64,000 nt of DNA from NCBI GenBank assembly GCA_003999685.1, contig CP021224.1, forward strand, positions 248,001-312,000, written 5' to 3'. The notes below the pieces were generated by a model. That model searched no databases. It had not been told where the DNA came from and saw nothing but the letters and a program-made list of their open reading frames with translations. This DNA is from Taiwanofungus camphoratus. Its lineage: Eukaryota; Basidiomycota; Agaricomycetes; Polyporales; Taiwanofungaceae. Both the position numbers and the translations under genes were made by a program. This document shows positions 1 through 64,000 of the stretch, piece by piece; position 1 is the first letter of the stretch, and every line of letters begins with the position of its first letter.

Positions 1-2449
1 ACAAGACCATCACTGTGTCGGTGGGAGACGGTAGGCCGCCTTTCATGTCTGATTTAATTATAGTTAACAGTGGGTCTAGATGGTTCAAAAGTAGAGGCCC
101 AAACGCCCGACGGTACTCGAGTATCCACTCCAAACCCTGCTCGCAGTCTACATACAGCGCCGACTCCACGCAGTGTGTCCACCTCCAAGGCGTCTTATGC
201 GGCGGCGCTCAAGGCGAAGCCGAGCGATTGGCATCTTGAGTTCTATATGGATGATCACAAACTTCCGTTGGATCTGACCATTTATGGAGCTATACACCAG
301 CACGAAGCACGTAAGAAGTCAGGATCCGTCCTTCCTCCTAGCATGATTTGGCAGGGAGTGTACAGTATCAAATTCAAGAAGGTACCTGGACCTGCCCCTC
401 CCTCGGAAGGTAATTATCCATTCTTAATTATTTGACTGTATAGTCGTCACTCACGATCAATGTCAGCGCGTGGGGACGATATCACATTCAGAAGCCGTTC
501 GCCTGGGCCGACATTGTCGTCTCTTCCGGATGATGCCCCTCATGCCAAGATTCTGCGCTTACTTCGTGTTCTGCATAAGTTAAACACGCAAGAAAATGAG
601 CGAGCCGCTGTGCCTGGTGCAAAGCATGTATTACCAGAGTCTGCGTTCGTGAACAACAAGCTCACCGCTAAGTTAACGCGACAATTGGAGGAACCTATGA
701 TCGTGGCGAGGTAGTCTTTGGCATTCACTCGCAGAAGTCGTGCTCATAAATTGTTTAGCTCATGTCTACCGGATTGGGCCCTCGATTTGCCACAGCATTT
801 CCCTTTCCTCTTTCCCTTTGCCACTCGTTATAACTTCTTACAGTCGACATCTTTTGGCTATGCACGCCTGATCCTGAAATGGCAGAGTCAGCAAACTCGT
901 GGGCAAGACACATCCCGACGAGATGATGGAGTTGGTTTCTTGGGTCGATTACAGCGGCAAAAAGTCAGGATTTCCCGCCAGCACATCCTCGAATCGGCCG
1001 TGAAGGTCTTTGAACTGTATGGCTCGTCTTCGTCCATTTTGGAGGTGGAATACTTTGAGGAAGTGGGTACCGGACTGGGTCCAACCCTAGAGTTCTACTC
1101 CTTGGTGTCAAAAGAGTTTGCCAGGAAGGACCTCAAGATATGGCGGGATGCGGATCCATTATTGAAGGGCCCGTATGTCCATCATCCCCTCGGATTATTC
1201 CCTGCTCCGATAAGCCCAAGTAGCATTGCCGATGATGGTGGACAGTGAGTCTTCTACCTCAGTGGAAATGTTTTTGTATCTGGACGAAATCTCATGCCCA
1301 ATTTCAGGAAGCGCACGCATATCTTCCGGGTCATCGGCCAGTTTGTCGCGAAAGCAATGCTTGATTCGCGGATCATTGATCTGTCATTCAACAAAATTTT
1401 CCTCAAGCTGATCCTTGGGGAAGAAGTTCCGTTGACGATTGACAATCTGAAGGTGAACCTTGAGTCTCACTTCTATTCAATCTCGTTCTGATAAATAAAA
1501 TCACCCAGCGCGTCGATCCTGATCTTGCTGCTTCCTTAACAAAGATCCAGGGTCTTGCCGTCATGAAAAGCCAAAATGAGAAGGTATAGTGGAGAGGTCA
1601 AGGAATCACTTACCCTGCTAACCGTTCTGTCCAGATTCGTCGGAAACTCGGAGTAATCGACGATGTTGCTGTTGAGGATCTCGCACTCGATTTCACCCTG
1701 CCTGGATATGACATTGAATTAAGGGTATGATTGTCTCCTAATGTATATCATTGAAAGCTGACATATATGTAACTACAAGTCGGGCGGACGAGACATGGCT
1801 GTGACGTCAGATAATGTAGTTCAGTACATTCATGAAATCTTTGACGCCATCCTTGGCAAGGGCGCTCAGCTGCAAGCGAAGGCGTTTCGGGAGGGATTCT
1901 CGAAGGTGTTCCCAATATCAGACTTGCAAGCGTTTACGTCGGACGAGTTGGCGATGCTTTTCGGCAACGCGGAGGAAGATTGGAGTCTTGAGAGTACGTG
2001 TCTGGCCTCCTTGTGATTGCATGCTGCTCATTTTGTATTCGCGGCAGCATTGAGCGAAGCATTGAAAGCAGACCACGGCTTCAATGTAGAGAGTCGTGCT
2101 ATTCGTGACCTACTTGAGATCATGTCGGAGTATGATACCCCCACAAGACGAAGTTATTTGCAGTTCATCACGGGCAGCCCCAAGTTACCGATAGGCGGTA
2201 TGTCTTATTCGTCGTAACCACTAGGAAACCATCTTTAATATTGACTTTCTAGGTTTCCGAGGGCTCAACCCTCCGCTGACAGTTGTGCGGAAACCGCACG
2301 AGTCGCCCCTGACCGCAGACGACTATCTCCCGAGTGTCATGACTTGCGTCAATTATCTGAAGCTGCCGGAATACTCGTCCAAGGCGGTGATGAGGGAGAA
2401 GCTACAGATAGCAATGAGAGAGGGCGTTGGCAGTTTCCATTTGTCATAA
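1..2449 (+). CDS. UFD4: HECT-type E3 ubiquitin ligase, UFD4/TRIP12-like (5' end outside window)
   Basis: This is the 3' part of a HECT ubiquitin ligase of the UFD4/TRIP12 class, which attaches ubiquitin chains to ubiquitin-fusion and N-degron substrates. The frame is already open at base 1 and runs through about nine exons separated by short GT-AG introns, for example near 410-470, 712-758 and 1247-1308. The conserved block [10 protein letters not shown] lies near 230-250. The HECT N-lobe signature FYSLVSKEF lies near 1095-1120. The C-lobe reads [18 protein letters not shown] near 2330-2385, where the Cys is the thioester-forming catalytic residue. The protein ends GVGSFHLS followed by TAA at 2447-2449, the usual HECT end. 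Family assignment is strong. The N-terminal armadillo-like region would lie left of the window. Confidence 0.93.
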
Positions 2450-2756
2450 TATTTTTGTTCGCGTTGTTGACCACATCATCCTGTATCTGTTCGCGCTGTG
2501 CTATTATTACTATCGTGTTCATTAGATAAACAACATTCCATTCCCATCCCCCATCTCAGGACATTAATGATAATCATGACTACGCGTTAAAGGTTCGAAT
2601 GTTGATTAATGTTCATCATTTATTGTCTTGTTTTGGAGGTTTTGCAGACTATCGAGACGTCCCGACGCGTCGTGCACGTGATGCACGTGCAATGCTGAAA
2701 AACTCACGGAAGGCCGAAACAAGCAAGAACTTAAGTCTTCCTGTCTTGCGACCACC

Positions 2757-3374
2757 ATGTCTAAACACCATCCAGGTGAGTTTCACAACGTTGAAATAAA
2801 TTTCATCAAGGCATACTCATTCTTCCTGAAGACTTGATAATGTGTAGGCGTCAGCCAGGCATCGGTGGGTCAATTGTTGACTTGTAGCACTCATGTGAAA
2901 TTGACTTCCCGCTCCCCCACAGCTATCGGACGTCTGTGCGAGAAATGCGATGGAAAGTGGTACGTAACATTCCTATCCTATTTGTACTACTTTTTGACCC
3001 ATCTTTGGCTTACAGCCCTGTGTGTGATTCCTACGTACGCCCTGAAACACTGGTGCGCATTTGTGATGAGTGCAACTTTGGTACTTACGGTGGAAGATGC
3101 ATCATCTGCGGTTCGCCCGGTGCGTCGTCTTGTTACTCATTTATTGTTTTAGCCAATCTCGTCATGTATCAACAGGTATATCCGACGCGTACTATTGTGC
3201 AGAGTGCACCAGGTTAGAGAAGGACCGTGATGGCTGCCCGAAAATAGTAAACCTGGGTGCAAGTCGGACAGATCTGTTCTATGAACGACGTCGTTTAGGT
3301 GAGTCATCCATCTCTGTTGCATGTTTCCAGTGCTGGTTATGAGTGATGTACTTGTAGGCTTCAAGAAAGGATAG
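2757..3374 (+). CDS. RDS3: RDS3/PHF5A zinc-finger component of the U2 snRNP SF3b complex
   Basis: This is a complete six-exon gene for a 110-residue protein, the same length as human PHF5A. It belongs to SF3b in the U2 snRNP, holds the branch-point region and is needed for pre-mRNA splicing. The start MSKHHP is followed after one intron by [11 protein letters not shown]. Multiple CxxC pairs follow ([37 protein letters not shown]), which form the intertwined zinc sites. The end [24 protein letters not shown] then GFKKG matches the family closely. Introns are GT-AG and about 50-75 nt. The ATG at 2757 sits in ACCATGT and is the only start that gives the family N-terminus. A candidate U1 snRNA gene lies about 255 bp downstream on the other strand. 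Confidence 0.96.
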
Positions 3375-3629
3375 TCATGTTTGTGCTGGGACAGTTCATG
3401 ATTTATCACATATTCTGTATTATTACATTCTCCCTTTTCTAGAAGGGCCCAATCCTGGACTCCTGCTTTGTAGTGGTATTAGTCAAGTTGCAATTGAAGG
3501 TATATACTTGCTTACAGTGGGTTTATTGATACCTATATACATATGAACAGTTTCATAGAATTTATTGGCAAGAGAGAACAACATAACACATTTACATAAG
3601 GTTAGGGTTAGGACAGCTGAGTGGCCAAG

Positions 3630-3802
3630 GGCCTGCCCAGCCCGAGGGCCGAAGCAGGACAGGAAAATATTGAGACGGTGCATGAGCCGGAGCCCATACA
3701 AACCGTAGGTTCCCCCTGAAGACATGGTCGCCGTGCTATGAGAGGCCCCCACGGCCCATAAACCCATGTACGTGAAGGAGCTTGTGCCATCAAGGTAAGT
3801 AT
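3630..3802 (-). ncRNA. U1: candidate U1 spliceosomal snRNA
   Basis: Reading the minus strand from 3802, the RNA begins AUACUUACC, the exact U1 5' end that pairs with 5' splice sites. A TATA box lies about 34 bp upstream. A strong hairpin at 3706-3675 has a 13-bp stem (ACGGU...ACCGU plus GUAUGGGC/GCUCAUGC) and a UCCG loop. Two of its pairs are G-U on this strand and would be mismatches on the other, which fixes the sense strand. An Sm-like A/U tract (AAUAUUUU, 3671-3664) follows, then a terminal hairpin at 3658-3632. Length (about 170 nt) and order match U1. A loop resembling the U1A site, AUAGCAC, is present near 3738. I did not find a clear U1-70K loop I consensus, so the call rests on the 5' end, promoter and 3' architecture. 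Confidence 0.62.
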
Positions 3803-3828
3803 GAGTTGTTCAGATGGCCACGCCTTTC

Positions 3829-3836
3829 CTTTTATA
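3829..3836 (-). promoter_or_regulatory. TATA box of the candidate U1 snRNA gene
   Basis: TATAAAAG is read on the minus strand and starts about 34 bp before the AUACUUACC 5' end. This is the spacing expected for a polymerase II snRNA promoter in fungi. Confidence 0.55.
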
Positions 3837-3967
3837 CAATTTCGCCCGTCGCGCACTGACCAACGTCTTAGGGTGGCTTCTCTGCTCTTCCGAGTCCCGA
3901 CTTAAAACCGGTTCACGCATCATATAGTTGTAGTCTGATCAATGTTTATATATCAATAGATTATGTA

Positions 3968-6962
3968 CTACCAGTAATCTTGCGCCCTGCAATTCACGAC
4001 TTCACCCTTCCCCCTTTTCTTTCGTTCAGCTTCCCACCTCTCAATCCACTTGGCCATTTTCCGCCTCGAATTCTCGCTACCTACATTCACGGTGGCAATC
4101 ATCTTTACCCAGTCCAACGAAAGTGCGAAACACGTCAGCTCGAAGAACGAGCTGTGCTCCGAGTACGGTACACCGTAAACCTGGAGTGCAGCTGTGGAGT
4201 TCTTCATCGGGCTGAGGTGGGCGTGCGTGAAAGTCCGGCTCTGAGAGCGCGAGATAACGGTCGCAATCGATGGCAGCATGTCTGTGCCCGCAGGAGCCGA
4301 GTAGCTAAAGAGTTGTGTGCAGCGCCATTCAGAAAGGGCTCGGCTAAGATACGTCGGAGGTACTCACGTCCATCCTGTTGGCCTGAAGCCTACAGCCTTT
4401 TTATAATGACCCTTGAACCTCTCGACGTAATCTTTGAGTCTGTCCGATGCAATCACTCCCAGGGGAACGAGGTGAATACCGGCCTCAATTGGATCCTTGG
4501 TGAGCAGTGCATGCAGCTCTGGGTCGGCCTGACAGCGAAGGATGGCAGCCTTACGCGAGTCGCAATAAACCTTGGTCTTGAGCTCTTGAGCAATGGCTTA
4601 TGGTATGAACAAGAGTTAACCGATATCTAAACTTTGGCCGCAGTAATGAAACACACCTTTGACGATACGCTCTTTGCCAATAGAATACGTACTACGAGCA
4701 GAATGTCATTTGTCAGTTCCAAAGGAAAGCAAATAGGTACTCACCCGACAACGACAAGAACTCGTCCCTGCTGGATAATTTCCTTATCATCGGGTCTATC
4801 CTTAACGGTGAGCCACGAGTCCATTGTCCGAGTCTTGTTCGCTTTGCTTGCGCCCTCATCGTCACGGAGAGACTCTCCATTGACGATCCGCCTTGCCAAT
4901 TCGGCACATGCCCCAATGACCTGAGGTTGAGGAGGGAAGCAATACTGCCCACACAACGTTTAGCTGGGCGGAACAAGCGATTATCGATTACGTCTCCGTA
5001 CCTTCGGGTCCAAGTAAGTCGTGTCCAGATATACGTGATCCAGCTTTTTGCCCTTGATTGCAGGATGCATGACGTGCTGTGGCGATGCACGGAAGTCTCC
5101 GCAATGTAGGTACCTGAAAGTCCTGAGCGAACCAACGAACGGAGACTTGAACGCGCTGTCGCCTGCATTGACTGTTTGAGGGCCCTCGAAGAGGAAAAGG
5201 CACGAGCCCGGACCTGACAGTGTGGTTATACTCATCAGCGATGGCTGCTAGAACAAGCGACGCGGAACTGACAATGGTTCGCCTCGATGGGTGTCACACG
5301 GACACCACCAGTGTCGGGGATGGTAGTCGCAACGTCCATCGGCAACGCATGCACCCACTTGGGATCGACAGCGAGCATGTGTATGATGAGGTTTGCGGTA
5401 CCTTCGGAGCAATATATGGGACCACTCTTCCAGTTCGACGACAGGTTCGTATAATGGTCTGAGTGCGCGTGCCTAGTAAAGCCTAGTCAGCTCCTTCCTC
5501 ACTATGAGCCTAGGTGTGCGGACACACGTCAGGAAGTACGCGGTGACGCCGGGAATGGCGCCGTAACGGAACGCGTCCACTGCGATGGGCATGCCCTGCA
5601 TGACTTTGTAGAACGGCGCCTTGCGGCGCCCGCCGTTCCCCTTCGTGGGCCGGAAGTTGCGATCCTCGGCGACAGTGGCCTCCTTCCATGCTTCGTTCTC
5701 CTTATGCGACGACATGAGCAGGGAAAATACACTGCTGTTATTGCCGCACCCTCTGCTTGACAAGTTGTCTTCCTTCTTGATAGGAGGGGGAGGAGTGGAG
5801 TGGGCATGCGGTGTTTGCAAGGACGAAAGAGGCCGGAGGGCTTTGCTTGATGACGTAGCAGAGGGCTGGCTTATTAAAGACTTGATGTCTGATGAGTTAG
5901 GATGTACTCCCGAGTCAATGCAGTCATTCACATGCTGGTGAATTTCCTGAAACCACCGAAAGGTCAATTGAGCATTTACACATTTATAGAGGGCTTGTCT
6001 ACCTCGTTACTCAGTCCCGTTAACAGTTTTGTGCACAAGGGACACGTCCCTACGTCCCCCTCTCCCTCCGTGGACGGCGGAGGCATGTCATCGAGGGTGA
6101 GATCAATGCCTACTTCCTCGTCTTCCAGCTCAGCTGGTCCGTCCAAATTGATGATATCCATCTCATCGTCGCCTGTGGCCCAATCTTCGTCTCGAAGCTG
6201 GAACAACTGTTCTTCAACGACGGCAGCATCGAGATCTATGGGTGCCTGAAAAGGCGTAGACTGAATATCGCGTCCTGCAATAAACTCTTGAGAAGCTATT
6301 CGGGCCTGAACGATTTCTATAGGATTAGTATTCGATGTGGGATCGCTTGATGTGGAAGGGACGACATCATTAACACCGCTAGATGCGTTGAGGATGTGCA
6401 CGGATGCACGAGGGGCACATTGTGACATCGATGTTGGCGGGAGTAAAAGCGACGGTACACCAAAAGGAGACATTTCGCGAGCATCTGCTAAGGTTTGCGG
6501 GGTGTTTGATCGCAGAAGCGCGGATGGCTCTCCGAACGGAGTGTCTCCTCTTACCAGATCTCCAAACGAAGGGCAAAGATCACCTTCCTGCCTGAGAGTA
6601 TAGACAGATCCCTCGACAAATAGCCGTGTAGAAGGGCCATCTCGTTGACCTTCGACTCGCTTGGCATGAAGACGTGAAACATTAGGTTTCACATCATTCG
6701 TCTCGACAAACTCAATCTCCTCGTCCTGGCTCGTGCCACGAGACCTTCCGTTTCTTGGGACAGACATCTCAACGACTTCACCGTCTGAGTCAATGACGAT
6801 GATGTCCTCGGAAGGAGGGCGCTTGACGCTTTTTGCCTTTCGTTCATCTGAGCGGGCTTTCTTCTTTATCTTGGGTTTCTTGTTTGCTCGAGAACCGTCG
6901 GACTTTGCGAAGAAATCATGTAAAGTAGCAAATTGGGGTGTCTCCTTCCGCTTTTTTGCCAT
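3968..6962 (-). CDS. PSO2: PSO2/SNM1-type DNA interstrand cross-link repair nuclease
   Basis: This encodes a metallo-beta-lactamase/beta-CASP 5' exonuclease that processes DNA interstrand cross-links. The long first exon (6962-6003, 320 codons) is mostly disordered. It opens with a basic segment and a PIP-like ATLHDFF motif near residue 15, and further basic KKPKIKKK runs look like a nuclear signal. A UBZ4-type zinc finger is split by the first intron: CPLCTKLL at the end of exon 1, HQHVNDC in exon 2. The catalytic domain starts at MPIAVDAFRYG and carries the metal motif HAHSDH, rebuilt across the intron near 5518-5460. The beta-CASP part includes LDTTYLDPK and GTYSIGKERI. The end ...CRAQDYW lies at 3971. 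The gene faces the candidate U1 gene's upstream side. The start ATG at 6962 is the first in-frame Met. Confidence 0.92.
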
Positions 6963-7424
6963 GAGAGGTTCACGCTCGTTACGAGCGTGGTTGTCAGTTT
7001 TACAGTAGAAAACGAGGCCCTATGAAAGAGAGAAGATTTTGTTCGAGGCCTGTCTAAGGCAAGTTATTCACGACTAAATGAAGGCCCTCGGTTTCTTTCG
7101 AACAAGGCTTGTTGACTCCTATTGAAATCAAGAGCGTGACAGTGATGATCATCGTAATTGAGATGTGACATCGAAGCCCGATTCGATCTCCTTGTTCCTC
7201 CAGCGAAAGAGCAGTCGGTGTGTACACTAGCGCGTAACGTCTTCAAGTTAAGTGTTTACTTTATTATTCTATTATCAGAAGCTTTTAATGACTCCTTGAC
7301 ATCCCACGTATCTTTCCGGCTCGAAACATCACTAGGAGAACATAGGTCGCCAATTCTCACCGCTCAACCGATCTGGAGTCCAACAATTTAAAGAGTGTCT
7401 AACTTGACTCAATCCCACATCCGG
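6963..7424. other. intergenic, upstream of PSO2
   Basis: This 460-bp stretch holds the presumed PSO2 promoter and the 3' flank of the next gene. I see no coding frame with a recognisable product, no repeat and no clear TATA box. Confidence 0.5.
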
Positions 7425-7953
7425 CTAAGTTTCCGAGTCTGTCTCTAAGAGAACAGGTAAGTGTTCCTCGATGTACTCCACTACTGCATCTGGCCCTTTC
7501 TCCACCTGTAAACCATACGGAAGGCTGAGAGTCTTCAGGCCTGGAACAGTCTCTTTGGCGACAGCCACAATTTCCTGGTAGCAGAGTATCACTCCTACCT
7601 GCCTTTGAATGACAGCACGCAACTACGCACCTGGGCTTGCTCTGGGGTCCACATAGACGCAGTGAACTGATGCACACTCAAGTTCTCTCGGTGTATCATG
7701 CGTGGAGGTTCCAGGAAAGGTACTCACCATGACATCGGGCTGTTCACGCGCCAACGTAGGTTTCACGTCTTCTACTTCTGTCAACACCGCAGTCAACTGA
7801 GCTTGGTACCTGCGCACCGAAGATTTACTCACTTTCTATGTTGGTCACATGCAGTATCGTGTACCGATCTTTCAAATCTTCAACCACACGACCTATAAGT
7901 CGTCTAGCACGTTCCGGCGCAGTGTTGACAGTGATCAACTTGACTACAGACAT
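7425..7953 (-). CDS. small conserved-looking protein of unknown function, four exons
   Basis: Four exons can be joined at consensus GT-AG sites into about 118 residues. The protein starts MSVVKLITVNTAPERARRLI, continues GRVVEDLKDRYTILHV, then REQPDVM, then FTASMWTPEQAQ, and ends in EIVAVAKETVPGLKTLSLPYG, LQVEKGPDAVVEYI and ...ETDSET. The regular alternation of a hydrophobic strand, an amphipathic helix and a Pro/Gly loop suggests a compact alpha/beta domain. There is no signal peptide or membrane segment. The choice of exon 3 (the frame reading ASMWTPEQ) is supported because it keeps frame across both flanking introns. A TATATATG lies about 60 bp upstream of the ATG, near 8013-8020 on the minus strand. 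I do not recognise a characterised family, so no function is assigned. Confidence 0.7.
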
Positions 7954-8160
7954 TAGGAGGATCACAAAATGCGTCTTGTCGATTGTTCTCACTCATGCTC
8001 AGTAACGCGGCCATATATAAGACGGAAACTATTTATGCCTTGTCCACGAGACAATGCTTCTGGCGAAAGCGGAGCGCGCTCTTGAAAGTCGACATGACAA
8101 AGAATCCCCATAATCCTCGAGCAGTTATTATATTTTCTATGGTAATGTAACAAATTGCCC

Positions 8161-8195
8161 CACTGAAAATCCCGTATCCCGTGGGATTTTCAGTG
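8161..8195. repeat. perfect 13-bp inverted repeat (hairpin) in intergenic DNA
   Basis: The left arm CACTGAAAATCCC (8161-8173) and right arm GGGATTTTCAGTG (8183-8195) are exact reverse complements around a 9-nt loop. The repeat lies about 195 bp past the carboxypeptidase stop and about 210 bp upstream of the start of the small gene. It could act in the 3' end of the former or upstream of the latter. Confidence 0.8.
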
Positions 8196-8389
8196 TGACC
8201 GTACGGTGCAATTCACACAGCATGCAGACAAAGCTGATGGATCATTAGCACGAGATGCGGAGAAAAACAAGAATACGTTCGTAGGAGCCACAAGTGCCAG
8301 ACCTTGGTCTTCTTGATAATTTATACAGTCCTAGTCCCATTGGCACAGCCGCGGTAGGACTTGTTCACAAACCCTCACAGCCAAAATGG

Positions 8390-11334
8390 TCATTTCCCGG
8401 TGGGAATAGGAGGTGATAGCGACCGAGCTGTTGGCGCATTTGGGACTGAGACGATGGTCGCAGTCGCCGTGGCAATGTAGCTCTGCCATGCTGCAATGGT
8501 CGCGGATGGGAACGTGTACGTCGACTGGGTTGCTCCCGATCCAACATAGATCCCCGACTGGCCAGGCATCACATCTTCAGCAAGAATCGAGTTCTCTCCG
8601 CCGACGATTTGTCCGTCAGTTGTGTTCACAAGGCCAGTTTGGTTGTTGCCGAGGACAAATTCTCTGAGAAAAACGTACGCCTGCGGAACGTGTGAGAGTC
8701 CGGCAGTAATTACACTTATCGGGAGAATTACAGACCAAGGCGGGTTGCTGCTCGGCAATCAGATGGCCTGCGCCTTTGAAGAGAAGGTATGACCAACCCC
8801 GTTCTTGATGCACGATGCCAGCGAAGTTGCCCTCATCATCGTACCAGGGAGTCGATGGTTTCCTCGTGAACCCTTGAATACCGCCAAATGTAGTGTTCTA
8901 CACAAGTGAGAGACTTGTCTGCAAGGTATATATACTGACGGGCCCCGAAACGCACCTGAATAACAACTGGAGTGGACGTCAGTAAAGGAATGTAAACAAA
9001 GTCCATTGGAGGGATACCGGCCTTGCGTGCCACGATGCGAGACAAGCGAATCGTCGTTCCCTGAATAGAGGATGACTTGGACATTCTTCATGGAGGCATT
9101 TGTGGCCAGTTCAGTGAGGAAAGCCATTGGCCTAGGCAGGCCGTATTCAGTCAGGGAGCGGACATACAAAGACCCGACTCACTCAACGCCTGCAAGCCTA
9201 ATTAGAGAAAGTTCGTTCGTAAATTTGTAAGCACTCACTAGGGTCCTCGCCATCTTCTCCACCTAGCCGCGGATTGCGCACATACAGTCAGCTCACGCAT
9301 TATCGAAGAGAAAGATGAGGCCATACCTAAGAATGGGTAATCAAACTCTCCCACCCATGGCCGACTCGTAGGTGCATGCAGCGCAGCTATCGTGCGGTTG
9401 TCTGAACGCGTACGTATCAGCGTTACCCGTACATGCCGACCAGAACATGCCGAGCTCACCATTATAGAAGACACTGCCGTCGATGGGAATTTCCGGGTTA
9501 AGAGCGTCGGGAATGTCGTAGACCTACATTCCTTATAAGCCAGGAGCGCGGCTGAAGATACAAGGTGACCTACGTCGAACCCGTCAAAACTTCCAGTAAC
9601 ACCTGTCAAAGAAAGATGATCAGTCGTGACACAACAGGCCAGAGAGTCACCAATGCTCACTCCATGGAAAAGTGTAGTTGAGGGCATACTCAACCACGGC
9701 GTCGTAGATGAAGCACCCGTACCACGGGTCGATAGTACCGTTCGCCCTCCCCGCCAAGTCGCGTTTCGCTTGCTCTCTTCGCAGGTGTCCGGAACGATGT
9801 CGTGCCCGCACGTTTGACTCGCCGTAACGAGCCCGCGCTTCGGCCCACAGCCCCCTCTTTGACCAAGCGGAGTCGCGTTTCGTCTTCTTTTGCATGTATA
9901 CTTGGTTCGCACGTCCCGAATCAGTGGGGTAGACTAGTTGAATATCAGCGAAGTGGCTGTCTTGGGGATAGGTTAGGTTCAAGTCATATCCACATAGATG
10001 CTCTCTGAGAGATGGAGTTCAGTCGCAACGTCAACAAAAGATACGAGAAGATGATACCCACTGTTCTCGGAACCACTCGAAAACAGCAGGATCGTAACCG
10101 ATAAGCTGTGGATACGTCTGTATGATAGTGGTCTAGGAATAATGCTAAATTGTCGGTTTTCGACAAGAGCAAGGAAACAGAGAGTGCATACTGTCGGAAG
10201 GTACTCAAATGTAGCTGCCGACCCGACAGTACCGTCTCCAATAGCAATTTTAGCCAGGTTCACTGGCGGATTGGATAGTGAAAAATACGTTTTAGTAATG
10301 TAAGGCTATGTGAGTCAATGCGCGAATCTTAACAATCTTGGTCAGTGTCAGAGATGGAACCAACTTACTATGTAAGTCCCTGAATAACTTTCCCCTGTTA
10401 GATACAAGGGCCGCGTCTTCAAACTGGGGAAAACTTTGACAAGGTTCCCAAGGAATCCCATCTTCGAAGCCTGTAATGAGATAACAGGCTGTGCTGCCAG
10501 CTTTTCCACTCACAAAGTCGGTGCCCATTTGATCTTCGTCGTAAACTGAACATATCCTGAGTATTTTGGGTTGAACAGTACAGTGATCGGTCGCGCTCAC
10601 CATAGCCGTCTTCATCAGCAGTCGCCCATCCCGTGCCTCTGTTAAGAGGTAGATTTATCAAAGGGGTGCGACAGTTTTTTGTACACACAACTTACACTGG
10701 TTGATCAATCCAGATATAGTCTGCCAGCCTGTTCCAGCTGTAGTTATTCTCATAAGCTGAATAGTTCGGATGAATGTGGATCGGCCCGTTCTTTGGGTGA
10801 CTAATATGAGACACGAAAAAATCAAATGTTGCACATGTACCTACCTCGTAAAGCAGTCCCAGAAGACTTGATGCTCCGGGGCTAAAGCGGGGGTATCGTA
10901 TGTGTATAGCTATGAATATCGACGTGTGGGAACCGTGCTTACCCTCCGTTGAGCCAGATACCCCAAGGCACATCACTCTGTTCATTCGCGCCCGCTGTAA
11001 GCGAGCCGTTCTCTTTCTCAAATGCCCAGAAGAACAAGGTGTTGTTGGGATGTCCCGCGCGCTGCACCCCGATGTTACCGGCAAAAGTACGGCCAAGGTC
11101 CCATGTCACGTTGGGTAGGGGATCCGTCACTTCAAAATCTGTAGGGGAGCATGGATAAGAACATGGCAGACGATCCGGTGGTTCTCGGTACTTACAATTC
11201 TGCCAGGCAGGGCTATAATCACCTTTTGGCATGTCAGGATACGCATGGGGCCAGCTGCTGGAGACTTGCGCCCTCACGGCGGGGAGCGCAGTTAACGACA
11301 CAAATGCCAGTACCACTGGTAGGACGTCCAGCAT
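8390..11334 (-). CDS. secreted serine carboxypeptidase, peptidase family S10
   Basis: This is a secreted or vacuolar exopeptidase that removes C-terminal residues at acid pH. The N-terminus MLDVLPVVLAFVSLTALPAV ending in RAQ is a typical signal peptide. The oxyanion segment reads WLNGG then PGASSLLGL across an intron near 10935-10860. It is followed by NRLADYIWIDQPVGTGW and the nucleophile motif LTGESYSGTY near 10410-10370. The catalytic Asp region is ILYSGNDDSLVSHRGTQ near 9090-9040, and the catalytic His region is GAGHLIAEQQP near 8780-8750. These occur in the canonical S10 order. Several N-x-S/T sites fit a secreted glycoprotein. The gene has many short introns, and the mature product is roughly 600 residues. 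A Ser/Thr-rich tail follows the His motif and ends PPIPTGK. Confidence 0.93.
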
Positions 11335-11380
11335 GGCCGATAACTCTTCCTGACAATACCAGAGAATAGTATGGGTCCAT

Positions 11381-11390
11381 CTTATATATA
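11381..11390 (-). promoter_or_regulatory. TATA box of the carboxypeptidase gene
   Basis: TATATATAAG on the minus strand lies about 48-56 bp upstream of the carboxypeptidase ATG, within the usual fungal TATA range. Confidence 0.5.
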
Positions 11391-12096
11391 CTTGCGGGAA
11401 GATCAGTCAGATCACGAAGCGATGTGCATATGGTCCCCAGCGGATGTAAGAGTCAGCCTGTCAACAGCCGCGGCCTACACGAGCAGAGCTGCGAAAAGGC
11501 AACACTCGAACGCTCAGGTCCTCTCAAAGTAATTTCATTGCTAGACAATAGCGGGAAGACGCTACGAACAATAGGTAAACCGGCGTCCCTAACAACGCTC
11601 AGAAGACCTACGCCATCCTTAACAGGCCACATTGACGTACCCTCGAGGGCATTACGGCAGTTACGAGCCTGCGAATTCGACCGAAATCACATGGTCCTGT
11701 GTCTTCTTGACAGTGAGAATGTCCTCAATGTTCTTATCGATAGTAGTCTCCTTCACCCTTGGTTCATCTTTGGCAAATTGGGCAACGAGTATACACATCC
11801 AGGCAGGTCGTATTTACACCCTGACAGCAATAATCGTGCCACCACGCGGGCCAAAGTTTGGCTCGTGGGTAGCAATAGACTGGTGGACAATAGTCGCCGA
11901 CCTCGACGTGACAAGCCGTAGAATGGATCAACTCAGGGGCGTCGATATCGATTCCATATCACTCAATGATTTCCGCTATCTGGTGCGCCACAATGACGGT
12001 GGGAGGAACCGTGGCTGGCTGCTCACGATACCTCCGCGAATAAGCGCATGGTATAAAAGTCCGTATATTACAATGTAATGAAAGATAGAGTTACGA
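11391..12096. other. intergenic between carboxypeptidase and RPT4
   Basis: No gene can be supported here. The plus strand has open frames with no recognisable product. The minus strand has two short frames with protein-like composition, SIATHEPNFGPRGGTIIAVR near 11890-11830 and VAQFAKDEPRVKETTIDK near 11790-11740, in the same frame but separated by a stop. They could be a decayed gene or chance. Confidence 0.4.
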
Positions 12097-13732
12097 TCAT
12101 GCAGAGTACTCCAGTTTGCCTGTAGTGGATCGAGATCAGTATGCAGATACCCAGAAAACATTGTATTCGGGCTTACTCTCATGCTTCTTCGCCTCACCCA
12201 CCTTCCTCGCCGCCTTAGTTAGGTCCTCCTGAGTTACGTACTCCCTATGAAGGCATCAATCGTGAGTATGCGAGGTATGAACAGACAAAAAGATCGTGCC
12301 TGTCATCTCGGATTGCGAACATCCCGGCCTCTGTCACCACGTTCCGCAGGTCGGCACCGTTGAAGCCGTCAGAAAGCTGTCAAATTCGAGATCAGGCACG
12401 CGTCCTGCGCAAGACAATAAACGACCGTACCTTGACGATGGCTTCGTAATCTATGTCCCCACCCTTACTCACAGGCGCGGAATGGATCTTGAGGATCTCT
12501 AATCGCGCTTGCTCATTTGGGAGGGGGACCTCGATCTTGCGGTCTAGTCGCCCAGGCCGGAGAAGGGCGGGATCTAGCGTATCAGGTCTGTTTGTGGCCA
12601 TGATGAGCTTTGTCCGCCCGAGAGAGTCAAAGCCATCCATTTGGTTCAGCAGCTGTTCTCAGTCGAAGCTCAGTGTCATGCATTCGATACAACAAGCTAA
12701 TAAGCGAACATACCTCCATTAATGTCCGTTGGATCTCTCTGTCGGCACTCGTCCCCTCCGAGAAACGTCGCCCCCCAATGGCATCGATCTCATCCATGAA
12801 AATAACGCATGGTTCGTGCTCCCTCGCATACCCGAACATCTCGCGCACCACTCTTGCGGACTCGCCAATGTACTTGTCGACAATTGCAGACGAGACAACT
12901 TTGAGAAAATTTGTATTGAGCGTTGCTGCCACCGCCCGAGCAAGTAGCGTCTTCCCGGTCCCGGGTGGCCCGTACAATAGAACGCCTTTTGGCGGATTGA
13001 TGCCCACTCGTTGGAAGAGCTCGGGATTAAGCAGTGGAAGTTCAATAACCTGCAACGATGAGTGGCAGGTCAAAATCAGCGACGTCAAGCGTGCGTACCT
13101 CTCGCAGCTCTCGGACTTGTTCTCCCAGTCCACCAATACCGGCAAACGTCGCCCCTCCCGGATCCTCTAGACTCATCTTGTACACCAGTGGATCGACCTC
13201 TCGAGGCAAAATGCGCATGATGGTAAGTGTTGTCATATCCAGACTGACTCGTGTTCCCGACTTTAGTTTGGCGACGGGGAGAGTTGGTCGGTACGATACA
13301 ACATAACGTGGTCCAGACGACGCCTTCACAATGACTACATAAGCATGAATCAGCGGCTTCATGAAAAGTGGTCTTGGTGTACTTACATCGCTCATCATCT
13401 AGCTGCTTCATGACCTCACCAATAATCTGTCCCACAGACTGAACGGCTTTGATCTCATCTTCGGTTTTCTCGTAGTCTTTCTCCAAGTCTTTAAGGGCAA
13501 ATCGTACTGCAAATAGAAGTATAAGAATCCCCCTGCGTGTAATGTTCTCATAATCTGACAGCTCACAATTCTTCAGGTTTTCACTACTCGTCTCATGTTG
13601 ACGCATTTTCTGGCGGAAACTCTTTCAGGACTTGAATGCGTCTAAGCACATTAAACCTACCTCTCGGTACGCCCTTAGCGCATCTTGTTTCCGTTGATCC
13701 ATGCTCGCAGAGGAAGCCTGTGGCGAAGACAT
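12097..13732 (-). CDS. RPT4: 26S proteasome regulatory particle ATPase RPT4 (PSMC6)
   Basis: This is one of the six AAA+ ATPases of the proteasome base, which unfolds ubiquitinated substrates and feeds them to the 20S core. The N-terminal coiled coil ([14 protein letters not shown], then [20 protein letters not shown]) and OB domain ([20 protein letters not shown]) precede the AAA domain. Walker A is GPPGTGKT near 12975, Walker B is [12 protein letters not shown] near 12790, and the second region of homology contains [20 protein letters not shown] near 12600-12540. [20 protein letters not shown] and the C-terminal KKHESKLEYSA match RPT4 rather than other RPT subunits. The last intron (around 12116-12175) restores the LEYSA end. 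The start could be at 13732 ([16 protein letters not shown]) or ten codons later. I chose the upstream ATG because the frame is open and short. Confidence 0.95.
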
Positions 13733-13860
13733 GGAGGTTGACGAGCCTATGCAGCAGTACTTGAACGCGGAGACTGGACGCGACGCGCAAGCTTGGGTGA
13801 CGCGTCACTTACATAAGTAAGAAAAAGGGTTGTGTAAAATTGCAAAGATCTTGTTAATAC

Positions 13861-13950
13861 GGCCTGGTGGTCTAGTAGTATGATTCCTTCTTAGGGTTTA
13901 TCTCGAAAATCGGTTGGAGGAGGTCCCGGGTTCAATTCCCGGCTAGGCCC
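13861..13950 (+). tRNA. tRNA-Pro(AGG) with an 18-nt intron
   Basis: The acceptor stem GGCCTGG pairs with CTAGGCC. The D arm is GTCTAGTAGTATGAT. The anticodon stem CCTTC pairs with GGAGG around the loop TTAGGG/T. The T arm is CCGGG-TTCAATT-CCCGG. The anticodon AGG is at 13893-13895. An intron of 18 nt (13897-13914) interrupts the loop after position 37, the canonical place for nuclear tRNA introns. The A box region and a B box (GGTTCAATTCC) are present. A TTTTT run at 13969-13973 fits a polymerase III terminator. This gene marks the left border of the transposon block. Confidence 0.95.
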
Positions 13951-14104
13951 TTGTGTTCATCGTTATGATTTTTAATTTTCACGTGACATTGATGTAGTGC
14001 AAACGATGGTTGTCTGTGTTTTCTCAAATGTTAGACATACATGCCCTACGGAGACCTTCCTTTTATGGCAAGTTGTGGTGCTGTGGTTGCACTTAGATTG
14101 TAGA

Positions 14105-14250
14105 ATATAGTTCAAGGGGTGTAGGCATAGTCATAGATGATATTGCAGGTGTAGATGTAGTTGGAGAAACTAGACAAAGCTTAGAGTGGAGGCTTAGTGA
14201 CTAAGAAAGGTTCCTAAGTTCCTATCCTTAGTACACTATAAGATTGAAGC
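14105..14250 (+). repeat. degenerate LTR-1 fragment
   Basis: The order of short words (GGTGTAGGCATAG, GTGTAGATGTAG, GTGGAGGCTTAG, TTCCTAAG) follows the internal part of the LTR-1 repeat seen near 23840-23950, but is strongly decayed. It begins only about 150 bp after the tRNA. Confidence 0.5.
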
Positions 14251-14392
14251 TATAAGGGAGTTGATATTCTCAAGAGGAGAAAGTATATATCAAGGAGTCT
14301 TTTTTATACACAGTAGTGAAATAATTTTGTTGCATTGCCATGGTCTACTTTTCCTTGTCATCATGATTATGCTCATGGCCCTGGAATGGCCT

Positions 14393-14860
14393 GCTTACCC
14401 TCAAACTCTGACTTATATTGGGCCCTGCTTACACATACCCCTTTACACATACTGATTGCTAATATGATAATAGGTCTGCACCCCCAAAATGCCAATTTTC
14501 AGTTTTCTATGCACTTCTAGGCTACCCCATGGATCATCAGGATGAGGATCCACTGTCCAAGCATTGTAGCATCACCCAAAAATCCTAGTCAATGTGTCAG
14601 TAACATCATTATTCAGACTTCTAATATTGGGAGTTCTACTGCACATTTTAGAAGCTTCTACTACACAGAGTGGTCCCTTATACTTTATGATGCACTCAAT
14701 CAGCTCATTTTATCATCCCTCTTACATCTTCAAGTTCCTCTTATTGGCCTAGAGAAATTGAGCAGAAACACTTTAGTTTTTGGCCCTCAATCCTCAGTCC
14801 TTCAGTTTTTAATCTTCAGTTTTTGACTTTGGTTATTGGTCTCTCAGGCTGAAGTTCCAG
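14393..14860. repeat. LTR-3 fragment interrupted by a reverse LTR-4 fragment
   Basis: Bases 14393-14466 resemble the LTR-3 segment GGGCCCTGCTTACAC ... TACTGATTGCTAATAT. From 14467 the sequence follows the reverse complement of LTR-4 near 27390-27750, sharing for example CATCATTATTCAGACTTC and CAGTTTTCTATGCAC. Both pieces are old and CpG-poor. Confidence 0.6.
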
Positions 14861-15030
14861 CCTCTTGCCCTTGATGCACACATGGTCCCCTCACATTGCC
14901 TAGATCTCCAACACATTGGCTTGATCATCCAGTGCTGCCAGATCCCTTTTTTCTCTCAAGTGTGGCTAAGTAGTCTGTCTTTTCTAGTGATAATCTCCAA
15001 ATCAGCATTCCTTCTCTTGTGTCATCTTCC

Positions 15031-15073
15031 AAATCGGTTGGAGGAGGTCCCAGGTTCGACTCCTGGCTAGGCC
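15031..15073 (+). repeat. copy of the 3' half of tRNA-Pro including part of its intron
   Basis: The sequence shares 21 consecutive bases with the real tRNA at 13910-13930, including the end of the tRNA intron. It then continues with a T arm (CCAGG-TTCGACT-CCTGG) and CTAGGCC. Compensating changes keep the T-arm stem paired, and the B box is the consensus GGTTCGACTCC. There is no 5' half. Confidence 0.85.
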
Positions 15074-15094
15074 TGAGCTTTTGCTTATTGTCAA

Positions 15095-17565
15095 GTGATT
15101 GCGATTGTGTACTGTTTGCATGTTTTTCTCTGTTATAAATTTCATATTTTCTCTTCTTCGCACTTCACATTAAAACTTATTCATCTAATCTTACTGTGTA
15201 CAATGCAGTGCCCTGCCATCACTTCTGCAGACTCCACAATGTTCCAGATACTGGCGGCTATGCTAGGTAATACAAGGGTGCTTCTGGCAACAGTAAAACT
15301 GATTGGCAAGCAAGGCAGGAAGGGAAAGATGGCAGATCCAATTGTAAGTGCAAGTACATGATGCATCAACAATGCAAACTGATGACACAAACCTGACATT
15401 TGAACCAACAACAAAGCCATTACCTGCAGCCCAATGGCTGCTTGCTGGAGAGAGAGCACTTCCCACTGCATTGACAATGATCTGTACAGAAAATGACAAT
15501 CCCATGGCCAATGGAGTGGAAGCCAACATCATCATGGAAAATCCTGGCAAGCGGGACAGGTCAGCTGTGATTGAGCTAGATAGTGCAGAAGATGAGCTGG
15601 AGGCAAGTTATCACTCCCTTATCAATACAGATGCACACTGTGATGCCCATACTGCCCAAACAGAAGAAAAAGGTGAAAAAGGTGTGCATATACTCAAGGG
15701 TGCATTTGAATGTCTCATTTATAGTCCATCTGTGTAGCCCAAATCAATGTCAAAAGCCTCAGGCAAGGTGCATGATTGTTTCAGATTCTAAGCAAGGTTG
15801 CAGGACTGACAAAAGCATACTAGGCAAAGGCTGAGTATATGTCGTCTAACCATAAGATGATTGCCAAGATATTGCAGACAGTGACAAGAATGTGAGTGTC
15901 TCAAAACAATTCACATCACATTGCCATGTGAACAATGACAATAGGCTGCCCCTGTGAAACAGGTAAATGACCAGGTGGTGGAATCTAGCTTTGCAGTGAA
16001 TGATTGATGTCTGGTCTCATAGACCAAACATGGATGCCTCAAAACTCAGTCGGGATCTCAGAATACAGCTGCACCTGCAAACAAGGACTACACATTGACT
16101 ATGGTGCACAATGCTAGCTTGCTGTCCTAGTTATGTATTGCTGACAGTACTTTAGTTGGTCGATCTGGAACATTTGCGGTTGTGAGCCTACCAGGCTGTC
16201 ACCAAGCACTACTGTGTCATAATGGACAATCAAGCTGAACAGATATGCTTGCATTCACAGTTACAAGTCAATGCTAGCATAGTGAACACTAACAATCAGA
16301 TAGTGCTCCACCATCATTGAGAAGGCTTTGCCATCTCACGCTGATTTGCAAATGCACAGGATGAGTATCTCTTGCCTGAAGATTCCCCCTATTTGATGGA
16401 CCTCAACTTGTTCACTGTTGATCTTCATCATTTTGCCTCCAGTCTATACCATCCATACAAAACCATGTATCTAAAATTTCCCCCTCCATCTGAGCCTTCC
16501 TCTCAGCATGGCCAACCTCAGTTTCTCAATGTGGCCACTTTTCCTCAAGAAAGTCCTGATCAAACTCTTGTTGAAGTGTTGGCTCAAACATTTGATTAAC
16601 AGACCATCAACGAGGTCTGATTGATTGCAGCGCTTTTTCTCTCACATATTGTGACTTCTCTGCCTTGTTGTTTCTTTCTTGCACATATAAATCTGTGTAT
16701 CTGAAATTTCCCTCTTCATCTGAGCCTTCCTTTGTGCAAGGCCAACCCCAGTTTCTTGATTTGGCCACTTTTCCTCCATGTTGCTGCATCACATAAGGAG
16801 TCATGCCTTGTACATATGTTATTGTGTTCCAAATGAACACATTGGTGGACTATGATACATAGGTTTCAATATACTATTTACAAAGGCACTTGAGTGGGGA
16901 ACAAGAATTCTGGAACAATATCACTGAAAACTGAGGCTGAAGGTGTCACCTCCAAAGCAAAATTGTGCATTGAACTGAGTGTGGCAGTGAGAGCATCATA
17001 CAATTCAAGAGGGAGAACCAGAGGTGTGACAGTATCATGCAGGGCCTTGTGAGGTGTGAGGTCAACTTGACATCCTGTGTGCACAACTCGAACAATCTTA
17101 TCATGAGTTAGATTGTTGTTACAACACTAAAAGCATCAAACTGAGCACACAGGCCGATGCATACATCAGTGATGACTGACCGTGGAGCAAATGCTGCTGC
17201 ACAGGCATGGGTCATCTGCATGGTCTGTGCTCTCATACAAATGCCTTTTGAGGCTGTGCTTGGTGTACCTATGCACCATTGAGCTGTGAGAATACTGTGA
17301 TTCAGCATGATGGCACACCTCTATGTACTGCATCCATCAAGCCTGCACAAGAGACAACCATTGATCCATCTTTTCCCAGACATAGTGTCACCATTTTCCC
17401 AGAAGCACTTGATCTGTAAATAAATAGTATGATACTTATGGCTGGATAAATGGGTCACATTCAACCATGAGAATTAGCAGGACAGAGTTGACTTGCATAT
17501 GTTTCACTTGCTTGCTTGGGAGATACAATTTTGCCAGCATGCTGTCCTCTGTGGTTGGATCACAG
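15095..17565. other. CpG-poor decayed repeat DNA with coding-like remnants
   Basis: No intact gene is seen. Two overlapping plus-strand frames (15095-15361 and 15348-15737) have protein-like composition, for example TTKPLPAAQWLLAGERALPT and SAVIELDSAEDELE, but I cannot assign a family. Another frame (16372-16599) lies next to a direct repeat. CpG is nearly absent throughout, unlike flanking host genes. The likely origin is an old transposon of unknown type. Confidence 0.5.
16461..16780 (+). repeat. direct repeat of about 90 bp, two copies
   Basis: Copies near 16465-16552 and 16690-16778 share CATCTGAGCCTTCCT, GGCCAACC and GTTTCT...GGCCACTTTTCCTC in the same order and orientation, about 225 bp apart. 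Confidence 0.8.
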
Positions 17566-17846
17566 TGATATGACCTAGGGGACCCTGGAACCTAGAGAGT
17601 GCTCTGAAATGTGACTAGGAAGCAGTGGAGTGAACTATAGGGATGTGAGAATGGGAGTCACAACCTGTATGGTACTGGGAGACCTATATGTCTTGTTTTT
17701 GTGAGCAAGGGAGTAAGGGGTCAAGGGTCTTGCGCAACAGGATCTTGCTCCTATGTGCTAGATGATTCCAAAGACCTTGCAAGGTCCTCTGAAGTGTGTG
17801 AAGTCCTTCAAAGATCTGCAAAGTCCTTCAAAGTCTTGGCTAAAAT

Positions 17847-18389
17847 TGATACAATTTCTTTCATCACATATCTTATCGGTCAGACCTCGGATCGGTCCCA
17901 TGATCTTTCGCTTCTAGGGCAGGCCTCGGGTAGGCCCAGTTTCTTTGCGCAGCATCTTGACTCATCGCTGCTTACGGTACGGGCCCCGGTTACTCATGGA
18001 CACTGACTCATATCGGGCCCCGCTTACACCTTCCGTCTTACGCTTACTGATTGCTAATACGGCCCGATGACTCATATTGCCTTACTTACGCTTACTCATG
18101 CTGATTCTTAGACCACGTGCCATGGTCCGTGCACAGAGTAGAATATGTATATAAGGCCCTGTACTTTGTAGGTTGGACCTTAAGTTCGATCTGGTTACCA
18201 AGTAGCTAGTTACCACTAGCAATCTTATACTCGTATCTTGCGACCTCTCGCTTCGTACTTGAGTACTCGCTCGACTCTATCGACTTCGCCCAGGAGGACA
18301 TACGCAGTGTCCATAAAGCCTCACTACTATCACTAGTAGCCAGGTCCTCATGTTCGAGGCTTTTCAGTCGTTGATACCAGTTTGTATCA
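17847..18389 (+). mobile_element. solo LTR-3 copy with 5-bp target duplication
   Basis: The ends are TGATACAA...TTGTATCA. The direct duplication AAAAT flanks it at 17842-17846 and 18390-18394, inside the old LTR-1. It carries a TATA-like TATATAAGG and shares the GGACCTTAAGTTCGATCTGG block with the 5' LTR of the gypsy element at 26253. Confidence 0.85.
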
Positions 18390-18907
18390 AAAATGCGCTA
18401 TCTGACTTTGTAGGTTTGCTAAGAGTTAGGAGGCAATAGGTCGATGGAATAGAGGTCCAAGTAGGTCGCAAACGATGCTAGACTTCTCCAAAGTCTTTAG
18501 CTAAAGTTAGCTAAGAAGGTCAACACTTTGAAGTTTGTAGAGCAAAGTATGAGAAATTGGACTGGTGTGAGGACCTATACAAAAGGTCAGATGGTTTATG
18601 GAGTGTATACTGGGAGTTTGTAGGGGGATTGCAAGGTCGCTGAATGCTTCAAAGTATCTGCTAGCTTCAAGGCATAGGTTGGGAAGTTTGAGAGCATAAG
18701 AGGTGTGATATAATCTGAATTGGAGGCTATAGGAGGATCACAGTGATATCATAGAATGTAGGGATGACACAACGTGAGCCTTTGGGTATAACTAAGGTGG
18801 AGGCCCACTGAATAAGTGATATAGGGTGTACTGAAGGGTGTGACGTCACATTGACTTTGTGGATCATAGTGCGTAGTTTGAGGGGTGTAGACGTAGTTTG
18901 TATGTAT

Positions 18908-19299
18908 TGATACAAATTGGTATCTTGGACTGCTATCCAGTATAGAAGGACTGACCACAACAGAGGGTGGCGAGGACTTATGGACAATATAGTCTGAGTG
19001 TTGTGAGGTTCAAGAGTGTCGAGCCAAGCGGTAGCAAGACACAAATATGAAATGGTAACCAGATTGAACTTAAGGTCCGATCTAACTAATACATGCCTAT
19101 ATATACTAATACAGACAACGAGCACAGACAAAGTACTACACTAGGGCAGGCGGTCTGTCAAGTGGTAAAACTAATGGTACAAAGATGATATGAGTCATTG
19201 GGCCATATTAGCAATCAGTATGCGTAAAGTGAAATGTGTAAGCAGGGCCCGATATGAGTCAGAGTCTATGAGATAAGCATAATGTGGGTAATTGTTTCA
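18908..19299 (-). mobile_element. solo LTR-3 copy, reverse orientation
   Basis: It is read in reverse from TGAAACAATTACCC at 19299 to TTTGTATCA at 18908, about 392 bp, and is highly similar to the 5' LTR of the gypsy element at 26253-28086. The flanks TGTAT and GGTAT agree at four of five bases. It interrupts the old LTR-1. Confidence 0.85.
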
Positions 19300-19376
19300 G
19301 GTATATTGTGAGCATAGACATAGTTTAGAGACACTGAAATGGAGCTAGGGTTGAGACTTTAGGGGCTTAGAACTGT

Positions 19377-20415
19377 TGACACACACTATAACACTCCAAC
19401 CCCTAACTGGGTACGACCTAGAGAAGCTGAAAGGCTATAGAGCTTGTTAGTATGCAAGGTGAGTCAGCAGCAAAGGGTTCCTGATCTCAAATTGGTCTAG
19501 AAACATCTTTAAAGGTCTTCGATGATCTACGACGTGTGTTGTGACTGCTTGATGTAGCTTCGATGTGCTACTATGCTGTACTGTACTAGTGGGAGACTAA
19601 ATGTGTAGACTTAGCTGATACGCAGTCCTTCAATTACTGTAGAAGACGGGCTTGGGTTAGAGACGAGATGCTAGCGCAACCCTTCGATGTGACTCGAAGA
19701 TGGACGTAAGTCTGAACGCAACTCTTCAACGGATGTCAAAGACGGACTGAACACAACCCCTCAAGATACTGTAGAAGGCGGATAGTAGACGCAACTCTTC
19801 AAGTGTAATCAAAGACAGAAAGATGCAGTAGAACGCTGTAGAAGACTGAATCGAAGGGGCTCTTCTTGAGCTCTGCAGGATGGGGGAAAACTTCTCTGTT
19901 GTTCCAAGACACCATACATCACGTTTATACTACTGTACTATAATGTAAGGTGCACCAGGAGTGGTGTAGTACAAGTGGCATCCTAACTACGTGCGTACTA
20001 TGAACTACGGAGTTGCTCGTAGAGGGAGTGGCTACTGTACTGATGTCACTAAAAAGGCTGAGACAAAGGAATGTACATAAAATAGACTAAGATGAAACCT
20101 GTGGCCATAGCATTATTGAGTGCATTGAGTGGCATGTCGAAGCTGATTGAGTGATATTGGGGTGGCATGACTGGTCACATGTAAGGACCTTTGAGTGGCA
20201 ACTGCGTGTGGCATATTGTGCGTAGAGAGAATGGTGCACTGGAACGTTGGACCAGAATTGATGGAGCGGCTGTGGCATGATTTGAAGCTATTGGAGAGCT
20301 TTATGGTGGCTTTTCGGGCTGTATCGGATGCGTTGAGTGGCGTTGAAGACATGACTAAGGTCCTAGGGTCGAGTAAGGGTGCTCCATGGGGCCTAGAAGG
20401 GCCTGGCACCTATCA
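19377..20415 (+). mobile_element. solo LTR-2 copy A
   Basis: It begins TGACACACACTATAACACTCC and ends GGGCCTGGCACCTATCA, about 1.04 kb with TG...CA ends. The same family recurs at 20440 and at 39679-40203. It is inserted in the old LTR-1 copy. Confidence 0.8.
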
Positions 20416-20767
20416 CCATTTCTAAGATTGCACTCACGGTGATACAGACTATAACACTCCAACCCCTGACTGGGTACCTAGAGAAGCTGGAAGGCTATAG
20501 TACTAGTTTAGTGTGCAGGGGAGAGTCAGCAGCAAAGGGTTCCCAATCTCAAATGGGTCGAGAGATGTCTACGAAGGTCTTCGATGACCTACAACGTGTG
20601 TCATGACTGCTCGACGTAGCTTCAATGTGCTACTATGCTGTACTGTACTAAGGGGAGGCTTAAACAGGAGGACTTAGCTGATATGCAGCCCTTCAATTAC
20701 TGTAGAAGGTGGACTTTGGTTAGAGATGAGATGTTTAGCGCAACCCTTTGATGTGACTCGAAGGTGG

Positions 20768-22529
20768 TGATGAGTCCTGTAGCCTCCTGGGCCCTGAATC
20801 ACGATTTTAGGAGCTTTCCACCCCTAACAGACCATCCTATGACTCTTCTACAGCCTACGACGGGTGGAATAGGTTCCTATAATGTTCCTAACACCTCCTG
20901 TCCTTCCTAAACCCTTCTAACCCCCTACGAAGTCCTGCGAAGTCACACGAGGTGCTACGAGGTTTCGAACACTAGCCACAAAGTCCCTAACTCCTGCTAA
21001 GTCCACTATCAGACACTGCCGGCCCTCTTATACTGTTCTATTGGATCTAGGTCCCAGCTACTACGTCACTCATCCCGGGCTTAGCTAAGAAGTCTTAGCT
21101 AAGTCTCTCCTAGCTCTTGTGATTGCAGCCACCTCCGATAGGCTCCGAAACGGTCCGAAGTTCTGAAGGCTGGACTTAGGAAGCCTTGTGCACCCCATGG
21201 GCCTCGATCCTATGCCGTAAGGTTCTCCTATGGTGCATCCATATGATCCTTCACCCATTTAGGACACCTCCTATCCCAATTAGGTCAAGTCCCACTGCTA
21301 GAAACTTCGTATGCTCTTAGCCCACTAAGATAGTTGATCACAGTGCATGGCTGCTCTCGGATAGTCATCCCGCCCTCATGAATGAACTTGGTCACCTTTC
21401 TACCATACGTAGTTCCCCTGTTTCAGTTCCTATTTAGTTCCTATCCTCCTTGTGTTCACTTCGGAGCCCATGCGCTGTAGTACACATTTTGGACTCGTAA
21501 GGATCACTTCACGCAAGAATAGTTCACCTCACGCTCCCCTATTTAGTCAGAGGTAGTTTACTATGTACCAGAGAGACCCCTCAGTGCACACTTCTCCCTT
21601 TGGAATACCAGTTCCCCTGTAGCTCTGATCTCAGAGAAGTGCCGCGAGTACAATCTTAGGAATGGTCCTAAGGCCCCTAAGTCTCCACCCCAGCTCCGTT
21701 TCAGTACCTTTGAACTACGTCTACGCTCACGATATATCTACGAACCATGTCTACGCTTCCCAAACTACGCACTACGATCCACGAAGTTGCCGTGACTTTG
21801 CACTCTTCAGCACATCTTATAGCACCTATCCAGTGGGCCTCCACCATAGTTATACCCTTAGGCTCACGTTGCATCATCCCTACGTCCTACGAATAGCCCT
21901 ACAACTCTCCTATAGCCTTCATTTCAGGCTATAGTACATCCCCCTACACCTGCGAACCACCCGACCTACGCCTCGAAGTCATCAGACACTTCGGAACTTC
22001 CAGCGATCTCGTCCTCCCATCCTTATTCCAAGTATTAGCCCTCCGAACCATCCGACCTCTTCTACAGGTCTCCTATGCTAGCCAAATCTCGCCCACCTCG
22101 CTCTAACAAGCCCCAAAGCCTTACACCCTTTAGCTAACTCTAGTAAAAGACTTCGCAGCAGTCTCGTACCCTCTGCCACTTAGTTGAAACTATAGTCTAT
22201 TGGCTTATTGCTCCCTAAACCCCATACAGCCTATGAAGTCAGCTTGTGCGCTTTAGCTAAAACTTCGAAGGACTTTGCAGAACCTCGAAGGACTTCGCGC
22301 ACTTCGGAGGGCCTCGCAAGGCCTTAGGGATCGTATAGCACTTAGAAACAAGATCCTGTCGCGCAGGACCCTTGGCCCCTTACTCCCTCACTTACAAAAA
22401 CAAGACATACAGGTTTCCCGGTATCATACAGGTTGTAGCTCCTCCCCTCACATCCCCACAGTTCACACACTACCTCTCAGCCACGTTGCGGAGCACTCCC
22501 TAGGTACCAGGGTCCCCTAGGTCGTATCA
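20768..22529 (-). mobile_element. young solo LTR-1 copy, reverse orientation
   Basis: The LTR is 1762 bp with ends TGATACGACC...GGACTCATCA, read on the minus strand. The 4-bp word GTGG flanks both sides, compatible with a target duplication in LTR-2. It forms an inverted pair with 23072-24836 around a 542-bp spacer. Confidence 0.85.
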
Positions 22530-23071
22530 GTGGACGTAAGACTGAGCGCAACCCTTCAACAGAGGTCGAAAATGGGCAAGACACAACCCTTCAAGAGACT
22601 GTAGAAGGCGGAGTGTAGACACAACTCTTCGAACATAATCAAAGACAGAAAGAAGCTGTAGAACGCAGTAGGAGACTGTGTCAAAGGTGCTCTTCTTGAG
22701 CTCTGCAGAATGGGGGAAAACTTCTCTATTGGTCCAAGACGTCGTACATCATGTTTATACTACTTTACTATAATGTAGGGCACATCGGGAGTGGCGTAGT
22801 ACAAGTGGCATCCTAACTACTTGTGTACTATGAACTATGGAGTGGCCTGTAGAGGGAGTGGCTACTGTAATTGACGTCACTAGTAAGGCTAAGATAAAGG
22901 AACATACATAGACTAAGATGACACCTGTGGCTGTAGCGTTATTGAGTGCATTGAGTGGCACGTTGAAGCTGATCGAGTGATATCAGGGTGGCGAAACTGG
23001 TCACGTGCGAGGACTTTAGTGGTGACTGCGTGTGGTGCATTGTGTGTAGAGAGAACTGTGCACTGGAACAT

Positions 23072-24836
23072 TGATACGACCTAGGGGACCCTGGTACCTA
23101 GGGAGTGCTCCGCAACGTGGCTGGGAGGTAGTGTGTGAACTGTGGGGATGTGAGGGGAGGAGCTACAACCTGTATGATACCGGGAAACCTGTATGTCTTG
23201 TTTTTGTAAGTGAGGGAGTAAGGGGCCAAGGGTCCTGCGCGACAGGATCTTGTTTCTAAGTGCTATACGATCCCTAAGGCCTTGCGAGGCCCTCCGAAGT
23301 GCGCGAAGTCCTTCGAGGTTCTGCAAAGTCCTTCGAAGTTTTAGCTAAAGCGCACAAGCTGACTTCATAGGCTGTATGGGGTTTAGGGAGCAATAAGCCA
23401 ATAGACTATAGTTTCAACTAAGTGGCAGAGGGTACGAGACTGCTGCGAAGTCTTTTACTAGAGTTAGCTAAAGGGTGTAAGGCTTTGGGGCTTGTTAGAG
23501 CGAGGTGGGCGAGATTTGGCTAGCATAGGAGACCTGTAGAAGAGGTCGGATGGTTCGGAGGGCTAATACTTGGAATAAGGATGGGAGGACGAGATCGCTG
23601 GAAGTTCCGAAGTGTCTGATGACTTCGAGGCGTAGGTCGGGTGGTTCGCAGGTGTAGGGGGATGTACTATAGCCTGAAATGAAGGCTATAGGAGAGTTGT
23701 AGGGCTATTCGTAGGACGTAGGGATGATGCAACGTGAGCCTAAGGGTATAACTATGGTGGAGGCCCACTGGATAGGTGCTATAAGATGTGCTGAAGAGTG
23801 CAAAGTCACGGCAACTTCGTGGATCGTAGTGCGTAGTTTGGGAAGCGTAGACATGGTTCGTAGATATATCGTGAGCGTAGACGTAGTTCAAAGGTACTGA
23901 AACGGAGCTGGGGTGGAGACTTAGGGGCCTTAGGACCATTCCTAAGATTGTACTCGCGGCACTTCTCTGAGATCAGAGCTACAGGGGAACTGGTATTCCA
24001 AAGGGAGAAGTGTGCACTGAGGGGTCTCTCTGGTACATAGTAAACTACCTCTGACTAAATAGGGGAGCGTGAGGTGAACTATTCTTGCACGAAGTGATCC
24101 TTACGAGTCCAAAATGTGTACTACAGCACATGGACTCCAAAGTGAACACAAGGAGGATAGGAACTAAATAGGAACTGAAACAGGGGAACTACGTACGGTA
24201 GAAAGGTGACCAAGTTCATTCATGAGGGCGGGATGACTATCTGAGAGCAGCCATGCGCCATGATCAACTATCTTAGTGGGCTAGGAGCATACGAAGTTTT
24301 CTAGCAGCGAGACTATGTCTAATCGGGGTAGGAGGTGTCCTAACTGGGCAGAGGATCATATGGATGCGCCATAGGAGAACCTTATGGCATAGGATCGAGG
24401 CCCATGGGGTGCACAAGGCTTCCTAAGTCCAGCCTCCAGAACTTTGAACCGTTTTGGAGCCTATCGGAGGTAGCTGCAATCACAAGAGCTAGGAGAGACT
24501 TAGCTAAGACTTCTTAGCTAAGCCCGGGATGAGTGACGTAGTAGCTGGGACCTAGATCCAATAGAACCGTATGGGAGGGCTGGCAGTGTCCAATAGTGGA
24601 CTTAGCAGGAGTTAGGGACTTTGTGGCTAGCGTTAGAAACCTCGTAGCACCTCGTGTGACTTCGCAGGACTTCGTAGGTTGTTAGAAGGGTTTAGGAAGG
24701 AAAGGAGGCGTTAGGAATATTATAGGAACCTATCCCACCTGTCATAGGCTGTAGAAGAGTCATAGGATGGTCGGTCAGGGGATTAGAAAGCTCCTAAAAT
24801 CACGATTTGGGGCCCAGGAGGCTACAGGACTCATCA
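23072..24836 (+). mobile_element. young solo LTR-1 copy, forward orientation
   Basis: The LTR is 1765 bp with the same TGATACGACC...GGACTCATCA ends. It is nearly identical to the inverted partner over the half next to the spacer and increasingly different towards the outer end. Confidence 0.85.
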
Positions 24837-25727
24837 ACGCCTATCAACAGCACTCTCTGAGATTGGAGCTACAGGAGAACTTGTATTCCCAAGGGGAAAG
24901 CATGCACTGAGGGGTCTCTGGTACATAGTAAACTACCTCTGACTAAATAGGAGAGGGTGAGGTGAACTATCTTGTGTGAAGTGGTCCCTACAAGTCCGAA
25001 ATGTATACTAATGCACATGGACTCTGAAGTGACCATGAGGAGGATAGAAACTAAATAGGAACTGAAACAGGGGAACTACGTATGGTAAAAAGGTGATCAA
25101 GATCACCCATGAGGGCAGGATGGCTATCAGAGAGTGGCCATACACTGTGATCAACTGTCATAGTGGGCTAAAGGTGTACAAAGTTTCTACCAGCGGGACT
25201 TGTCCAAATTGAGGTAGGAGACATCCTAAATAGGTAGAGGATCATATGGATGAGCCATAGAAGGACCTTATGACATAGGATTGAGACCCAGAGGGTGCAC
25301 AAGGCTTCCTAAGTCCAGCCTTTGGAACTTCAGACTGTTTTGGAGACTATTGGAGGTGCCTGCAGTCACAAGGGATTGGAGAGACTTAGCTAAGCCTTCC
25401 TAGCTAAACCCAGAATGGATGATGTAGTAGCTGGGACCAATAGAACAATATGGGAGGGCTGGCAGTGTCCGATGGTGGACTTAGCAAGAGTTAGTGACTT
25501 CATAGCCAGTGTTTGAAGCTTCATAGCACTTCAAGTAACCTCGCAGGACTTTGTAGAGGGTTAGAAGGGTCTCAGATGCGAAGAATGCATTAGGAACATC
25601 TTAGGGACCTATTCCAGATGTCGTAGGTTATAGGGGAGCTGTAGGATGGTCTGTGAGAGGATTAGGAAGCTTCTAAAATCGCAATTCTGAACCCAGGGGG
25701 TCATAGGACTCATCACCACACTAAGCC

Positions 25728-25764
25728 TCCTGCAGCATTACCAGGGTGAACCCCCCAGTAACAA
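25728..25764 (-). repeat. short terminal piece of LTR-5 (gypsy 31959-39678 family)
   Basis: About 37 bp match the reverse complement of the LTR-5 terminus, including CTGCAGCATTACCAGGGTGA and GTAACA. Only the terminus is present, just right of the old LTR-1 end. Confidence 0.7.
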
Positions 25765-25774
25765 GCATGACACA

Positions 25775-26215
25775 AGATGGCCAGGGCAGCAAGCAAGAGT
25801 TTAAACAAGCGGTGTGGTGCTGCAGAGCCAGACTGGGCATGGCCATGTGAGTGCAACACAAGATTGTGGAGGCCAGGGTGGCGAGTGTGAGCTCAAATGA
25901 GCAGTGTGGTGCTGCAGAGTCAGACTGGGCACAGTGAATCGAGATGAGCAATGAGGATGACATTATGGCAGTGGTGGTGGCGGTGGCAGCCAAAGCAGAG
26001 AGCATAAGCGGTGGCATGGCATGGGCAGCAGGTGATGAACAATGAGGGGAGCAGCAGTCATGATGTCATGGTGGTGGTGGTGGCAGTGGCCAGGGCAGGG
26101 AGGGGGGGGAGTGCAAGCACAAGTGCAATGCCAGGGGCCAGTGTAGCGAGCAAGAGTTCAAACAAGTGGTGTGGCGCTGTGAGGCCAGATCAGGCATGGT
26201 GAATTGATGCACAAG
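25775..26215 (+). repeat. degenerate tandem repeat, three units, with GTG-rich tract
   Basis: Three units starting GGCCAGGG/GGCCAGTG are seen near 25779, 25871 and 26127. Each contains CAA(A/G)..GTGTGG(T/C)GCTG and CAGA(C/T)..GGCA in the same order. A GTGGTGGTGGCGGTGGCAG-type tract separates units two and three. Confidence 0.65.
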
Positions 26216-26217
26216 AT

Positions 26218-26248
26218 GAGGTCCCAGGTTTAATTCCCAGCTAGGCCC
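26218..26248 (+). repeat. second copy of the 3' part of tRNA-Pro
   Basis: GAGGTCCCAGG-TTTAATT-CCCAGCTAGGCCC matches the real tRNA 3' end with few changes. It lies 4 bp before the left end of the gypsy 5' LTR at 26253. Confidence 0.8.
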
Positions 26249-26252
26249 TTAT

Positions 26253-29200
26253 TGAAACAATTACCCACATTATGCTTACCTCATAGACTCTGACTCATAT
26301 TAGGCCCTGCTAATATGACCTAGGGAGTCCTGAATGGAGGAATGAACCTAGGGAGTAGGTCCGACGTGTCCTAAATGAGTAGGGAGGGCTAAAGTGGTGT
26401 GGTATCTATGGGAGATACCAAAGGAGAAGGTAAGTGAGTGGACACGACAGAGAAACTACCTAGACCACAGTCAGGGGCCTAAAAGTCTAGTGTGTGCAGA
26501 GGAGTAAGGGGCCAATGAATCCTGCACGACAGGATCTTATGCTGAGGTGTGGACAGTCCCAGGGAGGTACGAACGTGGTTTTCTAATCCAATGGCAGCGG
26601 GCTGGTAGGATGCCAGCCAGGTGCAAAGGAGTCAAAGGAAACTGGTGGCGAACCAATGGTAAACCGAAGACCGAAGGATAAACCAAAAACTGATGTAGTC
26701 GGGAGAAGGGATCCTGCTGAGGGCTGCTGGTGTAGGAATGGGACGTAAAGCTGATGTAGGAAATAACTGATAGACTGAACTGTACACAACATGTGCCTAT
26801 GGGGTATAATGAGGGCAGAGGCATGCTGGATAAGGAGGAGGAGGGGGGCTGGTTACTCAGACCAAAGTTACTCCAACTTCAGGAATGTAGAATGTAGAGG
26901 ACGTAGAACTGCATAGATACAATGGAGGGGAACCTTGTCAGACTGTAGGGAAGCCTTAGAGCAGGGGAAGCCCAAATCTGAACTCTGGGGGACAAGTCTG
27001 TAGATTCTTTGAGACAAGACAGGAGCGTGTATCTTCTCTGCCATCTGGTAGGTACAGGAGACTACATAAGGGGTCCATGGTGTCAAAGTATCTTATGCAA
27101 AATAAAACTGAAGAAATCAAAAACAAACCAAAAATTGTAAAATCTAGAATCCAATCAGCGTACCATATAGGGAACTAAACTGAAGTAGGACATGAAACAG
27201 GAACTCTGAATGTGGTAGAAAGGTTACTGGGGAATGGCACAGGGTGAGGGATGCTTATCTAAAGATCATCATATGGAAGATGGGCTATCTAACCAGACCT
27301 TGAGGGAAACAGGGACCTAGAAGTGCTGAATCATCAAGCTGATGCGTAGGGGGCCTAGACAATACCAAAGGATCATATGGGCGTCATGAATAAGAGGCCG
27401 GGACTCCGGACTGAGAGATCAAGGACCAGAACCGAGGACCAAAGACCAAAAACTGAAGGACTGGGGATTGAGGACCAAAAACCGAAGGCTGAAGGACTTT
27501 TGCTCAGTTTTCCTTGGCCAATAAGAAGGAAGAGTATGAGGGACTGCTCTGCGGGATAGAGGTGCACTGTAGAACTTCTGATATCTGAAGTCTGAATAAT
27601 GATGTTTTGGTGCATTGACTGGGATTCTCGAGTGGTGTTATAATGCACAGACAGTGGGTCTTTGTCCTGATGATCTGTAGAGTAGTCCAGAGGTGCATAG
27701 AAAACTGAAAATGGGTGCTTTCAGAGCGCAGAGGCATATCAGACCTATCACCGCTTACGCATTCCACTTATGCATACTGATTGCTAATATGGCCCAATGA
27801 CTCATATTATCTTTGTACCATTAGTTTTACCACTTGACAGACTGCCTGCCCTAGTGTAGTACTTGGTCCATGCTTGTTGTCTGTATTAGTATATATAGGC
27901 ATGTATTAGTTAGGTCGGACCTTAAGTTCGATCTGGTTACCATATTATATTTGTGTCTTGCTACCGCTCCGCTCGACACTTCCGAAACTTCACGCTACTC
28001 GGACTATATCGTCCATAAGTCCTCACCACCCTCTGTCATGGTCAGGCCTCACGCCAGATAGCGGTCCAAGATACCAATTTGTATCAAAAGATCGAACTTA
28101 CGCTAAGTTGCCCCTAGTACTATCTAGTGGGCATACCATAAAACATCACGTCTTTGCTCAGGACAGTTGATCCTGAATACTGGAGATTACTGACTCCAGT
28201 CGACAATGCCACACTCTTGTACGACCTCGACCAGCAAGCCTTTGTTGACCACAACCTCTGTCCGATCTACCCACACTCCTCACTTCAGTGGAGAGGAACA
28301 ACTTCAAATTGACCAATCCAGGCGCAAGCACAACTTGCCAACTACTTCAGACGAAACCCTCCACCAGAGAACCAAAACCCATCTGTCCTCTTCTGGGAAT
28401 CAAACCCCTCAACCCTGGTAACCACTACCCCACCATCCCCTTCCTCGTCCACCACGACCCCAACACCTCTTACCTCTATGGCTACCATTGCAAATATGAC
28501 CCAGGCGGAACTGGAGGCACTCATAGCATGCCTCAGCATGAATCAACAGGGAGGTCGACCCCTTAAACTCGACATTCCTGCACCGGATCCATTCACCGGG
28601 CAAGGAGAAGATTTGGAGTGATTCCTTCAACGGGTGGAACACTACTTCACCGCCACCAACAATGCCAGCCTGAGCCATGAAGCAAAGATTGCCTTTGCTG
28701 TCACCCTCATGAAAGGAGGACAGGACGCTTGCATCTGGCGAGACATGTATTATGAATGAGCTGCAGGAGGACAAGCCCCCTATGCAACTTGGGACCTATT
28801 TAAGGCATCCCTCAGAGTCGCATTCCCCGAGCACAAGGAAGTGCAGAAGGCGCATCAAGTGTTAATGGAACTACCAGCTAAGCAGTTTAACAAAAAGACC
28901 AGAGCCACTACTAAAATGTACGTGGAAAGGTTCCGACTCTTGGCAGAAAAAGCCAAGCTAAAGGGCACATTTGTGGACCTCAACGGCCACTGCACCAAGA
29001 ATGACTACCCCACGTTATGGGCCATCTTCATCAAAGGCCTGGACCAACAGATCTACACCACCCTCACGGGATGAACACTTAACGAACGACCCAACACCAT
29101 GGAGAAATGGTATGCAGACATCCTCCAACTGGACGCCATCTACAAGGAGATCGATCAGATCTCCACTACTACCATCGACTATGGGGATCCAATGGATGTT

Positions 29201-30838
29201 GATGCAGTTGTAACCCCCCGAGCAACCACACCCAAGAAGCGATGGGAGGATGGATGTTCCCTAAGCGAAAGTGAAAGGAAGTACCATTGAGACAACAATC
29301 TCTGCTTCTACTGCCACAACAGAGGACACTCAAGCTGTGAATGTTGAAAGAAGGCAGCCAAGCAAGGCCAATCAAGCTCTCCAAGAGTCACTGATACACG
29401 ACCTGTAGGAGACTACCGTTCCTACATCAAGACCCTTTCTGCAGATGAGAAGAGGGCGATGTTGGAAGAATTGGTCACTGAGGATTTTTAAAGGGGCAGG
29501 GTGAGCCGACGCAACCACTGTCTGTTTCCGTTTCACTGTCCCGAGTTGTATTAGTAGTCCAGAATGAAAGAGCCCTTCACATTCCGATCACTGTGGGACG
29601 AAAAGACGTCGAAGCACGCACCTTCATTGATAGCAGCGCCTTGAGAATATTTGTACATTCACAATCTGTTAGAGAACACAACATTCAGACGGAACCACTC
29701 CCACGCTCCATGCCCATATTCAATGTGGATGGCACTGCAAACAAACAAGCACTCATAACAAAACGAGCCCTGATCTCGTACAAAATCAGAGGGGAACCCC
29801 AATTTGTCAAAGCCTATGTAGCCAGCATAGGAAATGAAGATGTCATCTTCGGACACACCTGGCTCAAACTGGAGAACCCCAACATCGATTGGAAGTCAGG
29901 CCGAGTAGAACTGAAGCATCAGATGACCCTAGAAGAATCGAGGGAATGGAAGAAAGGCCTCCTTGCTGCCAGGGAAGCACATCTCAAGCTGAAAAGGCTG
30001 CTCATTGAGACTACTGCTAAAACCCCTCTCAAACTGAAAGCCCCTCGACCCACTATCGAGGAAGTAGAAGATGAAGGAGATGAAGAGGTCATCAATACCA
30101 TGTCCCCCATACTCCCTACCACGGAAACACCCAGGCAAACAGTGCACCAACCCTCAACATCCTCAGAAATGAACCCGGAGGACCCCACCAACAAAGTCGC
30201 TCTGGAACGAGCTATGGAAACCATCAATGATGACAAACTGGTCATAGTGTTTATTGAAGGAGATGATTGGTTCACTGCTTACGAATGGGTTTCACACCCG
30301 GCCTATAGGGACACGCCCTTAATGGAAGCTAAGTACCCTTTTGATGGGGCATACAAACGCTTAAACAATGGTTTAATTTGAAAAGTCACCCACAACATAG
30401 GACAACTAACTACAGCAACAGAATTAACGGTAAAGGAACATGCAAAGAAGGAGGAGAAACCCGTTGAAGAACTAGTCCCTTCTTATCTTCATGATTTGCT
30501 ACCGATATTCGATAAGCACACAGCGGCACGGCTCCCTCAACACACAGAACATGACCACGAGATAAATCTCAAAGAGGAATACAAGGACTTTAAGCAATCC
30601 ACATGCTCCCTTAACCACGACCAACGGGTCGAAATGGACAAATTTCTAGAGGAAAACCTGCAGAAAGGATGCATATGCCCATCCAAATCACCTCTGGCAA
30701 GCCCTTTCTTTTTCGTTGAAAAGAAAGATGGCAGATACCAGCCCTGCCAGGACTACCACGAACTTAAAGATGGAACCATCAAGGACAGATATCCCCTACC
30801 TCTCATATCTGAACTACTGGAAAGGCTAAACAAGACGA
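26253..30838 (+). mobile_element. decayed Ty3/gypsy element, 5' LTR plus gag and partial pol
   Basis: The 5' LTR is of the LTR-3 family (26253-28086) and is interrupted by an LTR-4 insertion at 26316-27750. The gag region lies around 28290-29490 and ends with a CCHC knuckle, CFYCHNRGHSSCEC. The pol region follows from about 29540, with an aspartic-protease-like domain and the N-terminal part of reverse transcriptase ([19 protein letters not shown]). The element is cut at 30838 by an LTR-1 insertion, and no 3' LTR is seen in the window. It is broken in several places and is a fossil. Confidence 0.88.
26316..27750 (+). mobile_element. solo LTR-4 copy inside the gypsy 5' LTR
   Basis: The insertion is about 1435 bp with ends TGACCTAGGG...GACCTATCA and splits the LTR-3 of the gypsy element. 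It shares blocks with LTR-1, for example GAGTAAGGGGCCAA and CAGGATCTT, so the two families are related. An imperfect GACCAAAAACCGAAGG-type repeat fills 27417-27500. A reverse fragment of the same family lies at 14467-14860. Confidence 0.75.
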
Positions 30839-31958
30839 TGATACGACCTAGGGGACCCTGGTACCTAGGGAGTGCTCCGCAACGTGGCTGAGATAGGTAG
30901 TGTGGGAACTGTGAGGATGTGCGGGTAGGAGCTACAACCTGTATGATACCGGGAAACCTGTATGTCTTGTTTTTGTAAGTAGGGGAGTAAGGGGTCAAGG
31001 GTCCTGCACAACAGGATCTTGTTCCTAAGTGCTATACGATCCCTAAGGCCTTGCGAGGCCCTCCGAAGTACGTGAAGTTCTTCGAGATTCTGCGAAGTCC
31101 TTCAAAGTTTTAGCTAGATCGCACGAGCTGACTTCGTAGGCTGTATGGAGTTAGAGAGCAATAAGCTAATGGACTATAGTTTCTACTAAGCGGCAGAGGG
31201 TACGAGACTGCTGCGAAGTTCTTTTAGCTAGAGTTAGCTAAAGGGTGTAAGGCTTAGAGGTTTGTTAGAGCGAGGTTTGGCTAGCGTAGGAGACTTGTAG
31301 GAGAGGTCGGATGGTTCAGAGAGCTAATACTTGGAATAGGAATGGGAGAATGAGGTTGCTGGAAGCTCTGAAGTGTCTGATGACTTCGAGGTGTAGGTCA
31401 GAGAGTTTGAGGGCGTAGGGGGAGGTGCTATAGCCTGAAATGAAGGCTATGGGGGAGTCGTAGGGTTATTTGTAGGACGTAGGAATGACGCAACGTGAGC
31501 CTAAGGGTATAACTAAGGCGGAGGCCCACTGGATAGGTGCTATAAGAGGTGCTGAAGGGCGTGAAGTCACAGTGACTTTGTGGATCGTAGTGCGTAGTTC
31601 GGGAAGTGTAGACGTGGTTCGTAGATATATCGCGAGCGTAGACGTAGTTCAAAGGTACTGAAATGGAGCTCGGGTGGAGACTTAGGGGCCTTAGGACCGT
31701 TCCTAAGATTGTACTCGCGACGCTTTCCTGAGATTGGAGCTACAGGGGAACTTGTATTCCAAAGAGAGAAGCGTGCACTGAGGGGTCTCTCCCTGTACAT
31801 AGTAAACTACCTCTGACTAAATAGGGGAGCGTGAGGTGAACTATTCTTGCGTGAAGTGATCCTTACGAGTCTAAAATGTGTACTAAAGTGCATGGGCTTC
31901 AAAGTGAACACGAGGAGGATAGGAACTAAATAGGAACTGAAACAGGGGAACTACGTAC
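30839..31958 (+). mobile_element. partial LTR-1 copy between the two gypsy elements
   Basis: It starts with the exact LTR-1 terminus TGATACGACCTAGGGGACCC inside the reverse-transcriptase region of the left gypsy element. It follows LTR-1 to the word AGGGGAACTACGTAC, where the right gypsy element begins. Only the first about 1.1 kb is present. Confidence 0.85.
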
Positions 31959-32458
31959 TGTTACCGGGGGGTTCACCCTGATAATGCTGCAGAAGCTTGG
32001 AGCGGTGTGCAGCGAAGGGTCGAAGAGGAGCGACGGTGACGACAAGTCACGATCCTCGGTAGTCTTCAACTACAAGCCCTATGTAGTCGCGATAGTCTTT
32101 CACGGGCTTTTTGCGGTGCAAGGAGATGTGTGAAGACTAGCGTGTATTGGTACTAATGCGTAGTACACTTTAGGAAGGATGAACGAAGAGAATACGACTA
32201 GGGGAACCTCCAACAGTGGGACTCCCCTTTATACTGCCACCATCAGCCCTCAGGTATACTAGCAGCCCCCCAGAGACCGCATAAGGTGAGAGGAGTCAGC
32301 GGCCCGAAAGTACATAACTACCATGGCGTAGGCGGGGACGGTCGGCCCGTCAGTCAATCTGGGTAAATAAGGTGTGGAAGGGATGCCGCGCGTCCATGGT
32401 GTGACAAACAAAGGGAAAGAAAAAACGAACACGTCTCTGGTCCTATCCGACAGTAACA
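31959..32458 (-). repeat. 3' LTR of the chromodomain gypsy element (LTR-5)
   Basis: This is a 500-bp LTR with a terminal 9-bp palindrome in this family, TTACCAGGG...CCCTGGTAA. The polypurine tract adjoins its inner side. Confidence 0.9.
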
Positions 32459-32499
32459 CTACCCCCGTCTCCTCTCAGGTGTCGCCCCGACACCTACCT

Positions 32500-33306
32500 T
32501 CATGACCTGGTAGCTTCCTCGTCAGGCTGCTTCGACCCACTGATTTCCGACCAGGCGGCCCCTGCCTTGGGGCATTGGTCGGTGTCGTGATCGTCAGCGA
32601 AACAATCCAGACAGCGAGGCGGGACGAAGGGCTCAACAGCCGGCTCCCCCAGTCGTGGCCGGTGGATGCAATCAGCAGCAACGTGATCGAGGCCCATGCA
32701 GAATTCACAGGCCCCAGCCCATCGGTCCAGGGGGCGGCACTCGGGGTGGAGACAAACTGTCCACTCGTCCTGCGTGGAGGGGGCTGGGCGCGTGATGACG
32801 GAGGAGGGTGGTAGGAGATGCTCGAGGGCGGAGACGACGTCGGTGCGAAGGAGGAAATTCAGATGGGAGCACGTAGCATTACAGGCCTGCCAGTACGATA
32901 TACCAATTTCCCGGATGGGGCTGGCCCACCATTTGGCTTCGTCATGCTCTCCCTTCTCCCTCTCCCCTCTGTACCCCCTTATTACCTGATCGAGGTGTAA
33001 GACGACCTCGGCCTGATGTCGAAAAATGGCAACCTGGGCCGCAAGATCGGGCCAGACAACGAGGGCGGTGTCCACCGCCGGGCGTAGTCGTTCGTTGGCC
33101 AGCACCCATCCGAGACGGTCGGCGGGGGTCAGAAAGTCGGCGGCGAGGCCAGATGTTGCTTGGCGAGGTAGGGGGACGACAATCCCCTCGGCGAAGTTGG
33201 GGAGGTTCTGCGGTCCCTGAAGAAAGGGATTCAGTGTGCGGGCATTCCCTGCGGTGAGGATGGAGGCGGCAAGGCGGGCTCGGGCGGCGTTGGTTCGATG
33301 GGACAT
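32500..33306 (-). CDS. third reading frame after pol, with two CCHC zinc knuckles (gypsy element)
   Basis: This frame encodes 268 residues beginning MSHRTNAARARLAASI in a good ACCATG context. It overlaps the 3' end of pol in a different frame by about 365 bp. The C-terminal part carries two exact CX2CX4HX4C knuckles, CEFCMGLDHVAADC and CLDCFADDHDTDQC. Its N-terminal two thirds are helical and contain WASPIREIGISYWQACNATC. This composition is gag- or nucleocapsid-like, but the position after pol is not that of a normal gag. It is probably an accessory nucleic-acid-binding protein of the element; its function is unknown. Confidence 0.75.
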   Translation of the reverse strand: MSHRTNAARARLAASILTAGNARTLNPFLQGPQNLPNFAEGIVVPLPRQATSGLAADFLTPADRLGWVLANERLRPAVDTALVVWPDLAAQVAIFRHQAEVVLHLDQVIRGYRGEREKGEHDEAKWWASPIREIGISYWQACNATCSHLNFLLRTDVVSALEHLLPPSSVITRPAPSTQDEWTVCLHPECRPLDRWAGACEFCMGLDHVAADCIHRPRLGEPAVEPFVPPRCLDCFADDHDTDQCPKAGAAWSEISGSKQPDEEATRS

Positions 33307-36300
33307 GGTGGGAGGCGGCTTTGAAGTGCTGCGGAATGGCTCCTTGCAGGGCAGTTGAACGGTTGTCGACTGGGTTGATGCCTAGGTGGTTTGCCTTCTT
33401 ATAACGCCTCAGCAGGTCAGGGGAATGCCGTAGATCATCTTCCTTCTGCCAGGTGCTGGCAGAGACCGGCCATCCCTTCCATTTGATGAGAAACTCCCAT
33501 TTCCCACGTCGGGCACGATGCCCACGGAGGGCCTCGACTTCGTACTCTTCTTCCCCCTCGACCAGATCAGGTGGTGGTTTCAGAAAGTTGGGTCCGTGTT
33601 CCGCTGTTTCCCTGTATGGGGTGAGCAGCGATGCATGGAACACCGGGTGAATCTTCCAGGTTCTCGGGAGCTGTAGCTTGTACGTCAGTGGCCCCTTGAC
33701 TTCCGTGATCTTGAAGGGTCCAAGCCGCTTTGGGTCAAATTTCCGACTTATTGTCCTTAGCCGGAGGTTCGTGGCTTCTAGCCAAACCTTGTCGCCTTCC
33801 TGGAAAGGTTTCCAGGGAAAAGGGGTTCGTTCCTCCATCAGCTTCTGGGCTAGCTCTTGCGCTGCAAGAGCCTCTTTGCGGGATTCGGAGATCTGGGTCA
33901 GGCGGTCTTGGAGCGTGGGGTATTTGTTGGAGGGTCGTGGAGATCCGATGGCCTTCGGGTCGTACCCCATGGTGAGCTTGAATGGCGATTCCTTCCTTCC
34001 AGCATGCGGCACCTGGTTGTGTGCGAATTCGAACTCGGGGATGTGTTTGACCCAGGTGTGGGGGTCATTTGCGCATAGGATTCTCCAGGCCGCCTCCAGT
34101 TCCTGGTTGACCCGTTCTGTACTCCCATCTGATTGGGGGTGGTAGGCAGTGGACATTGCCGCCTTGACTCCTGTCAGCTTACACCATTCTCGAAATGCAG
34201 CCGCTGCGAACTGTGGTCCTCGGTCGGATATCATCCGGTCAGGTAGGCCATATCGCCTGTATACATTGAGGTGTAGGGCCTCTGCCGTCCCTACCGCATC
34301 TATGTTCTTGGTGCAGGGTATGAGCACAATGCCCTTGGTGAGTTCTCTGTCAACCACTACCATGAGCGCATTGAAGCCCTGTGACTCTGGTAGGTCAGTG
34401 ATGAAGTCTACTGATATGTGCGAGAATGGCCTTGAGTTCGGCTCTGTGGGGATGGCCATCAGGGGGGGTTTCGTTGGGTGTGTGTTGATCTTGCTCTCCT
34501 GGCATTTGGCGCACCCCTCAACATATTTCTCGATGAATGAAGACATTCCATGCCAGAACCAGTCCCTTCGGGCGATGGCCATTGTACCTTGTGCCCCTGG
34601 GTGTGCCATTGCTGGTGTGTCATGACAGAGTTGAATGACTTCTCGGCGCAGATCATCATCAGGGGGTACGTAAACTCTGTTTTTGTATAAAATTAGTCCC
34701 TCCTGAATGTCCCAGTCTGCCAGCTTTGTGTGCGCAAAGCCTGTGCCCTTGAATGGCGGTACCCTCCCCCATTTTAAAGCGTCAATCGTCTCGATGACCA
34801 TCCTGTCACGGGTACGACATTCACATATCTTTTCGATGATTGCAGTGTTGGTGGCGTTGACAAAGAGGTCTGTTGGTAACAGGATGACATCTTCGTTGTC
34901 ATGTTTCCCTCCTGGGTGGTCAGGTCGCCGGGAGAGTGCATCGGCGACTATGAGTCGACTGCCTTTTTTGTTTAATAGTTGCAGGTCAAATTGTGACAGG
35001 AATAACTGCCATCGGGCCTGGCGTCGGTTGAGTCGTTGTGCTTCTCGGAAATAGGTGAGGTTCTTGTGGTCGGTGATCACCGTGACCGGATGTCCACTTC
35101 CCTCAAGGTGGTGGCGCCATTCCTCAAGTGCTCAGACAATGGCCAGCAGCTCTCTGTCATATACTTGATAATTCCGCTCCGCTTCTTTCAGGCTCTTCGA
35201 GAGGAAGGCTATAGGGTGTAGCCGCCCTTCTTCATCAAGTTGTTGAAGCACTGCACCAGTGGCTACCAGAGAGGCGTCGGCCTCAATGGTGAATGGTTTG
35301 GACGGGTCGGGCATGCAAAGGATAGGCATGCTCTGGAAACACCGTTTGAGCTCGTCAAAGGCCTCCTGGCAGGCTTTGGTCCAGTTCCACTCCGCGCGTT
35401 TCTTCTTGATGACATTCAAGGGGTGAGCGATGTGGGAGAAGTTGTGGATGAAGCGTCGGTAGTAGTTGGCGAGACCCATGAATCGTTCCACATCCTTGAC
35501 CCTAGTAGGAATGGGCCAATCTGCGATTCCTGCCAGTTTGTCCTTGTCCATGTGCACCTGTCCAGGTGAGATGGTCATTCCCAAGAAGTCAACTTCGACG
35601 ACATCGAATGCGCATTTCTCTGGCTTTACAAATAGATCCCATTCCTGCAGCCGTTGTAGGACGCGTCTGGTTCGTTCTCGGTGGGCTTCCATATTGTCGG
35701 AGAAAATGAGGATGTCGTCCATATAGATCGCGATCCACCCCTCGGCCAGCATGTCCTGGAACGCGTCATTCATCATTCGCTGAAATGTGGCCGGCGAGTT
35801 GCACATCCCAAAGAACATGACAGTGGGTTCGACGATCTTGTCCTGATTCCCATGTTTGACCATGAATGCTCCTTTCCATTGATCACCCTCTCTGATCCGG
35901 ACGTTGTTGTACCCGTTTCGGAGGTCTAATTTAGTGAACACAGTGGCCCTTTGGAGCCTGTCGATTAGCTCTCCTATGAGGGGTAAGGGGTAGGCATCTT
36001 TGATCGTGCCCTTGTTCAGGTATCGGTAGTCCTGGCACGGGCGCAAGGTACCATCCTTTTTTTTGACAAAAAAGGCTGGTGACGCCATTGGTGAGTTCGA
36101 TTCTCGGAGATAGCCCTTGGCCAGGTTTTCTTCCAAAAATTTGTCCATCGCTGCCTGTTCATTTGGAGACAAAGGAATTACGGCGCATTTTCTGGGGACA
36201 AAGTCTGGCCTTAATTCGATGGCATGGTCCCAGGGCTTGGATTCTGGGAACCGGTTGGCAGCCTCCTTTTCGAACAACCGTTTATAGTCCCACAGGTATT

Positions 36301-37060
36301 CTGGGACAAGGTCTTTTACGGATGGGGGTGGGTCCTTGGGGATCACCAATTCCGTGAGCTCTGGGACATCCCATACCATACGTGGGGAGTCAGAGAAGCG
36401 TGTTAGTCGATTGAGCCCTAGTTGTGTGGGCTTTAGGGCCTGCAGTAGCCCGTCTTCACGTATGAGCGGCTGCCCTTTCTGTTGGAAGATCCCCAGAACC
36501 CCTTCTCCTTGTGTGTAAGCACACATTATGTCCGAAAGCTCCTCATCGTCTTCATGAATGGAAGCTCGACACAGGGGAATTCCGTCTGTCGTGGGTTGGC
36601 TCATGATCCAGGCATAGTATCCTTGCCATTCTGTGAGTCGAGCTTGGTCAATCTCGAGCGTTCCTTCTACCCAGTCGATGCGTGGGTTGACTTGTGCGAG
36701 CCAGGGGTTGCCGAGTACTACATCGAGCGTTCCAATGTTTGAGACATAAAAGTTGGTTGGGATGTCATTCCCCTCTAATCGTATACTCCCTTCGACTCTG
36801 TGGGTAATTGGTCCCCCTTTGTTTGTAGAGCCATCAATGGTGGTTGAGGTTACTGTCCTGGGAAGCGGTCGAGTGGGGAGTCCCCACTTCCTTACAAAGT
36901 CGGGGTGAATTAGGTTGGCGTCAGCCCCACTATCCAACAAGGGGCATACGGCGACGGCTTTCTCTCCTACTACGATGTAACCTGGTAGATAAAGTGTATT
37001 GCGCTTGCGCGTTCCGGTAATTACATTTCGTACAGAGAGTTTAGGCGACTTGTGCATCAC
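32942..37060 (-). other. pol region of the chromodomain gypsy element
   Basis: The domain order on the minus strand is aspartic protease (PLLDSGADANLIHPDF), reverse transcriptase (SPAFFVKKKDGTLRPCQDYR, and the active-site word AIYMDDILIF), RNase H, and integrase with a HHCC-type zinc domain (HPGAQGT...CAKCQESK) and the core FITDLPESQGFNALMVVVDR. A C-terminal chromodomain follows (EEEYEVEALRGHRA, then EFLIKWKGWPVSASTW). This order and the chromodomain place it in the chromovirus branch of Ty3/gypsy, whose members target heterochromatin. The region is close to whole. Confidence 0.92.
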
Positions 37061-37071
37061 GTCGGGTCGCC

Positions 37072-38283
37072 TTACAGAAAATCCGCAAAGTCGTGGTGCT
37101 GAGAGAAGTGGGGGAATCTGACTCCTTTCATTTCTTGCCCCTGCTCCTCCTGTTCAGAGGCTTCATCATCCGCCTCGTTTTCATCTTTCATGTTGGCCCT
37201 TCGGTTTGGGGGTCCTGTTCCCCGACCTGAGGTTCGCTCTGGGCAGTCTTTGGCCAGGTGCCCCTTATTGTGGCATTTGTAGCAGGAGCCCGTCCTTCGG
37301 TCTTGCAAGCGCTGATGGTCTGGCTTCCCACTGTCAAATGCCCTTGCTGTGACTCGTGGAGGGGTTTTTGAAGTTCTTTGAGCGGCATCGATGGCCTTGT
37401 TGTTTCGATAGGCCCGGTCCCGTTGGGCAGCAGCTTCCTTCCATCCTTCTAGGGTTGTGGGGGCTACATCTCGTTCCATGATTCGGACTCGCATGGTGCT
37501 GGGTAGTTTTTCTCGGTACCAGGCCATAAGGGCACTTTCTTCGGTGATTTCTGCCCTGCGGGCCAGTCGGTCGAACTCCTCATTGAAATCGGCAATAGGT
37601 TTGTCGTAGGTGTAGACCAAGTTCCGTAGTCCGATGGCTGCAGAGACCTCCTCCTCTATTATCCCGAACCTTTTGATGAACTCGAGCGCGACATTCCTGA
37701 AAGTGCCGTACCCCCGGCTCACTCCTCGGATGAGGGGGTGGGGTTTGAGTGCCTTTTCGGTAAGAGTATCGGCCCAAGCACCAGCATGGCCTTCGAGGTG
37801 GCCAAGGAAATTGCCGACCTTTTCTCGTTCAGAAGCAGAGGCCCATCGCTCGGTGTCGAATCTTCGGGCAAATTGGATGAGGAAGTGTCGGGCATCTTCT
37901 CGTTTTCCAGAGAACTTAGTAATTTCTGGCTCTTTTCGGTCTGGTACCCGTGCAGCTCCCTGTGGGAGGGGCGTTCCTCCAGAAGGCTGCCCCCCTCCAG
38001 GAGGTCCTCCCCCGGGGGGTCCTCCTCCCCCAGGTGGTCCTCCTCTACCGGGTAGTCCTCCTCCACCGGGCACTCCTCCGCCAGGTGGTCCTCCTCCACC
38101 AGGTGGTCCTCCTGGGGGTCCTCCGCTCTCATCATAAGGTGGCCCTCCCTCGAGGGGGCCTTCTTCCCCCAGCCCATCATCAGGAGGTGGCCCTGATTCC
38201 CCTATTCCTGATCGGAAAGAGCTCAAGCCACGGGGCGTTTCCGGGGTGGAAGGGGATGTTTTTCCTGTCCCTTCAGTCTCCAT
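37072..38283 (-). CDS. gag of the chromodomain gypsy element
   Basis: This frame encodes 403 residues. An N-terminal Gly/Pro-rich repeat tract (GGPPGGGGPPGG type, about residues 30-100) precedes the capsid-like domain (KFSGKREDARHFLIQFARRF near residue 118), as in gypsy Gag. A CCHC knuckle, CYKCHNKGHLAKDC, lies near residue 330. The acidic tail is DENEADDEASEQEEQGQEM. Confidence 0.88.
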   Translation of the reverse strand: METEGTGKTSPSTPETPRGLSSFRSGIGESGPPPDDGLGEEGPLEGGPPYDESGGPPGGPPGGGGPPGGGVPGGGGLPGRGGPPGGGGPPGGGPPGGGQPSGGTPLPQGAARVPDRKEPEITKFSGKREDARHFLIQFARRFDTERWASASEREKVGNFLGHLEGHAGAWADTLTEKALKPHPLIRGVSRGYGTFRNVALEFIKRFGIIEEEVSAAIGLRNLVYTYDKPIADFNEEFDRLARRAEITEESALMAWYREKLPSTMRVRIMERDVAPTTLEGWKEAAAQRDRAYRNNKAIDAAQRTSKTPPRVTARAFDSGKPDHQRLQDRRTGSCYKCHNKGHLAKDCPERTSGRGTGPPNRRANMKDENEADDEASEQEEQGQEMKGVRFPHFSQHHDFADFL

Positions 38284-38485
38284 TTGTTGTTCTGTCCGTT
38301 CAATGTCAGGATCGGTCAGTTCTGAGCTGGAGCCTTCGTCAGAGGGTGGGTCGGTTTCGTCAAAGGTTGTCCAGCGGGCCTGGATGAGGGCACGATTGGT
38401 TGGAGTACAAGGTTCGAAATCACTTCCCCTGTAGAGTGCAGAGTCGTAGCGGTGAGGGCACGGTTGCGTTGAGCAGACCCTCCAG

Positions 38486-39049
38486 TTAGAAGTCTTCGTG
38501 TAATGTCGGTGTACGTCCCGATTGTTCTCCGCTTGATAACAATGAGCCTTCCCGGCGCACGTCAGGGTCGACCTCCGCCTCGTTTTGGAGGATGGATCCA
38601 GCTTGCCACCGGCGATAGAAATCTCGGGCGCTCAGTAGCCTTTGATATAGGTTCACGATTATGGGAACGGCCAACTGAAATGAGAAATGTGGGTTTGAGA
38701 GCACCTTCTGAGCAGTGAGGATACGGTGGTCAAGGACTTCGTCAAAATCTTCAGAGGGAGTGGGAGGTAGAGGTCGGCTCCCTTCTCTACTTGCCAGCCT
38801 GTCGTGATTTTCTAATACAGCTTGCCAAGCGTCGCTGGCTCTGGAGATGTGGGAGCGGGTGTAAAGAATCAGCTCCCTCTGTTCAGCTGGGAGGAAACTG
38901 GTGGAACTATCGGCGTGGAGAATGGCTCTGAGGTTGCACTCAGCTCGATCCAGGACCTCTTCTAAAGTTGGGAGAGTAGGGTCAAACGCTGCGTGATCCA
39001 GCTCTTCTTCTTGTTCGTAGTTGATATCAAAAGATCGTTGATAATCCAT
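38486..39049 (-). CDS. extra reading frame upstream of gag (gypsy element)
   Basis: This frame encodes 187 residues starting MDYQRSFDINYEQEEELDHA. It is acidic and helical with no zinc knuckle. It sits between the 5' LTR and gag, on the same strand. It may be a separate protein or an N-terminal part of the Gag precursor reached by the element's own expression strategy. I do not recognise a family. Confidence 0.6.
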   Translation of the reverse strand: MDYQRSFDINYEQEEELDHAAFDPTLPTLEEVLDRAECNLRAILHADSSTSFLPAEQRELILYTRSHISRASDAWQAVLENHDRLASREGSRPLPPTPSEDFDEVLDHRILTAQKVLSNPHFSFQLAVPIIVNLYQRLLSARDFYRRWQAGSILQNEAEVDPDVRREGSLLSSGEQSGRTPTLHEDF

Positions 39050-39178
39050 GGTGATCAGTACTAATCCTATGAGTACGCTGACCTCGCCTTCTTCGAGACC
39101 GATACGGGTCTTTTAGGCACTGTCTTCTTGTGACCTCTCGAACCTGGACGGGTTCGGGTTTGTGGAGTCGTATTCTAG

Positions 39179-39678
39179 TGTTACCAGGGGGTTCACCCTG
39201 GTAATGCTGCAGAAGCTTGGAGCGGTGTGCAGCGAAGGGTCGAAGAGGAGCGGCGGTGACGACGAGTCACGATCCTCGGTAGTCTTCAACTACAAGCCCT
39301 ATGTAGTCACGATAGTCTTTACGGGCTTCTTGAGGTGCGAGAAGATGTGTGAAGACTAGCGTGTATTGGTACTAATGCGTAGTACACTTTAGGAAAGGAT
39401 GAACGAAGAGAATACGACTAGGGGAACCTCCAACAGTGGGACCCCCCTTTATACTGCCACCGCCAACCCCCAGGTATACTAGCAGCCCCCCAGAGACCAC
39501 ATAAGGTGAGAGGAGTCAGCGGCCCGAAAGTACATAACTACCATGGCGTAAGCGGGGACGGTCGGCCCGTCAGTCAATCTGGGTAAGTAAGGTGTGGAAG
39601 GGATGCCGCGCGTCCATGGTGTGACAAACAGAGGGAAAGAAAAAACGAACACGTCTCTAGTCCTACCCGACAGTAACA
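39179..39678 (-). repeat. 5' LTR of the chromodomain gypsy element (LTR-5)
   Basis: This is a 500-bp LTR, about 96% identical by eye to 31959-32458. It is followed on its outer side by LTR-2 sequence. Confidence 0.9.
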
Positions 39679-40203
39679 CTTCTCTGTTGATCTGAGATGC
39701 CGTACATCGCATTTATACTACTGTACTATAATGTAAGGTGCATCAGGAGTGGCGTAGTACGAGTGGCATCCTAACTACTTGTGTACGATGAACTACGGAG
39801 TGGCCTGTAGAGGGAGTGGCTACTGTACTTGATGTCACTAGAAAGGCTGAAACAAAGGAACATACATGAAATATACTAAGACAAAACCTGTGGCCATAGC
39901 GTTATTAAGTGCATCGAGTGGCATGTCATAGCAGATCGAGCGATATCGGAGTGGCGAGACCAGTCACGTGCAAGGACTTTGAGTGGCAATTGCATGTGGC
40001 GCATTGTACGTAGGAAGAGCTGCATGCCGGAATGTCGGACTGGAATTGGTGAAGTGGCTGTGGCATGATTTGAAGCTATCGGAGAGTCCTGTGGTGGCCT
40101 TTTGGGCAGTATCGGATGTGTCGAGTGGCGTCAAAGCTATGACTTAGGTCCTAGAGTCGAGTGAGAGCACTCCATGGGGCCTAGAAGGGCCTGGCACCTA
40201 TCA
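39679..40203 (+). mobile_element. partial LTR-2 copy
   Basis: From CTTCTCTGTTGAT the sequence follows LTR-2 (compare 19890-20415) to the family end GGGCCTGGCACCTATCA at 40203. Its left part is not found beside the gypsy element. Confidence 0.85.
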
Positions 40204-41610
40204 ATGGACCCCCTGGTGCAATACCTATGAATGCTGGTAATAGTGGAGGTGCTAGAGGAACCATAAGGCAGGGATAGTACAAGGGAGAGTACTTATCACA
40301 GGGTGGAACACAAAAGAATGCAAGATGGCCAGAGCAAACAAGGGTTTCAATCCAATCATGGAGACTGCAGAACCAATTGATGCTGAGACAGGGCAGGATT
40401 GATCCTAAAGTAGATTATACAAATTCTGACACCAGAACAAGTATACCCTTTAATGGGCCTGAACAAAGTTACACAGGAATAGTGGAGAAAAATGGGACAT
40501 ATGTAGATACAACCAGATAAGGCAGTAGCCAATACAATGTCATGACAAAAACCAGAAGAAACATGAAATTATATGACAGAGAAAGGTGCACTGACCATAG
40601 CATATAAAAAGTGTACTTCATAAAACTGTGTCTCAACATCTAATATTGTGATGTGCCTTGCCAAGCTATGCAGGAGCAGAGCTGTCTGAAATTGACTGGA
40701 TATGAAAATTGATATATGCTATCATCACATCATCAATTGAATATACTCATAAATTTCACCTTTCTGACATAGCACAATTGAATCTAGCCAATGGACAGAA
40801 ATAACAAAAATAACAATAGTTGCAAAAATTTGGGACTGACAGGGCTAAGCAGTCTGTCTACTGCATCTTCTGATAAAGACAGATCTGAATTCAAACTGCT
40901 GTCTGCATTTAAATACTGAACATTCACAGAGCAAAACATTTTAGTGGATAAGGAGTAGTTTTGACCTTGTTCAATTAAGGTGTATATGAGCCAAAAACAG
41001 CATAAGGATGTATGAGAATTAAATTTATAAATTCCAGTGGGTATATTTCATTGGGCAGTGCACACAACAAGCACTGTTGTTGTTGTTGCCACAAACCAAA
41101 CATGGCACGCCGGAAGATGCCGGTAAGTCGAAAAGTGTGCCAATTATGACCGTAGAAGAAACCTTGACAAGCAAGGTAATCCCAACTCCACTCACTAATC
41201 AGCACAACCTTATTCTACTATGCTAACATTCATTCATGAAACAGTGAACAGGGACGGCGCCCTTTTGGTAAAACCCAGGACGAAAGTGTACATATTCCCA
41301 AGTGTAAAGGCAGGTCACATTCCCGGATCCGTGCGGCTTATGTTAGACCTTGGTGCGCCTCCAGGCTTAGTGGATAATGCACTATACTGGGTGGCCTTTT
41401 TCTGCGGCGGGTATGATCGACAGCGACTATACTACGTGTGATCTGAAACAACTTGTGGGACGATGACAGTGTATCACACTTGCCAATGACGGTTTGGCCG
41501 CCTCACTACTTTCAGGAAGAGTTGTGCAAAGCCTTAGAATAGGTGAGGTCACGCCATTGCAGGTGAGTGTTAATGCACACAGCATCTATTTTGGTGCAAT
41601 ACATTCTTTC
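40204..41610. other. AT-rich, CpG-poor repeat remnant and unannotated flank
   Basis: The first about 420 bp have a plus-strand frame with protein-like words (FNGPEQSYTGIVEKNGTYVD, then TRRNMKLYDRERCTDHS) interrupted by stops, likely a decayed transposon frame of unknown type. From about 41070 base composition returns to that of host DNA. A short plus-strand frame at 41220-41441 (LVKPRTKVYIFPSVKAG) has no recognisable relative. Confidence 0.4.
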
Positions 41611-41662
41611 ACAATGGCTCGGTGCTCACAATGCTAGCACAAGTCAAACTCGACCAAGACAC

Positions 41663-42058
41663 TCATCTCTCTGCCTTTGAAAGTCTCGCAGCCAACTGGT
41701 CTAGGGTCAGTGCGTCAACAGCAAATCCACCCTCACTTAATTCCTTCAAAGCAGCGACTACCCAATTCTGGCAATTCCAGTTGAGATCGCCTCTGGTGAT
41801 CTGAACTCTGCGGAGGAGCTCCAACATCTCGGCCTGCTTCATCATGTCAACATGACCGACGTCGACTTTGCCCATATAAGTCTGGTCTTTCTTGTACTCG
41901 ATATCTTCTGGCTCTTTAAACTCATAGGTATCGGTTGAACCCGTGACTTGGTAGGCAACGGCACAACCATCAGAGTTGAGAAGTAGCAGCGACCAGTGCT
42001 TAGCGCCCTTGAGCAGCGGGTGGCCGAAGTGGGCGACAGAAAGAGTTGCGTCTGCCAT
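41663..42058 (-). CDS. DUF6914-like small protein
   Basis: This is a single-exon frame of about 131 residues starting MADATLSVAHFGHPLLKGAK. It has the layout I associate with the mushroom-expanded DUF6914-type family: an early HWSLLLLNS strand, a YQVTGSTDTYEF region, GKVDVGHVD, and a late WNCQNWVVAALKEL helix. The spaced His and Cys (HW and NCQNW) resemble those of papain-like folds, but no activity is claimed. The frame stays open upstream of this ATG but only to a GTG, so the internal ATG at 42058 is preferred. No signal peptide is present. Family assignment is moderate and function is unknown. Confidence 0.65.
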   Translation of the reverse strand: MADATLSVAHFGHPLLKGAKHWSLLLLNSDGCAVAYQVTGSTDTYEFKEPEDIEYKKDQTYMGKVDVGHVDMMKQAEMLELLRRVQITRGDLNWNCQNWVVAALKELSEGGFAVDALTLDQLAARLSKAER

Positions 42059-43060
42059 TTGGAAAGAAATCGTGTGGTGATATTGGCGCCCTGCATTTGA
42101 ATTTGATGTTTGAACAAGAGCACAAGCCACAACTATGAATGGGAAGATCGACTTACGATGCTATCAGTCGCGGAATGTTTGTCTAGTACTCGGTATCTGA
42201 CGACTCGGAGTGTATTTATACTGCAAGCGGCTCATCGTTCAGGCCCAGGAATGGAAGCAAATGTCATGGTAGTCACAAACAAAACATATCGATATCATTG
42301 TTCACTGAATCAACTGAGGTCAAGTTGAAAATTGGAAGCGTATAGTAGTGGGCCAAACTGGTGCTTGGTGTGGTACACTATACCGTCCGGCACAAGCAAG
42401 CTATAGCCTAGATCCATCAAGCGTCGTCTTCACTGCAGCTGAGCTCTTCCACTGAGGTCGTTAGCTCTTGACACACGACCACCTTCGACATCTCTACGGT
42501 CCAAAGTAAAATGACCGTACTCCATTTGTTATCGATTATTTCGATTGAAAACATCAGGGTGTCGTATTTGTGAGAGACTGGCCCTCTTGCAACAAGATTC
42601 ATTGTGGGATCGATAGGTCTTGCTGCATATCAACAAATTGATCTCGATATGGTTCCCCTTTGAAGTCGGACCGATTAGGCAAAGATACCGTGCTAATGAT
42701 AGTGTGCGAGAGAAGTACTTAACCCAACGTTCGGAGGGCAAACGGAGAGCAACAGTCACAGCGTCGGCCTGCCGTCTTGTTTGAGCTCGTGAAATCCGCA
42801 CACTGCCTTGGGAGAACGCCCTGTCGGATCAGCATGGTGGATAGTCAAACGTTGACTAGCTAGGTTGTTGACCACTTCCGAGGCGTGGAGGACACGGTCA
42901 TGGGACCATCGGCTCCGGGTGCAGCAAGTCGCCTGCACACCAACGCCGACGCCGACGCTGCTTGATATTTATTATCCTCGCCATCCGGGCTGAGGCCCGT
43001 GCTGCCAAGTTTAAAGAGACAGCCATCAGCACAGGCGTTGCACCCCGCGTCCTTGCTCTG
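42059..43060. other. intergenic between DUF6914-like gene and carnitine acetyltransferase
   Basis: The two genes diverge here. A 61-codon minus-strand frame at 42417-42602 (MNLVARGPVSHKYDTLMFSI) begins with ATG but has no recognisable relative. I cannot support it as a gene, and nothing else stands out. Confidence 0.4.
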
Positions 43061-46000
43061 ATGCACCGTACAGCAGCCTTCACAGCACCCCTTCCCCGCA
43101 TCGCCTACTCTCCCCGTCCCTGCCCCCACACCGTCCCCGCACCGCGTGCCATGTCCACCGCGCCGTCGCTCGCCCGCACTCGCCCGCAGAACTGGAAGGC
43201 CCTCGCGCCCGCGCCGTCCCCAGGCCCGACCTTCGCAGCGCAGTCGGCGCTCCCGAGGCTTCCTGTGCCCGCTCTCGCCGACACCCTCGCAAACCTCAAG
43301 GAGTCTCTCCGCCCCATTGCCTGGGACGCGGGGGAGTATGCGCAAGCTGTGCGCACGGTCGACGAGTTTGCCACTGGCCCCGCGCAGGAGTTGCACGCGC
43401 GGCTCGAGTCCAGGGCGAGGCAAACAGCGCACTGGCTGGAAGAGTGGTGGGACGATGCCGCCTATCTCACATACCGAGACTCGGTGCGTATTCTCATCCA
43501 AGCTGGTGTGTATTCGGAGATGCGTATGTTGACTCGTTGCATATGTAACGCTATCAGGTGGTCGTCAATGTGTCGTATTATTGCACGTTTTCATCCTCCA
43601 TCTTCATTATGATCTCATGCTTACCCCCGACTCTCCAGATGGGTTCAAGGACCACCCGGCACATTTGCCTCAAACCCCAGTCCATCGCGCAGCCTCGCTT
43701 GTACGGGCCGTTATGCTCTTTCGCGAGCAGCTCAAGCTCGGCACCTTACAGCCAGAAGCGACCAAGGAAGGGCCTATCTGCATGGATTCATATCGGTGGG
43801 TCCCTTTCCCCTCTCTGTCTAGGAGGCCTCTCCTAGTCCTCTTGATTCTTTACTGAAAGCGCTGTACCGCACGGAGTCATGTGATACTCATCCGGACCAG
43901 TCTGGTGATGCTGCGAATTCGAAAGTATTCGCCCGCAGACTGTATAGAAGGCAGGGACAATCGCATTTGAAAGCTTTCAGGGTGGTTTTATGGACTGGCT
44001 GCACCGTACATCCCTTCAGTGGTGTCACGGTCAAGCGCCATCTGGTCTGCCAGCCGAGCCATGTCTGGCACAGTCGTTATCTCTCCCGTGCTGTCGAGCC
44101 GCACTGTTTGTGCGCCCTTCGGGACGTGCCGCTTTGCGTGTCACTTGTGCATCGACGCTCATCTCCCTGATCAGGGAGGTCGCATCGGAGGTTCTACATC
44201 CATGACCTCCGTTTGACAACCCATGGATTCGTCTTTCGTGCTGATGGCGAGGACGTTCGCTGCGTGCAGCGGTCGTGCAGTCGCTGATGATACAGTGATT
44301 GGGTTCTCGCGGGTTTGCCCTCGCCGGGACTCGATCCACATCATCTTGACCTTATGCACGCAATGCCGTGATGTGCCTGGACCACCATGCGCACTTTCCC
44401 TTCTCCTTGCCAAACCCGCAACATGTGCTGACCAGTCCACAGGTGGATGTTCGACTGCTGCCGCGTCCCCGGGCACGGTGTAGACTGGAGCGTGAGCTAC
44501 GCGCAAGAGGGCGACCGCGGTAGCTCGGGGCACGTCGTCGTCCTCCGCCGCGGGCGCGTCTGGAAGCTAGAGCCGTGGCATGCTGGCGAGCTGCTCAGCG
44601 TGGATGCTTTGCAGAGGTAATCGGCTGTCATGCACCCCCATGTGAGAACACAGAACGCTGAGTGCCCGAGTAGGCAGATACACCATATATATGACAATAC
44701 GACTACGGAGTATCCTGGTGTGGGACTCTTGACCGCCTCGAATCGTGATATCTGGGCCAAGGCAAGTATATCTATCCTGGTCTGAACTGCTCACCTGTCT
44801 AATTGCACCACGCGTACAGGACTATGACGCGCTCTCCGCCGACCCACACAACGCGTCCATCCTGCGCACAATTCACTCTGCCGCCTTTGTGCTCTGCCTC
44901 GACTCCGAGCGCGCCCCGACCTTCATCGAGCACAGCCGCCTCCTATGGCACGGCGCGGCGCCCCTCGACCCCGCCGCCAAGCCTGCCCCGGAGCAGATGG
45001 GCCTGCGGAACAGGTGGATGGACAAGCCCGTGCAGGTCGTCGTCACCGACGACGGGAAGGCCGGCCTCGTCGGCGAGCACTCCGTCATGGACGGCACCCC
45101 GACCGTCGCGCTGTGCGACCGCGCCCTGGACACAATCGCCGCGCCCGGCTTCGCCTCTACCCCGTCGCCCGCCGCGGCGCCCCCCATGCCGACCGCGCTC
45201 GACTGGCACGTCTCCCCCGAGACGGAAGCCGCCATCGGCGCCGCAGCCGCGGCGGCCCACGCGCTCGCCAGCGGCCAGGCGATGGGCGTCGTGCGGGCCG
45301 CGTACGGCAAGGCGGCGGTCAAGGCGTTCGGCGTGTCCCCCGACTCCTGGACGCAGCTGCTCGTGCAGCTCGCGCACGCGCGCCTGCTCAGGGCGCGCGG
45401 CGCGCAGCGCAGCGGCGCGACGTACGAGGCGGCGTCGACGCGGCGGTTCTTCAAGGGCCGCACGGAGGCGATCAGGGTCGTCAGCGCCGAGGCGGACGCG
45501 TGGGTGGCCGTGATGGACCGCGACGGCGCGAGTGTGCACGAGAAGGCGGGGCGCTTTGCGGAGGCGGTGGCGGCGCACGGGCGGGCCGCGAGGATGGCGG
45601 GCGCGGGGCTGGGGGTCGACCGCCATTTGCTAGGTAAGGCTTTTCTCCGCGTCGTTGCCGATGACGAAGTGACCCGTGGGTGCAGGGCTGAAGAAGGCCC
45701 TGAGAGAGGGCGAGCCGCTCCCCGCGCTGTTCTCGGACCCCGTCTTTCTGCGCTCCAGTCGCTGGGTGCTCAGCACGTCCGCGATTTTCTCCAAGCACTT
45801 TGGCCCGTATGGCTGGGGCGAGGTTGTCCCCGATGGGTTTGGCGTCGCGTACATGACAGGCTTCGATGGTGGGTCTCCCCTCGTCACCAAAGCCACTCAC
45901 TGACTTGCGCCCACAGATTACCTCCAGTTCACTGTCACCTCGCGCACAGAAATGCCGAACGCCGAATTTTGCAAGTGTCTCGAACAGGCGGCGCGAGACT

Positions 46001-46074
46001 TGTACGACCTCCACGTTGAGCTTACACGCCTCAAGGGGAACTCACTGGCACAGTCGCCGAAAGCGAGATTTTAG
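43061..46074 (+). CDS. carnitine O-acetyltransferase
   Basis: This enzyme transfers acetyl groups between CoA and carnitine, linking peroxisomal and cytosolic acetyl units to mitochondria. The first Met gives MHRTAAFTAPLPRIAYS, rich in Arg and free of acid, a plausible mitochondrial leader. Family motifs run in order: LPRLPVPALADTL, WLEEWWDDAAYL, VVVNVSYYYGF, FDCCRVPGHGVDW, and the catalytic-His motif GLVGEHSVMDGTP near 45063-45100. YGKAAVKAFGVSPDSW and HFGPYGWGEVVPDGFGVAYM follow. The C-terminus ...SPKARF resembles, but does not match, a peroxisomal PTS1. The intron at 43583-43638 starts with GC, and the next intron (43796-44442) is 647 nt. The central exon is very GC-rich, which creates long shadow frames. 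Confidence 0.9.
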
Positions 46075-46386
46075 AGACGAGCGCGCCATGTGTCGCAGGA
46101 GGTTGGAACCTGTTGGGACGACTTGACTGATAAATCAATTGTATACCTCTGGTTGGATCTTGACGCGGTAGATGTACTGCTTGTAATACCTCACATGTCT
46201 CTAGGACGTATCGAACTATCTCGGGTGGTCATCCTTTCTGGATCGAAGCCTCTGCTGCTGGAAAGTAATTGAATTGCCCCTCGTGAGTAGTCGTTCATCC
46301 ATGGTATACGCGAAATAGTACAATATCGACAAGGACAAATAATAAAGTAAGCATCGTCCGTATGCAAAAATCCTGAAGTACGGTAT

Positions 46387-49300
46387 TTAGAAATGGAACA
46401 AACCCCTTTTCTTCTTTTTCTCTTCTTTCTCCTTACCGCCTGTGCTGCTCAAGGACACAGCTGATCCAGCAAATGATGGAATGGATGGTTTGCCCAGCCG
46501 CCCATGCTCTTGTCGAGACTTTGGTACAGGCTCCGGTGCAGCTGGCTGAGGCGGAGGAGCATCCGGGACGAAATACTTCTCGTCGTAGTACTCTTGCAGT
46601 GGTCTCTTCCCCCAGCCATCACCAATGCCGTTTGGAACCGACTTCGACCCTACTCCACCAAGTTCAAGCACTTTCAGATCGTCAACGAATTGACGCGGAG
46701 TGAGAGCATGCGTCGAGCCTAGGGCCATGTATAATCTTTACTATGGACGTGTCGACGTGAAGATAACGGAGCGCACCAATGATGATATCCTTGTTGAGTG
46801 ACTTGGACAGAAGGTATGCTTCCCGCATTTCCGAGTATGTCATGCCGCCTGCGACGAAGACAATCACACGCTGCCGGACTTGTTCCTGAGCTCCGCCTGT
46901 TCGGGCAGCCCGATGCCAGCTTGGCTTGGCACTCCGCAAAGACGTCGCGGGTTGCGGTGAAGGACTTGATCGCAAACTCGGCGCTGGCGCGAGTGAGGGC
47001 GCGTCCTTGACGTAAGGGAAGAGAGTTGGATCAAGTTTGTTGCTGATATGTTCCTGCTCAACAGTGAGCAACATGATCAGTACTTTACAAGCAGCAACTC
47101 ACCTCAAGAACAGTCTGCAAGAGAGGCTTGAATCGCGACAGCTCATATTCTTCCTCGTTCTTTATCTTCTGTTTGAGTCTCTTCTTGATGTCCTTGTCGC
47201 CCGGTCCCTGATGTCAAGTGTGCAGTGAGTGAGGAGCCTCTAGCGAAACAAACGTATCAGATGCACTCTGGTGATTCGTATTCCGAGATAAACTAAAGCG
47301 TTGACGGCATCCTGTTCTGCCAGTGACAAACGTGCATGCTGGTACAACCTCCGTCGATCCTCATCGGGCACGCCGTCGCGGTACTGAATATATAGAGCGA
47401 TAATGCGCACTTTGTTGAGGTTTCTGCAAGAGAAGAATGAGGGTTTGAGGGGGCAGAAGATCTTCCCTGCCTACATGACGTCTCGATTGTCCAATAAGGG
47501 CACCATTTCCTCCACTAATGTCTTTGGCGTCTTTCCCTCCGCCGTCAAGCCAGTGGCACAATTCTAGCGTTCAAGATTGCGGTCAGACTACTTCTCATGA
47601 CTATTTGTACAATAGAAGCATATCTCACCTGCTCAATAGTCGCCACGTTCGCTAATTTATTGTGTTCGAATATACCCATACACTCCTGCGCCATGTTCAG
47701 ATGTAATGAGAACTGTAGAAGACGCGTCAAAAGTCAGATGGTAGGATGCTGACAGGCTAGAATGCTCACTTTCTCTCGTTGGTCTTGATACTGAGGCAAA
47801 TTAGCCAGCATGTCCTTCATGTCGCTGAGGTTGGCTGCCCCTTCTCTGCACACGTGTCAATCAGAATCAGAATCGTAAAGGATGTCCCTTTACCCTTTGA
47901 AAACATCATTCTCTTGCATGAATGCATTGAAGTCAGCCATCAACTTGTCGATGGCTTCTCGCATATGCATATGGCGCAGCTCGGTCCACACGTTATCAGC
48001 ATCTGACAGGATCGCCATCTTGTCCTCATAGGACCCGAGGGCACTTTGAAACTTATATCTAGATGATCAAAGTAGTGGGTAAGAATTACGCCGGCTCAAG
48101 TTGTCACCTACGTGTATTTTGTGCCGTCCTCGATTGGAAGTAAGTCGTTACTCATAGCCTGGTACGTAAATTCGTGAATGAAGGGAGCGATAGCGTCCAT
48201 CGCGCGGTCGGTGATAATAAGTGTTGAGCGTGGTCGGTCACTACCTTTCTGTAAAATACAATGTCAGGAAAAGATGCTTAGAAAACTATGAGCGTGGCTA
48301 AGGGCGGAGACGCACAGGGAAGTCAGGGTTTGCTTTCTTGTAGTCGTCCAGATCTCGCTGGACCATGAACGCAAGCACTTTGCTGATGAAATCCGAGTCG
48401 GCGTTTTCGTATGCTCGCGCCTCGGCTCCACGGGCCAGTTGGGTGCGCCATCGACTGCTCGTCTCCGCCGGTGGTGGTGCACGTGTCGTGTTGTGGGGTT
48501 TGAGCGCGCCCAGAGGTGTGTGGTGAGTTGGTAAATAGTAGCGGATGTATGGATACTCGTTAAGCGTTATGCAGACGTTCGTTATCTGAAAACGCGACTG
48601 AATTAGAGCATTGGGAGTTGCATTGCATATAACGTGCCATCTTGCTGTACAATTTGAGTTCTTCCTCTAAACGGGCACGAGCAGAGGGGAAGGCGGCATC
48701 ACTGCGCGGAGGGCTATAGATGTTGAAGATGGAACCAGGCAACTTGAGGGAGAAAGCCTGGGCCTCGATCGCTGGAAGTACAGATGAGCTAGGGTCTCTG
48801 AACGGGACTACATAGCATAGAGACAGGCGTACCCCAGAAGTTGACGAACAGCTCCTGCAGTGTCTTCAGGTGTGGCTCGGCAGGCGAATTTGTCAAACGT
48901 TCGAATAGCTGTTCATCCAGTCCTTGCGTTCCACGATCAGCAATGCCGTTGTCAAGCTGTCCAGAAGAGTGGGTAGCGATCTCGGACATACCGTCAATGA
49001 AGAAAAGATGTGCACCCGCATATGTTTGATTGCCATTGGAAAAGTCTCTGATAACCCGGTCGACATTTTGCGATGTCGACATCAGTAAGTACATCGCCTC
49101 AAACGTTTGAGACTCTCGGTAATTCGTGATCGATTCGACCGCTGCATCGCGTCAGCGACGTTCAGCGTCATATACCAGACAAAGGCACGAAGGACGCGTA
49201 CAGGAGACCTTCTCGCCCAGGATGTCATTTCGTTTGAGGACAGAACCCAACAGTTGCTGGGAATGCTCGTCTACAACCAATATCTTCCATCCTCCAGGCG

Positions 49301-49420
49301 GGTTTACGGACCTGATCGCGTCCAGAAACTCTAAATTCAAGCAGTCTTCAGCGCATATTCTGATGATCCCACTGTATTAGACGACGTACTAGAACGGACA
49401 GAGTTGATCAGGGAGGTCAT
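46387..49420 (-). CDS. SEC1: Sec1/Munc18-family protein, exocytosis
   Basis: SM proteins of the Sec1 branch bind assembled plasma-membrane SNAREs and promote vesicle fusion at sites of growth. Exon 1 gives [11 protein letters not shown], joined across a 59-nt intron to [20 protein letters not shown], the usual Sec1 start. Later words include [94 protein letters not shown] and [18 protein letters not shown], then [17 protein letters not shown], in family order through more than ten short introns. The tail is basic ([15 protein letters not shown]). The protein is roughly 750 residues. It diverges from the RhoGEF gene to its right. Confidence 0.92.
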
Positions 49421-51127
49421 GACGGTTTCAAGCAGGTCTTGTCTGGTTGCGGCAAACTCGATCCGCGATCTGGATAAGCGCCCGCTCTTTGCTACTTCTT
49501 CGACCTACAATCTTACATCTTATTCAAATAAATAGTGACTCTCAATGGAAAGTATACGCTGCTTGCGTTTGCTTCGTCGAGAACAATCAACATTCTGGAA
49601 ACCCAAGATTTGTATTCTGTGCAAACTGTTGTGAGGCACCGGTTGGCTGATGTTCGGCGAACACAGCCTGAGGGCAACGGCACTCGACTCCCACTCTCCA
49701 ATTTGACTTGATCACGGAGTTGTCCCGACTACGACGGTGATTTCTACAGCTTTATTGAATTGGTTTACCTTCGGTATGTATTTAGTCTATCCATCAAGCT
49801 TCGGGACCAAAAACCTGGGAGGGCCCAACCTGGAATACTGTAAGGCTCCCATTGACACCTGAAATCGGTACACTGAACACGATGAGGCGGCTACTTCTGA
49901 TGCTGATCATTGCTAACATACAGGAACCCAGCACACTCGCCTCTTCATATACTGACGTCCTCACAATATAAGTCGGGCTCATAGAGACCATATAGTCTGA
50001 CATTTACACCTTGTTAAGGAACACCGGGAGATCCCCTTCTGGTGAACAAGTAGAACCGAAGAACCTAAAGAGCCTACTGCATTCCCAGACGACGGCTACC
50101 TCGTGTTAGACGCTGTCGTCATAATTCACGTCTGCCAGACGGTCTCTCAGGCTGCTCTCCGATATTTCGCGAGGCTTTCTTAGTTTCTATCTCGGCGGTA
50201 TCGAATTAGAAGGAGGAAGGAGTGTGAGCGGAACCGCTGTCGACGTATGTCGAGATTTACCCTTGCAGCAGGCAGCCTGGAGCTTTGGGACTCGGGCCCT
50301 TTGGCGTTAAATCTGCTGCTGTGACGTCTATTCCTCATGCTAGTGGTGCAAGGTGTCAGTCACCGTTTGTTCTGGACTTGTTCCTGACCAAATTCTCTCT
50401 CGGTTGAATGCACAGGACGATCCTCCGTCCAGAACAGAAGAACCCCAAGAATCCGCTTCCCCAACTTGGGGAGCGCGGTACTCGACGTCCAGCGATTGCA
50501 GGGCCGCGGCTCGTCGAAAACCTCGAGTCCTCAAGCATCATCAGTTGCACGTAACTTTCACTCGCCGTTCGCCTGCCTGCAGGCTGCAACAACTGTTACA
50601 ACATAGCCGTCCGACCTGAAAGCCGGAACTACAGTGCATGGTATCCAGGTGCAATCAGCGGCGGCCCAAAAGTAACCGGCCGAGGACTTTCCGAGATTCT
50701 GGGTAAGTGCGTCAGTAGCTGGTCAGCCGAAAGATGAGTATTTGACCAAGCAGCGTCCATAGGGCCCAATTGTTCCTGTTCTTATCCAGGGCTGAATTTG
50801 CATCTGGGGCTGCTGTAGAATGACCTGACTGGCTAGCGCGTGAGGCTGTGGTCATGGCCGTGTCGGGCAATGTACAGCATTTCTTTGCAAGTCAGACAGG
50901 GGTATACGCGCTGTGGCCACTTGGATAGACACTTTATGCAATTGTTCTTAGCAACAGAATGTATATTTTTACAACAAACATAGCGGTAGACAATTGTCAA
51001 GTCGTCCGACTTATCGGCGGCCAAGAAAGGTAGCGCTGTCAAATTCCATCAGGTCTCGCGCGTCGCCGCGCTTCACTCGTTTCTGCTCGTCGTCGTCAAC
51101 GTCCGGCGCAAAGGTCTGCTCGCCGTT
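49421..51127. other. divergent intergenic region between SEC1 and the RhoGEF
   Basis: This 1.7-kb stretch separates two divergent genes and should hold both promoters and 5' UTRs. Short frames occur on both strands (for example 50353-50619), but none has a recognisable product. No repeat, tRNA or snRNA signature was seen. Confidence 0.45.
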
Positions 51128-54100
51128 ATGGACAGGCCAATGGGCCCACGACAGCCAGACAAACGCCATGCTGCCTATGAGTCCATTTTTGGCCGCCCTA
51201 GTGCCTCCCATCACCATCACCCACTGGCAGCCCCTCCTGCTCACTACGCCCAGTCGCCCCAGCCTGCCCCACCCAACGGCCAGCAATATTCTTATTACCC
51301 TCAGCAGTATGGCGCTCAGTTAAACAGGAGGACCTCGGGCTCTTCACAAGCACCTTCGATCAGTTATCCGCAGCAGCAGGTACCCCCCTCCACGTTTGGG
51401 CAGTCTTACTACCCTTCTCCTTCATCGCAGCCCCATCAGCAGGGTTATCCTCCCTTTCAGCAGTCAAATTATGCTCATTCGGGTTCTCTCGCTCCTCCAT
51501 CTGTGATTAGTCGCGCGAGGTCTATCGCTAGTTCCCCCGGTGTCATTGCACCACAACCCGAAGAGCCTCTAGATGCGAGTCTCGAGGCATTGACACGAGC
51601 GGGCCTCACTCCTGCACAAGCTTATCAAGCTCAGGTGTACATGAACAGTCCAATGGGACAGCATAATAGCTGGCCCCGACCAAATCTACCGACCACGAGC
51701 ACCCAACCACTGGCAGCAGAACCGGCCCCAGGCGAATTGCCGAAGCTCGGTGTCAACATTGAGACAGACGAAGGAAAGCTGGGTATTGATTTTGGCGTGG
51801 ACAGCAACACTCCGAGCGATCAAGGCACTGAGGAAAGCTCGAGCGAGCTACCGTGGGCCCGGCATCGTTCGAAACCGAGCAGTGTGTATTCTCGACTATC
51901 TGCCGCCTCTGGGCCTGCGCCCTCTCCCGAATTGACGACCTTTCCTACTGCATCAACATCTTCCCGTCCATATCCTCTCCAGCTGGACACTGCCGTCACG
52001 TCTGCGGCAGTCACAGGCGCCAGCTCCTCACCAGCATCCTCTACAATGGTGGACGTGTCGGGAGGCAGTGTCGCCGGGCGTCGCTCGTCCGAATCTTCCA
52101 AGACGCTTCCAGGTCCGGCGTTTCGCAAAGACCGCACCAGTCAGGACCGTTCGCGGTCGATGTCTGCAACAATCACGCCGCAATACCGCGCCATGATCGA
52201 GAGCGGGCGCATACCCCGACCACCGGTTCCAATGGTTCCCGGCGGACGCGACTCGCCCGCATCCATGCGTCCGTCTCCGCACCGGTCGCGGACGCCAATC
52301 GTGTACCCCGCTCTGCTCTCGCGGGTGGCGGAGGCGTTCAAGGTGCGGATACAGCTGCAGGACCGCGTGAAGGACGGGCTGACGTACAAGGACGCGTTTG
52401 ACGGGCGCGAGGCGGTGGACAAGATCGCATACATCATCAAGACGACGGATCGTAACCTCGCGCTGCTGCTCGGGCGCGCGCTGGACGCGCAGAAGTTCTT
52501 CCACGCGGTCACGTACGACCACCGCCTGCGCGACTCGTCGAACGATCTGTACCAGTTCCGCACGAAGCTTCCGAGCCCGTTTGTCAGCGGTGAGCTCGTG
52601 AACGTCGAGAAGGACGGTGATGGAATCGTTAAAGCGCCGGGAAGGCCCCTCATTAACGATGGTGTGGCAGCTGATCCGTCAGGATCATTGAAAGACAGTC
52701 CGACGCCCTCAGCAGAGTCCGATGCTGAGAAGACGTACAAGGACGGGTCGAGACCCACCTCGCCTTCTCCGCCGGACTCGGTTACGTCTCCGACAACGCG
52801 GCCTCGCCAAGGTTCTGTGTCTGCAGACGATGTACCACTGCCCTCTGGCGTCTTTACGTTGCTCACAGACTGTTACTCGCCCACATGTTCGCGAGACCGG
52901 TTATGTTATTCTATTGCTTGTCCCAGGCGATTAGAGCAGCAAGCCCGGCTGAACATGAAGCCACAGCCCGGTCTGAAGAAGCAAATCAGTCGCGAGAGTC
53001 TGGGTGATCTCGTGGTACGCTTCTTTTCTCTTCTGCTTGTGTCTGTGAACCGACTTCTCTCGTTCATATAGGAACCAGGAACTTTATGGATCCATTCGGT
53101 GCCGCAGGAAGTGGTCAACAGCGTTTCGGATGCGGAGAAGAAGCGTCAGGAAGCCATCAATGAGGTCATATACACTGAGCGGGATTTCGTACGGGATATG
53201 GAATACTTGCGAGATGTCAGTATGATGTATATCCTGACCATATTGACGTTCTTTACTAATATATGATCGCATAGCTTTGGATCAAGCCTCTCAAAGAACT
53301 GGACATAATCCCCGAGTCCCGTCGCACCGACTTTTTGGAACAAGTCTTTTGGAACATCCACGACATCATTGCAGTCAATATACGCCTGCGCGACGCACTC
53401 AACAAACGCCAGAAGTCGTATGCTGTCGTCGAACAGATTGGAGACGTGCTCTTGGAAACCGTACCGCATTTCGGACCATTCGTGTCTTACGGTGCACATC
53501 AGCTATATGGTAAGTATGAGTTCGAGAAAGAGAAGAGCACCAATCCGGCGTTTGCTCAGTTCGTCGAGGTTCGTCGTTGACTCAATCGTGGTACGATACC
53601 TGGTACCGTACTCAATGCGTAGATGCTCTCTTTCACAGGAAGTTGAACGGCGTCCGGAGTCACGCAAACTGGAACTCAACGGCTACTTGACCAAACCGAC
53701 TACTCGACTCGCCAGATATCCTCTACTTCTGGAGGCGGTCTTGAAGCATACGCCTGATGGCAATCCAGATAAGGGTGCCTTACCAAAAGCCGTACAGCTC
53801 GTGCGAGAGTTCCTGAAGGCCGTCAACCACGAGACCGGGAAAGCGGAAAACCGGTTTAACCTACTACAGCTGGACCAGCAGCTGATTTTCCGACCGGGTG
53901 AACAAGTTGTAAGCTGTTCAATCTTCGTTCCTCTCTTTATTTTACCAAGACAATATACAGGATCTTCGATTGAAAGAGGAAGGTCGAGAGCTCATCTACA
54001 AGGGCGCTTTGAAGAAGCGCGGGAATGCACAAGGTGACAGTGCCGAACTTCAAGTATTCTTGTTCGACCATGCACTATTGATGGTCAAACCGAAAAGCAA

Positions 54101-55903
54101 AGTCGAGCAGTACAAAGTCTATCGACGAGTACGATTTCCATCTCATATACTCGATGTAGGTGTTGAGACTGAAGTCGTACCGTAGCCCATTCCTCTAGAG
54201 CTTCTCCTTGTCTCTGCACCCGATGAATTCCCTACAGGGAAGGCTCAAAAGGACCGCCAGAAGCAACTTCTAATGAAGAATTCGCCTCATGCGCCAGTAG
54301 TCCCAGTGAAGGACACCAAAGGCGGATTCTCCATCACCTTCGTTCACCTAGGGCGCAAGTACTATCAGATGACCTTGTGGGCGAGCACGTATGTCAGTCA
54401 GCGTAAATGGGTGGAGCACATCCAGAAGCAGCAGGACTTAATGCGAGAACGGAGCTTGGTCTTCGAGACTGTCACTTTAAGTGAAGGTTTCTTTATCGGT
54501 ATCAACAGAGTGACATGTGCGGCGCCTTTCAGTAAGTGGGCTGATGAATATAGAATGTTTGGCGTGTTGACTCTGTATTTCAAACAGGCAATGGAAGACG
54601 AGCTGTCTACGGGACCGACGATGGGGTTTACCTATCCAACCTCTGGGAGCGGAATCGAGAACCGGTGAAGGTGCTAGCTCTGAAGGATGTTCAACAGGTT
54701 GATGTGTTAGAAGACTATCAACTTCTCATCATTCTCTCAGGTAATAAGTCTCATCATTGACGAATATTATTATACCAACGTGGCACCCAGAGCGGCAAGT
54801 CATCACGTTTCCTCTCGACGCTCTGGATCCCATGGACCCTACGGCAGGCCTGAAACGCGCAAAGAGGATAGCATCCCACATATCCTTTTTCAAGGCGGGT
54901 GTATGTCTAGGAAAGACCCTCGTTTGCGTTGTCAAGGCTAGCCCATTGTCAAGCACCATCAAGACTTTTGAACCTATCGATCAAAATATCCGCGGGAGGA
55001 ATAAGCCTACATTCCGAAAGTTATTGCAAGGCGGTAACGACACCTTGCGAGTGTTCAAGGCACGTCATGTCAAATATCAGACAAGTTGTTACTGACAAGG
55101 GAATGTAGGAGTTTTATATTCCTGTACAGTCAAGTTCCATCCACTTCCTCAAAACCAAGCTCTGTGTCGGCTGCACGAATGGCTTCGAGATCGTCGACTT
55201 GGAGACACTCGATACGCAGGGCTTGTTGGATCCTGCTGACCAGTCTCTTGACTTCGTCCGTAAGCGGGAGAACCTGCGTCCATTGGCGATTTATCGAATA
55301 GACAATGAATTCCTTCTGTGTTATGACGGTGATTATCCACAGCACATCTTGAAAGCAGAATGTTTAGCTCACTTTGTGCTTAGAATTTGCCTTCTATGTC
55401 AACAAGACTGGCTGGCGGTCGCGGAAGGACTTCATGGTCTATTGGGAGGGTTACCCGACGGGCTTTGGTAGGCCGTTGGAGTCACTCAGCCGTTCGAATA
55501 CTTACATAAGTTGACAGCACTTCATTATCCTTATGTCCTTGCATTCGAGCCGACATTCGTGGAGATTCGACATGTCGAGACAGGCTCAATGTCCCAAATC
55601 ATTCAGGGCAATAATCTGAGATGCCTCTTCGCGGACACGCCTCCGTCGACGACCAACACTGCCAACCAGTACAGTCCATATCAGCAACAAGGCTACGGGT
55701 ATAGTCCATACGCCAATGGTCCACCCAGCTCGTATAGCGGTCGGTCATCCATCAGCAACGGGTACAGCCCCGCACCTCCGCAAGCTCAGTACCCCAACCC
55801 GTATCACGCGCGCGCGCAGCAGGCCGGCCGCGATGAGATTATTATGGTCTCGGACGACCGCGTCATGAGACTGCAGAAGGCTGTGCTCGCCCAAGGCTCA
55901 TAG
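51128..55903 (+). CDS. ROM2: Rho1 guanine nucleotide exchange factor, ROM1/ROM2-like (DEP-DH-PH-CNH)
   Basis: This exchanges GDP for GTP on Rho1, driving cell-wall synthesis and polarised growth. Residues 1 to about 390 are disordered and rich in Gln, Ser, Pro and His. A DEP domain follows at about 391-490 (LLSRVAEAFKVRIQLQDR). The DH domain begins at RQEAINEVIYTERDFVRDME and contains LNGYLTKPTTRLARYPLLLE near 53680-53745. A PH domain follows (ELIYKGALKKR, then LQVFLFDHALLMVKPKSKVE). The C-terminal CNH (citron) domain runs from about 54480, with RRAVYGTDDGVYL near 54600, to RHVETGSMSQIIQGNNLRCL near 55600. A Tyr/Pro/Ser-rich tail ends VLAQGS. The domain order is diagnostic for fungal ROM1/ROM2. 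The ATG at 51128 is the first in the long open first exon. Confidence 0.94.
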
Positions 55904-57177
55904 CCCGCGGATCTGGCATCCGTCAGTGGTGGCCCTGCATCTCGGTTGGTGTGACGCGCTGTGGCATCTTGCGTTATTGTGTGCTCTTCCCATCGATGAT
56001 CTAAGTAGTATACTGATTCCCTGGTCCCCCGTGTTGCCAGTGTGTCCTGAAGATGTCTGTTTCTGTTGTTGTTCACTCATCCATTCAGTTCTACCTCACA
56101 GCATATATATCCTACCTGCATTTGTAGCCAGCCCTTGTTACGATACGCGTAGCTAACGTATATATTCAAACCATGATAGGTATTGACGTGTGTTGTGTAC
56201 AAGTAATTGGTTGACCGTGTCAGACATGGCGACTTCTCATTGTATCAGCAGCGATCTGAGATGGCGGGTTAGCGCCCTCCTCCGTACTATGGGAGAGATT
56301 CCACCATTCCTACTAGTGTGGCCGCAAATCCTATGAAGTGAACTCGCGAGTGGGTTGCCTGGTAGGGTCGAGTTGACCCAACTGATAATGTAATCATCAC
56401 CCACACTTTCTATTGGCCGAAACTAGGACAACCATCTTGAGTTGGCACCACTGCCTTGCCGTAACCTCACTGCGCCAGTGTGGTGAGAACGTCTGGAAAA
56501 GCACGGGACAAATTCCTACAGCGATCAATAGAAGACGATGTGATCAAGTATAAGGACTAATCCACACGATGATTTGGAAAGAATAGAAGTGACCGCTAGA
56601 GACAGAGAGACAAGCAATGTTGCTCCATGTACTAATTTCTGTCAATCTGAACGACATTGTGATCAGCAGTATCAATCATGTTTCTGATGTTGTTGGTTTA
56701 TACTTAGACCCTCCTTGATGTTCTTTCAGAGGTCTTAAAAATAGAGAACCTTGTCAATTGGTTCCGAGTGCGCCGACTCGTCCGGTCTATAGCAACATTT
56801 ACTGACAAGTTATATAACAAATTCGGATGTAAAAGAAAGGTATACGTCACGTCAGAAATATCCCAATCACCACGAGATGGATTCTCTGAGAATATGAAGA
56901 GCAGACTCACGGACAATGCTCACTTTCCACGAGAATGTTTCAATGGTGGCGGTTTGCAAACTTTCCGAGACTGAGGAGACAGGCCCACGTTGCATAGACG
57001 TCACGTGTACTGCCGCATGATCTCATTGGAGGAGACCGTTGCCCTCGAATGGACGAGAATCCCTGGATGGCATTGCATGCCCATACAAGAGCCATATGCT
57101 CCTCCCAAGAGTATAATTATGGACGATCCAGCGTTTTATAACAGTGCACATCGTTGCCACGTATACACTACCACATC
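55904..57177. other. intergenic
   Basis: This is 1.27 kb without a supportable gene. A 68-codon plus-strand frame at 56768-56974 has no recognisable relative. The right end contains a TTTTATAAC word about 40 bp before the next start codon, a possible TATA element. Confidence 0.45.
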
Positions 57178-58234
57178 ATGTCGATGCCGCGAGAATCAAG
57201 CTCATTCGCGAATAAACTGCAGGCAGAGGTCAAGGAAATCTTGGTCCTCGCCGCGCAGGGCACCGTTTCCTTAGCGTGGCTCTGGCCCCTAAGAGGAGTT
57301 ATCTTTGCAATTACTCGTAAGCACAGGACCCAGCCTCACATGAGAAAGGTAACGCTGAAGCTACACATCCGCAGACCCGAACGTAATCCTCTCTGTCCGC
57401 GGTGCACTTCTGAAGTCACTTCTGTCCTCGGCACTCATCTTCGGTGTTTTATCCTTCTTCACCTACCTCCCGCAAGCCGCTTTCCTCGCTGCCCTTTCTG
57501 GGCCGCTCGCACCTTTCCTCGCACTCCTTCTCGTGGGTGCCGAGTCCATATTCCTACTCTCCTTCCTCGCACGCCCGCTCTTCCTTGAACCCGCGCTAAC
57601 GCACGTCTTCGACGCGACCCTCCTGGTTCGAGGGCAGGGTCAGCTCGTCAAGGATGGCAAAACACGCACGAAGGGCGGCAGCACAGTTGCCAGTGCCGAG
57701 AGCGCACTGGTGAAACCGTTGCAGGCGTTCTCAAAAGACGGCATTCTGAGGTACCTCGTCACATTGCCCCTTAATCTCGTGCCCGTAGCAGGTACCACGC
57801 TGTTCGTGCTGTATAATGGGTACCGCGGAGGACCAGCCTGGCATGCGCGATATTTCCAGCTGAAGGGCATGTCGAAGAACCAGCGCACAGTGTTCGTGAA
57901 TAGAAGGAGGGCTCAGTATGCTGCGTACGTGCATATCCTCGCAAGAACGTGATGGGTAGACTCATTGACCTTATATAGGTTTGGGACCGCAACTCTCTTG
58001 TTCAATTTCGTCCCGCTTGTGGGACTTGTCTTCAGCTTTACGAATACGATCGCTGCTGCAATGTGGGCTGCACAACTTGAGGCCCAGTCCAACCTCATCG
58101 ATAGCCCAATGCAGTCACAAACAACGAAAACCAAAGACGTGGTCCCGGTAAAAACGTTAGATGTCACTAAGACGTTTGACACAGCGAAAACACCAGACAC
58201 AGAAAAACGCGCAGAAACGGCGAAGTCCAAGTAA
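57178..58234 (+). CDS. multi-pass membrane protein, RRT8/LDS (lipid droplet/outer spore wall) family
   Basis: Three exons encode about 310 residues starting MSMPRESSSFANKLQAEV. Hydrophobic segments alternate with family-like words: SLAWLWPLRGVIFAI, SALIFGVLSFFTYLPQAAFL, ALSGPLAPFLALLLVGAES, FLEPALTHVFDATLLVRGQ, and the most characteristic stretch LPLNLVPVAGTTLFVLYNGY followed by RGGPAWHARYFQLKGM. After the second intron the segment FGTATLLFNFVPLVGLVFSF and MWAAQLEAQSN close the membrane domain. A hydrophilic Thr/Lys-rich tail ends AETAKSK. Yeast relatives RRT8, LDS1 and LDS2 act at lipid droplets and in spore-wall dityrosine assembly; the role in a mushroom is unknown. Assignment is from recall of the family pattern. 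Confidence 0.75.
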
Positions 58235-58559
58235 TTGTCTCGGGTTTTGAAGATGGATATTGAACTTGAACTCTTCATGTATCAATACGGTAGTATCGGC
58301 CTAATTCGGGTGGGAAAGAAAGGCAAATGCAATATCTTGTGAGAGTCCGATCTGTGTGAATTCAACAACAAGCTGTTATAATAGACTTCGTGTGAACCGA
58401 GCAACTGAGTATGTATACCTTGCGGCCACGTGATAGAGTAGTAGGAGGTGACTCGGCAAAGTCCGATCACCTGTACAGTTGTTCCCAAGCCACCGAGACT
58501 AGTCTGCGCGTTGACTAGGCTCATATCCTGAAGGCAGCGACAAGATCAAGACTTCCGAC

Positions 58560-59260
58560 ATGGTGAGCATCCGAGCTTGCTTTGCGTAGCTATCGAAGCT
58601 TACAGACGTGAAATGTGTAGGCTGACCAGAAGACTGCTCCCACCAACCCCATGAGGGAGCTTCGTATCGACAAGCTCGTCATTAGTGCGTGCATATATGC
58701 TGAATTGCTATTAGGGCTGCTAATCTTATTGGTATCCTAAAGACATTTCCGTCGGTGAATCGGGCGATCGCTTGACGCGAGCGTCGAAGGTGCTTGAGCA
58801 GCTCACCGGCCAAACACCCGTCACCTCCAAGGCACGCTACACCGTGCGTACCTTCGGTATCCGACGAAACGAAAAGATTGCGGTGCACGTCACCATCCGG
58901 GGGCCGAAGGCGGAGGAAATTCTCGAGCGTGGGCTGAAGGTGAAGGAGTACGAGTTGCGCCGCAAGAACTTCTCCGAGACGGGCAACTTCGGATTCGGAA
59001 TCCAAGAGCACATCGACTTGGGCGCGCGATATGACCCCGGCATTGGTATTTTCGGCATGGACTTCTACGTTGTGATGGGTCGGCCGGGAGCGCGGGTAGC
59101 GCGGCGGAAGCAGAAGAAGGCGCGGATTGGGTTCCAGCACCGAGTGAAGAAGGAGGACACCATGGCGTGGTTCAAGCAGCGATTCGATGGTATCATCTTG
59201 GTACGTGCATTACTGGAAATAATCAGTGGTTGCTCTGACCAGTCCGTACAGGCAAAGTAA
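58560..59260 (+). CDS. RPL11: 60S ribosomal protein L11 (uL5)
   Basis: This component of the large ribosomal subunit binds 5S rRNA and contacts the P-site tRNA. The start codon alone forms exon 1: ATG is followed at once by a GT-AG intron (58563 to about 58620), then [20 protein letters not shown]. Further family words are [59 protein letters not shown] and [17 protein letters not shown]. The last intron separates GIIL from AK and the TAA at 59258-59260. The total is about 177 residues, the normal length. An ATG-only first exon is common in fungal ribosomal protein genes. Confidence 0.96.
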
Positions 59261-59415
59261 TGGTTTTTACTCTATTCTTATGACACCGTTCTTCTCGCTA
59301 TGACCTACTGTTCGCCATGTATTACACATGCATACAAAATTCTATTACCCTCGCATAGGCGTGACTCGATTGGATTGGCTCCTCTGGACGTGTACCAGTG
59401 AACTCAACAGGCGGT

Positions 59416-60042
59416 CTAGCCCTCTCCTCCCTTGGGACCGTCGAAGACTACCTTAGAAGTTTGATAATGATTGCGTAGATGGAGAAAGCGTTTAATTATT
59501 CTCTGGCGTAATATCGTAACAGCCCGGGTTTCTGTGGTGATAGTGAGCGTGAACATTGGATTTGCATGTAACCGGGCTAATTTGAAGAGGCAGAGCCTAT
59601 GCATGCTTTCTAGGAAGTCCCATAGCTCCCTATAGAAGCTGATATTGATATGCGTAAGTTGCTCAGAATTCACAAGACAGGATAAGAGACCAGGTAAACA
59701 GACGTATTTGTTTCGCCGTGTGGAAACAATTGGCCTTGTATGTACATGCAAACTGGCATGCTTAGCGACATGTAGTGAGTGGCTGCAGCTTCTGAAAACA
59801 GTGCTACACAATGTGGGGACGAGGAACCGGAGAGATTCAGAGAAAATCATGCCACAGGTGAGATTGGATACAACTAATAATCTGCGGAAACAGGTCTGTA
59901 AGTGTCCTAACCGTGTTACAACCGCTTTGAAGAAGTCCTCTACAATCGCAGTCTCTTCATCACAAGACAAGTTGTGAAGGCGTGGCTTAAATGAGGCTAT
60001 TAACAATGCCATTGCTGCGGTTAATGCCTGCTCAGAACGCAC
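59416..60042 (-). pseudogene. F-box protein gene fragment (C-terminal part only)
   Basis: An open stretch of about 208 codons aligns by eye with the C-terminal half of the neighbouring F-box proteins. SFKPRLHNLSCDEETAIVED and FFKAVVTRLGHLQT correspond to RKLHLGW...VEGLLVAVGTSLEHLQIS in the right-hand paralog. ARLHANPMFTLTITTETRAV corresponds to ARHHSNLTFTLEISSS. There is no F-box and no plausible start codon, since the frame opens at GTG. It directly follows the truncated paralog at 60067-60941, so the two may be remnants of one or two gene copies. Confidence 0.6.
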
Positions 60043-60066
60043 CGAGGTGAGTCCATGAGGATGGTC

Positions 60067-60941
60067 TCATTGATGTCTCTCGCTCATGTTCTCGTCTTGT
60101 ATGTTGAATAGTTGGCGGTCGATCTCGTGGGAGGAAGAAGCATCCAGCTGGCCGCATGAAATTTGCAGGTGCTCGATCGACATTCCGACCGCCTCAATAA
60201 GGCTATTCATGACGGTATAGTCGCATTTTCTATCAAACCATCCCAGGTGGAGTTTGCGAAACTGTAATCTGAATGGAGGCTGTAATAGCCATGCCACAGT
60301 GTGTTCGGAATCTACCACAACGAGTTCATCAAGCCGGACTATGCCATCCTCAAGGCTCGGCAGATTGCCCTTGCCCTTGTGTCCCTTGGTGGAAGATCAT
60401 TGCAGTGATCGCTAATATGGACGTTTGACAGCTTTGGATATGCGTTGAGTAACGGCAGAATGTGCTCGGGGTTTCTAAAGTCGACGAGATGAAGGGTCAA
60501 CATCTTGACATTTGGAAAGAACGTCGGGAGATCATCCACGACTCCATCCTGTAGGGCAGCTACGGATGACCAGTTCCGCAATTGGAGACATTCCACGCTA
60601 CTCAGCCTCCTGAATGAAGGGAGCAACCGATATCCGAGCCATGGCTTACATTCGGGAAGTGCACGATCGCCCCCTCGAGCTTCCCGCTGCATAAGGGTCA
60701 AACCACGAATGTAGTGCGTGACATCGACGATTGTAGGTAATGTGCCTTTCAGCATTCTTTCCAGACGGGTGCATTGCCGAAGGTCTCGAAGACAGATGGA
60801 GTGGAAGAGGTGGATCCGGGTAGTCGCGAGCCATGCACGACAAGTCAGACTGCATGCCTCCAACGCAGCGCGGTCATCCCAGAGATGGTCAAGTATCTGA
60901 TCGCAAAGTTCAGGCGGTAGATCTGAAGATTGGGATTGCAT
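60067..60941 (-). pseudogene. F-box protein gene, frameshifted and shortened
   Basis: It begins MQSQSSDLPPELCDQILDHL with a canonical F-box (DDRAALEACSLTCRAW) and continues LRDLRQCTRLERMLKGTLPT, PWLGYRLLPSFRRLSSVECL and LTLHLVDFRNPEHILPLLNA. Near 60340-60380 the frame changes: DLPPRDTRA in one frame, then GNLPSLEDGIVRLDELVVVD in another, with no intron consensus between. It continues to EHLQISCG and stops at NMSERHQ, before the tail found in the paralog at 61929-62963. F-box proteins recruit substrates to SCF ubiquitin ligases. The shift and early end suggest a pseudogene, although a sequencing error cannot be excluded. Confidence 0.75.
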
Positions 60942-61928
60942 ATCAGAAGTCCTGAACCGACAATAGGTATCGCAATCTGTATAGTCTGTAGTATGGGGGT
61001 GACATTACTGCACTGAATATGTAGGACGGGCAGTTCAGTGCAATTACAGCACCTGTTAGCATGTTCTCAACTCTCACCTAAGACCACGTTTCAAACTGAA
61101 GTGAGATCACGAAAGGGCGGAACCGAAACGACCTCTATTAGACTATTACTGTAGATTTATTGGACCTGGACTCCTAAGTAGGGAAGGTGGGAAAGCCACC
61201 TGTGAAGTGCTCCTTCGACTTCTTGTAATCACTTTTGTTCTGCAACTCATTGGAAGTACCGCATACTACGGCACACACATAGCCACCGGGTCAGATTTGT
61301 CTACTACATGCATGTCAAAGCAGTTCAGAAAGCCAAGGAAATCATGCTGCATGCCAATGAAGTATCCTCGGAAACGCAACAACCGAAAAGCAAGTTATCC
61401 TCCTCGGTGCCCTTCGTTCGAGTTCCAGTCTCGATAGAACGACGGCGGTGTCATGGTGAATTGATTTATCCTCGAATGAGGACGTACAGCGTCCCACTGA
61501 GATGGCTCAGCACGTCGCACCTTGGCGAATTCGCCATTAGCGCATGTGATGCTTTCACAATGGCGTTCTCTTTAGCCTTGACAAGAGGGAAGTAGTTCAG
61601 TAACGCCTATAAACCATCGTATTCTATCGAGCACTGAAGACACTTAAGCGTTCTGCAGCAGGAGATCGGTCACTTATGGCCAACGTTGAGCACCCGTTCC
61701 GAGATGTCTGGCTTGCAGTATCAAATACGTCAACGTTATTGAATAGGCCAGCTTCTGCATCAAAACCTAAAACTGTGCACGACGACATACCAACAAGTCG
61801 ATGTATTTACCCAGCCATGTCCTATTTCTTCACAGTATGTAAGTATTCGAAGACCACCAAAATCATTATATGAACGATTACAATCAAGTCTAATTCCCCA
61901 GGTATCACCATAACACATTCGAACACAC
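60942..61928. other. intergenic between F-box paralogs
   Basis: This stretch of about 990 bp has no supportable gene. Open frames such as 61308-61595 show no recognisable product. Confidence 0.4.
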
Positions 61929-62963
61929 CTACTCGGTCCATCTGTCGTCAAAAGGTACTGCATATCCCCACCGACGGTTGTTGCAAACCACCTCGAATCG
62001 ATCATCAGGAAGGATAGACCGCAACTTGATCAGAGTCTCGCGAATCATCCGCGCCATATTGCTACAGCGGATCGCATCGTAGCTGCTTGAAATCTCGAGG
62101 GTAAACGTCAAGTTTGAATGATGCCGGGCGAATCGAGACATGTGCAAGTCGATTTCCTCGCAGTCGGACAGACACAGCCCTCCGGTCGAAATCTGCAAGT
62201 GCTCCAACGACGTCCCGACTGCCACTAAAAGCCCTTCTACAAGGGAGTAATCCTCATCTAGCCATCCCAAATGAAGCTTTCGCGGGCGCAGTTTGAATGA
62301 AGCCTGCATCAAACATGACAAAGTAGACCCTGCATCTATCAAGGAAAGTTCATCAAGCTTGATCGTCTCATCCACAAGCTTGGTTGGAACGCCCCGATGC
62401 ACCCCAACGGGAGGATTATGGTAATCGCTTTGGCCAAAAACATGGACACTGGACAATGATGGGTACGCGACGAGCAAAGACAGAAGATGCTCCGGCTTGT
62501 CAAAATCGACATAATGAAAACGCAAAGTAGAAATCCTTGGGAAAAACGCCGCCAGATCATCTGCAACGCCCTCCTGGATGGCATCCTCGGATTGCCAATT
62601 CCTTAGCTCGAGATATTCAATGCTGCTCAGCCTTTTGAACAACGCGGGAAGTCGACTCCCGAGCCAAGGTTTCGGTTTCCGACTACGCGGCCAAAATTCC
62701 GGCTGCATGAGTGTGAGGTGGCGAATATAAAATGTGACATCGACGAGCGTCGGCAGCGAGCCCGCGAGCATTTTTTCCAGACGAGTGCATTGCTCGGCAT
62801 CCCGAATACAGATAGAATGGAAGAGATGAAATCGAGTTGTCGGAAGCCATTCAGGACAGGTCAAACTGCATGCCTCCAACGCAGCACGATCATCCCAGAG
62901 ATGGTCAAGGATGTGGTCACATATTTCAGGGGGAGGACTTGTTGCTGAGGGTGGTAGTCGCAT
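61929..62963 (-). CDS. F-box protein
   Basis: This is an intact frame of 344 codons from MRLPPSATSPPPEICDHILD. The F-box is HLWDDRAALEACSLTC at about residues 20-35. The rest is a leucine-rich, LRR-like region typical of the large mushroom F-box family: HLTLMQPEFW, LSSIEYLELRNWQ, STLRFHYVDF, KLDELSLIDAGSTLS, RKLHLGWLDEDYSLVEGLL, GTSLEHLQISTGG and FTLEISSSYDAIRC. The upstream frame is open a further 18 codons but only to TTG, so the ATG at 62963 is chosen; it also matches the short N-terminus of the paralog at 60941. It is a likely adaptor of an SCF ubiquitin ligase; the substrate is unknown. Confidence 0.82.
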   Translation of the reverse strand: MRLPPSATSPPPEICDHILDHLWDDRAALEACSLTCPEWLPTTRFHLFHSICIRDAEQCTRLEKMLAGSLPTLVDVTFYIRHLTLMQPEFWPRSRKPKPWLGSRLPALFKRLSSIEYLELRNWQSEDAIQEGVADDLAAFFPRISTLRFHYVDFDKPEHLLSLLVAYPSLSSVHVFGQSDYHNPPVGVHRGVPTKLVDETIKLDELSLIDAGSTLSCLMQASFKLRPRKLHLGWLDEDYSLVEGLLVAVGTSLEHLQISTGGLCLSDCEEIDLHMSRFARHHSNLTFTLEISSSYDAIRCSNMARMIRETLIKLRSILPDDRFEVVCNNRRWGYAVPFDDRWTE

Positions 62964-63531
62964 ACCTGAATTGAAGGCAATTTCACGATGTGAAACCGCA
63001 GTGCAACATTGGAACAAGGTTATTAATACTGCTTGAAAACAGAGTTGCAGTTCTTACCTGTAGCCCAACTGTTAGGATTGTGCATGGTAGCTGTGATGAT
63101 TATGGTTGCGTGGTAGGAGGATGGTCGGCAAAGGCGGTTATATCTATGATGGGCCCAGGCGCGGAGGCTGAAGCACAGTAGTCACGAGCTGCCGGGTTAT
63201 TTAATGAAACAAGGTTTCGATCACCACATGCCCCCCGCACCTGATCGTGTTTGTTACTGTAGTCTTCGTCACGATCTACGTCAGTACGCCAACAGGTGGC
63301 ACGCAAGTATACGAAGGCTGGATACGTATCATTCAGATGACTATAAGTGTATTAGTATCCGAAAGACTGTGATATACGTAGCTCAATAATGGAGCGATGT
63401 CTTTCGTTGGTCTTATGATCAACCTGCGCCGTACCCACCTATCGCCTGGAGCTCCTCGACTTCAAGTGGAAAGCAAACTCCACCCTGGCTATGAACCGCC
63501 ATTATGGGGGAGCCTTCCCCACATGATACTC
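62964..63531. other. intergenic, upstream of the F-box gene
   Basis: This stretch of about 570 bp has no recognisable gene, repeat or RNA. Confidence 0.4.
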
Positions 63532-64000
63532 TCAACTAGGTGTGTAAATCACTGGTATGACCTTGGTTACCTCATTGCGGCTCGAAGAGGAGTGATAGCG
63601 GCGAATCGACGCATCCATCACGTCAAGAGTGACCCCCAGGAAAGGATTTCCTCGCGCCAAACACATGCTCCTCTTTCCCATCACAGACTGTATGATTCTC
63701 ACATGCACGAGCCTAATTTTGATCTCGACTTGTTTAAAATGCTCAGAATGGATCTGGGACGAGTGTGGAAACCCAACAGAGATCTTGGGAGCATCCAACA
63801 ACATTGAAGCATTCGATGCCTAGTGTGACGAGCTCAGCATCACGCAGGGCGTCCATGGTCTTGAATTTCTCTTCTATTAACCTCTATTAACCCTAAACCG
63901 ACGAGTCAATGTGCCTTATGAGTAAAGTAAGCTGACAGGACTTACTAGCAGCGTCGGGTGGAATTTTTTATTAAGTTGATCAGAAGAGACCTCTTGTATG
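63532..64000 (-). CDS. possible 3' part of an unknown gene running off the window
   Basis: A minus-strand frame (63804-63532) reads FPHSSQIHSEHFKQVEIKIR then LVHVRIIQSVMGKRSMCLAR and stops at VIPVIYTPS. Just upstream a second frame reads KFKTMDALRDAELVTLGIEC, preceded by a possible intron (GTAAGTCC near 63946 to an AG near 63880). The two pieces could be exons of one gene whose start lies beyond 64000. I do not recognise the family, and the exon structure is unproven. The opposite strand also has a long frame here. Confidence 0.35.

Follow-up and report, generated by a model that had tools for sequence, protein, structure and literature searches.

A selected zinc-knuckle gene downstream of pol in chromoviruses of the fungus Taiwanofungus camphoratus

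A chromovirus with a third open reading frame

The window, that is, the whole 64,000-nt stretch of contig CP021224.1 analyzed here, derives from the 33.2-Mb, 15-contig genome of T. camphoratus and carries on its minus strand a chromovirus copy flanked by paired long terminal repeats (LTRs) (Table 1). Five hydrophobin matches in the genome exceed the family cut-off and, hydrophobins being fungal proteins, point to a filamentous fungus. Between the LTRs, protease, reverse transcriptase (RT), RNase H, and integrase are followed by a chromodomain, the arrangement that defines Ty3/Gypsy chromoviruses, and the Pol region produced matches to RVT_1, RNase H, rve, SH3_Tf2-1, and Chromo. In the window copy, pol is broken between the RNase H and integrase parts, and intact pol is present elsewhere in the genome, in copies with a frame of 1403 codons. 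Gag has a zinc knuckle of its own, as an earlier note on this DNA had recorded. The leader frame ORF0 matched 80 genome rows, most of the near-full ones aligning from residue 2; its start codon is thus uncertain, and translation may begin without the ATG or join Gag in some way.

Table 1. Features of the chromovirus copy and its third open reading frame (positions are those of the window)
Feature	Position	Strand	Remarks
Chromovirus copy, LTR to LTR	31959..39678	minus	ends TGTTAC...GTAACA
5' LTR, 500 nt	39179..39678	minus	paired with 3' LTR
ORF0 (leader ORF), 187 aa + stop	38483..39049	minus	upstream of gag, after 5' LTR
Gag, 403 aa	37072..38283	minus	Retrotrans_gag, 24.0 bits against a cut-off of 24.1; one knuckle
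Gag knuckle	about 37246-37287	minus	CYKCHNKGHLAKDC, within Gag
Pol part 1 (protease, RT, RNase H)	35132..37057	minus	stop-terminated in the window copy
Pol part 2 (integrase, chromodomain at 33395-33544, C-terminal tail over ORF3)	32942..34801	minus	
ORF3, 268 aa + stop	32500..33306	minus	begins with ATG; 33306-32503 without stop
ORF3 knuckle 1	32668..32709	minus	CEFCMGLDHVAADC, ORF3 residues 200-213
ORF3 knuckle 2	32572..32613	minus	CLDCFADDHDTDQC, ORF3 residues 232-245
Polypurine tract	32459..32475	minus	directly before 3' LTR, read by eye
3' LTR, 500 nt	31959..32458	minus	95.4% identical to 5' LTR

The feature of interest, ORF3, is located between the chromodomain and the 3' LTR. The earlier note described it as a 268-residue frame that overlaps pol and ends with two exact CX2CX4HX4C knuckles, and each of these points holds: the ATG-initiated frame is real and runs on the minus strand (on the plus strand, no open frame is read at the same coordinates), it shares 365 nt with the second pol frame and extends over 439 nt outside pol, and both knuckles have the exact spacing and lie near the protein end. 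Among 200,000 residue shuffles of the window protein, none contained two knuckles and 76 contained at least one. The start context is CCCACCATGTCC in the window copy and CACCATGTCC in the ORF3 of family A, the family of the window element. The window protein is acidic (pI 5.6), and its comparison with Pfam yielded zero family matches, knuckle models included. An AlphaFold model built from the single sequence has a mean pLDDT of 40, too poor for judgement of the fold.

Two further observations concern the surroundings of ORF3. A perfect 7-bp inverted repeat, GGTGTCG-GGG-CGACACC (32478-32494, minus strand), lies between the ORF3 stop and the polypurine tract; similar inverted repeats occupy the same place at loci L039 and L040, and in the two inspected copies of another family, B (see below), no inverted repeat was seen and the ORF3 stop abuts the polypurine tract. 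At 29710-30381 on the plus strand, a 223-aa ORF resembles, by eye, the protease region of another retroelement and has no match in Pfam.

Purifying selection on ORF3 in family A

A search of the genome with the family A ORF3 protein returned 129 rows, including 57 near-full-length family A rows at 60% identity or more, 33 of which are without a stop; the stops in the remaining near-full rows are mostly TGA. In the best-scoring 30 family A copies, which were fetched for analysis, the frame is intact in 27, and the ATG and both knuckles are retained in all 30. Selection was assessed in 27 of the 30, the other three being dropped because their upstream flank is a different sequence. Variable sites were sorted into those found in a single copy (singletons) and those common to several copies (shared), with real single copies as the reference, and multi-allelic sites were excluded from the counts (3 in family A, 65 in C, 4 in D, and 0 in B). 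The loci compared for A, B, and C are those with the highest scores, and those for D come from rows free of stops over the matched part, so that stops and possibly amino acid changes are under-counted.

At the 34 shared sites of family A ORF3, 26 variants are synonymous, 7 change an amino acid, and 1 introduces a stop, compared with 11.7 synonymous and 22.3 changing variants expected for the same mutation types. The corresponding omega-like ratio of 0.16 (p 6.6e-7) is close to that of the integrase part (0.15). Where ORF3 and pol overlap, the ratio is 0.17 in the ORF3 frame and 5.4 in the pol frame, indicating that the tail of pol is free to vary and ORF3 is constrained; in the part of ORF3 outside pol, the ratio is 0.15, against 4.3 and 2.4 in the two other frames. 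Singletons are themselves partly constrained (0.40 in A, 0.42 in C, and 0.33 in B), and the difference between shared and singleton sites in family A is not significant (Fisher p 0.073). In comparisons of family A with two of its more divergent members, L039 and L040, the proteins of which are 65-71% identical to it depending on the method, the dN/dS of ORF3 is 0.16-0.17, an approximate value given that dS exceeds 1.

ORF3 is a recurrent gene of the chromoviruses of this genome

About 50 of the weaker rows in the family A search, at around 25% identity, represent a second chromovirus family, B, and two more families, C and D, carry a knuckle ORF as well. The family B protein (251 aa) is encoded at the same position and has one knuckle; of the 42 rows that reach 89% identity, 29 contain no stop, and the shared sites of 13 copies, one of them (L044) N-padded upstream in the alignment, comprise 15 synonymous and 2 changing variants (15/17, p 1.7e-6; ratio 0.06). 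In an eight-row alignment of families A and B, all four ligands of knuckle 1 are invariant and knuckle 2 is missing from the B rows. The family C protein is much longer (469 aa), with two knuckles, the second spaced CX2CX6HX4C, followed by a further tail of about 180 residues. No stop interrupts 23 of its 37 full-span rows, and in 9 of 10 copies, the tenth being left out for its length, 159 of 211 shared sites are synonymous and 52 changing (p 1.7e-39), with 23 synonymous and no other shared variants in the knuckle region. Shared and singleton sites differ in this family (p 7.7e-6); the comparison with its pol part was dropped, since indels shift the upstream register (325 multi-allelic sites). 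Family D encodes the shortest protein, 84 aa, of which two knuckles and their spacer make up 34 residues; among the 78 rows that reach 59% identity, 64 are without a stop, and the shared sites of 15 copies divide into 14 synonymous and 6 changing (14/20, p 0.0011). The other two reading frames show the opposite pattern in A (ORF3-only part), B, and C, and in D one is opposite and one near neutral. Purifying selection across copies, which the earlier note had proposed to look for, is thus evident in all four families of this genome.

The integrases of A and B are 81% identical, those of C and D 85-86%, and identity between the two pairs is only 45-51%, so that the ORF3 trait spans two deep lineages. 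ORF3 itself has diverged much further, to 25% identity between A and B. The relationship of the C and D proteins extends over 57-58 residues, with an identity of about 49%, and between A/B and C only the knuckle aligns (39 columns, probability 18%), homology beyond it not being demonstrable. The knuckle is the feature common to ORF3 of all four families.

A second knuckle protein after pol, as the earlier note had it, is therefore real, but it is no oddity of one element: among the best-scoring 150 of 271 chromodomain candidates, 148 have an ORF3 match that starts within 2 kb downstream, counting broken and partial copies and ORF3 rows on either strand, which makes the gene the rule among the chromoviruses of this genome. 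By family, these matches are distributed as A 4, B 33, C 44, and D 67, family A contributing few of them, probably owing to the lower score of its chromodomain. One of the two exceptions (L051) is, by inspection, a host gene, presumably a CHD1-like helicase, and the other is a hit with a stop. In viral contigs, 70 pattern stretches were obtained for ORF3 relatives and 13 for the integrase, none of which was confirmed.

These data bear directly on the simplest alternative, namely that the frame is accidental or a side effect of the pol sequence that it overlaps. The overlap itself speaks in favor of such an origin, but constraint is seen in the ORF3 frame and not in pol or the other frames, the stretch outside pol is constrained equally, and a knuckle ORF recurs in four families. 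With open copies, synonymous bias, and constraint confined to its own frame, a chance origin is ruled out, and we give this alternative practically no weight. Among the relatives in this genome, the frame is recurrent and selected, and neither absent nor randomly open, as it would have to be for the earlier note's proposal to be refuted.

Decayed copies provide two side observations. A stretch at 1474-1749 of locus L046, downstream of a D element, is related to the family C ORF3 (C4:1460528-1461169) and is perhaps what remains of an older element. The bias toward TGA among the stops of decayed A, B, C, and D copies may reflect host methylation or a RIP-like process, either of which it would fit.

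Evidence for separate initiation of ORF3

Families C and D have the ORF3 AUG 36-58 nt past the pol stop in 24 copies (9 of 10 in C, the tenth locus giving no reading of this relation, and 15 of 15 in D), and all three relative frames of ORF3 and pol are present within C and likewise within D. This variation in frame relation rules out a fixed frameshift or stop readthrough from pol in these two families. In A and B, the ORF3 AUG is inside the pol frame and ORF3 is +1 to pol in the copies read, an arrangement compatible, by itself, with a frameshift. Given the short gap, translation might reinitiate behind the pol stop in C and D. In A, A', and B, pol continues for 115 to 521 nt beyond the ORF3 AUG, and reinitiation is implausible. 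With regard to splicing, several copies have CAG triplets upstream of the ORF3 AUG, perhaps by chance. A subgenomic or spliced mRNA would perhaps be the simplest explanation common to all families. That ORF3 is a selected protein with a start of its own appears to us nearly certain from the copies compared.

A location between pol and the 3' LTR is also where env-bearing elements encode Env, and ORF3 might be an Env-like protein. Taking a hydropathy of 1.6 as the threshold for a membrane segment, only the A' protein (1.76) of the five exceeds it, the best 19-residue values being 1.42 in A, 1.37 in B, 0.87 in C, and 0.12 in D, with no clear membrane segment, and zinc knuckles are not known as a feature of Env. 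An Env-like function is accordingly most improbable.

Family B lacks a capsid region

Family B has no capsid part of Gag in either of the two copies read (L090 with L093; L097). In both, the gag-pol frame starts within about 200-300 nt of the 5' LTR and opens shortly before the Gag knuckle. More broadly, when the 8 kb upstream of each copy are considered, a same-strand match to the family A Gag accompanies 29 of 30 A copies but just 2 of 42 B copies. In both B exceptions, the remainder of the A Gag lies on the opposite side of the B element; in these two cases, the A Gag seems to have been split by insertion of B. As the B integrase is 81% identical to that of A, and C and D possess Gags, family B would have lost a capsid rather than never having had one.

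One way to account for this family is that ORF3 is a second Gag-like structural protein of the particles and replaces the missing capsid in B. As in Gag, an N-terminal part precedes the knuckles in A, B, and C, and B retains ORF3 while lacking the capsid region. The alignment of ORF3 with Gag is, however, limited to the knuckle, and the D protein, at 84 aa, does not have the length of a capsid, which weakens the case for capsid replacement in B as well. We consider a structural role of this kind improbable. Instead, the B capsid may be borrowed from other families, and ORF3 apparently is not. If B does use the shells of others, what remains its own is Pol, a knuckle, and ORF3, which is the behavior to be expected if ORF3 is an RNA-specific factor; against this, the B capsid may have been replaced by something unrecognised.

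A candidate RNA-binding cofactor

The best explanation of ORF3, which we hold with about even confidence, is that it is an element-specific RNA-binding cofactor that handles the RNA of the element beside the Gag knuckle. ORF3 is, on this reading, a genuine third chromovirus gene, the zinc-knuckle product of which is translated separately. The general ligand of CCHC knuckles is single-stranded nucleic acid, and the motif suggests that ORF3 binds it as well; its ligand could, more tentatively, be the genomic RNA of the element itself, in which case ORF3 would help with handling of the full-length RNA through packaging selection, chaperoning, or nuclear export. The knuckle looks like the working part of the protein, because it is common to the four families, is the least variable part of the C protein, and is present in D, which is without the N-terminal domain.

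The comparison with nucleocapsids is instructive in this regard. The best profile hits of ORF3 in the PDB, both weak, are nucleocapsid knuckles, those of NCp10 (1a6b and 1u6p; E 0.017 and 0.022), which have the same CX2CX4HX4C spacing and match over the knuckle; the family C profile found nothing in the PDB at E 0.1. Nucleocapsids are cut out of Gag and are typically not acidic, whereas ORF3 is a separate gene, its product is acidic in family A, and it has a long N-terminal part in A, B, and C. The label "second nucleocapsid-like" protein given by the earlier note thus stands as far as the knuckle goes and fails for the acidic protein as a whole, which is encoded by an ORF of its own and aligns with Gag at the knuckle only; we retain it as a working analogy. 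Charge is also an argument against an RNA cofactor, as the predicted pI is 5.6 in A and 5.1 in A' (7.9 in B, and 9.6 in C and 9.4 in D, both as basic as would suit a nucleocapsid), and so is the failure to demonstrate homology of A/B with C beyond the knuckle.

Zinc knuckles can also bind proteins, and ORF3 might instead counter host silencing (RNA interference or methylation) or regulate transcription from the LTR, with the knuckles binding small RNA or a host factor. Such a role would suit the acidity of the family A protein and the rapid divergence of ORF3 relative to integrase between A and B, as in arms races; the predominance of TGA among the stops of decayed copies fits C-to-T decay, from which it can be surmised that the host may modify these elements. 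Gag, however, diverges about equally (A and A' are 66-68% identical in Gag and 65-71% in ORF3), so that the speed of ORF3 evolution alone is not telling, and the feature that unites the four families is the knuckle, which in C varies less than any other part. We regard a silencing or regulatory function as unlikely, if worth keeping in mind.

An extension of the RNA-cofactor reading, which we put forward only tentatively, is a two-component system in which Gag provides a shell that can be shared between families and ORF3 provides element-specific RNA recognition that cannot. If so, family B, itself without a capsid, would subsist on shells made by other families owing to its own ORF3, and family D would demonstrate that a short protein with two knuckles suffices.

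Relation to known additional genes and implications

Additional sense ORFs between pol and the 3' LTR, termed aORF-3S, are known in LTR retrotransposons (PMC7264820) and resemble ORF3 in position, orientation, and presence in many copies per family; in that account, they are described as Env-like, some with transmembrane parts, whereas ORF3 encodes a zinc-knuckle protein with no clear membrane segment. A survey of Gypsy elements of fungi and a spikemoss, Agaricomycetes included, lists an "add. ORF" of unknown function (Figure 3 legend in Novikova et al. 2010, PMC2864245). The text on this ORF gives no knuckles, selection test, or function. The same survey reports one or two ORFs in the majority of full-length elements (PMC2864245), whereas here an extra ORF or its remains accompanies nearly all of the best chromodomain hits. 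The additional gene brtn of the fungal Gypsy elements Boty in Botrytis is, as described, antisense (PMC8365987, PMC7264820), unlike the sense-oriented ORF3. A functional analogy, and an analogy only, is CERV of the Caenorhabditis elegans element Cer1, which acts on genomic RNA (nuclear export) besides Gag and Pol; set beside ORF3 by its description, CERV is expressed from a spliced mRNA, and its abstract names no knuckle (PMC10309623). Our search of the open-licence PMC literature, mostly at the level of listings, found no paper in which fungal chromoviruses are described with a knuckle ORF downstream of pol. Extra ORFs in fungal Gypsy elements are thus already known, and the knuckle type seems to be new among them.

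Gag and Pol are commonly taken to be all that LTR retrotransposition needs (PMC7264820). If a whole group of fungal chromoviruses regularly carries a third gene under selection, the working parts of very common retroelements have been undercounted, and annotation restricted to Gag and Pol would leave genes of the ORF3 type unnamed. Family B, capsid-less and bearing ORF3, offers a natural way to test which functions one element can share with another.
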